NCBI GenBank assembly: GCA_026400155.1
Contig: JAPLPO010000110.1
Span: forward strand, 1 to 42,000
DNA from: Burkholderiales bacterium
GTDB lineage: Bacteria > Pseudomonadota > Gammaproteobacteria > Burkholderiales > Burkholderiaceae_C
Reading direction: 5' to 3'
DNA length: 42,000 nucleotides
Made by a program: the position numbers and the translations under genes. Shown in pieces: positions 1 through 42,000 of the stretch (the stretch's first letter is position 1; the number at the start of each line of letters is the position of its first letter). The notes under the pieces were generated by a model, which saw only the letters and a program-made list of their open reading frames with translations, was not told the DNA's origin and ran no database searches.

Positions 1-191
1 TCTTTAAGACGCTGCCATTATCTGGAAGTCCAAAAGAAAGGATGTCAGTAGGGTAATTGATGAAGACCCAAAGCGCGAAATGGGAATCGACCAGGTATTG
101 GTGTAAACCCTAATCCTATAGCCAGTTTTAATGAAGGCCATTGAATATCTCAATTAGACGTTGGCATGGCTGACCTATAAAGTTCAGAAGT

Positions 192-211
192 CTTTGACAA
201 ATCGGTCAAAG
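192..211. promoter_or_regulatory. Perfect inverted repeat CTTTGAC-aaatcg-GTCAAAG upstream of rubrerythrin; candidate operator/promoter
   Basis: 7-bp perfect arms, 6-nt spacer, 29 nt upstream of the ATG at 241; contains TTGACA (-35-like). Confidence 0.5.
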
Positions 212-240
212 CATTTGTTTCAAATTTAAGGAGATGAACC

Positions 241-663
241 ATGGCAGCACTCAAAGGCTCGCGCACGGAACAATGCCTGAAAGATGCCTTCGCAGGCGAA
301 TCCCAGGCCAACCGTCGTTATTTGTATTTCGCAAACAAAGCTGACGTTGAAGGACAAAATGATGTCGCAGCGCTTTTCCGTTCAACCGCCGAAGGCGAGA
401 CCGGTCACGCACACGGCCACTTAGAGTTCCTCGAGCAGTCTGGTGACCCAGCCACCGGCATGCCCATTGGCTCTACACGTCAAAACCTGGCATCTGCAGT
501 TGCTGGCGAAACCCACGAGTACACCGACATGTACCCTGGCATGGCCAAAACAGCTCGCGATGAAGGCTTCGATGAAGTTGCAGACTGGTTTGAGACACTT
601 GCCAAGGCAGAGCGTTCTCATGCCAACCGCTATCAAAAAGCTTTGACCGAATTGGTCGATTGA
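241..663 (+). CDS. Rubrerythrin family protein
   Basis: 140 aa ferritin-like diiron pattern ([48 protein letters not shown]); RBS aaggag upstream. Confidence 0.93.
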
Positions 664-677
664 TTTGATGTGCTGAG

Positions 678-701
678 TTACTGCACCCTTGGGTGCAGTA
701 A
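678..701. other. Perfect intercistronic hairpin TTACTGCACCC-tt-GGGTGCAGTAA
   Basis: 11-bp perfect arms; not followed by a T-run. Confidence 0.7.
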
Positions 702-738
702 TTTCACAAATAGCTTGATTCAGGCTTTTTGTGAAATT
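700..738. other. Second intercistronic inverted repeat AATTTCACAAA ... TTTGTGAAATT
   Basis: 11-bp perfect arms at 700-710 and 728-738, 17-nt spacer. Confidence 0.65.
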
Positions 739-760
739 AACAATTGAATGAGGAAGCAGC

Positions 761-2110
761 ATGGCCAAAGAAGGCAATCTAGAAGCCCCCACACGCCATC
801 CCCTAGATTGGCAAGGTGCAGATTTTTATAGCGAAGAATCTTGCTTCAATGAACTAGAAAGAATTTTTGACATCTGTCACGGCTGCCGTCGCTGTGTCAG
901 CTTGTGCGGCTCTTTCCCAACCTTGTTCGACCTCGTCGATGAGAGCTCGACCATGGAAGTCGACGGCGTCGACAAAAAGGATTACTGGAAAGTAGTCGAC
1001 CAGTGCTTCATGTGCGACCTTTGCTACATGACCAAGTGCCCCTACACACCGCCTCATGAGTGGAACCTCGATTTTCCTCACACCATGCTGCGTGCCAAGG
1101 CCATCAAGTTTAAAAAAGGTGATGTTGGTACGGCAGAGAAATTGCTCGCCTCCACAGATGTGCACGGCTCCTTGGCTGGCATTCCCATTGTGGTTCAAGC
1201 CGTCAATGCCATTAACAACAACAAAACCGCGCGCGGCGTCATGGAATCGACCTTGGGGGTAGACCAAAATGCTTGGCTGCCATCTTTGGCAACTCGCAAA
1301 TTTCGTTCAAGCGCCGAAGAGTCAAGCAGCGTGAAAGTGGTGGATGGCGAAAAAACACCAGGCAAAGTGGCCATCTATTCAACCTGCTACATCAACTACA
1401 ACGAGCCAGGCCTTGGCCATGACCTTCTCAAAATTCTGGATCACAACGACATCCCCTATGTCTTGGTTGAAAAAGAAAAATGCTGCGGCATGCCCAAGCT
1501 CGAACTAGGGGACCTAGACTCCGTCAAAGAATCGAAAGAAGCCAACATCCCTGTTTTGGCCAAGTACGCCAAAGACGGCTTTGCCATCATGGCGGCTGTA
1601 CCCAGTTGCTCGCTGATGTTCAAACAGGAAATCCCGCTCATGTTCCCCGATTGTGCAGACACCCAATTGGTGAAAGACAGCATGTGGGATCCCTTTGAAT
1701 ATTTCATGGCACGCAAACGTGACGGTTTGCTCAAAACCGAATTTCCTCAAGCGTTGGGCAACGTAAGCTATCAAATTCCATGTCACGGTCGCGTTCAAAA
1801 TATTGGCCGCAAAACCGAAGAAATGCTGAAAATGATTCCTGATACAGAAATCAACACGATTGAAAGATGCTCAGGCCACGCCGGAACTTATGGCGTTAAG
1901 AAAGCGTCACACGAAACTGCCATGAAAATTGGCAAGCCCGTTTTCAAGGCTATGGCCACCATGAAAGATGGCAGCAAGCCCGACTTCATCAGCTCAGATT
2001 GTCCATTGGGTGGCCATCACATTGCACAAGGTTTTGAGGTCAACAACCTGGGTGCGCCCGAACTCAATCACCCTCTCACGCTGGTGCGCAAAGCATACGG
2101 TTTGAAATAA
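761..2110 (+). CDS. (Fe-S)-binding oxidoreductase, GlpC/HdrB-like (CCG domain)
   Basis: CHGCRRCVSLC and CFMCDLCYMTKCP ferredoxin-type clusters; CCG-type motif EKCCGMPKLELGD; RBS gaggaag. Confidence 0.88.
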   Translation: MAKEGNLEAPTRHPLDWQGADFYSEESCFNELERIFDICHGCRRCVSLCGSFPTLFDLVDESSTMEVDGVDKKDYWKVVDQCFMCDLCYMTKCPYTPPHEWNLDFPHTMLRAKAIKFKKGDVGTAEKLLASTDVHGSLAGIPIVVQAVNAINNNKTARGVMESTLGVDQNAWLPSLATRKFRSSAEESSSVKVVDGEKTPGKVAIYSTCYINYNEPGLGHDLLKILDHNDIPYVLVEKEKCCGMPKLELGDLDSVKESKEANIPVLAKYAKDGFAIMAAVPSCSLMFKQEIPLMFPDCADTQLVKDSMWDPFEYFMARKRDGLLKTEFPQALGNVSYQIPCHGRVQNIGRKTEEMLKMIPDTEINTIERCSGHAGTYGVKKASHETAMKIGKPVFKAMATMKDGSKPDFISSDCPLGGHHIAQGFEVNNLGAPELNHPLTLVRKAYGLK

Positions 2111-2121
2111 AAGGAACAATC

Positions 2122-2712
2122 ATGCAATTGACTGGAAACATCACCGCTGAAAATTTGATGACGCTGGAAGCCTATACCAAGTGGCGCAAAGCCAACAAGG
2201 CCGACGTCATTGCGCATCGCAAACTGAGAAACGTGCGTTTAGGCGAACATTTGTCATTGCACTTTGAAAGCGAAATCACCATTCGCTATCAAATTCAAGA
2301 GATGTTGCGCATTGAAAAGGTCTTCGAAGAAGAAGGCATTCAAGACGAAATAGAGGCCTATGCGCCCTTGGTGCCCGATGGCACCAACTGGAAAGCCACC
2401 ATGATGCTCGAGTACACCGACATCAACGAAAGAAAACGTGAGCTCGCCAGACTCATTGGCATTGAAGACCGCATGTTCATCGAAATCGAAGGTCATCCAC
2501 GCGTGTATGCCATTGCCGATGAAGACCTCGACCGTGAAAATGATGAAAAAACTTCAGCGGTTCACTTTGTGCGTTTTGAGTTTTCTCCCGCCATGTGCCA
2601 AGCTTTGAAGGCTGGCGCGGCTGCAAAAATGGGTTGCGATCATACCAACTACCCTGCACACATTGAAATTCCTGCAGACACTCTGGCCAGCCTTGCGGGT
2701 GACATTCGCTGA
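2122..2712 (+). CDS. DUF3501 family protein
   Basis: Characteristic LGEHLSLHFESEITIRYQIQEMLRIEKVFEEEGI...PDGTNWKATMMLEY; located directly after the Fe-S protein, as in the conserved rubrerythrin/Fe-S/DUF3501 arrangement. Confidence 0.88.
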   Translation: MQLTGNITAENLMTLEAYTKWRKANKADVIAHRKLRNVRLGEHLSLHFESEITIRYQIQEMLRIEKVFEEEGIQDEIEAYAPLVPDGTNWKATMMLEYTDINERKRELARLIGIEDRMFIEIEGHPRVYAIADEDLDRENDEKTSAVHFVRFEFSPAMCQALKAGAAAKMGCDHTNYPAHIEIPADTLASLAGDIR

Positions 2713-2751
2713 GTCAAACTTAATTTGAAGCTTCTGTTTCATGCAAAGATT

Positions 2752-2775
2752 AAAGGGGCCAACGGCCCCTTTTTT
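2752..2775 (+). terminator. Rho-independent terminator
   Basis: aaaGGGGCCaacGGCCCCtttttt. Confidence 0.9.
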
Positions 2776-2884
2776 CAATGGCCCGCCAAATCTCCATTGG
2801 ATGACTCAATTTAAGTAATTACCCCATTCATGGCGCTGGTCAATGTAGTTAGCATGAACTGTTTGAATTCTAGAAATGGTTTGA

Positions 2885-3658
2885 ATGTCACACCGCTTGT
2901 ATTCAGCTTTTAAGTTTGCAATACCTTTGCTCGTGTTGTTGCTGATCTGGGAATTTTGCGTTCAGTTTTTTCAAGTGAATGCGCGCGTTTTTCCAAGCAT
3001 CGAATCCGTTTACAAAGCTGGCCTCGAAGCCGTCAACGATGGCAGTATCTTTAACCACGTGGTGGCAAGCTTAGGTCGTGTGGCCGTTGGCACTTTACTG
3101 GCAGTTCTCGTTAGCATTCCACTGGGTGTGGCCATGGGCTTGAATCCCATCGTTTCAGATTTTCTATCGCCACTGTTCAGATTTTTTTCCGTCTTAGCGG
3201 GTATTGCTTGGATTCCCATCGCCACGCTGTGGTTTGGTTATGGGTTTGGCGCCATCACGTTTGTGATTTTCAATGCTGTGTTCTTTGTGGTCACCTACAA
3301 CACACTGCTGGGTGTTGCCAGCATTCCCATGCCCCTGAGAAATGCAGCGGCTTCTTTGGGCGCCAATGGCTGGACTTTACTCACACAAGTTATTTTGCCC
3401 GGCGCATTACCCAACATCGTGACGGGCATCCGAACAGGACTTGGTTTTGCCTGGCGGGGCTTGATTGCCGCAGAAATGATAGCGACCAACGTAGGGCTTG
3501 GGTACATGCTGTTTTTGGCCCGCGATTTTTACAAAACAGAAGTCATTGTTCTGGGCATGATCATCATCGGACTGATCTGGCTGGCCATTGATCGACTCAT
3601 TCTGGCGCCTGTTGAGCGCGCCACCATTGAGCGCTGGGGCATGGTGAGGCGAGCATGA
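2885..3658 (+). CDS. ABC transporter permease (SsuC/TauC-like)
   Basis: 257 aa, multiple TM segments, EAA-type loop (LRNAAASLGANGWTLLTQVILPGALPNIVTGIRTGLGFAWRGLIAAEM). Confidence 0.92.
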   Translation: MSHRLYSAFKFAIPLLVLLLIWEFCVQFFQVNARVFPSIESVYKAGLEAVNDGSIFNHVVASLGRVAVGTLLAVLVSIPLGVAMGLNPIVSDFLSPLFRFFSVLAGIAWIPIATLWFGYGFGAITFVIFNAVFFVVTYNTLLGVASIPMPLRNAAASLGANGWTLLTQVILPGALPNIVTGIRTGLGFAWRGLIAAEMIATNVGLGYMLFLARDFYKTEVIVLGMIIIGLIWLAIDRLILAPVERATIERWGMVRRA

Positions 3659-4461
3659 TGATTCTGTTAAAAGCGTGGTCTATTTACCTGCGGATTGCAG
3701 CTAAATTTCCCATTGTTCAAACCATTCTGCCTTTTATTCCACTGGTCATTGCGTGGGCCCTGGTCACCGAATATGAGGTGTTCCCACGTGCGTTTCTGCC
3801 TGGCCCCATCGATGTCATCAATGCCTTTGGCACCCTCACCTACAAAGGCGTTTTAACCCAATACTTAGAAGACAGTGTGGTGCGTTTGGCCGTCGGTGCC
3901 TCCGTCGGGGTTGCCATTGGCATTCCCTTAGGCCTTTTAATTGGCTTGAGTGATCGCGTGAGAGAAGCGGTATGGCCCATTTTGTTGTTCTTTCAAGCCA
4001 TCGGCGACATTGCTTGGCTTCCTATTCTGTTGGTATGGTTTGGATTTAGCTTAACCACCATGACTTTGATCATTGTTTACACCGTTCTCTTTCCAATAGT
4101 TTTGAACACATCCCTTGGCGTTCGATCTGTCTCAACAGATCTTCATCGCGCAGCGCTGAGTCTCGGCGCTTCCAAACTCAGGGTGGTGTGGGAAGTTGTG
4201 TTGCCAGGGGCTCTGCCCAACATCATGACGGGCCTGCGAAATGGCTTGGGTTACGGATGGCGTGCTTTGATCGCGACTGAAATTATTGTGGGCACCAGTG
4301 GCATTGGATTCATGATGTTTGATGCCCGACGCGCCGGTTCGGTGGTGGAAATTCTGCTTGGCATGGTTGTATTGGGCACACTTTGGTATGTGGTCGACAG
4401 CTGGGTTCTTGCGCCAATTGAGCGCGCAACAGGAAAAAGATGGGGTCTGGTTACTCAATGA
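3655..4461 (+). CDS. ABC transporter permease (SsuC/TauC-like)
   Basis: EAA loop LHRAALSLGASKLRVVWEVVLPGALPNIMTGLRNGLGYGWRALIATE; ATGA overlap with upstream gene. Confidence 0.92.
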   Translation: MMILLKAWSIYLRIAAKFPIVQTILPFIPLVIAWALVTEYEVFPRAFLPGPIDVINAFGTLTYKGVLTQYLEDSVVRLAVGASVGVAIGIPLGLLIGLSDRVREAVWPILLFFQAIGDIAWLPILLVWFGFSLTTMTLIIVYTVLFPIVLNTSLGVRSVSTDLHRAALSLGASKLRVVWEVVLPGALPNIMTGLRNGLGYGWRALIATEIIVGTSGIGFMMFDARRAGSVVEILLGMVVLGTLWYVVDSWVLAPIERATGKRWGLVTQ

Positions 4462-5216
4462 AAAATTTGACAATTCAAAACGTTTCCAAAACGTATTTTG
4501 ATCCTTATGCCGGTGCCAACGTCACAGCCGTGCACGACATTTCCTTGAAAGTCAATCAAGGCGAATTTATTTCGATCGTGGGGCCATCGGGCTGCGGCAA
4601 AACGACCTTGCTCAACATGGTTGCAGGTTTTCTGCCAATTTCTGGCGGATCTATCACCATTGACGACAAGCCCATCAAAGGGCCCGGCGCAGACCGAGGT
4701 GTCGTGTTCCAAACCTTTGCCTTGTTCCCTTGGAAAACAGTTGGCGAAAACGTCGGCTTTGGTCCACGCATGCGAGGTCTTCCTAAAAAAGAATGCGATC
4801 AAATTGCGCTTGAGTTTTTATCGCTTGTGGGTTTAGAACATGTGGCGCAAAAATATCCCAACGAATTGTCGGGTGGCATGCAGCAACGTGTTGGTGTGGT
4901 GCGCGCCTTGGCAAACAATCCAGACGTGCTTTTGATGGACGAGCCCTTTGCCAGTGTGGACGCGCAAACACGCATGACGCTACAAGAGGAACTGACCAAA
5001 ATTTGGCAAGCCAGGCGGCCAACCATCCTCTTCATCACACACGATGTTCCTGAGTCAGTTTTTTTGGCAGATCGCGTTGTGGTGCTTAGCAAAGGGCGCG
5101 TCCTCGAAGACATGCCCATTCAATTGCAGCGTCCTCGTGTCTGGGAGCACTTGATCGAAGACGACACATTCAAGGGCTTTAGCTCTCAAGTGCTTAGCAA
5201 GGTGCGTTCAGCATGA
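4458..5216 (+). CDS. ABC transporter ATP-binding protein (SsuB/TauB-like)
   Basis: Walker A GPSGCGKTT, signature LSGGMQQRVGVVRAL, Walker B VLLMDEPF; start taken at the ATGA overlap (4458) instead of the longer ORF start at 4440. Confidence 0.93.
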   Translation: MKNLTIQNVSKTYFDPYAGANVTAVHDISLKVNQGEFISIVGPSGCGKTTLLNMVAGFLPISGGSITIDDKPIKGPGADRGVVFQTFALFPWKTVGENVGFGPRMRGLPKKECDQIALEFLSLVGLEHVAQKYPNELSGGMQQRVGVVRALANNPDVLLMDEPFASVDAQTRMTLQEELTKIWQARRPTILFITHDVPESVFLADRVVVLSKGRVLEDMPIQLQRPRVWEHLIEDDTFKGFSSQVLSKVRSA

Positions 5217-5542
5217 AGCTTTGGCATTCAATTTGGCAGTCACGTCGAGGAAAGATTGTCATTGTCAGCTTGTCTTTGTTTGCTGTCTGGCAAATCTATT
5301 TGGAGTTTGCAGCACCAGGCAAAGTGGATGCAAGCCTTCGTGAAGGCAAAAACAAAGTGAATGTGCAAGTTGTTTTGCCTTTTACGCCAGATCGCTTTCA
5401 TGTCATGGCCATGCAGCAGTTTGGCCGAGTCTCGGGTACGGAAGATACTTCAATTGAAGTTCGTGGGGTGAAGCGGGATGATTTATCAAGCCTTGCGCGC
5501 CCTTTTTGGGTAAAGCGGATAGAACCACTAAAAGGAGACTGA
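5213..5542 (+). CDS. Small single-TM protein of unknown function embedded in ABC transporter operon
   Basis: ATGA overlap with the ATPase gene; N-terminal hydrophobic helix KIVIVSLSLFAVWQIYLEFA; SBP gene starts 3 nt after its stop. Confidence 0.75.
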   Translation: MKLWHSIWQSRRGKIVIVSLSLFAVWQIYLEFAAPGKVDASLREGKNKVNVQVVLPFTPDRFHVMAMQQFGRVSGTEDTSIEVRGVKRDDLSSLARPFWVKRIEPLKGD

Positions 5543-5544
5543 GA

Positions 5545-6600
5545 ATGTTACTTAGGAAATTTTTGCTGTGTCTTTGCTTGTTAGCACCAGGGCTAACGAT
5601 CGGACAAAATCTCGTCAAGATGAAGGCGGGTATGGTCGCTGGCATCGATCAAATTGGACTGCCCATTGCGCTAGAGCGTGGATTTTTTGAAAAGTGGGGC
5701 CTGGATGTCACCATCTCTCGCCCCTACGCAACAGGTGTCGATGCGCTCAACTCATTGCAAGCTGGTGAGAACGATGTTTTGCAAGTTGGCGTTCCCATGA
5801 TTGGTGCTGTGCTGCGCGGCATGGATTTGGTTGCTCTAGGCAATTACAGCGGCAGCGCCCATAAATTAGGCGGTGATGCCACCATCTCCTTGATTGCGGG
5901 TTCAGCGTCTGGCATCGTCAAGGGCGATCTGAAAACACTCAAGGGCAAAAAGATTGCGGCTTCATTTGGCACGATCAATCACCTTTATGTTTTGGGTCTG
6001 CTCGAAAAAGCAGGTTTAACGCCAGCTGACGTCACACTTGTCAATACACCTCCACCCGATATGACTGTAGCCTTGCTTGCTAAAGGCATTGATGCCTTCG
6101 CATGCTGGGATCCTGTGCCCATCATTGCGTTGAAAGATGTGCCTGGTGCTTTTGAAGTCATTCGCGGCGGCGATGTCATTTCTTATGTCGGTTTCAACGT
6201 CGCTCTAAGGCCCTGGGTTGAAAAGAACGGTGCCACCATTGAAAAGTTTTTAGCGGCTGTTTCAGAAGCCGATCAATGGATGCGGGCCAACCCCAAAGCT
6301 GCAGCTCAAGTTGCAACTCGCTGGATTCCTGGTCTGAAACAAGATGTGGCAGAGGCCGCCATGCAATTCAACATTCAGCAAGCGGATCGCCGGTTGTCCA
6401 TCAACAACTACAAGGCATTATGGGCTGCTCAAGATCGTTTGAATCGCCTGGGCATCCTCAAAACAACTTTCGATGTGAACAAGCACATTGAGCCAAAGCA
6501 CATGCTCAAGGTCATGAAAGACAATCCCAAGCTGTTTTCTGATTTGCCAGCCATCCCTGCCAATGTGATGATTGCGCCAGGTTATGTCTTCAAACCCTAA
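5545..6600 (+). CDS. ABC transporter substrate-binding protein (SsuA/NrtA/NMT1-like)
   Basis: Signal peptide MLLRKFLLCLCLLAPGLTIG; GLPIALERGFFEKWGLDVTIS; RBS aaggaga. Confidence 0.9.
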   Translation: MLLRKFLLCLCLLAPGLTIGQNLVKMKAGMVAGIDQIGLPIALERGFFEKWGLDVTISRPYATGVDALNSLQAGENDVLQVGVPMIGAVLRGMDLVALGNYSGSAHKLGGDATISLIAGSASGIVKGDLKTLKGKKIAASFGTINHLYVLGLLEKAGLTPADVTLVNTPPPDMTVALLAKGIDAFACWDPVPIIALKDVPGAFEVIRGGDVISYVGFNVALRPWVEKNGATIEKFLAAVSEADQWMRANPKAAAQVATRWIPGLKQDVAEAAMQFNIQQADRRLSINNYKALWAAQDRLNRLGILKTTFDVNKHIEPKHMLKVMKDNPKLFSDLPAIPANVMIAPGYVFKP

Positions 6601-6612
6601 AGTTTGAAATCC

Positions 6613-6641
6613 AAAAAATGGGGCTTAAGGCCCCATTTTTT
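6613..6641. terminator. Bidirectional intrinsic terminator between convergent genes
   Basis: aaaaaaTGGGGCcttaaGGCCCCAtttttt-type stem (aaaaaatggggcttaaggccccatttttt). Confidence 0.9.
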
Positions 6642-7134
6642 ATCGGATGAATTGATCGATGTAGTCAGCGCCTAAGCCCACCGCTGCGTAATGTTTTCGA
6701 CACATCTCAATTTTGGTGAAAACATCTTCATAGCCTGTGGTCTGTCCTTTGTCGTCAAGGTAAATCATGGCGCCATGAATATTGAACTGGGTGATCATTT
6801 CTGGCTCTCCCACCACTTCGTCAACTACCAGCGTGTGAATTTCACCAGGCGGCTCATAGACAAACGATCCGGCCTTGGCTACCCAGTCGTGTTCTAAATA
6901 ACGCCATGCGCCTTTGATGACATAGCCTGTTACCCAAGAGGGGTGAATATGGCGCGACAAAACGCCCGACTTGCGGACGCGCAACAAGTTGCACCAGCTG
7001 CCCGTGACCGTGTTCATGAGCAAGGGCCTGAACCAAACATCTGGCGCTTGGGGCACCCAAACGCGCTCGTCTTCTGGGATGGCAGTTACGGCAATTTCAG
7101 CTCTGATGCCTGGATGTTGGGTAATGGGCGTCAT
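6640..7134 (-). CDS. Cupin protein, 2,4'-dihydroxyacetophenone dioxygenase-like
   Basis: GVLSRHIHPSWVTGYVIKGAWRYLEHDWVAKAGSFVYEPPGEIHTLVV cupin metal-binding pattern. Confidence 0.8.
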   Translation of the reverse strand: MTPITQHPGIRAEIAVTAIPEDERVWVPQAPDVWFRPLLMNTVTGSWCNLLRVRKSGVLSRHIHPSWVTGYVIKGAWRYLEHDWVAKAGSFVYEPPGEIHTLVVDEVVGEPEMITQFNIHGAMIYLDDKGQTTGYEDVFTKIEMCRKHYAAVGLGADYIDQFIR

Positions 7135-7152
7135 GGTCCAAATCTTTCATGT

Positions 7153-7875
7153 TTAGGAAATTAAATAACCGCCATCAACAGGCAACACAACACCTGTGAC
7201 AAATTGGGCTTGCGGGCTTGCCAAAAACAACACAGGCCCAGCGACATCGGCGGGCGTGCCCCAGCGCTTCATGGGCGTTCGCGCCAAGATGGGCGCGGCG
7301 CGCAGAGGGTCGTCTTGCAAGGCTTGCGTGAGTGGCGTGGCAATCCATCCGGGAGCCACTGCGTTGACTCGAATACCGTCGTCTGCATACGCAATGGCCA
7401 AGGACTTGGTCAGTTGGGCAACGCCGCCTTTGCTGGCGCTGTAACCTGGCACCAAGCCGCCACCGAAAAAACTGAGCATGGATGCCGTATTGACAATACA
7501 ACCTTTGCGGGCTTTAAGGCCTTCGCGAGCAGCAGCACAAACACGCATGGTGCCATTGAGGTTGATATCGACTGTGCGAGCAAAAGCCTCTGGCTCTAAT
7601 TCAAGGGCGCGCTGAATCACCCCTGCACAGTTGACCACCACATCTAGCTCTGACAAAGCGCTCACCATCATATGAACAGCTGAAAGATCGCGAACATCAA
7701 GAACCCGAAAATCAATACCGGAATTGGCGGATTTTTGGCGAGCAGTTTCAACTTCCAAAAGAGTGGCACCTGTGGCAACAACTTCTGCACCATCAGCGTA
7801 AAAGGCTTTTGCAATGGCTTCACCGATACCGCTTGTGGCACCCGTGATAAAGACTTTACGGACCATGTTGTTCAT
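7153..7875 (-). CDS. SDR family oxidoreductase
   Basis: TGATSGIGEAIA Rossmann motif, NCAGV, YSASK catalytic motif. Confidence 0.93.
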   Translation of the reverse strand: MNNMVRKVFITGATSGIGEAIAKAFYADGAEVVATGATLLEVETARQKSANSGIDFRVLDVRDLSAVHMMVSALSELDVVVNCAGVIQRALELEPEAFARTVDINLNGTMRVCAAAREGLKARKGCIVNTASMLSFFGGGLVPGYSASKGGVAQLTKSLAIAYADDGIRVNAVAPGWIATPLTQALQDDPLRAAPILARTPMKRWGTPADVAGPVLFLASPQAQFVTGVVLPVDGGYLIS

Positions 7876-7924
7876 TCCTTCCAGATTTTTTGAATGATGA
7901 CTCGATTATCGCAAAGGCACATTG

Positions 7925-8848
7925 TTAAGAGGCACCATGAAGGCCTTTCAAATTAACGCGTGTTCTGGCCACCGCACTGACGCCCTGCTCGTTGAGCATC
8001 CACTGAACCGGTTGCGAAGCGACTTGCAAGGCTAACTTGCGAACTTGAATGAGCAAACATCCATCCGATTTTTTTTGTAGTTTTTGCAAGAGCCAATCTG
8101 GAATGATGTCAAAGGAAGCTCTCAAAATCAAATCAAAAAATGGTTTTTCTGTGAACTCAACAGAATAAGACTCAATCGATTGAAGGGTTTCACGCGTTCG
8201 ATTATCAAAAATCAATTCAAACTCATATTGCTTCATTGCACTCTTAGCATCGTTGAAAGTGACAGGTAGATTTGTTGCACCCAACATTTCACCCACTTTG
8301 TTCATCTCAACGATGTAGCGGTCGCAGTCTGCGCTAGACAATGGACGCAAGCTGAGGTGTTGATAGGCTGTTAAAAAGGAGATGGTTTCCACCAAATGAA
8401 CCCATCGAATGAGATGCGGTTCGTTGGCACAGTATGCCTGCCCATTGAGATCAATGCCTCGGATTTTGGCGTGAATGGCATTGACACGCTGAATATGTTG
8501 ATTGGCAAGATCGACGCCGCCATAGGTTGTCGCTGCAACAAACATGGCCGTGCGACCCAGCCTGGCCTTAAGTTGATGCCTGAAGTTTGAATGATCCCAG
8601 ACAGCCGCCAAGGCCCTTGGGTGAAGGGCCTGAATCATCAAAGAAGACAGGCCTCCCACCATCATGGCGGAGAAATTGGCGTGGACCTTCCAAACAACCG
8701 ACTGTGGGCCAAAGAGTCCAGGATCGCCAAGGGGTAACTTGAATTCTTCTAATGAAGAAGAGGCACCCGTCATGTTTTGAAGCCCTTTTCCAATGGCGTC
8801 AAATAACAAAGGCTTGAAGGTTTGTTGGAAATTTGAAATCACGAACAA
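7925..8848 (-). CDS. Oxygenase MpaB family protein (DUF2236)
   Basis: GPQSVVWKVHANFSAMMVGGLSSLMIQALHPRALAAVWDHSNFR...RWVHLVETISFL. Confidence 0.85.
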   Translation of the reverse strand: MFVISNFQQTFKPLLFDAIGKGLQNMTGASSSLEEFKLPLGDPGLFGPQSVVWKVHANFSAMMVGGLSSLMIQALHPRALAAVWDHSNFRHQLKARLGRTAMFVAATTYGGVDLANQHIQRVNAIHAKIRGIDLNGQAYCANEPHLIRWVHLVETISFLTAYQHLSLRPLSSADCDRYIVEMNKVGEMLGATNLPVTFNDAKSAMKQYEFELIFDNRTRETLQSIESYSVEFTEKPFFDLILRASFDIIPDWLLQKLQKKSDGCLLIQVRKLALQVASQPVQWMLNEQGVSAVARTRVNLKGLHGAS

Positions 8849-8962
8849 AATCCAGCTGGGCGATGAGTGGCAAAAGTGATGATGAGCCCCATAAAGTCAA
8901 GGTTTTTGGCTTAATGGAAATTTGAAAAAATATTCAACAGTACATTCTAATTTGATGCACGC

Positions 8963-8979
8963 CATCTTGCACCAAGATG
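8963..8979. promoter_or_regulatory. Inverted repeat CATCTTG-cac-CAAGATG in divergent intergenic region
   Basis: 7-bp perfect arms between mpaB-like (-) and tctC (+). Confidence 0.4.
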
Positions 8980-9094
8980 CAAAACATTGCTGAACCAAGT
9001 CAGCAGGTGCTAAACCGTTTGACGCATGTCGGAAAAAACTGATTTGCGCATCTGTGATACGATAAATTTAACTTCTTATCCAAGGTGAATTTCA

Positions 9095-10051
9095 ATGTCT
9101 TTTTACCGTGTTGTTGCCTTTGCATTTCTCATTCTTGCTCATGTGGGTCTGCATGCGCAGACTTGGCCATCACGTCCCCTGAAGCTGATTGTGCCGTTTC
9201 CACCTGGCGGCACCGGTGACCTTCTTGGACGCCTTGCGGCTAAGGAAATGGAAACCACATTGGGTCAACCCGTTGTGGTCGAGAATCGTGCAGGTGCTGG
9301 TGGTCTGATTGGCAGTGACGCTGTGGCCAAGTCGCCTGCCGACGGGCACACACTGGTCTTGTCCAACGTGGCATCGCATGCCATTGGCCCAGCCGTGTAT
9401 CCCAAAATGCCCTACGACGCTGTGAAAGACTTTACCCACATTGGATTGATTGCAGGCGTACCAAGTGGCGTGGCAGTGGCTGCCAGTAGTCCGTACACGT
9501 CAATGGATGTTCTGCTTGCCAAAGCGCGCTCTGCGCCTGGAGCAGTTCGCTTTGGCTCCAACGGCAATGGCACATCTTCCCACGTCAAACTCGCCATCCT
9601 CAACAGGGCGGCCAAGGTTGACATCACCCATATTCCTTACAAAGGCTCTGCCCCCGCTACAGTCGATTTGCTGGGTGGTCAAATTGACGGCCTGATTGCC
9701 GCTGTGCCTGATGTAGGCCGCAATCCCTTGCTCCGACTGGTAGCCATCACCTCCGACAAACGCGCTGCGCGCTGGCCTGATGTGCCCACTGTTGCCGAGT
9801 TAGGCCTAGCACCCATGGTGGCCAGCAACTGGTTTGGCATCTCCGGCCCCACAGGTATACCTGCCCCCATTGCAGACCGATTGAATGCTGCACTCACAGC
9901 AGCGCTCAACACCCCAGAACTGACCAACCGACTGCGTGATTTAGGCGCCGAGCCCAACCGCATGACTCGTGCCGACTACACAGCCTTGGTCACTTCGGAC
10001 TTTGCGCGCTGGGCCGCTGTGGCCAAGTCTGCCGATATTCGCGTTGACTGA
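9095..10051 (+). CDS. Tripartite tricarboxylate transporter substrate-binding protein (TctC/Bug family)
   Basis: Signal peptide; WPSRPLKLIVPFPPGGTGDLLGRLAAKEM; ITHIPYKGSAPATVDLLGGQID. Confidence 0.94.
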   Translation: MSFYRVVAFAFLILAHVGLHAQTWPSRPLKLIVPFPPGGTGDLLGRLAAKEMETTLGQPVVVENRAGAGGLIGSDAVAKSPADGHTLVLSNVASHAIGPAVYPKMPYDAVKDFTHIGLIAGVPSGVAVAASSPYTSMDVLLAKARSAPGAVRFGSNGNGTSSHVKLAILNRAAKVDITHIPYKGSAPATVDLLGGQIDGLIAAVPDVGRNPLLRLVAITSDKRAARWPDVPTVAELGLAPMVASNWFGISGPTGIPAPIADRLNAALTAALNTPELTNRLRDLGAEPNRMTRADYTALVTSDFARWAAVAKSADIRVD

Positions 10052-10059
10052 TTGAAAGA

Positions 10060-11034
10060 ATGCACATGAAAACATTAAAGGCTCTGGTTAGTGGGCTGAT
10101 GGCTGCAATGGCACTGTCGGGCATCAGCGCTACTGCGCAAGAATTCCCAAACAAGCCAATTCGCATCGTTGTGCCCTACAGCCCAGGCGGTGGCACAGAT
10201 GCCGTCGCAAGAATGATGGCGCAGCGCCTGTCCATCACGCTAGGTCAATCGGTGGTGGTAGAAAACAAGCCCGGCGCCTCAGCCAACATTGGCTCAGAAT
10301 TTGTAGCGCGCGCTCCAGCAGACGGCTACACCATTTTGGTCACAGCGCCCAACTTCACCACCAGCGAAGCGCTTTACGACAAACTTAGCTGGCGCTTTGA
10401 TGATTTCATTCCTGTGATTCATCTGGTGCGCTACGCCAACGTTTTGGTGTCCGCACCCGACTCAAAAATGGCAACAGTCCCCGAAATGGTGACACGAGCC
10501 AAGGCTGCGCCAGGCATGATGACGTACGGCTCAGCAGGCACGGGATCAAACTCGCATTTGGCTATGGAGCTGCTCAAACAACGCGTTGGCATCAACCCCG
10601 AACACGTGCCTTACAAAGGCTCTGGCCCGCTTAAAACAGATTTGTTGGGCAACCACTTGTTGCTGGGTGTAGACGGTCTTGGTGGAATGATCGAACTGAT
10701 CAAGAACGGGCAAGTCAAAGCTTTGGCTGTCCTTGCACCCAGACGCACCCCTTTGTGGCCTGACGTGCCAAGCCTAGGCGACTTTGGCATCAACGATGTC
10801 GATGGCAATGGCTGGTACGGTGCACTCTTGCCAGCTGGCACACCGCCAGCCGTAGTGGCCAAGTTGCACTCGGCGTTTGCAGCGGCGTTGGCCATGCCAG
10901 AAATGAGAGAGCGCCTGATGGCCATGGGCGTTGAGCCTGTGGGTGGCTCGAGTGAGTCTTTTAGGACTTACTTGCTAGGTGAACGTCGCAAATGGTCAGA
11001 CGTGATCAACACCGCCAAAATCAAAGTCAATTGA
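10060..11034 (+). CDS. Tripartite tricarboxylate transporter substrate-binding protein (TctC/Bug family)
   Basis: Signal peptide; FPNKPIRIVVPYSPGGGTDAVARMMAQRL; PEHVPYKGSGPLKTDLLGNHL. Confidence 0.94.
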   Translation: MHMKTLKALVSGLMAAMALSGISATAQEFPNKPIRIVVPYSPGGGTDAVARMMAQRLSITLGQSVVVENKPGASANIGSEFVARAPADGYTILVTAPNFTTSEALYDKLSWRFDDFIPVIHLVRYANVLVSAPDSKMATVPEMVTRAKAAPGMMTYGSAGTGSNSHLAMELLKQRVGINPEHVPYKGSGPLKTDLLGNHLLLGVDGLGGMIELIKNGQVKALAVLAPRRTPLWPDVPSLGDFGINDVDGNGWYGALLPAGTPPAVVAKLHSAFAAALAMPEMRERLMAMGVEPVGGSSESFRTYLLGERRKWSDVINTAKIKVN

Positions 11035-11042
11035 AACCAGAA

Positions 11043-11065
11043 GCAGCCAATCTCAACTTGGCTGC
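11043..11065. terminator. Stem-loop between convergent genes, possible terminator
   Basis: GCAGCCAA-tctcaac-TTGGCTGC; only a weak T-run. Confidence 0.55.
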
Positions 11066-11073
11066 GCTTTGAT

Positions 11074-11724
11074 TCAATAAGGGCCTGGAATCTTCAGCTC
11101 TTGCGCAGCCTTTTCCCAGCAGGCCACAGCTTCCACCATGGTAGGTCCACCCCGGTGCAGCAGCACATAAGAAAGCGCCTCGGCCATCTGCGCGCGAGTA
11201 GCGCCTCTTTCAAATGCGCGCTGAAGGTGAATGCGCATCCCATTTGCATTTCGAAGGCCTGCATGACAAACAGCTGCAGCAACTTCAGCAGTGGCTGGAA
11301 GTGTGCGGCCACGTGCGGCATCGAAGACGCGTGAGTAACGCTTCATTGCCATTTTTTCGGGTACCCACTTTTCAAACGCTGAGTATCCAAAGAAAAACGC
11401 ATTGAACGATTCGCAGGCAGCAGCAATTGCCAAAGCGTCGCTGATGGCACTGTTGCTCATGCCAGCTGAAGCAGCTCGCTCAAAGTGAAAGAAAGCCAGC
11501 TTTTCTCGCGTGGTGGCAATGAGCGCGATCCAAACCGTTTCTTTTTCAACCGCTGAAAGAATGCGCTCGTCAAGCGTTAGCCGTGTGTAGAGTGCGTCAT
11601 AGGTCGCAAGAAGCTTGGGGTCTGATGCACCAAGCATTCGATGGTATGGCAGAAGGTATCCGCGCTTGGCGAACATGGCTTCAAGCAGTTTCGCGCCTTC
11701 ATCTTTTGATTTCTCTTTGGCCAC
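11074..11724 (-). CDS. Carboxymuconolactone decarboxylase/AhpD-like family protein
   Basis: AlphaD-like pattern: VWIALIATTREKLAFFHFERAASAGMSNSAISDALAIAAA and AAVCHAGLRNANGMRIHLQRAFERGATRAQMAEALSYVLLHRGGP. Confidence 0.75.
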   Translation of the reverse strand: MAKEKSKDEGAKLLEAMFAKRGYLLPYHRMLGASDPKLLATYDALYTRLTLDERILSAVEKETVWIALIATTREKLAFFHFERAASAGMSNSAISDALAIAAACESFNAFFFGYSAFEKWVPEKMAMKRYSRVFDAARGRTLPATAEVAAAVCHAGLRNANGMRIHLQRAFERGATRAQMAEALSYVLLHRGGPTMVEAVACWEKAAQELKIPGPY

Positions 11725-11768
11725 CGTTTGTCTCCAGACTTTGATTGATTGGGTTAAAGCTAGTTGAG

Positions 11769-12595
11769 TTAAATGAACTCGTTAAGTTTTGCATCTATAG
11801 ACTCAAAGAAACAATCTTCAAAACGACTGCGCCAATGAGTGCCTGCAATCCAACTCTTGAACGAGTCAGAAGACAACTCGTTGCCTTCTACTGCACTGAC
11901 ACATCGCCAAGCAAGCGCCAGAGTGCAAGAGAAAACTGGCGCGCCACTCAAGCTGGGCACATGCAAAATGGACTTCAAACTCGGCATGCCTGTTCCCAAC
12001 AGCACGATGGCATCTAAAGACGTGTCACGCAGTTTGTCGATTGCATCCATGACTGAATTTGAGCCGATGGCGTAGATTGGGTTGGGCTGACCAGATCGTG
12101 ACTGACTGGCTTCACTCAGAACCACTTTGGCAACTGCTTCAACTTGAAACCCACGCGACTGCCAATAGGCAATGCTGTGCTGAAGCAAGCTATCGGGATA
12201 GGGAGAGACCAGGCCAATTCGCTGGGCATTGAGCGCATGAAGCGCATCCACCACAGAAAGTGCCGAGCTGGTGACATGAATCCCTGTTCGCTGACGCAAC
12301 TCATCGAATAAAACATCTTCCCGATCACAACCCACCAAATAGGAAGAGCCAGTACAAGCCACGCCCAAAGATCTCAAGGGTGCTTCAGCAAATTGCGCAG
12401 CAGATTGCGTCAATTGATCAAAATACGCCAACAGTCGGTTCTCTAAAGTTGCTTGCTTGCTTGCTTGCTAACCAGCCGGGCCGTGAGAAGACTCATCCCT
12501 TTGGGCAACAAGATGCCAAATTCTGGTTCGACCGTTGAGTTGGATTGAGGCGTTAAGACGCCAACAAAGCCACGTGGAGCGTATTCAAAAGACAT
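11769..12595 (-). pseudogene. Aspartate/glutamate racemase / maleate isomerase (AMDase-like) gene, frame-disrupted at a (GCAA)5 tract; possible phase-variable OFF state
   Basis: ATG at 12595 encodes MSFEYAPRGFVGVLTPQSNSTVEPEFGILLPKGMSLLTARLVSKQASKQL* (stop 12445-12443); the family continues in another frame as ...TLENRLLAYFDQLTQSAAQFAEAPLRSLGVACTGSSYLVG... to 11769. The switch falls at the repeat. Confidence 0.85.
12449..12468. repeat. Tetranucleotide SSR, (TTGC)5 on + / (GCAA)5 on coding strand
   Basis: Five perfect tandem units inside the racemase-like coding region. Confidence 0.97.
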
Positions 12596-12661
12596 GGGCT
12601 CAGTATAAAGCTAGGAAAGTGCTAGCAAGGCTTAGCTCTGTTTCAAGACCCATGACCCACA

Positions 12662-13495
12662 TCAGGTGAGCATGGGAGACAAGTTCAATGCCAGCGTCTT
12701 GAGAGCTGGCGCCACTTCATTGAGCAGCTTGGCTTTGCTCACCGAACTCTTGGCACCACCACTGGTCAATGCCATCACTTTTTTTCCGTCTGGCGATATC
12801 ACAGGAACACCGACGGCATTGATGTCGGGATGCGAACGTCCAAGGTTAAAGACCAGGCCCCATTGCGAAAATTCTTTGGTAGCGATGGCCAAATCAAGGC
12901 GAATTTTGTCGAAGACATCGGGGTCACGTTTTTTCAGTTGCTTCAAAGCAGCCTCACGGGTAGGGGCATCTACCGCGCAAAGGTAAGTCCAACCTAAAGA
13001 TGAATTCCCAAGGTCTAGGTTGGTGCCCACGTGCAAGTTCAAAGTGAGAATGCTGGGCACCTCAACTCGCTGAAGAATGAGCATGTCCGTGCCATTGCGC
13101 TCTGCCAGAGTGACTGAAATTTGGTGCTGTACCGCAACTTGACGCATGAGCGGCAGCGCAAAAGCACTTAAGCCAGTTCGAGTGATTGCCGCATGCCCCA
13201 GAAGCAACACGCCTGAGCCCACGCGCAACTTGTTGGGAGTAGCGCCTGGCACCAAATAGCCGAGTTTCAAAAGTGTGTGGCAAAGACGCCAAACAGTGGG
13301 TTGCGGCAGGCCTGTCAACCTGGCAATTTCTCGACTCCCCAAGACATCACGGTCCGGCGTGAAACAGCGAAGGATTTCGAGGCCCCTGGCAAGCGCCGTG
13401 ACAAAAAGGGGGTCTTTGAGCTCTGACTCATCAGGCCCACTTTGAGCGGCCATCGATTCTTTTTTGGCCTTGACACTTGCAGAATTGACTTTCAT
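12662..13495 (-). CDS. IclR family transcriptional regulator
   Basis: N-terminal HTH (ALARGLEILRCFTPDRDVLGSREIARLTGLPQPTVWRLCHTLLKLGYL) and IclR effector domain; start chosen at MKVNSASV (13495). Confidence 0.92.
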   Translation of the reverse strand: MKVNSASVKAKKESMAAQSGPDESELKDPLFVTALARGLEILRCFTPDRDVLGSREIARLTGLPQPTVWRLCHTLLKLGYLVPGATPNKLRVGSGVLLLGHAAITRTGLSAFALPLMRQVAVQHQISVTLAERNGTDMLILQRVEVPSILTLNLHVGTNLDLGNSSLGWTYLCAVDAPTREAALKQLKKRDPDVFDKIRLDLAIATKEFSQWGLVFNLGRSHPDINAVGVPVISPDGKKVMALTSGGAKSSVSKAKLLNEVAPALKTLALNLSPMLT

Positions 13496-13518
13496 AATGA
13501 TTTCACAATTCAATTTGT

Positions 13519-13537
13519 TGATTCATCTAGTGAATCA
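13519..13537. promoter_or_regulatory. Palindrome TGATTCA-tctag-TGAATCA; candidate IclR-family operator
   Basis: 7-bp perfect arms, between divergent iclR-like and tctC genes. Confidence 0.6.
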
Positions 13538-13596
13538 TACAAGGTGAATGAAGTATTGGATACGCACACACTTAATTTTGAAAGAAAGAACTCTCC

Positions 13597-14583
13597 ATGA
13601 ATTTTTCTCTGTCACCAAAACGAACCCTGTTGCGTCATCTCGTTCTGGGATTTCTTGCCCTCGGCGTTGGTCTTTCCCAAGCAGCCGACCCTTATCCAAC
13701 GAAGAGCGTCACCATCATCAACCCTTGGGCGCCTGGGGGTCCTTCTGATGCCATCATCCGACCCATTGCTCAGCAACTCGCCCTACGTCTAGGCCAAGCG
13801 GTTGTTGTTGAAAACAGAGCGGGAGCAACTGGCACCATTGGCGCTGCGGCAGTGGCCAGGGCCACACCTGACGGACATACACTGTTCTTTGCCCATGTGA
13901 ACCCCATTGCCATCAGTCCTTCATTGCCCCAAAAATTACCTTACGACCCTATTAAAGATTTTGCGCCCATCACTTTGATTTCTTCGGGCCCCGCCGTGCT
14001 GGTGGTCAGAAGCGATTTTCCTGCCAAAAATCTGGCCGAATTCATCGCTTTTGCACGCGCAAATCCCGGCAAAATCAGCTACGGCTCTGTGGGTATTGGC
14101 AGCAATACACACTTGGCAGGCTCCCTGCTTGGCCACATGGCCAAAGTAGACATGCTGCATGTGCCCTACAAAGGTTCGGCCACCATACAGACCGACATTC
14201 TGGGTGGATCACTCACCACTGGTTTCGTCACGCTCAGTGGCGCTCAAGCTTTGATCCAAGATGGTCGCATGCGCGCCCTGGCGGTGAGTACAGCCAAGCG
14301 TTCAAGCGTGTTGCCTGATGTGCCAGCGGTAGCAGAAATGCTGCCCGGATTTGAAATCAGTGGCTGGTATGGATTGATGGCCCCGGCCAACACCCCACCC
14401 GAAGTCATTCGCCGACTCAACACAGAGGTCACCGCTATTTTGCGCACACCCGAAATTGCAAATCGCCTGCGCGATGGCGGCATGGATTCCTCTCCCACAA
14501 CGCCAGAAGCATTTGGCGACTACATCAAAGCGGAATTGGGCCGTTGGGTGAATGCCATCAAAGTGGCCAACATCAAAGATTGA
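13597..14583 (+). CDS. Tripartite tricarboxylate transporter substrate-binding protein (TctC/Bug family)
   Basis: YPTKSVTIINPWAPGGPSDAIIRPIAQQLALRLGQAVVVENRAGATGTIG; MLHVPYKGSATIQTDILGG. Confidence 0.94.
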   Translation: MNFSLSPKRTLLRHLVLGFLALGVGLSQAADPYPTKSVTIINPWAPGGPSDAIIRPIAQQLALRLGQAVVVENRAGATGTIGAAAVARATPDGHTLFFAHVNPIAISPSLPQKLPYDPIKDFAPITLISSGPAVLVVRSDFPAKNLAEFIAFARANPGKISYGSVGIGSNTHLAGSLLGHMAKVDMLHVPYKGSATIQTDILGGSLTTGFVTLSGAQALIQDGRMRALAVSTAKRSSVLPDVPAVAEMLPGFEISGWYGLMAPANTPPEVIRRLNTEVTAILRTPEIANRLRDGGMDSSPTTPEAFGDYIKAELGRWVNAIKVANIKD

Positions 14584-14595
14584 TTCCCGCCTACC

Positions 14596-14613
14596 GGGTC
14601 CCCAACGGGACCC
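14596..14613 (+). other. Intercistronic hairpin GGGTCCC-caac-GGGACCC between tctC and amidohydrolase
   Basis: 7-bp perfect GC-rich arms, no T-run. Confidence 0.6.
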
Positions 14614-14629
14614 CCACTGACTGACGCCC

Positions 14630-15502
14630 ATGAAGCCCTACGAAATTCAAGCCATTGATGCAGTGGTCAACCTGTGGACGCCAGAAATGCTGGCCATTCG
14701 ACCCAATCGTGACGCGTTTTACGGTGGCAAGATGAAGGTCACCCAGCAAGACCTCAAAGGGGTTAGCCATGAGGAGATGTTGCGTCGAATGGATGCAGCA
14801 GGCATTGAGAGGTCTTTCTTGATCGCTGCCAAAGTGGGCCCCATCATGCACAAGGCCAGCTATCACACACCCTACGAAATGGTGGCCGAGGCCATCAATC
14901 GTTATCCAGACCGATTTTATGGCCTAGCGGGCCTAGACGCCACCGAGGGGATGGATGGCGTACGTCAGCTCGAAAAAGCCGTGAAGGAATACGGCTTCAT
15001 TGGCGCTCATTTTTATCCCCATTGGTTCGAATTGGCACCAGACCATGCCAAGTGGTACCCCTTCTATGCAAAGTGCGTAGAGTTGAATGTGCCAGTTCAG
15101 TTGCAAGTGGGACAGTCGATGCTTTACGACCCACAACACCGGCTTCGCAGTGGGGGTCGACCCATCGCGCTCGATGCCGTTGCCTGCGACTTTCCCGAAC
15201 TCAAGATCATTGGCATCCATGTGGGCATTCCATGGACCGATGAAATGATCGCGATGGCATGGAAACATCCCAATGTGTTCATTGGCACTGACGCTCACAG
15301 TCCTAAGTATTGGCCTGAAAGTTTTGTCAAATACATCAATACCTATGGTCAAGACAAAGTGATCTTCGGAACCGATTTTCCAGTGCTTGAATTTGAACGC
15401 ACCCGCGAAGAAATAGAAAATTTGAACCTTCGCGCAGAACCCAAACGCAAACTGCTGCGAGACAATGTGTTGCGCATTTATGGTTTGAATCTTTCGTCTT
15501 AA
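14630..15502 (+). CDS. Amidohydrolase family protein (ACMSD/decarboxylase-like)
   Basis: IGAHFYPHWFELAPDHAKWYPFYAKC, IGIHVGIPWTDEMIAMAWKHPNVFIGTDAHSPKYWP, VIFGTDFPVLEF. Confidence 0.88.
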   Translation: MKPYEIQAIDAVVNLWTPEMLAIRPNRDAFYGGKMKVTQQDLKGVSHEEMLRRMDAAGIERSFLIAAKVGPIMHKASYHTPYEMVAEAINRYPDRFYGLAGLDATEGMDGVRQLEKAVKEYGFIGAHFYPHWFELAPDHAKWYPFYAKCVELNVPVQLQVGQSMLYDPQHRLRSGGRPIALDAVACDFPELKIIGIHVGIPWTDEMIAMAWKHPNVFIGTDAHSPKYWPESFVKYINTYGQDKVIFGTDFPVLEFERTREEIENLNLRAEPKRKLLRDNVLRIYGLNLSS

Positions 15503-15511
15503 GGCAGGCCC

Positions 15512-16975
15512 ATGTCCATCCCTAACATTGCTGACATGCTTGGTCTGCATGGCCGTCAGAGACCTCAACACATCGCCATCATCCATGGCGAGAAGCAAAT
15601 CAACTACCAAGACCTCGACCTTCAAGTGAGCCAACGTGCGAGCACGTTACAGGCATTGGGCATTAAGGCGGGTGATATCGTTGGCATTGCTTTGGAAGAC
15701 TCTATCGAGCATTTGCTCATGATGTATGCGGTGGCGCGTGCTGGCGCTGTGATCTTGCCATTAGACTGCCGCTGGAAGATTTTTGAAAAACAACGCGTTA
15801 CTGAGCACTTCAAACCAAGCTTGGTGATGGTTGAAACTGGACAAGCTTTTGAAGGCGTGCAATGCGTTGAGGCCAACAGTGTTTGGTGCACCTCTGTTGA
15901 AGCCGCACAGATACCCGATTCATTTCCAGACGGAAATCGCGGACTCTTAATGTCCCTCTCGTCTGGCACCACAGGGCGCCCCAAAGGCCCCATGTTGACG
16001 CACCAACAACTGGTTTATCGTTTTTACATGCACTGGGCCGAACTGGGCTTAGGAAGCCGTGAACGTTATATCAATGCCACACCACTTTACTTTGGTGGCG
16101 GCCGCGCGTTTTCGATGTCTTCGCTTTATGCTGGCTCAACCGTCGTGTTGTGTCCACCGCCCTACTCACCTGCAGAATTGGTGGCTGAAGTTGCAAGAAC
16201 CAAGTCCAGTGTTTTGTTTTTGGTACCAACTCTATTGCGTCGTTTGCTCGATGAAGAAGCCGACACTTTGGTTCCGATGCAAGCACTCAAAACTTTGATT
16301 TCCTCAGGCTCTGCATTAACCCCAGACGACCGAAGCCAAATCCGCAACCGCATTTGTCCCAATTTTCTTGAGTATTACAGCTCGACCGAGGGTGGTGGCG
16401 TGTCCACACTGTCACCCGAAGACCAATTGAAATACACCGATTCGGTGGGCCGACCCGCCCTCAGTGTTGACGTGGAAATTGTGAACTCCGAAGACCAGCG
16501 CCAGCCCAGAAACACCATTGGCAGAATCCGCTATCGCGGCCCTGCCGTGGCCGATGGTTTTTACGCCGACCCCGAGGCCACCAAAGAGGCATTCAAGAAC
16601 GGATGGTTCTATCCGGGTGATTTAGGCACCATGAATGAAGAGGGCTACCTGTTTCTCAAAGGGCGCTCCAAAGACATGATCATTCGAGGCGGCATCAACA
16701 TTTACCCGCAAGAAATTGAAGCCACCCTGATGGCCCATCCCGCTGTGGCCGAAGCAGCGGTGGTTGGATGGCCCTCCAAAGAATTCAATGAAGAGATTGC
16801 AGCATTCGTCATTTTAAAAACGGAAGTGGATGTTGCCGATTTGACCCTTTGGTGCAACGAACGTTTGGCTCGCTACAAAGTACCGAAGCAAATTTTCTCT
16901 CTGAAAGAATTTCCAAGAACCTCATTGGGCAAGGTCATCAAAGCCGACTTGAGCCATCGGCTCGATCCTTTGTAG
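15512..16975 (+). CDS. AMP-binding protein / acyl- or aryl-CoA ligase
   Basis: LMSLSSGTTGRPKGPMLTHQQ P-loop; YYSSTEGG; GWFYPGDLG; KGRSKDMIIRGGINIYPQEIE. Confidence 0.94.
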   Translation: MSIPNIADMLGLHGRQRPQHIAIIHGEKQINYQDLDLQVSQRASTLQALGIKAGDIVGIALEDSIEHLLMMYAVARAGAVILPLDCRWKIFEKQRVTEHFKPSLVMVETGQAFEGVQCVEANSVWCTSVEAAQIPDSFPDGNRGLLMSLSSGTTGRPKGPMLTHQQLVYRFYMHWAELGLGSRERYINATPLYFGGGRAFSMSSLYAGSTVVLCPPPYSPAELVAEVARTKSSVLFLVPTLLRRLLDEEADTLVPMQALKTLISSGSALTPDDRSQIRNRICPNFLEYYSSTEGGGVSTLSPEDQLKYTDSVGRPALSVDVEIVNSEDQRQPRNTIGRIRYRGPAVADGFYADPEATKEAFKNGWFYPGDLGTMNEEGYLFLKGRSKDMIIRGGINIYPQEIEATLMAHPAVAEAAVVGWPSKEFNEEIAAFVILKTEVDVADLTLWCNERLARYKVPKQIFSLKEFPRTSLGKVIKADLSHRLDPL

Positions 16976-17013
16976 AGCCACACCTTCATTTTCTCAACCG
17001 ATATGAGCCTTCA

Positions 17014-18159
17014 ATGATCGATTTTGAAATTCCTGAAGAAGACAGCATGCTGCTGACTTCGGTAGATCGGATGATGGCCCGAGAATTCCCACCGGAAGCT
17101 TATCGCGCCGCCGATCGTGCGCACACAACCCCTTGGCATTTGCTGCCGCGCATGGGGGAGTTGGGCTTGCTGGGCTTGCCATTTCCAGCTCGTTATGGCG
17201 GCATGGACAAAGACTGGCGAAGCGTGGCACTGGTGAATGAGCGGCTGGCTTATCACGCAGGTATTGCCTCTACCCTCTTTGCCACCACAGTGAGTTTTGG
17301 TGGCATGTCGCTCATGACATTTGCCAGCGAACTACAACGACAAACTCTTTTGCCGCGCTTGATGGAAGGTCAGGCTAGGTTTGCATTGGCTTTGACTGAA
17401 TCAGGGGCTGGCAGCGATGCTGCAGCCTTGACCACCCACGCCAAGAAAATCAACGGTGGCTGGCTCATCAATGGCCGCAAAATTTGGATCAGCAATGCAG
17501 ATGCGGCAGACCACTTGGTTGTCGCTTGCAGAACCACGCAAGGCAGCACAGGAACCGACGGCATCTCATTGTTATTGGTGCCTCGTCATACAGCAGGGAT
17601 TAGCATGAGCCCGCTTGAGAAGCTGGGCCACAACTGCATGCCGTCTTGGGACATCGGTTTTGACGACGTGATGGTGCCAGAAGAAGCGCTTTTTGGACAA
17701 GAGGGCAAGGGGTTCAAGCACGTGCTTTCTACGCTTCAGTACAGCCGTGCAGGACAAGCCGCCAATTCAGTCGGACAAGCACAACGGGCTGTTGAGTTGG
17801 CTCGTGATTTTGCGCAGCAGCGTATTCAATTCGGCAGACCCATTGGCAACTTTCAGGCCATTCAACACAAGCTAGCCGACATGCAAGTGCGTGTGAATCA
17901 GGCTCGCTTGTGCTTGTACCAACTCGCTTGGTTAATTGCAAGCAATCGACCTTGCAGATTAGAAGCTGCGCAAGCCAAACTTGTAGCCAGCGAAGCGTTT
18001 CAGTTTGTCACACGTGAGGGATTGCAAATCATGGCAAGTCATGGCTATGCCATGGAAAGCGACATGCAGCGCATGTGGCGAGACGCTGGCTTGTTCACTT
18101 TTGGTGAAGGCACCAGTGAAATTCAACGCAATCTCATTGCAAGGGAGATGGGGCTTTGA
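17014..18159 (+). CDS. Acyl-CoA dehydrogenase family protein
   Basis: FALALTESGAGSDAAALTTHAKK; RIQFGRPIGNFQAIQHKLADM; FTFGEGTSEIQRNLIAREMGL; start at 17014 instead of ORF start 16849, which overlaps the ligase. Confidence 0.93.
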   Translation: MIDFEIPEEDSMLLTSVDRMMAREFPPEAYRAADRAHTTPWHLLPRMGELGLLGLPFPARYGGMDKDWRSVALVNERLAYHAGIASTLFATTVSFGGMSLMTFASELQRQTLLPRLMEGQARFALALTESGAGSDAAALTTHAKKINGGWLINGRKIWISNADAADHLVVACRTTQGSTGTDGISLLLVPRHTAGISMSPLEKLGHNCMPSWDIGFDDVMVPEEALFGQEGKGFKHVLSTLQYSRAGQAANSVGQAQRAVELARDFAQQRIQFGRPIGNFQAIQHKLADMQVRVNQARLCLYQLAWLIASNRPCRLEAAQAKLVASEAFQFVTREGLQIMASHGYAMESDMQRMWRDAGLFTFGEGTSEIQRNLIAREMGL

Positions 18160-19013
18160 AGCAGACGGCTGTCAAAATTGTGCGGGGATTTGTGTCCATT
18201 GACGAAGGCCAGGTGCATTACCGCCAGGCTGGAAAAAGCCAACCAGGCCAAGCACCTTTGGTGATGTTTCATGCTTCACCCGGCTCGGCCAAATCCTTAG
18301 AACCCCTGATTCAGGTGCTGGCTAAAGGTCGCCATGTCATTGCGCTAGACACCTTGGGCAATGGAGATTCTTGCGCCCCCAGCCAAGAAGCTCCTGACCT
18401 GGCGTATTTTGCGCAAGCCCATTTGCGAGCCATCACCGCAATGGGCATTGCCCAATTTGACGCTTGGGGTGCACACACAGGCGCCAACATCGCTTGCGAA
18501 TTGGCCATTGAAAATTCTGATCGTGTTCGAAGTTTGATCATTGATGGCATTGGCTTGTACAGTCCGCAAGAGCAAGCTGAATTGCTACAGCATTATTTGC
18601 CATCTGTTCACATTGATCAGCAAGGCAGCCAGTTTCATTTGCTCTGGAATTTTGTGCGGGATGCTTATTTGTTCTGGCCTTGGTATCAAAAAGACAGCCA
18701 GCACCGCCGCGCCATTGGCTTACCCCATGCCTCCGAATTGCACGACAAAGCTGTGGAGGTATTCAAGGCAGCTCGCACGTTTCATCTGTCTTACAAGGCC
18801 GCTTTGAGCTATCCCAAAGAGCAGAGGTTACCCTTGATCAAAGTACCCACACTGCTCACCTGCTCTCGACATGACATGCTGTATGTGTATTTTGAAAAGG
18901 TATCCGATTTGGTAAAGCCCACCCGTGCACAGAGTACGGCTGGATTAGGTACATCCGAGGCACTCCAAGAGACAGCGGCTTTGTTTGAACGCTTTTTAAA
19001 CGACTTGGCTTGA
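18156..19013 (+). CDS. Alpha/beta hydrolase fold protein
   Basis: MFHASPGSAKSLEPLI, VIALDTLGNGDS, nucleophile-elbow GAHTGAN; TTG start overlaps ACAD stop (TTGA). Confidence 0.85.
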   Translation: MKQTAVKIVRGFVSIDEGQVHYRQAGKSQPGQAPLVMFHASPGSAKSLEPLIQVLAKGRHVIALDTLGNGDSCAPSQEAPDLAYFAQAHLRAITAMGIAQFDAWGAHTGANIACELAIENSDRVRSLIIDGIGLYSPQEQAELLQHYLPSVHIDQQGSQFHLLWNFVRDAYLFWPWYQKDSQHRRAIGLPHASELHDKAVEVFKAARTFHLSYKAALSYPKEQRLPLIKVPTLLTCSRHDMLYVYFEKVSDLVKPTRAQSTAGLGTSEALQETAALFERFLNDLA

Positions 19014-19056
19014 GTCTCAGAAGCGCTTGAATGTTGTGGAATTGCCGTCCACAGTT

Positions 19057-19917
19057 TTAAGCGGGAACTTCTTCAGTAGTTGCTCTACGCAATTCACGCC
19101 GTTCGGCAAAATCAAACCAGCGGCCTCGGTGCACTGTGGCTGTGTTGTCCCACATCACAAGGTCACCCACTTGCCATTGATGCGCATAGACATATTGGCG
19201 CTGGGTTGCATGCTCCATGAGATCTAACAAGAGCATGCGCCCTTCTGCCAAGGTCATGCCCTCAATTTCACAGGCGTGAATGCCCACAAACAAAATTTTG
19301 CGGCCAGTGCGAGGATCGGTTTGAACCAAAGGCCAAGTGGCGGGTGCAATGGTTTGACGTTGTTCTTCGGTGTATTGGGTATCGCCAAGCAAGAAGCGTG
19401 AGTGCAATGCGTAATGCACCGCCTTGAGGCCTTCAACCTGCCGTTTTAGCCATTCAGGCAACCCGTCCCAAGCCATGCGCAAGTCTGCAAACTCCGTATT
19501 GCCACCGAAATTGGGCAGCGTGACCGCAGAGAGCATTGAATACTTGGCGCGAGGATTTTGAAACGAACTGTCGCTGTGCCAAAGTTGGTTGGCAACGTTG
19601 CCAACAATTTTGGCATGCTCGCGATCGGCCACCTCACCATCCACCTTGACGTTGGAAATGTCTGCAAGCTCAGCGTACTCTAAGCGGTGTGGGCCACCTT
19701 TGAGCTTGCGCAGGCCCATGTCTAAAGGCCCCAAAGATTTAGCGAATTCAATTTGCTGGCTTTGTGTCAATGGCTGATTGCGAAAGACCAGAACCGCGTG
19801 CTGGTCCATTGCATCTTCCACCGATTTGATTTGCGCAGGCGTGAGCGGATTGCGCAAGTCAATGCCGGTGGCTTCGGCGGCGAAGGGGTGCAGTGGTTTT
19901 AGCTGAAGTATGCTCAT
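19057..19917 (-). CDS. TauD/TfdA family alpha-ketoglutarate-dependent dioxygenase
   Basis: LWHSDSSFQ (HxD), WDNTATVHRGRWFD (distal His), FRNQPLTQSQQIEFAKSLGPLD. Confidence 0.92.
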   Translation of the reverse strand: MSILQLKPLHPFAAEATGIDLRNPLTPAQIKSVEDAMDQHAVLVFRNQPLTQSQQIEFAKSLGPLDMGLRKLKGGPHRLEYAELADISNVKVDGEVADREHAKIVGNVANQLWHSDSSFQNPRAKYSMLSAVTLPNFGGNTEFADLRMAWDGLPEWLKRQVEGLKAVHYALHSRFLLGDTQYTEEQRQTIAPATWPLVQTDPRTGRKILFVGIHACEIEGMTLAEGRMLLLDLMEHATQRQYVYAHQWQVGDLVMWDNTATVHRGRWFDFAERRELRRATTEEVPA

Positions 19918-19928
19918 TTAAAGTCCTC

Positions 19929-20909
19929 TCACTCTAGCTTGATGCCTGCAGACTTGACAATGGCGGCCCACTTGTCAATATCCTGACGGATCTGAGCCGT
20001 GTACTGTTCGGAGCTTGATCCAACAGGCTCCATGCCCAGCTGCTGCATGCGTGCAACGACCTCTGCACTGCGAACCACTTGGCCAATGTCTGCACTGATT
20101 TTTTGCAACAACGCAGGGGGCATGCCGGCTGGCGCAATGATGCCAATAGCGCTGACTGCGCTGAAACCCGGCACGGTCTCGGCAATCAATGGAATTTCTG
20201 GGCTTGACACTGCGCGTTTGGGGCTAGACAAAGCAATCACTTTCATGCGATTGTCTTTGACAAACGGCATGGAAGAAAACAAAACATCAAACAACAATGG
20301 AACTCGACCACCAATCATGTCCTGTTGCGCTGGCGCACTGCCCTTGTAGGGAATGTGCAAGAGTTTGATGCCAGCCATGCTGGCCAACATTTCTCCTGCC
20401 AAATGAGTACCAGTGCCGGTGCCAGGTGTGGCATAACTCAGTGCGTTTGGATTTTTCTTGGCGTAAGCAATCAGCTCTGGCATCGTGTTGAAAGGTTGGG
20501 AGGGGTGCGCAAAAAGTCCAAAGTGCGCCTGTGCCACTTGTGAGACGCCAACCAAATCTTTTTTGGTGTCATAAGACATATTGGCTTGCAGGCTTGGATT
20601 GATTGTCAGCGCTGTAATGGCCATACCAAGCGTATAACCATCAGCAGGTGACTTGGCCACAAGGCCTGTACCAAGCATGGTTCCTGCTCCAGGTTTGTAG
20701 TCAAGTACCACCGGCTGTTTCCAAATTGTTTGCAGCCCCGACGAGATAATTCGCGCTACGGTGTCGGTGGGCCCACCAGAAGTAAATGGCACGATGAGTT
20801 TGACTGGTTTATCAGGCCAAGCATCAAGCGCTTGTGCTGACACGAATGTGGGTGCAAGTAGCAGCGTTGCTGCTGTCAATATCCATCGGCGATGCAATTT
20901 TTTGAACAT
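19929..20909 (-). CDS. Tripartite tricarboxylate transporter substrate-binding protein (TctC/Bug family)
   Basis: WPDKPVKLIVPFTSGGPTDTVARIISSGL; LLHIPYKGSAPAQQDMIGG; start at MFKKLHRR (20909). Confidence 0.93.
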   Translation of the reverse strand: MFKKLHRRWILTAATLLLAPTFVSAQALDAWPDKPVKLIVPFTSGGPTDTVARIISSGLQTIWKQPVVLDYKPGAGTMLGTGLVAKSPADGYTLGMAITALTINPSLQANMSYDTKKDLVGVSQVAQAHFGLFAHPSQPFNTMPELIAYAKKNPNALSYATPGTGTGTHLAGEMLASMAGIKLLHIPYKGSAPAQQDMIGGRVPLLFDVLFSSMPFVKDNRMKVIALSSPKRAVSSPEIPLIAETVPGFSAVSAIGIIAPAGMPPALLQKISADIGQVVRSAEVVARMQQLGMEPVGSSSEQYTAQIRQDIDKWAAIVKSAGIKLE

Positions 20910-21134
20910 GGAAAAGTCTCCTATGGACGTGTGGTTTTGGACGATCAACATCAATCGTTTTAACCTCGATGCAAATCATATTCACAGAAGGCAATGATGT
21001 CCATTCACCCTGCGAGCGAAAATTTCACGCCGATGAAAAAGAATTGTTTCAAATTCGCAAAAACATGTCACAAGAACCCTCAGACCATGATGGTCAATTC
21101 AAGGGTATTCACTGATTAAGGAATAAAAAATCAA

Positions 21135-21158
21135 CTTTGATGAGAAATGTCATCAAAG
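21135..21158. promoter_or_regulatory. Perfect inverted repeat CTTTGATGA-gaaatg-TCATCAAAG
   Basis: 9-bp arms, 6-nt spacer, 86 nt upstream of the methyltransferase start. Confidence 0.5.
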
Positions 21159-21244
21159 AAAGATTAACCTACTGCTTTTTACAAAGCGCTGTCATTTTCA
21201 GCAGCCTTTAAACCCAAGCTGATAAGTCAAAAAAGGAGTTGATC

Positions 21245-22078
21245 GTGAAGTTATCCCGTATTTTGTTGTCCGCACTGCTGATCAGTGGGATGAATTTTGC
21301 CTACTCAACCACCCCCGCGGCACCTTCCTACACGCCCGTGCAAGGTCAAGCCGGCAAGGATGTGATCTGGATTCCTACCCCAGAGGTATTGATCGACAAA
21401 ATGCTCACAGCGGCCAAGGTGACCGACAAAGACAAACTATTTGATTTAGGCGCAGGTGACGGCATCATCGCCATCACTGCGGCCCGCAAATTTGGCGCGC
21501 AATCGGTGGGCATTGAATTCAACCCCGACATGGCTCAATTTGCCCGCCGCAAAGTGGCAGAAGCTGGCATGAACGACAAAGTGAAGATCATCACGGGCGA
21601 TATCTTTCAAGAAGACTTCAGTTCAGCAACCGTGGTCACCCTCTACCTCATGCCTCACCTCAACATGAAGCTGCGCCCAACCTTGCTCAAAATGAAGCCC
21701 GGCACTCGTGTGGTCTCGCACGCCTTCACCATGGGCGATTGGGAACCCGACGAAACCATGTCTTCCAATTACGCACAAGGATATTTTTGGGTGGTTCCCG
21801 CACAAATTGAGGGATCTTGGGTCATGAATGGCTTAGATGGCGGCCCTATTCGAGTGAACTTGAGTCAATCGTTTCAAAACATTGGCGGCACACTCACCCG
21901 CGGTGGTCAAACATTCGCGATGCTGGGCGCCAAATTGCGTGGCGATGAAGTCAAGTTTCAATTCATCACACCAGACCGCAAAGTACACGCCTTTTCGGGT
22001 CGTGTTGAAGGGGGCCGTTTAACTGGCAAAGTTGTGACAGATTACATGCACACTCCAGTAGAAATTACCCGGCCTTGA
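21245..22078 (+). CDS. SAM-dependent methyltransferase with N-terminal signal peptide
   Basis: GTG start after aaaaggag; signal-like MKLSRILLSALLISGMNFAYS; motif I LFDLGAGDGIIAITAARKFGAQSVGIEFN. Confidence 0.87.
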   Translation: MKLSRILLSALLISGMNFAYSTTPAAPSYTPVQGQAGKDVIWIPTPEVLIDKMLTAAKVTDKDKLFDLGAGDGIIAITAARKFGAQSVGIEFNPDMAQFARRKVAEAGMNDKVKIITGDIFQEDFSSATVVTLYLMPHLNMKLRPTLLKMKPGTRVVSHAFTMGDWEPDETMSSNYAQGYFWVVPAQIEGSWVMNGLDGGPIRVNLSQSFQNIGGTLTRGGQTFAMLGAKLRGDEVKFQFITPDRKVHAFSGRVEGGRLTGKVVTDYMHTPVEITRP

Positions 22079-22116
22079 TACAAATTTGAACCACCCTGCT
22101 TTGTTGGATGATCCAG

Positions 22117-23484
22117 ATGAAACCTGATAGCTCAGCCCCTGCCACAATGCTCCGTCTGTTGCACCCTCTTTCAGCCGTGGCGCTAATTGTGGGCATCGTG
22201 ATTGGCGCCGGCATTTTCAAAACCCCCTCACTGGTTGCCGGTATCAGCGGAGATGCAGGCTGGGCACTGGTTTTGTGGCTCGCAGGCGCCCTGATTTCAA
22301 TCGTGGGTGCGCTGTGTTATGCAGAACTCTGCACCACTTACCCCAATGCTGGGGGTGACTATCATTTCCTGCACAGGGCTTTTGGGCGCAACATTTCATT
22401 CATTTACGGTTGGTCACGGGCCACGATCATCAACACAGGCTCCATTGCTTTGCTGGCCTTTGTTTTTGGCGATTACATGAGCACGTTGCTAAACCTAGGC
22501 GCTTACTCAAGCGCCATCTGGGCACTGCTGATTGTGGTTTTCCTAACAGCGGTCAACCTTGCTGGCATTCACGCCTCTTCGAGAATGCAAACTTGGTTAA
22601 CCGTCACTGAAATTGTAGGTTTGTTGGCCGTGGTCGTTGCAGGATTTTGGGTCGATGCGCCCTCTTCTGGCGCCATTCAATGGTTTGTCCAAGCGCCTGC
22701 GCCTGCGCAGTGGGGCTTGTGCCTGGTTTTCGTTTTGCTAACCTTTGGCGGCTGGAATGAATCTGCTTACATTTCTGCAGAATTAAAGGGCGGTCCCCGC
22801 ACCATGGTCTGGGTTATCTTGGCCAGCATGGTCACTTTGACAGTGATTTATCTGCTGGTCAATACGGCATTGCTGTTGGGCCTTGGGTTGAGTGGCTTAA
22901 GCCAAAGCAAAACCGCTGCAGGCGACTTGCTGGGTATCGCCTTCGGTCCTTGGGCGCAAAAATCTTTGGGCTTGTTCGTGGCCATCGCCGCCCTGACCAG
23001 CATCAACGCCACCATGTTTGTTGGCGCTCGAACCAACTTTGCAGTTGGCAGTGACTGGAAAGCTTTGCGCAAACTAGGACAATGGCAAATGGACATTGGC
23101 AGCCCCAAACCGGCCTTGCTAATGCAAGCCTTCATCAGCATTGGCTTAATTGCTTTGGGCACTCAAGAGGCCGATGGCTTTTCTGCCATGGTTGAATTTA
23201 CCGCGCCTGTTTTCTGGGGCTTCTTGTTCTTGGTTGGGCTGTCCGTGCTTTGGCTGAGGCAAACTGATGCCCAAGCAACACGCCCCTTCAAAGTACCGCT
23301 GTACCCCATACTGCCTTTGATCTTTTGCGCAGTCTGTGCATGGCTCACCTACTCCAGCATCAACTATGCCATCTCGCAAAAAGCCATCCATGTTTCCATG
23401 TGGCTCATTGCCAGTGGCGTTGTGGCATTGCTAATTTTGCGTGTCAGAGAAAAAACTCTGGATCAGGCAGCCAACCAAATTTGA
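22117..23484 (+). CDS. APC family amino acid permease
   Basis: 12-TM-like; VGIVIGAGIFKTPSLVAGISGDAGWALVLWLAGALISIVGALCYAELCTTYPNAGGDY. Confidence 0.93.
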   Translation: MKPDSSAPATMLRLLHPLSAVALIVGIVIGAGIFKTPSLVAGISGDAGWALVLWLAGALISIVGALCYAELCTTYPNAGGDYHFLHRAFGRNISFIYGWSRATIINTGSIALLAFVFGDYMSTLLNLGAYSSAIWALLIVVFLTAVNLAGIHASSRMQTWLTVTEIVGLLAVVVAGFWVDAPSSGAIQWFVQAPAPAQWGLCLVFVLLTFGGWNESAYISAELKGGPRTMVWVILASMVTLTVIYLLVNTALLLGLGLSGLSQSKTAAGDLLGIAFGPWAQKSLGLFVAIAALTSINATMFVGARTNFAVGSDWKALRKLGQWQMDIGSPKPALLMQAFISIGLIALGTQEADGFSAMVEFTAPVFWGFLFLVGLSVLWLRQTDAQATRPFKVPLYPILPLIFCAVCAWLTYSSINYAISQKAIHVSMWLIASGVVALLILRVREKTLDQAANQI

Positions 23485-23488
23485 GCGT

Positions 23489-25117
23489 ATGAAAACTCCG
23501 TTTTCTGATTTTGATTACGAGGCCGCACGAGCCGATTTTTCGTTTTCGGTGCCTGAGTTTTTCAATTTCGGTTTTGACGTGGTAGACCGAAGGGCACAGG
23601 AAAAAGACAAACTGGCTTTGATTGCAATTGACCGCAGTGGCGAACACATCAGGCACTACAACTACAGTGATTTAGAACGCGAATCCAATCGTTTTGCCAA
23701 TGCCTTGCTCAACTTGGGCGTGCGCAAAGGCGACTCGGTCTTGGTGGTGCTGCCGCGAATACCAGAATGGTATTTTGTGCTTTTGGCGTGTACCAAAATA
23801 GGCGCCATTGCCATGCCAGGCACCAACCAGCTCAAGGCCAAGGATTTGGAATACAGAATCAACCGGTCCAAAGCGTCGGTGGTTGTGGTTGGCCCTTCGC
23901 ACACTCAGGCAATTGAATCCATCGAATCGAATTGCAGTTCACTAGCGCACAAAATTTTGGTCGGTGAAAACTGCAGCGGATGGCTGCACTTTGAAAGCAT
24001 GTGCACTTCGCAAGCACCCCACATCGAGCGACAGAATCTGACTCCTACGCGCTCTGATGAAACCATGTTGATCTACTTCACATCGGGTACCACCTCACTG
24101 CCCAAAATGGTTGAAAGAGATCACGCCTACGCACTGGCTCATTCGATCACAGGACGTTACTGGCAAGACCTGCGAGAAAGCGATGTGCACTGGACACTGA
24201 CCGATACTGGTTGGGCCAAAGCCGCTTGGGGACTCCTTTATCCCCCATTGATGGCTGGCTCTACCATCGTTTTGTACGACGGCGAAGGATTCGATCTGGC
24301 CATTCACCTCGACATCATTCGAAAACACGAAGTGACCACATTTTGTGCCCCTCCCACAATCTACCGTGTGATGGCCAAAGCAGACTTGTCTGAAGCTGAT
24401 TTCAGCTCGCTTCGCCACTGTTTTGGTGCAGGTGAACCGCTCAACCCTGAGGCCATGCGGGCATGGAAAATAGCCACAGGTTGCGACATCTATGACGGCT
24501 ACGGCCAAACAGAAACCATCAACATCGTCGCCAATTTCCCGGGTATGCCTATTCGTCCCGGCTCCATGGGAAAACCATGTCCTGGGCTGCATGTCGATGT
24601 GATTGACGATGAGGGCCGGGTCATGCCTCCCCATGAAGTGGGCCACATTGCCGTCAAGATCACAGACCCCTACCCGCCAGGTCTTTTTCGGGGCTATTAT
24701 GGCGACCCTCAAACCACAGCCCAATCATTTCGTCACGGCTGGTATTACACAGGTGACACCGCCAAACGAGACGAAGATGGCTACATCTGGTTTGTGGGAA
24801 GGTCAGATGACATCATTTCCTCATCGAGTTATCGCATCAGCCCCTTCGAAGTTGAGTCGACACTTATCGAGCATCCTGCCGTAGCCGAAGCTGCGGTGGT
24901 TGGCAAACCCGACGAACTGCGGGGTCAAATCGTGAAGGCCTTTGTCATCTTAGCCAAAGGCTATACCCCCTCGGAAGCATTGGCAATCGAACTGCAAAAC
25001 TTTGTCAAAGAGCAAACTGCGCCCTACAAATACCCTCGTGAGATCGAATTCAGAGACTCATTGCCTAAAACCATTTCTGGAAAAATTCGCCGAGTGGAAT
25101 TGCGCGCTGAAGGCTAA
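23489..25117 (+). CDS. AMP-binding acyl-CoA synthetase (medium-chain/benzoate-CoA ligase-like)
   Basis: MLIYFTSGTTSLPKMVERDH; YDGYGQTETI; WYYTGDTAKRDEDGYIWFVGRSDDIISSSSYRISPFEVE; PKTISGKIRR; start 23489 chosen. Confidence 0.94.
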   Translation: MKTPFSDFDYEAARADFSFSVPEFFNFGFDVVDRRAQEKDKLALIAIDRSGEHIRHYNYSDLERESNRFANALLNLGVRKGDSVLVVLPRIPEWYFVLLACTKIGAIAMPGTNQLKAKDLEYRINRSKASVVVVGPSHTQAIESIESNCSSLAHKILVGENCSGWLHFESMCTSQAPHIERQNLTPTRSDETMLIYFTSGTTSLPKMVERDHAYALAHSITGRYWQDLRESDVHWTLTDTGWAKAAWGLLYPPLMAGSTIVLYDGEGFDLAIHLDIIRKHEVTTFCAPPTIYRVMAKADLSEADFSSLRHCFGAGEPLNPEAMRAWKIATGCDIYDGYGQTETINIVANFPGMPIRPGSMGKPCPGLHVDVIDDEGRVMPPHEVGHIAVKITDPYPPGLFRGYYGDPQTTAQSFRHGWYYTGDTAKRDEDGYIWFVGRSDDIISSSSYRISPFEVESTLIEHPAVAEAAVVGKPDELRGQIVKAFVILAKGYTPSEALAIELQNFVKEQTAPYKYPREIEFRDSLPKTISGKIRRVELRAEG

Positions 25118-25203
25118 TGCCAATCACTTCGGCCTTAAGCACAGATAGATATCAAAGATCGTCCGCATGACGATAATTTCTGTGGGTGCTTTTTCTAAAT
25201 GAT

Positions 25204-25863
25204 CTAGTGACCGCGATGTTGGTCCGACTTCAATAACGAATGAAGAATCAACCCAAGAAATCCACCCACCATTTGAGCCAAGACAAATGCAGGAACATCT
25301 GAGGGTGAAATACCCGCAAATGTATCGGTGAACATTCGACCAAAGGCCGCTGCAGGATTGGCAAAAGACGTACTGGCCGTGAACCAGTAGGCAGCGCCAA
25401 TATAGCAAGCCACCAAAGAAGAAGCCTTGCCTTCAGGGGAACGCAAGATCACAAACAACAAACCTGCAGTTGCAACTGCTTCAGCAAGCCACTGCGCAGG
25501 GCCAGTTCTAACTTTGGAAGACCACTGCAGTATTTCAAGGCCAAACATGGCATGAGCAACCCAAGCACCTACAGCAGCGCCGGCAAGTTGGGCTAGCACA
25601 TAGCCCATTAAGTGATGCCGCGCTAAGTCTTTGCGATAGGCCATCACCATCGACACCACTGGATTGAAATGCGCACCACTGATGGGGCCAAGCGTTTCAA
25701 TCAAGACATACAGGGCAAAAACTGTGGCGAGTGTGTTGGCCAAAAGAGCCACCGCCACGTTGCCATCGGCCAATTGCTCGGCCATGATGCCCGAGCCAAT
25801 CACGGCGCAAAACAGCGCCGCTGTGCCCACCAGCTCTGACAAATATCTTTTCCAATGAATCAT
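25204..25863 (-). CDS. MIP/aquaporin family channel in ars operon (AqpS-like)
   Basis: Six-TM; AHFNPVVSMVMA and FANPAAAFGRMFTDTF (NPV/NPA boxes); ATGA overlap with arsC. Confidence 0.9.
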   Translation of the reverse strand: MIHWKRYLSELVGTAALFCAVIGSGIMAEQLADGNVAVALLANTLATVFALYVLIETLGPISGAHFNPVVSMVMAYRKDLARHHLMGYVLAQLAGAAVGAWVAHAMFGLEILQWSSKVRTGPAQWLAEAVATAGLLFVILRSPEGKASSLVACYIGAAYWFTASTSFANPAAAFGRMFTDTFAGISPSDVPAFVLAQMVGGFLGLILHSLLKSDQHRGH

Positions 25864-26363
25864 GTTTTAGCCAGGTCTCGCGCCGTATTTTCTATAGACA
25901 ATTTATTCAAACTGGTCAAAGGCAGGCTGGTAAAAATTTCAAGACGTCTTTTAATTTGATAAAGAGTTTGCGTGAAAGCTTCCAATTTTTCTGCATCAGT
26001 GCCATCACCTGCAGAGGGATCGGCATACCCCCAGTGCGCCGTTGCAGGCTGACCAGGCCAATAGGGGCAAACTTCGCCGGCTGCGTTGTCGCACACCGTG
26101 ATGACCAAATCCATATGGGGTGCGTTGGGTTCTGCAAAAACGTCCCAGCTTTTGCTGCTCAAGCCTTCCGTTGAAATGCCCGCCTTTTCCAAAGTCACAA
26201 TGGCCATGGGGTTGGGTGTTTGATTTTCTCTGGGACTGCTGCCAGCAGAGAAGGCTTTGAATTTGCCTTTGCCCAAATGATTGAGCAATGCCTCCGCCAA
26301 AATGCTGCGAGCCGAGTTGTGGGTGCACAGAAAAAGGACATTCAATGGTTTTACGTCAGACAC
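25860..26363 (-). CDS. arsC: Arsenate reductase, low-MW phosphatase type
   Basis: VLFLCTHNSARSILAEALLNHLG P-loop; adjacent to arsR. Confidence 0.9.
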   Translation of the reverse strand: MSDVKPLNVLFLCTHNSARSILAEALLNHLGKGKFKAFSAGSSPRENQTPNPMAIVTLEKAGISTEGLSSKSWDVFAEPNAPHMDLVITVCDNAAGEVCPYWPGQPATAHWGYADPSAGDGTDAEKLEAFTQTLYQIKRRLEIFTSLPLTSLNKLSIENTARDLAKT

Positions 26364-26379
26364 TAGGACCTCCTTGGCT

Positions 26380-26706
26380 TTAACAGGTTTGACAGATGGC
26401 TGGGGAGCTGACTTCGCAGGCCTCCCCTTGGCAACAGTTTTGAGACAGATAGGTCAGCACTGCGTTCATGCGGTCAAACTGCGCCCGATAGATCAGATTG
26501 CGGCCACTGCGCTCCTGAGATATCAAATCTGCATTCATCAACTCTTTCAAATGGAATGAAAGTGTGTTTGAGGGGATACCCAATTCCTCGGCGAGGAGCG
26601 CAGGGGTAAGGCCATCGCTTCCCTTCACGACCAGCATGCGAAAAACTTGGAGACGATTGGGTTGAGCCAAGGCTGCCAATGCTTTGATAACGATTTTTTC
26701 TTCCAT
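26380..26706 (-). CDS. arsR: ArsR family metalloregulator
   Basis: wHTH FRMLVVKGSDGLTPALLAEELGIPSNTLSFHLKELMNADLI; C-terminal Cys-rich tail CCQGEACEVSSPAICQTC. Confidence 0.9.
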   Translation of the reverse strand: MEEKIVIKALAALAQPNRLQVFRMLVVKGSDGLTPALLAEELGIPSNTLSFHLKELMNADLISQERSGRNLIYRAQFDRMNAVLTYLSQNCCQGEACEVSSPAICQTC

Positions 26707-26728
26707 ATTTCTACTTTAATGGAAATAT
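26705..26728. promoter_or_regulatory. Candidate ArsR operator ATATTTC-tactttaatg-GAAATAT
   Basis: 7-bp perfect arms overlapping the arsR start; nested TTCCAT...ATGGAA alternative (26701-26724). Confidence 0.45.
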
Positions 26729-26773
26729 ATGACATTTTTATGGGAAAAATACATGCCATTGCTCAACTGAAGC

Positions 26774-27253
26774 TCAGCCTGGCCAGACTTCAACCTCTCC
26801 ATTGATTTCAACGGCAATGCCGCGAGGCAGTGTCGACATTCCAACGGCAGAACGTGCGTGACAACCAGCATCAGGGCCAAAAAGCTCAAAGAGCAGGTCG
26901 GAGGCGCCATCAATCACTTGCGGCATTGTCGTGAAATGTGGACTTGCGTTGCACATGCCAAATATACGTACGATCTGTTTCACTCGGTCTAGCGAACCGA
27001 CTTCTGCCTTCACAGTGGCCAGCATGGTTAGCATCACGGCGCGTGCTGTTGCATAGCCTTCGGCTTCAGTGATGTTTTCACCAAAGCGTCCAGTTTGCCT
27101 CACGCCTTCAAGCAAGGGCAAATCTAAACCGTGTCCTGACAGATACAACATGTTGTCGACTCGAACACAGCCACGGCGATTCTTTTTGGGAAAAACAAAT
27201 GCTGGGGGCAACGAATAGCCCATTGCCTTGAGCCGATCTTCTATGGAACTCAT
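26774..27253 (-). CDS. RidA/YjgF family protein
   Basis: VDNMLYLSGHGLDLPLLEGVRQTGRFGENITEAEGYATARAVMLTMLATVKAEVGSLDRVKQIVRIFGMCNAS; start MSSIEDRL at 27253. Confidence 0.87.
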   Translation of the reverse strand: MSSIEDRLKAMGYSLPPAFVFPKKNRRGCVRVDNMLYLSGHGLDLPLLEGVRQTGRFGENITEAEGYATARAVMLTMLATVKAEVGSLDRVKQIVRIFGMCNASPHFTTMPQVIDGASDLLFELFGPDAGCHARSAVGMSTLPRGIAVEINGEVEVWPG

Positions 27254-27263
27254 AGTTTCTCCA

Positions 27264-27782
27264 TCATGCGTTTTGTAGATTGGTTTTCTTTTGCTGCCAC
27301 CATTGATGCAACCAAGCCGTGGTGCCACCACTAGACAGGACATCTTGTAAAGCAAAGGGAACGGGCTCAAATTGATATTCACGATTCTGGGTGATGTTGG
27401 AAAACATCCCAGTCTGAAAGTTAACACTGAGCTCATCCATGTGATTGCATGCGCTGGAAATACCAGTGCATCCGGTTAGAACTGGCAATCCAATTCCGAT
27501 GGCTTCACGATAGGCCAAAAAAGACATTGACTCACACACCAATCCAAGACCCAAAGCTTTCATCGCAATATAGCCTTGCATTTTGGCGCCCATGCCAAAG
27601 TTACGGCCTGTCACGATCAAATCGCCCGGGCGGCAAAGTTTGTGGAAGTCGGGAATAGTACCTTCGAAAAGATGTTCAATGATGTCTTTGGGGTCTGTTC
27701 GCATTTCAGAAACAATGCGCATGGGCACAACGCCACCCATGTGGGGAATGTCATGCCCGAACTGCCAACAGCGCCCTTTCAT
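27264..27782 (-). CDS. 3-isopropylmalate dehydratase small-subunit (LeuD)-like, aconitase superfamily
   Basis: MKGRCWQFGHDIPHMGGVVPMR; DLIVTGRNFGMGAKMQGYIAMKALGLGLVCESMSFLAYREAIGIGLPVL; start at 27782. Confidence 0.88.
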   Translation of the reverse strand: MKGRCWQFGHDIPHMGGVVPMRIVSEMRTDPKDIIEHLFEGTIPDFHKLCRPGDLIVTGRNFGMGAKMQGYIAMKALGLGLVCESMSFLAYREAIGIGLPVLTGCTGISSACNHMDELSVNFQTGMFSNITQNREYQFEPVPFALQDVLSSGGTTAWLHQWWQQKKTNLQNA

Positions 27783-27805
27783 TGACCAAGCAAAATCTTG
27801 CAAGA

Positions 27806-28759
27806 TTATTCTGCCTTGATGCCCGCATTGCGAATAACCGTGCCCCATTTGTCCAATTCGCGGCGAATATGACCCGCAAAAGCCTCTGGACTGCTGGCAA
27901 CAACTTCTGAGCCATCGTTGCTCAAACGTGTTTTGATTTCTGGGCTGGTAATGATGGCTGCAATTTCCTTGTTCAAGCGCTGCACAATGGCATCTGGAGT
28001 GCCTGCTGGCATCATCAAACCTACCCAAGCATTGACGTCAAAACCAGGGACACCCGACTCTTGAATGGTGGGTACATTGGGCAGTTGGGCCATGCGCTTA
28101 GCGCTTGTCACAAAAACCGCTTTGATCTTTCCATCGCGAATGGTGCTCATCACCTGAGCGGGAGAAGTGCACAAAAGTTGCAGACGGCCACTGATCAGAT
28201 CTGTCATGGCTGGCGGTATGCCTTTGTAGGGCACATGGGTGAACTTGATACCTGCGGCGCTGTTTAACAATTCCATGCCAATGTGCGCGGCTGTGCCCAT
28301 GCCAGAGTTGCCCATGGTGACTTCACCTGGCTTTTGCTTGGCCAGAGCCATTACTTCGGTAAAGTTTTTGGGTGCAAAGCCGTTCGACGAAACTACCACC
28401 AGTGGAATGGCCGTGGTTTGAATAAGGGGCACAAAATCTTTGATGGGGTCGTAAGGAACTTTGTCGCGCAAGCTGGGGTTGATGGCGTAAGTGGTGGTGA
28501 CCAGCAAAATGGTATAGCCATCGCCGGGTGATTTGGCGGCTGCTTCAACGCCAATCAAAGTTCCCGCACCAGGCTTGTTGTCAATGATGACGGGCTGACC
28601 CAAACGCTCAGAAAGCTTTTGACCAATGGTTCTGGCTTGAATGTCTAAACCATCGCCAGCTGGAAATGGCACGATGATGCGAATGGGACGATCGGGGTAT
28701 TGCGCATGAGCAGAAAAACTCAGCAAACAAAACAAGGCAACGATAAACCGGACAAACAT
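27806..28759 (-). CDS. Tripartite tricarboxylate transporter substrate-binding protein (TctC/Bug family)
   Basis: YPDRPIRIIVPFPAGDGLDIQARTIGQKLSERLGQPVIIDNKPGAGT; FTHVPYKGIPPAMTDLISG. Confidence 0.94.
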   Translation of the reverse strand: MFVRFIVALFCLLSFSAHAQYPDRPIRIIVPFPAGDGLDIQARTIGQKLSERLGQPVIIDNKPGAGTLIGVEAAAKSPGDGYTILLVTTTYAINPSLRDKVPYDPIKDFVPLIQTTAIPLVVVSSNGFAPKNFTEVMALAKQKPGEVTMGNSGMGTAAHIGMELLNSAAGIKFTHVPYKGIPPAMTDLISGRLQLLCTSPAQVMSTIRDGKIKAVFVTSAKRMAQLPNVPTIQESGVPGFDVNAWVGLMMPAGTPDAIVQRLNKEIAAIITSPEIKTRLSNDGSEVVASSPEAFAGHIRRELDKWGTVIRNAGIKAE

Positions 28760-28782
28760 TGAATGACTCCTAGCATGGGTAA

Positions 28783-30081
28783 TTAAAGATGGCGCGGGTC
28801 AATGATTGAACCCGCCACAGCAGAGGCCGCAACTGTCAAAGGATTTCCAAGATACAGCTTAGCATCTTTGGCGCCAAAGCGGCCGTGATTGTTGTTGGTG
28901 GCAGTAGAGATGGACACTTCGCCAGAATGCAAAGGACCTACAACCGCATCATTGCAGGGCCCGCAACCGGGGGGCAAAACGACTGCACCCGATTCGATCA
29001 ACACTTGCATGAGATCGCTTGAAGCCAGCTTTTGCATGGTTTCTTCAGAGCCAGGAACCACAAAAAGTCGGACGCCAGAAGAGACTTTTCTCGAACGCAA
29101 TACTTCGGCAGCGGCAGCAATATCCTCAAACATAGAGGAGCCACACGAGCCAATAAATGCATGGTCAATGGAGAGTCCTGCTACCTCTGAAATGGGAACC
29201 GCATTTTGAATACCGCCTGGCAAGGAAACCAGAGGCTCCAAATTTTCTAAATCAATTTCGGCACGCATTTGATAGTGAGCAGATGGGTCTGAAAATTCAG
29301 CCAAAAAAGGCGATTTTGCAACCTTGTTGGCGTGGGTTAAGACCTCATTGGAAGGTGGAAAGAAAACGCCATATGCGCCAAGCTCAGTGGGTGTGCTGCA
29401 AAGTGCCACTCGAGCTGCCAAGGAGAACTGATCAAGATCACCTGCAAACTCGAGGATTTTGTAATCTAAATCGAAAGGAATCTGGCCAGTCTTGATAAGA
29501 CGACCAATGTGCGTTCCGAGATCTCTTGCATGAACATAGGGCGGCAAGCGGCCTTTCAAGGTAAGTTGCAAGGAATGTGGCACCATGATCCAGTTGGTAC
29601 CCGTAGCCAGAACTCGAGAGATTTCAAGCCCTACGCGAAAACCCACAGCGCCTATTGCGCCAACGTTGGTGCAGTGACGGTCGTTGTCAAAAACAAAATG
29701 GCCAGGACTGACCAGCCCCATTTCCATTGGGAAAATGTGCCCGTGGCCACCACGCCCAACGTCAAAGAAATGACCCACCTTCCAAGCTTTTGCAGCTTGT
29801 CGATTGGTTGCACCATAAAGTGCCGCACGCGGGCTTCCATACAAAACCTCATGGTCCGTGACCAAAACCACTTTCTCAGGGTTAGCCAGTTGATCGATAC
29901 CGATGCTGTCGAGTGCTTTTTTGATACTTGGCAAAACATTGTCATGCACCATCACCATGTGAGGGTTGGGGAAAACAATATCCCCTGGCGCTACGCTGCT
30001 TAGACCACAGGCTTTTGCAATGATTTTTTCAGGGCCTGTCATCGGCCGAACTGCATTGCTAGCCTGTATCTGAGTGCTCAT
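28783..30081 (-). CDS. 3-isopropylmalate dehydratase large-subunit (LeuC)-like, aconitase superfamily
   Basis: VLVTDHEV, GRGGHGHIFPMEMGLVSPGHFVFDNDRHCTNVGAIGAVGFRVG, DHAFIGSCGSSMFEDIAAAAEVL, LPPGCGPCNDA (Fe-S Cys motifs). Confidence 0.91.
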   Translation of the reverse strand: MSTQIQASNAVRPMTGPEKIIAKACGLSSVAPGDIVFPNPHMVMVHDNVLPSIKKALDSIGIDQLANPEKVVLVTDHEVLYGSPRAALYGATNRQAAKAWKVGHFFDVGRGGHGHIFPMEMGLVSPGHFVFDNDRHCTNVGAIGAVGFRVGLEISRVLATGTNWIMVPHSLQLTLKGRLPPYVHARDLGTHIGRLIKTGQIPFDLDYKILEFAGDLDQFSLAARVALCSTPTELGAYGVFFPPSNEVLTHANKVAKSPFLAEFSDPSAHYQMRAEIDLENLEPLVSLPGGIQNAVPISEVAGLSIDHAFIGSCGSSMFEDIAAAAEVLRSRKVSSGVRLFVVPGSEETMQKLASSDLMQVLIESGAVVLPPGCGPCNDAVVGPLHSGEVSISTATNNNHGRFGAKDAKLYLGNPLTVAASAVAGSIIDPRHL

Positions 30082-30098
30082 GATCGTTTGATTGCCGA

Positions 30099-31091
30099 TC
30101 AGTCGAGCTTGAGGCCAATGGTCTTGACGACTTTGGTGTAACGCGAAGCTTCCTCAGCAACCAACTTAGCAAACTGCTCGGGATTGTTGCTGATGGGATC
30201 GGCACCATTGCGTTCCATCGCTTGCTTGAAGTCGGCCGTTGGCACAATGGCCATGAGTTCTCTGTGGAGTCGCTCAATGATGGGACGGGGCGTGCCAGCG
30301 GGTGCAAATACGCCTAGCCACAGGCTAACTTCAAATCCGGGATAGCCTGACTCAGCCACGGTAGGCACATCGGGCAAGGCAGGAGACCGCTGGCTGCTAC
30401 CCACGGCAAGCGGACGAAGTTTTCCAGCCTTTGTGTGCTGCAAAAGCGCCGGCATAGAGCCAAACACGCTCTGAACCTCATTGGCGAGCAAGGCCAAGTC
30501 GGCCTGAGCATTTCCTTTGTAGGGAACGTGTTGCAAGTTAACTTGCGCCACGTCTTTGAGCATCTCCATGGCCAAATGCGTCGTTGAGCCATTGCCAGCA
30601 GAGGCGAAGTTCATCTTGCCAGGGTTTGCTTTGGCAAGTTCAACAAGTTCTTTGAGGTTGTTGGCCTTGACCTGTGGATTGACGACCAGCAGGTAAGGTG
30701 TGATGGCAACCAAGGAAATCGGTGCAAAGTCTCTGATTGGGTTATAGCCCAACTTTGAATAAGCCGCTGGCGCAACAGCATGAGTGCTGGTGGTACCGAT
30801 GCTGATGGTGTAGCCGTCTGGTGCAGCTTTGGCTGCCAAATCAGCGCCGATGGTCCCGCCTGCGCCGCCTCGATTGTCGACAATGACTTGCTGGCCTAGC
30901 CGCTCGGAAAGCTTCTGCGCGACAACACGGCCGACAATGTCAGTTGATCCACCAGCCGGGAACGGCACGATTAAGCGTATGGGCTTGTTTGGGTAATCGG
31001 ATTGCGCCAAAAGTGTGGCGGGAGCGGCAAGCAATGCGGCAGTCAAGGCGACGGCCAGTCTGCGGATTGAACTTGGGGTTTGCGATTTCAT
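30099..31091 (-). CDS. Tripartite tricarboxylate transporter substrate-binding protein (TctC/Bug family)
   Basis: YPNKPIRLIVPFPAGGSTDIVGRVVAQKLSERLGQQVIVDNRGGAGGTIG; LQHVPYKGNAQADLALLAN; start MKSQTPSS at 31091. Confidence 0.94.
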   Translation of the reverse strand: MKSQTPSSIRRLAVALTAALLAAPATLLAQSDYPNKPIRLIVPFPAGGSTDIVGRVVAQKLSERLGQQVIVDNRGGAGGTIGADLAAKAAPDGYTISIGTTSTHAVAPAAYSKLGYNPIRDFAPISLVAITPYLLVVNPQVKANNLKELVELAKANPGKMNFASAGNGSTTHLAMEMLKDVAQVNLQHVPYKGNAQADLALLANEVQSVFGSMPALLQHTKAGKLRPLAVGSSQRSPALPDVPTVAESGYPGFEVSLWLGVFAPAGTPRPIIERLHRELMAIVPTADFKQAMERNGADPISNNPEQFAKLVAEEASRYTKVVKTIGLKLD

Positions 31092-31418
31092 TAGTAGATT
31101 CCTCCTAATTAAAAACTGATCAAGCTGCGCTGAAAGTAAATTTGCTGATATAGCCACTTGCTGAAATTTTTGTTCTCAAAAAATTCTAGCATCCTCACTT
31201 TCTAAATGATAACTGGAAGACCCGAATAAAACTCACAATAGATCAATGAATTCAGGGCTTCCTCTAAGTTGCTGGTTGCGTAATTTAACGCCATTGTTTG
31301 AGACACTCAGCTGATTTTGAATGAAAGGTACGATAAATCCAATTAATGAGATAAGCTGTTTCTTTGGCTGAAATATGTCCCATGTGGGCTGCTTGGCTAT
31401 TTCCCAAAGGAACCCCTC

Positions 31419-31885
31419 ATGCTTGTGCGCCTCTTGTATGTCAGTCAACCCGTGGGGCCCATTACCACCACCATGACCACGCTCATTTTGGAAAAATCCG
31501 ACGCCAACAACAAGACAGAAAACATCACGGGTGTTTTATGTCAGGGCTCAGGATTGTGGATGCAAGTTTTAGAAGGCGAACGTTCCAAAGTCAATTTGCT
31601 TTATTCAAAAATAATGGCAGACCGAAATCACCAGTGAATGTTCTCTACGCTCGAATCATGGCCAATCGACATCACCACAATCTTGAACTGTTGTCGATGG
31701 AAGAAATTACGCACAGACGTTTTGGTCAATGGTCTATGGCGCTTGTCTATTTGTCGAAAGATGATCCCATGGTTCAAATGGCACATCCCGAATTCGATCC
31801 CTACACAGCCTCCGCCAAAGATGCTTTTTTCATCTTGGAAGAACTGATTAAAACAGGCAGTCCTATTTTGAATACACCATCCTAA
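31419..31885 (+). pseudogene. BLUF domain (FAD blue-light sensor) gene, split by a diverged 44-nt-offset internal duplication
   Basis: 31419-31637 encodes MLVRLLYVSQPVGP...NITGVLCQGSGLWMQVLEGERSKVNLLYSKIMADRNHQ*; other frame 31628-31885 encodes SPVNVLYARIMANRHHHNLELLSMEEITHRRFGQWSMALVYLSKDDPMVQMAHPEFDPY... Confidence 0.88.
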
Positions 31886-31943
31886 TTAGGCAACCAATCC
31901 TGCACACAGCTTCTAGCCCAAATCAAATGAATCAATAAAGGAG

Positions 31944-32993
31944 TTGATCATGAAGTTATTCCGAGTTTTCTTAACACTGTCGCTCACCAGTTGCTTGAAT
32001 TTAGCCTACGCGTCCCCTATTCTCCATACTAACAACGCCACACCTCAGGTCTCCGCCTCGGTTAGCAATCAAAATTTGCAGAATGCTTTGGCTGCTTCCG
32101 TACAGATTACAAGTCGTGCCATTGAAGATGCATCGTCGGCCAGAACCCTTGGCAAAGAACGTCAAGGCTCTGGCGTTGTGATTGGATCTGACGGCTTAAT
32201 CTTGACAATAGGCTATCTCATTTTAGAAACTGAACAAATAGAGGTTAAAACTTCGCAACAAAAAACTTATCCAGCTCAAGTTGTTGCATACGACCAAGCC
32301 ACTGGATTTGGATTAATCAAATCACTGGTTCCGCTTCAAGGGGTTGAACCAGTTAAATTGGGTAAAGTCAATGAGGAAAAAATCGACAGCTCGCTTTGGG
32401 TTGTCTCTGCCGGCCAGTCGGCTTTTTCGACGCCAACAAAGCTGATTGATATTCGATCATTCACAGGCTATTGGGAATACCACCTCGACAGCGCAATTTA
32501 CACAAGTCCACCTGTCACCAATCACTCCGGTGCCGGTCTATTCAATCAAAAAGGTGAGTTAGTTGGCATTGGAAGCCTCTTTGTACAAGACGTGATGCCG
32601 GCCGATCAATCGTTAAGGATGGCTGGAAACATGTTTGTGCCCGTTGATTTATTAGAGCCTATTTTTAAGAACTTGTTACAAGACGGTGTGGGCCCAAATA
32701 GTCAAAGAGCTTGGCTAGGTATCAACGCAGTGGAAAGACAGGGGCGGATCCAAATTGTGCGAGTCACACCCGAAAGCCCCGCTCAATTGGCGGGTATTGT
32801 GCCCGGTCTATGGTTGCTTGGATTGAATGGAAAACCGGTAGAGAGTTTGGCCACTTTTTACAAACAACTGTGGGCAATACCCATCCATTCAGGATCTGCT
32901 CAGTTAACTCTTTTTGATGGCAGGACAATTTATCAAATTCCTGTTTCCATCGTAGACCGTTCAATCAATATCAAAAAACCCTTAGGTATTTAG
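31944..32993 (+). CDS. S1C trypsin/HtrA-like protein with PDZ domain, predicted inactive (catalytic His/Asp not seen)
   Basis: GSGVVIGSDGLILTIGYLILE (no NHV), NHSGAGLFNQKGELVGI (SGxG-like), C-terminal PDZ RIQIVRVTPESPAQLAGIVPGLWLLGLNGKPV; signal peptide. Confidence 0.87.
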   Translation: MIMKLFRVFLTLSLTSCLNLAYASPILHTNNATPQVSASVSNQNLQNALAASVQITSRAIEDASSARTLGKERQGSGVVIGSDGLILTIGYLILETEQIEVKTSQQKTYPAQVVAYDQATGFGLIKSLVPLQGVEPVKLGKVNEEKIDSSLWVVSAGQSAFSTPTKLIDIRSFTGYWEYHLDSAIYTSPPVTNHSGAGLFNQKGELVGIGSLFVQDVMPADQSLRMAGNMFVPVDLLEPIFKNLLQDGVGPNSQRAWLGINAVERQGRIQIVRVTPESPAQLAGIVPGLWLLGLNGKPVESLATFYKQLWAIPIHSGSAQLTLFDGRTIYQIPVSIVDRSINIKKPLGI

Positions 32994-33036
32994 TGATCGT
33001 CATTTTTCAATTCTCTTTTTGTTGCACAAGTTTGAT

Positions 33037-33474
33037 ATGACCCTGCAAGGCACTAAACGCAAGATCACTTACGTTGCCACTTACGAGACCATCGCTTTCT
33101 TGCTCGGCACGCTTGGCTTTTTTAGTTTCAGTGAAAGCAGCCTCGAGCGCGCAGGTGCCCTAGCCATCTTCGCTTCACTGTTTGCGGTGAGCTGGAACTT
33201 TGCATACAACGCCATGTTTGAGCGCTGGGAGTCGAAAAGGCTTGAACGTGGTCGCAACTTTGGTCGACGCATGCTACACGCCGTTGGTTTCGAACTTGGC
33301 TTTCTGGTGGTCCTACTGCCAGCAGCGGCATGGTGGCTCGACATCAGTTATCTGCACTCATTCACACTCAACCTTGGCTTGAATATTTTCTTTTTTGTTT
33401 ACACATTTGCATTTACATGGTGCTTTGATCGCGTGTTTGGGCTGCCAGAGTCGGCGGCATCGCCTGCAGCGTGA
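33037..33474 (+). CDS. PACE-type efflux transporter / bacterial transmembrane pair family
   Basis: RKITYVATYETIAFLLGT...SWNFAYNAMFERWE...RMLHAVGFELGF...WCFDRVFG two BTP-like repeats. Confidence 0.85.
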   Translation: MTLQGTKRKITYVATYETIAFLLGTLGFFSFSESSLERAGALAIFASLFAVSWNFAYNAMFERWESKRLERGRNFGRRMLHAVGFELGFLVVLLPAAAWWLDISYLHSFTLNLGLNIFFFVYTFAFTWCFDRVFGLPESAASPAA

Positions 33475-33571
33475 AGGCCCCTTTAATTAAGTACCATTTT
33501 GTCTTAAACTCTTTGACGTAAGGCAGGCTCAGCCCTCTTGTCGTACACACCACAACTTCAAAGGAGTTTTC

Positions 33572-34546
33572 ATGCAACGTCGCACTCTTCACCTCAGCCT
33601 GCTGGCTGGCTTATTCGCTGTTTCCGGCTTGGTGTCGGCCCAAACCAAATGGGACTTGCCCGCCGCCTACCCGGCCACCAACTTCCACACCGTCAACATG
33701 ACCCAGTTTGCTGCCGATGTCGACAAAGCCACAGCTGGCAAGCTCAAAATCACGGTGCACGCCAACGCGTCTTTGTTCAAGGCCCCTGAAATTAAGCGCG
33801 CTGTTCAAGGCGGCCAAGCCCAATTGGGCGAGATTTTGCTGGTGAACTTCCAGAACGAATGGCAACCCTTTGGCGTTGACGGCCTGCCCTTTTTGGCCGA
33901 CAGCTATGACGAGTCCATGAAGCTCTACCAAGCGCAAAAACCGCTTTTAGAGAAAAAGCTGGCCGACCAAGGCATGCTGCTTTTGTACTCAGTGGCTTGG
34001 CCACCCCAGGGTATTTACAGCAAAAAGCCGCTCAACAGCGTAGCCGACTTGAAGGGCATCAAGTGGCGCGCGTACAGTCCCACCACCGCCCGCATTGCTG
34101 AACTGATAGGCGCTCAGCCAGTGACCGTGCAAGCTGCCGAGTTTTCGCAGGCACTGGCCACAGGTGTGGTTGAGTCCACCATGACGTCAGGTGCAACGGG
34201 TGTAGACAGCAAGCTGTTTGAACACCTCAAGTTTTATTATGACGTTCAGGCATGGCTTCCTAAAAATGCTGTGATTGCCAACAAAAGAGCCTTTGATGGG
34301 CTGGACAAGCCCACCCAAGACGCTGTTCTGAAAGCCGCAGCTGATGCCGAAAGACGTGGCTGGACCGAATCGCGCAAGGTCAACACAAGCACCTTGGAAA
34401 TCCTTAAGGCCAATGGTATGACTGTGGCACCACCTTCAGCGCAACTCAAAGCCGACATGAAAAAAGTTGGCGACACCATCATGAGAGAGTGGCTTGAAAA
34501 GTCAGGTGCTGAAGGCAAGTCCATCGTCGACGCTTTCAATCGTTGA
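33572..34546 (+). CDS. TRAP transporter substrate-binding protein (DctP family)
   Basis: Signal peptide; KWDLPAAYPATNFHTVNMTQFAADVDKATAGKLKITVHANASLFK; followed by dctQ/dctM-like genes. Confidence 0.92.
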   Translation: MQRRTLHLSLLAGLFAVSGLVSAQTKWDLPAAYPATNFHTVNMTQFAADVDKATAGKLKITVHANASLFKAPEIKRAVQGGQAQLGEILLVNFQNEWQPFGVDGLPFLADSYDESMKLYQAQKPLLEKKLADQGMLLLYSVAWPPQGIYSKKPLNSVADLKGIKWRAYSPTTARIAELIGAQPVTVQAAEFSQALATGVVESTMTSGATGVDSKLFEHLKFYYDVQAWLPKNAVIANKRAFDGLDKPTQDAVLKAAADAERRGWTESRKVNTSTLEILKANGMTVAPPSAQLKADMKKVGDTIMREWLEKSGAEGKSIVDAFNR

Positions 34547-34550
34547 GCTG

Positions 34551-35060
34551 ATGAGAAGACTGCTTAACGCCATTTATGCCAGTACCGCCGCTTTGGCGGC
34601 GCTGAGCATGTGCGGCCTGCTGTGCATGGTGCTGCTGTCCATCTTAAGTCGACAGATTCATGTGCATGTGCCCGGCACCGATGCCTATGCAGGCTACCTC
34701 ATGGCAGGTGCTGGCTTTTTGGCACTGGCCCACACCTTGAAGCGAGGTGAACACATACGCGTCACCTTGGTGCTGGGCTTGTTCAAGGGGGGCGCACGCA
34801 AAGGCATGGAAATTTTCAGTCTCGGGCTGGCTAGCCTGCTGGCTGGGTTGTTTGCTTTTTACAGTTGCCGCCTAGTGTGGCAATCGATCGAGTTTCACGA
34901 TATCTCGACCGGCAACGACGCAACGCCGCTGTGGATTCCACAGTTGGTCATGGCGCTAGGCACAGTGATATTTGCATTGGCCTTTGTCGACGAGCTGATA
35001 TTAGAAATCCGAGGTCAACGCCAAGCCTCAGACAGCAGCGAATCGCTGCGCAACGAATGA
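34551..35060 (+). CDS. TRAP transporter small permease (DctQ family)
   Basis: 4-TM-like 169 aa; PGTDAYAGYLMAGAGFLALAHTLKRGEHIRVTLVL; start 34551. Confidence 0.9.
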   Translation: MRRLLNAIYASTAALAALSMCGLLCMVLLSILSRQIHVHVPGTDAYAGYLMAGAGFLALAHTLKRGEHIRVTLVLGLFKGGARKGMEIFSLGLASLLAGLFAFYSCRLVWQSIEFHDISTGNDATPLWIPQLVMALGTVIFALAFVDELILEIRGQRQASDSSESLRNE

Positions 35061-35066
35061 CCTGTC

Positions 35067-36368
35067 ATGAATGACATGATGATCACAGGGCTTTTGGTCC
35101 TGACTTTGTTTTTGATTTTGGGCAGTGGGGTGTGGATTGGCCTGACGCTCTCTGGCGTGGCCTGGGTGGGCATGCAAATGTTCTCTGCCAGACCCGCCGG
35201 TGACGCCATGGCCATGACCATCTGGGGATCCGCATCGAGCTGGACCCTCACGGCACTGCCCCTTTTCATCTGGATGGGCGAGATTTTGTTTCGCACACGG
35301 CTAAGTCAAGACATGTTCAAAGGCCTCGCGCCTTGGATGCAGGCTTTGCCCGGTCGCTTGTTGCACACCAATGTGGTGGGATGCGCCATTTTTGCGGCGG
35401 TGTCTGGGTCGAGTGCGGCCACCTGCGCCACGATTGGCAAAATGACCCTGCCGGAGCTGCAAAGGCGCGGCTATCCCGAAGACATGGTGATCGGCACTTT
35501 GTCGGGCTCGGGCACGCTGGGCCTGCTAATACCGCCGTCCATTATCATGATCGTCTACGGCGTGGCAGCCGACGTGTCGATCGCCCAACTGTTCATTGCT
35601 GGGGTCTTGCCGGGCTTGTTGCTGGCGGGGCTGTTTTCGGGCTACATCATTTTGTGGTCGCTGCGCCACCCAGACCAAATACCACCGCGTGACGCCCCCA
35701 TGAGTTTCATGCAAAAAATACAGGCGTCCAGCAGCTTGATACCCGTGGTCTTGCTGATTGGGGCGGTTTTGGGCTCGATTTACACTGGCTTTGCAACCGC
35801 CACCGAAGCGGCCGCAGTGGGCGTGGTGGGCGCCTTGGTCTTGTCCAGTCTGCAAGGCTCAATGAGTTGGTCGGTGTTCAAAGAAGCCCTGATGGGGGCC
35901 ACTCGCCTGTACTGCATGATCGCGCTAATCTTGGCGGGTGCAGCCTTCTTAACCTTGTCCATGGGCTACATCGGCCTGCCGCGCCACTTGGCCGAGTGGA
36001 TTGGCGGCTTGGGTCTTAGCCCCTTTGCGCTCATCATGGCCTTGATGGTGTTTTTCATCATCTTAGGTTGCTTTTTAGACGGCATCTCCATGGTGGTATT
36101 GACCATGGGCGTGCTCATGCCAACAGTTCAAAAAGCGGGCATTGACCCAATCTGGTTTGGTATTTTCATCGTCTTAGTAGTCGAGATGGCGCAAATCACG
36201 CCACCGGTGGGCTTCAACCTGTTTGTGCTGCAGGGCATGACGGGCAAGCAACTGCCCTACATCGCCCGCGTGTCCATGCCCATGTTCTTCCTCATGGTGG
36301 GTGCGGTGTTGCTAATCTACTTTGTGCCCGGCATCGTGACCTGGTTGCCCACTCAGATGAAGCTCTGA
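35067..36368 (+). CDS. TRAP transporter large permease (DctM family)
   Basis: FAAVSGSSAATCATIGKMTLPELQRRGYPEDMVIGTLSGSGTLGLLIPPSIIMIVYG. Confidence 0.94.
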   Translation: MNDMMITGLLVLTLFLILGSGVWIGLTLSGVAWVGMQMFSARPAGDAMAMTIWGSASSWTLTALPLFIWMGEILFRTRLSQDMFKGLAPWMQALPGRLLHTNVVGCAIFAAVSGSSAATCATIGKMTLPELQRRGYPEDMVIGTLSGSGTLGLLIPPSIIMIVYGVAADVSIAQLFIAGVLPGLLLAGLFSGYIILWSLRHPDQIPPRDAPMSFMQKIQASSSLIPVVLLIGAVLGSIYTGFATATEAAAVGVVGALVLSSLQGSMSWSVFKEALMGATRLYCMIALILAGAAFLTLSMGYIGLPRHLAEWIGGLGLSPFALIMALMVFFIILGCFLDGISMVVLTMGVLMPTVQKAGIDPIWFGIFIVLVVEMAQITPPVGFNLFVLQGMTGKQLPYIARVSMPMFFLMVGAVLLIYFVPGIVTWLPTQMKL

Positions 36369-36522
36369 TGAAGCGCTGATAAAGTATTTAAATATCTTGG
36401 ACTAAATTGGAGAATACCCAAGCCGCACTTGCGCAGCCGTGTATTCACTGTGCAAAGCTTGACCTGAAGAAAAATTCATTGTTTTTTCTTCATTGGCAGG
36501 TAAATTTACTTCTTTTTGTGGG

Positions 36523-36536
36523 CTGATGTGCATCAA
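36523..36536. promoter_or_regulatory. FNR-like box CTGAT-gtgc-ATCAA
   Basis: 9/10 match to TTGAT-N4-ATCAA, 53 nt upstream of the ORF at 36589. Confidence 0.4.
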
Positions 36537-36588
36537 GTATTGTGATGATCAGCCTTGTCGTCCCAAACAGCTTCGATAACATGGCAGC

Positions 36589-36924
36589 ATGAATTCAAAT
36601 AGCACAGTGAATCTGTCTTGGGTGTGGATAAGTTTTTTAATTCTTATGCCATTTTCGTCACTTTCAGAAGAGGGGCGAAAGCACATTGCACCTGAATTGT
36701 TACCCAATTCACTACAGCTTAGTTGGCAAGCAAACAAGCCTAGCTTGGGCAAGTTTGGCCAGTGTGCTGCTGCCTTTGACAGCAAAACAGACGACTCCAA
36801 AATGGCTTTTGCTTGTTCTATTTATGTCAAATTAACTGCCGTTGCAGAGCGCAAAGCCATTCAACACTGTGACGAGCAGAGAGAGGCAAGGCGCATCAAA
36901 TCACCTTGCCAATTGATCCGTTAA
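36589..36924 (+). CDS. Small secreted Cys-containing protein of unknown function
   Basis: 111 aa with signal-like N-terminus (LSWVWISFLILMPFSSLS) and four Cys in the mature part; isolated ORF, no antisense competitor of better quality. Confidence 0.6.
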   Translation: MNSNSTVNLSWVWISFLILMPFSSLSEEGRKHIAPELLPNSLQLSWQANKPSLGKFGQCAAAFDSKTDDSKMAFACSIYVKLTAVAERKAIQHCDEQREARRIKSPCQLIR

Positions 36925-37361
36925 ATGGCATTCCCCCAAATCCCAAGATAATTCTCAATGCGCAATGAAATTCCCCCGGGCCATGCATTACTACCGCCGA
37001 CGAACTTGATAATCCACAAGAACTGATGGTGCGTTCATGGGTCAATCGAATTGGTCGACTTGAAAATACCGCAAGAGAAATACGATAAATGGCTGTATTC
37101 GTTGATTGTTGAATCTCTGCGAGCATCTGTCTGAAGTGTGATGGCTTCGATCACCAATCAGACTTGCTGCTTGCAAGCGAATGCGCTTGGAAAAGTTCAG
37201 CCAACGTGACGTCGTAGTTCGTCGCTGGATTACAAGTGACTTTTGTGATGTGTGCGCCGCGAGTTGGGACTTACCGGCACCGAAGAGGTGTCTGTCTAAA
37301 GGTCCATTAAGGTTTGGTTGCGCTCAGGGTACGGTCTTGTATTGTGAAAAATTATCAGAAG

Positions 37362-38114
37362 TTAACGCCCACCCGCGACATCCACAATGCTCCCATGCAC
37401 GTAACTGGCCTCAGGCCCTGCAAGCCACATAACCACCTTTGCAACTTCCTCCGCCGTACCTGAACGTCCCATTGGCACTGCTGACTTCGCCAAGATTTTC
37501 ATTTGATCAATGCCACCATGAACATTGTGGATCTCCGTGGCGATGAGACCCGGTCGGACCGCATTGACTCGAATTCCCTGAGTGCCCACCTCTTTGGCCA
37601 AAGCCAGATTGAAACTGTCCAGAGCTCCTTTGCTTCCTGCGTAGGCGCTTCCGCCTGCCAAGCCGCCAAGGCGTGATGCGACCGACGACATGTTGACAAT
37701 AGCCCCACCGGAGCCGCCATGTGCTGTCGACATGCGAAGAACTGCTTCACGGGCGCAGTAATAGACACTGAACACGTTGGCTGAGTACAGACGATGGACG
37801 TTGGTTTCATCCACATCGGTAATCATGATACTGGCGAGGATACCGGCATTGTTGATGAGCGCATGCATGGGCCCCAGTGCCTCATCGAACTCACTGAACA
37901 TGCGCTTCACATGAGATTGTTGACTGACATCGGCTTGTAAACAAATGACTTTGGTGCCCATTTGCCGAAGTTCTTCAGCCAAGCTCATGGCCTCCGTTTG
38001 ACTCTGGTTGTAATTTAACCCGATGGACCAGCCCTGCTGCGCTGCCAGGCGTGCGATCGCTTGGCCAATGCCTCGACTGGCACCGGTGATGAGAATGTTT
38101 TTAGGGTCGCTCAT
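37362..38114 (-). CDS. SDR family oxidoreductase (FabG-like)
   Basis: TGASRGIGQAIARLAAQQGW, NNAGI, SAYAGSKGAL. Confidence 0.93.
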   Translation of the reverse strand: MSDPKNILITGASRGIGQAIARLAAQQGWSIGLNYNQSQTEAMSLAEELRQMGTKVICLQADVSQQSHVKRMFSEFDEALGPMHALINNAGILASIMITDVDETNVHRLYSANVFSVYYCAREAVLRMSTAHGGSGGAIVNMSSVASRLGGLAGGSAYAGSKGALDSFNLALAKEVGTQGIRVNAVRPGLIATEIHNVHGGIDQMKILAKSAVPMGRSGTAEEVAKVVMWLAGPEASYVHGSIVDVAGGR

Positions 38115-38118
38115 ATGG

Positions 38119-39087
38119 TCATTCAGGTTGAATATTGGCTTCTCTGACCAAGCGAACCCATTTGCTGACTTCGCTGGCCATGAATGTTTTAAGTTGATCG
38201 GGTGACATGATCATGGGTTGAATTCCAATGCCTGCCAATTTATCTTGTGTCTCTTTTGACTTCAAGGCTTGGCCTATGCTTGCATTCAGTTTGTCCACCA
38301 CGTCTTTGGACATACCGGCTGGGCCGACCAAGGCAAACCAAGCGGTGATATCAAAGCCCGGCATGCTTTCGGCCAAGGAGGGCCATTCAGGCACCAGCGA
38401 CGAGCGTTTCTGGGCTGTAATGCCCAAGGGACGCAACTTGCCACCCTTGGCCTGAGCCATGGAATTGCCCAAATCCACAAAGGTGAAATCCACCACGCCA
38501 GCCATCACGTCGTTCATGGCCAAAGGAATGCCTTTGTAAGCGACGCCCTTGGTGTCAATCTTGCCTAGTTTATTGAGCACGGCAATGCTAACTTGCGAAC
38601 TGGAAGAGCCATAACCCGCATTGACTTTGCCGGGTCGCTGTGCCGCGTAGCTGATGAATTCCTGAATATTCTTAGCCGGATGATCTGTCTTCACCATCAA
38701 AACCAGCATGTTTTCGCCAACGGCAGCTACTGGCGTGAAGTCCTTGAGTGGATCGTAGGGAATGCTTTTCAGCAAGGCCACGTTAGAGGCTGCAGCTGAA
38801 TTGGAGGAGAACAAAAGGGTATAGCCGTCTGGTGCAGACCGGATGACATCCATGGCTGCAATCGAGCCACCTGCACCCGGTTTGTTCTCGACGATGAACG
38901 ATTGACCCAGCACTGCCTGCATCTGTTGAGCCATAAGCCTGGCAGCTTGGTCAGTAGCGCTCCCTGCAGGGAAGGGCACCACAAATTTCACAGGTTTAGA
39001 GGGGTAGGCTTGTGACCAACTGACACTCGACCACCCCAGAAGAGCCAGGCTAAGCGCAAAGGTTTTCAAGAAAATTCGTGTTTTCAT
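38119..39087 (-). CDS. Tripartite tricarboxylate transporter substrate-binding protein (TctC/Bug family)
   Basis: YPSKPVKFVVPFPAGSATDQAARLMAQQMQAVLGQSFIVENKPGAGGSIAAMDV; GVAYKGIPLAMNDVMAG. Confidence 0.94.
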   Translation of the reverse strand: MKTRIFLKTFALSLALLGWSSVSWSQAYPSKPVKFVVPFPAGSATDQAARLMAQQMQAVLGQSFIVENKPGAGGSIAAMDVIRSAPDGYTLLFSSNSAAASNVALLKSIPYDPLKDFTPVAAVGENMLVLMVKTDHPAKNIQEFISYAAQRPGKVNAGYGSSSSQVSIAVLNKLGKIDTKGVAYKGIPLAMNDVMAGVVDFTFVDLGNSMAQAKGGKLRPLGITAQKRSSLVPEWPSLAESMPGFDITAWFALVGPAGMSKDVVDKLNASIGQALKSKETQDKLAGIGIQPMIMSPDQLKTFMASEVSKWVRLVREANIQPE

Positions 39088-39118
39088 AATGTCTCCTGAT
39101 AGCTGTTGATGATGGATT

Positions 39119-39436
39119 TCAAGGTTTTTGAATGGTGAGGGTCAGCAGATGGAACGATAAAGATTTGCCGTGCATGTCGAGGTTGAGAGAGTCATTAACC
39201 CCCCCATCTAGCACGTCATGCATCACAAAATTCATGGCGCCTATGTTGGGCAAAAGATAGCGGCGTACTTCACTCGGGCGTCGAGCGCCGAAATGCGCGG
39301 CGACCCTTTCAGGGGTGACCTGATCAACCAGCCAAGCATAGTCTTCGTTCTTGTAGGCAATCAGACTGATGTTGGCATGGTTCCCTTTGTCACCGGTTCG
39401 AGCGTGAGCAAGGTCGTAAAGTGCAATAGTGTTCAT
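39119..39436 (-). CDS. AtuA C-terminal-domain-like small protein
   Basis: YDLAHARTGDKGNHANISLIAY ... ALNFVMHDVLDGGV-type pattern (here AMNFVMHDVLDGGVNDSLNLDMHGKS); adjacent to AtuA-like gene. Confidence 0.82.
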   Translation of the reverse strand: MNTIALYDLAHARTGDKGNHANISLIAYKNEDYAWLVDQVTPERVAAHFGARRPSEVRRYLLPNIGAMNFVMHDVLDGGVNDSLNLDMHGKSLSFHLLTLTIQKP

Positions 39437-39456
39437 GGGTCAGAGCTGACAAGTCG

Positions 39457-40797
39457 TCAAATAAAGTGAATGGTTGCAGGAATTTTTTCGCGGGGAATCA
39501 GACAGGCCAGGTTGGACAGTCTTTGGCGTTTGCTGACCCGAACGCCGCCGCCACCTGCAGGGCCTCCTGTCCAAAGTGCGGTCAGCTCTTGCAAGAGCAA
39601 TTCAATGCTTGCCAATGATTCGTGTTTGGCTGCAACCCTCAAACGCACATCTCTCGAATGAGTCACCGGTGTACTGTTCAACATGCTGCCACCATCATCG
39701 CCCAGGATACTGGTGAGACCAATGAGATCAAAGCGAAGGGGCATGTATCGACCCATGCGCTTTTGCATGACCTCCATGGACAGCCTCGCCCTTGCTTCTG
39801 CGTTTGGACCTGCGTATGAAATTTCACCCTCGCCCAACCAACCGCCATCGAAATAGGCCAGTACTTTCAGGGTGTCGGTGCGAGCATGGCCCTTCACACC
39901 CGAAAGGCGAACACAGTCTGGCCCTAGTTGCTCTACTTTGGCTTGTGTGATGTCTGCCACTACATCGGGGGTGATGTATGCGGCGGGGTCATGCACTTCG
40001 TACAGGAGTTGCTCTTTGACGGTACGGCAGTCGACCAAACCCCCTGTGTGATCAGCCTTGGTAATGACACAGGAACCATCTTCAAAAATTTCTGCGATTG
40101 GAAACCCAACATTATCAAGGCCAGGAACTTCTTTTTTTCCGGGATCAGCAAAGTAACCCCCACTGACTTGCGCCCCGCACTCCAACAAATGTCCAGCCAT
40201 CGTGGCACCGGCAAGTTGGTTCCAATCTGAGGCGCTCCACTGATAGTGTGCAATGGCGGGACCCAGCAACAATGAAGGATCGGCTACACGGCCTGTTACC
40301 ACAATCTGAGCACCTTGTCTCAGGGCTTGCGCTATTTCAAACGCACCCAAATAAGCGTTTGCACAGACAAAACGACGCTCGTCAAACGCGTTGTTCAAAT
40401 GCTGCTTGACAAGAGTACGACCCTCCTGGTTGGATAAGTCATCGCCCGTAACGACAGCAATTCGAGGCTTTGGCAAGCCAAGTTTTTCAGCCAATTGAAC
40501 AATGCATAAGGCGGCACCCTGCGGATTGGCCGCACCGAAGTTGCCGATGATGGGAATGTTGTGCTTTAAACAATCAGCAAGGATGGGGCTAAGTTCCAAT
40601 TCCAGCAAAGGTTCGTAACCGAGGCCGGGATTGGCTCGGCGAATGAGATGCTGGTGGGCCAGAGTTCTCTCGGCCAGATTTTCAAACATCAAGGCAGCAG
40701 GGCCGCCCCTGGCAATAAGTGTCTTGACCACTGGAACGGCCGCATCAACACGATCGCCTGAAAAACCTGCACCGCAACCCACAGCCAATGTTTGCAT
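39457..40797 (-). CDS. Acyclic terpene utilization AtuA-like protein (DUF1446)
   Basis: GCGAGFSGDRVDAAVPVVKTLIARGGPAALMFENLAERTLA; NFGAANPQGAA; VTGRVADPSLLLGPAI; start MQTLAVGCG at 40797. Confidence 0.9.
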   Translation of the reverse strand: MQTLAVGCGAGFSGDRVDAAVPVVKTLIARGGPAALMFENLAERTLAHQHLIRRANPGLGYEPLLELELSPILADCLKHNIPIIGNFGAANPQGAALCIVQLAEKLGLPKPRIAVVTGDDLSNQEGRTLVKQHLNNAFDERRFVCANAYLGAFEIAQALRQGAQIVVTGRVADPSLLLGPAIAHYQWSASDWNQLAGATMAGHLLECGAQVSGGYFADPGKKEVPGLDNVGFPIAEIFEDGSCVITKADHTGGLVDCRTVKEQLLYEVHDPAAYITPDVVADITQAKVEQLGPDCVRLSGVKGHARTDTLKVLAYFDGGWLGEGEISYAGPNAEARARLSMEVMQKRMGRYMPLRFDLIGLTSILGDDGGSMLNSTPVTHSRDVRLRVAAKHESLASIELLLQELTALWTGGPAGGGGVRVSKRQRLSNLACLIPREKIPATIHFI

Positions 40798-40893
40798 CCG
40801 AATTCCTGAAGGGTTTAAAACCATAGGGTCATTATGCGGACCTACAATTGATTTGTAAAATTAAATTAACTGCATATTTATTAAGCTTACCTA

Positions 40894-41793
40894 ATGAAAC
40901 TTTCAGGTCGATTGATCGATGCTTTTTTAGCCCTTGAAGAAACGAGGCACTTCGGTTTGGCTGCCCAGCGCTGTAATGTTTCTCCCTCGGCCCTGAGCCA
41001 GTCCATCAGCCGTTTGGAGGCGCAATTGGGCATCAAACTTTTTGACCGAGACACAAGGAATGTTTCTTTAACACCAGAGGGACAAATCTTTTCTCAAGGC
41101 GCCAACCGAATTGCAGCTGAGATGCGCTCAGCCTTGGATGACATCGAAAATCGGTTGCAAAAGAAAGCAGGACGGGTCAGTTTGGCGGCACCTCCGTCGA
41201 TAGCTTCGAATTGGTTACCAGAGCGAATGGCTTTGTTCAAGTTACGCTTTCCAAACATTGAACTCAGGCTGTTCGACGTTGTTTCGGATCAATGCATTGA
41301 ATTCATCAGCCAAGGTCAGGCTGATATTGCCATTAACGCTCAACCGGGAAACCCATTGGAGCTGGATTCAAAAATATTGTTCAATGAGCCCATGTTCTTG
41401 ATCTGCCACAGCAGTCACCCCTTCGCTGGCAAGGAATCCATTGCTTTGAAAGATCTCAAAAAACAGCCGTTCATCCACACCATTCGTACTGGAAGTGTTT
41501 GGCAGCATGTACAAACTTTTCTTAGCATCGCAGGGGTTGTGGATACAGGCTTGGAAGTCACCCAACTTGGCACTTTGGGTGGATTGGTAGCGCGGGACTT
41601 CGGCCTGAGCATCGTCCCTCAATTTGCCTTGACTTTGTGTATGCGAAGGGATGTCGCGGCTGTCCGCATCAAGGATAAAAGAGCCGTTCGACCAATTTAC
41701 TTAGTGAAAAAGAAAAACCACAGCCTCTCGGCCGCCGCTCAATGCTTTTATGAGCAATTGTTGCTCGAGGCCGTTGACCAGAAAACGTCCTAG
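40894..41793 (+). CDS. LysR family transcriptional regulator
   Basis: N-terminal HTH ALEETRHFGLAAQRCNVSPSALSQSISRLEAQLGIKLFDRDTRNVSLTPEG; divergent from AtuA-like gene. Confidence 0.94.
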   Translation: MKLSGRLIDAFLALEETRHFGLAAQRCNVSPSALSQSISRLEAQLGIKLFDRDTRNVSLTPEGQIFSQGANRIAAEMRSALDDIENRLQKKAGRVSLAAPPSIASNWLPERMALFKLRFPNIELRLFDVVSDQCIEFISQGQADIAINAQPGNPLELDSKILFNEPMFLICHSSHPFAGKESIALKDLKKQPFIHTIRTGSVWQHVQTFLSIAGVVDTGLEVTQLGTLGGLVARDFGLSIVPQFALTLCMRRDVAAVRIKDKRAVRPIYLVKKKNHSLSAAAQCFYEQLLLEAVDQKTS

Positions 41794-41965
41794 CAAAGAA
41801 AGATGGTTGACGAATTTTTTTGATGACGATTACTTTGCCAACCAACCCAACTTAAATTGTCTGTAGGTTATGCGGATAACATTGGATAGCACCTGTGGAG
41901 TTGGTTTGATTTCAAGTGCGGCAACTCAGATTTCACCTGTACAAACGATCAGTTTGGTTGATCAA

Positions 41966-41979
41966 TTGATCTATGTCAA
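41966..41979. promoter_or_regulatory. FNR-like box TTGAT-ctat-GTCAA near window end
   Basis: 9/10 match to TTGAT-N4-ATCAA; adjacent palindrome GATCAATTGATC. Confidence 0.45.
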
Positions 41980-42000
41980 TGGCGCCAAAGAACCAAGGGA

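Follow-up and report, generated by a model that had tools for sequence, protein, structure and literature searches.

The contingency loci of Haemophilus influenzae and Neisseria are the closest described systems to the locus analysed here, and among them is the Haemophilus influenzae type III methyltransferase gene, a tetranucleotide-repeat contingency locus reportedly studied by De Bolle in 2000. Tract length is central to how such loci are classified. Tetranucleotide tracts of about 3–12 units (AGTC) or 3–9 units (TAAA) are termed ‘mutable’, with 10^-7 to 10^-5 changes per division, and are said not to arise by selection for mutability; the hypermutable class comprises tracts of >10 units for AGTC and >9 units for TAAA (PMC4235727). 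A survey of Neisseria called candidate phase-variable tetranucleotide loci at lengths of at least 5 units (PMC5953494), and a 2025 review of phase variation reserves the label ‘phase variable’ for loci whose forward and reverse switching both pass a minimum rate (PMC11868660).

The window, which is the whole 42,000-nucleotide stretch of DNA that was analysed, contains a gene split by a tetranucleotide tract. On the - strand, an ATG at 12595 opens a frame (sequence from 12595: ATGTCTTTTGAATAC..., then GGTTAGCAAGCAAGCAAGCAAGCAACTTTAG) that passes through (GCAA)5 at 12449–12468 and meets an in-frame TAG, with the stop ending at 12443. The resulting N-terminal fragment (12443–12595, - strand) is 50 aa long, and its N-terminus, MSFEYAPRGFVGVLTPQSNSTVEPE..., matches those of the intact orthologs in the congener G870 and in L021. 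The remainder of the gene (11769–12446, - strand) continues in a shifted frame, from LENRLLAYFDQL... to its stop, with no further stop or frameshift. Together with the A that precedes it, the tract forms a period-4 run of 21 bp. As the length of the GCAA unit is not a multiple of 3, a change in unit number inside the coding sequence shifts the frame. When unit number was varied in silico, 0, 3 and 6 units gave a single continuous frame of 268, 272 and 276 aa, 5 units gave the 50-aa product, and 1, 2, 4, 7 and 8 units gave stubs. This bears out the sequence, coordinates and arithmetic of the preliminary description, in which 3 or 6 units leave the gene open and 5 truncate it. The frame break at (GCAA)5 is confirmed, as is the earlier remark that the open reading frame caller hides it by starting at the TTG at 12431; the version called from this internal TTG (11769–12431, - strand) is missing the first strand and loop (GVLTPQSN...), which are conserved.

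It is highly improbable that the gene functions at five units, whether by starting at the TTG (12431), by reinitiation after the TAG or by ribosomal frameshifting at the tract. The TTG does lie a few bases past the stop, in the frame of the gene remainder, but its product would be without an N-terminal block of residues that are nearly invariant in the family (G9, G12, P16–Q17, N19, T21, E23, E25, R40, L41 and S43; A1 numbering), and the relatives need no such device. Frameshifting would have to proceed by -1; the tract has no X XXY YYZ slippery heptamer, and CTT TAG, the context of the stop, would instead promote a +1 shift into the wrong frame. Programmed -1 frameshifting was rejected on these grounds. 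The five-unit allele has presumably lost its function, since the stub would carry only the start of the fold and the TTG product would be deprived of the nearly invariant block.

The 3′ part of the window gene matches PF17645 at 52.5 bits (cut-off 25.9), and the orthologs match almost the full model at 42–57 bits as well as the maleate isomerase 2XEC/2XED with E about 1e-25. By these matches, the gene belongs, within the Asp/Glu racemase superfamily, to the AMDase/maleate isomerase branch (Pfam PF17645; PDB 2XEC, 4FQ5, 3IXL), whose relatives of solved structure are maleate isomerases and arylmalonate decarboxylases. In the alignment to 2XEC, whose chain positions 98 and 216 we take to be the active-site Cys76 and Cys194, close orthologs keep the first-half Cys (ACTGSSY), and the second-half CCVQMPSL of 2XEC becomes LGTGMPSL, with the Cys motif (CC or SCG) replaced. 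The second active-site Cys that marks a maleate isomerase proper is absent from the whole ortholog set. The gene falls well short of both NCBIfam equivalog cut-offs; for arylmalonate decarboxylase, its 3′ part in the window scores 52.8 bits where the cut-off is 225. AMDase proper has G74 and C188, the opposite Cys arrangement to that of the window family (PMC4996985). Instead of the Gly at site 1 and the Cys at site 2 of AMDase, the family has a Cys at site 1 and the Cys-free LGTGMPSL. It is in this sense a mirror image of arylmalonate decarboxylase, the first-half catalytic Cys being kept and the second-half Cys missing in G870, L021 and L016–L020. Engineered (S)-selective AMDase variants, which carry G74C with C188 replaced, are similar to the window family. 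Because the Cys arrangement differs from that of AMDase and the second Cys is replaced, the reaction cannot be assigned from sequence.

Among 90 genomes of the genus, with the window's own counted in, the gene is rare, and its closest ortholog, in G870, was located through the adjoining gene for a carboxymuconolactone decarboxylase (CMD)-family protein. In the window this downstream neighbour lies at 11074–11724 (- strand); contig 24 of G870 carries an 86% identical copy, immediately preceded by an intact ortholog that starts at the matching ATG and is 266 aa long. In the nucleotide alignment of the two genes, an 8-bp gap coincides with the tract and is the only frame-breaking gap, the one other gap being of 3 bp. 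At the tract site, the sequence is GTC AGC ACC CGG CCA GAT TTA GAG in G870 and GTT AGC AAG CAA GCA AGC AAG CAA CTT TAG in the window. The more distant orthologs, L021 from Comamonadaceae (67% identity) and L016–L020 (42–45% identity), are intact and repeat-free with the three-unit spacing, and those of L003 and L004 are likewise intact, repeat-free and of the length of the three-unit version. The window genome carries 8 bp more at this site than every relative checked. Since the excess over G870 is exactly 8 bp, or two units, three units are the ancestral length. A contingency locus is expected to have a varying tract that recurs in strains or relatives; the orthologs compared, all from other species, have no tract. 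The preliminary description had held that relatives free of the repeat, with an indel carried by this strain, would refute a switch, and as far as the sequence goes this is the situation found.

The surroundings of the gene are composed of two syntenic modules. Positions 9053–12607 match G870 only and 12668–19009 match G014 only, with a junction at 12608–12667; the change of module lies within the 66 bp that separate the racemase-like gene from its upstream neighbour, a gene for an IclR-family regulator (12662–13513, - strand). This regulator and the region onward to about 19.0 kb form the separate block common to G014. Two TctC-type binding proteins are encoded near the racemase-like gene (the first confirmed by Pfam, the second judged from sequence), and the G870 gene is also adjoined by the CMD-family protein and TctC-type binding proteins. 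Several TctC-type tripartite tricarboxylate transporter receptor genes occur across the 42-kb contig (9095–11034, 13597–14583 and 27806–31157) and adjoin acyl-CoA ligase, acyl-CoA dehydrogenase-like, amidohydrolase and aconitase-family genes, which makes this a catabolic region. Both in the window (12593–12607, - strand) and in G870, a TATACT precedes the ATG by 6 bases and there is no clear ribosome-binding site, which could possibly point to a leaderless transcript; L021 and L016–L020 do not share this arrangement.

Beyond the tract, the gene stays open for 225 codons, up to its stop, and is clearly conserved. When L021 serves as the outgroup, 12 amino-acid changes are assigned to the window branch and 18 to the G870 branch; the pairwise comparison of window and G870 gives a dN of 0.18, a dS of about 1.8 (near saturation) and a dN/dS of about 0.1. 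Across the syntenic alignments to G870 and G014, about 9.9 kb together, only the 8-bp insertion breaks a reading frame within coding sequence, and the other gaps not divisible by 3 are intergenic or at gene edges. Because both halves of the gene are conserved and no other coding frame-breaks occur, the sequence fits an isolated and recent lesion, a reversible one or an artefact. An error of assembly, consensus or sequencing, with the real gene intact at 3 (or 6) units, is unlikely. It would suit a draft genome of 233 contigs and 81% completeness in which an 8-bp tandem-repeat error is a conceivable consensus fault, and it would also suit the intact state of all relatives and the undecayed 3′ half of the gene, but any common read would far exceed the 20-bp tract, which lies 12 kb from the contig end. 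The idea of an error-rich contig was rejected, since the neighbouring syntenic genes have no other coding frame-breaking indels. Another copy of the gene, or a variant allele at a different place in the assembly, was also sought and rejected: there is a single match, and the gene is single-copy in the genome.

A repeat census of the window and 137 further contigs or parts of contigs from its genome covered 1,460,559 bases (1.46 of 2.69 Mb). Within these 1.46 Mb, (GCAA)5 is the only tetranucleotide tract of at least 4 units, so the sampled part of the genome has no repertoire of such tracts of the kind expected with contingency loci. Period-4 runs number 21 at lengths of at least 12 bp, 10 at 13 bp or more and 3 at 14 bp or more, each added base cutting the number roughly 2- to 4-fold; beyond the 14-bp class, the sole longer run in the 1,460,559 bases is the 21-bp window tract. 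Four order-3 Markov genomes of equal size contained no period-4 run of at least 17 bp. The length of (GCAA)5 is far above chance for this composition, and the fall-off in run length together with the Markov controls argues that the tract is no compositional accident. The three-unit ancestral length, 13 bp, is by comparison commonplace in this genome, and growth by slippage from such a chance seed would need no selection, because the precursor is ordinary here. In the genus, none of 89 congeners contains (GCAA)5, and (GCAA)4 was not found in G870, G014, G007 or G027; a genus-wide contingency repertoire using the GCAA motif was rejected on the former count.

These results bear directly on whether the tract is a true phase-variable contingency locus, in which GCAA units would be gained and lost often enough for the enzyme to alternate between ON (3 or 6 units) and OFF states in a population. 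We consider this quite unlikely. In its favour, an in-frame tetranucleotide tract sits in the early part of the gene, the two reading frames are both kept without decay, the length is well beyond chance, and the tract just reaches the screening cut-off of at least 5 units (PMC5953494). However, all orthologs lack the tract, neither the sampled 1.46 Mb nor the 89 congeners hold a comparable one, a single allele was observed, and a cytoplasmic enzyme that acts on small molecules would be an unusual target. Five units also fall in the ‘mutable’ class, below the published hypermutable AGTC range of >10 units (PMC4235727).

The evidence from relatives and from the census points instead to a recent, strain-specific null allele produced by slippage and revertible at a low rate, rather than an evolved on/off switch, and we regard this as the probable explanation. 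In the ancestral gene, a stretch of non-conserved codons (V-S-K-Q-A-T-L) would have corresponded to three units, to which replication slippage, the likely cause of the extra 8 bp, would have added two GCAA units in one or two steps. The added 8 bp put a stop in frame just past the conserved N-terminal region, splitting off the rest of the enzyme, and the copy in this genome would be a null (OFF) allele. The lengthened tract would be more prone to slippage, and by losing two units or gaining one it could, at low frequency, bring the frame back; we infer a low reversion rate. Three points run counter to a slippage null: the at-least-5-unit cut-off is just reached, an undecayed 3′ half is also expected of a reversible switch, and the extra 8 bp could themselves be a consensus error. 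A nascent contingency locus, in which slippage-driven ON/OFF variation of a metabolic enzyme of the AMDase/maleate-isomerase superfamily would have arisen recently in this lineage, within a catabolic module of a Limnohabitans-like freshwater bacterium, is quite unlikely. Of the candidate phase-variable switch first proposed, a tetranucleotide tract that breaks an AMDase/maleate-isomerase-like frame stands, with slippage its likely origin. The proposal of an evolved switch is not supported: we see no sign that the locus was selected as one, because the relatives are tract-free, the sampled genome has no repertoire and one allele was observed.

If it is a slippage null only, the locus is a tidy example of a short tetranucleotide run becoming a frameshift, and a warning that an open reading frame caller can mask a broken gene behind an internal TTG. 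If phase variation is real here, it would be a rare repeat-based case, affecting a catabolic enzyme of a betaproteobacterium that lives free in fresh water, and the repeat-free relatives would allow a comparison. Unlike the contingency loci of Haemophilus influenzae and Neisseria, the window tract has 5 units only and is the sole such tract in the sampled genome, its relatives are tract-free, one allele length is seen and its target is a metabolic enzyme. Like them, it places a tetranucleotide tract in the 5′ part of an open reading frame, where a change in unit number shifts the frame.
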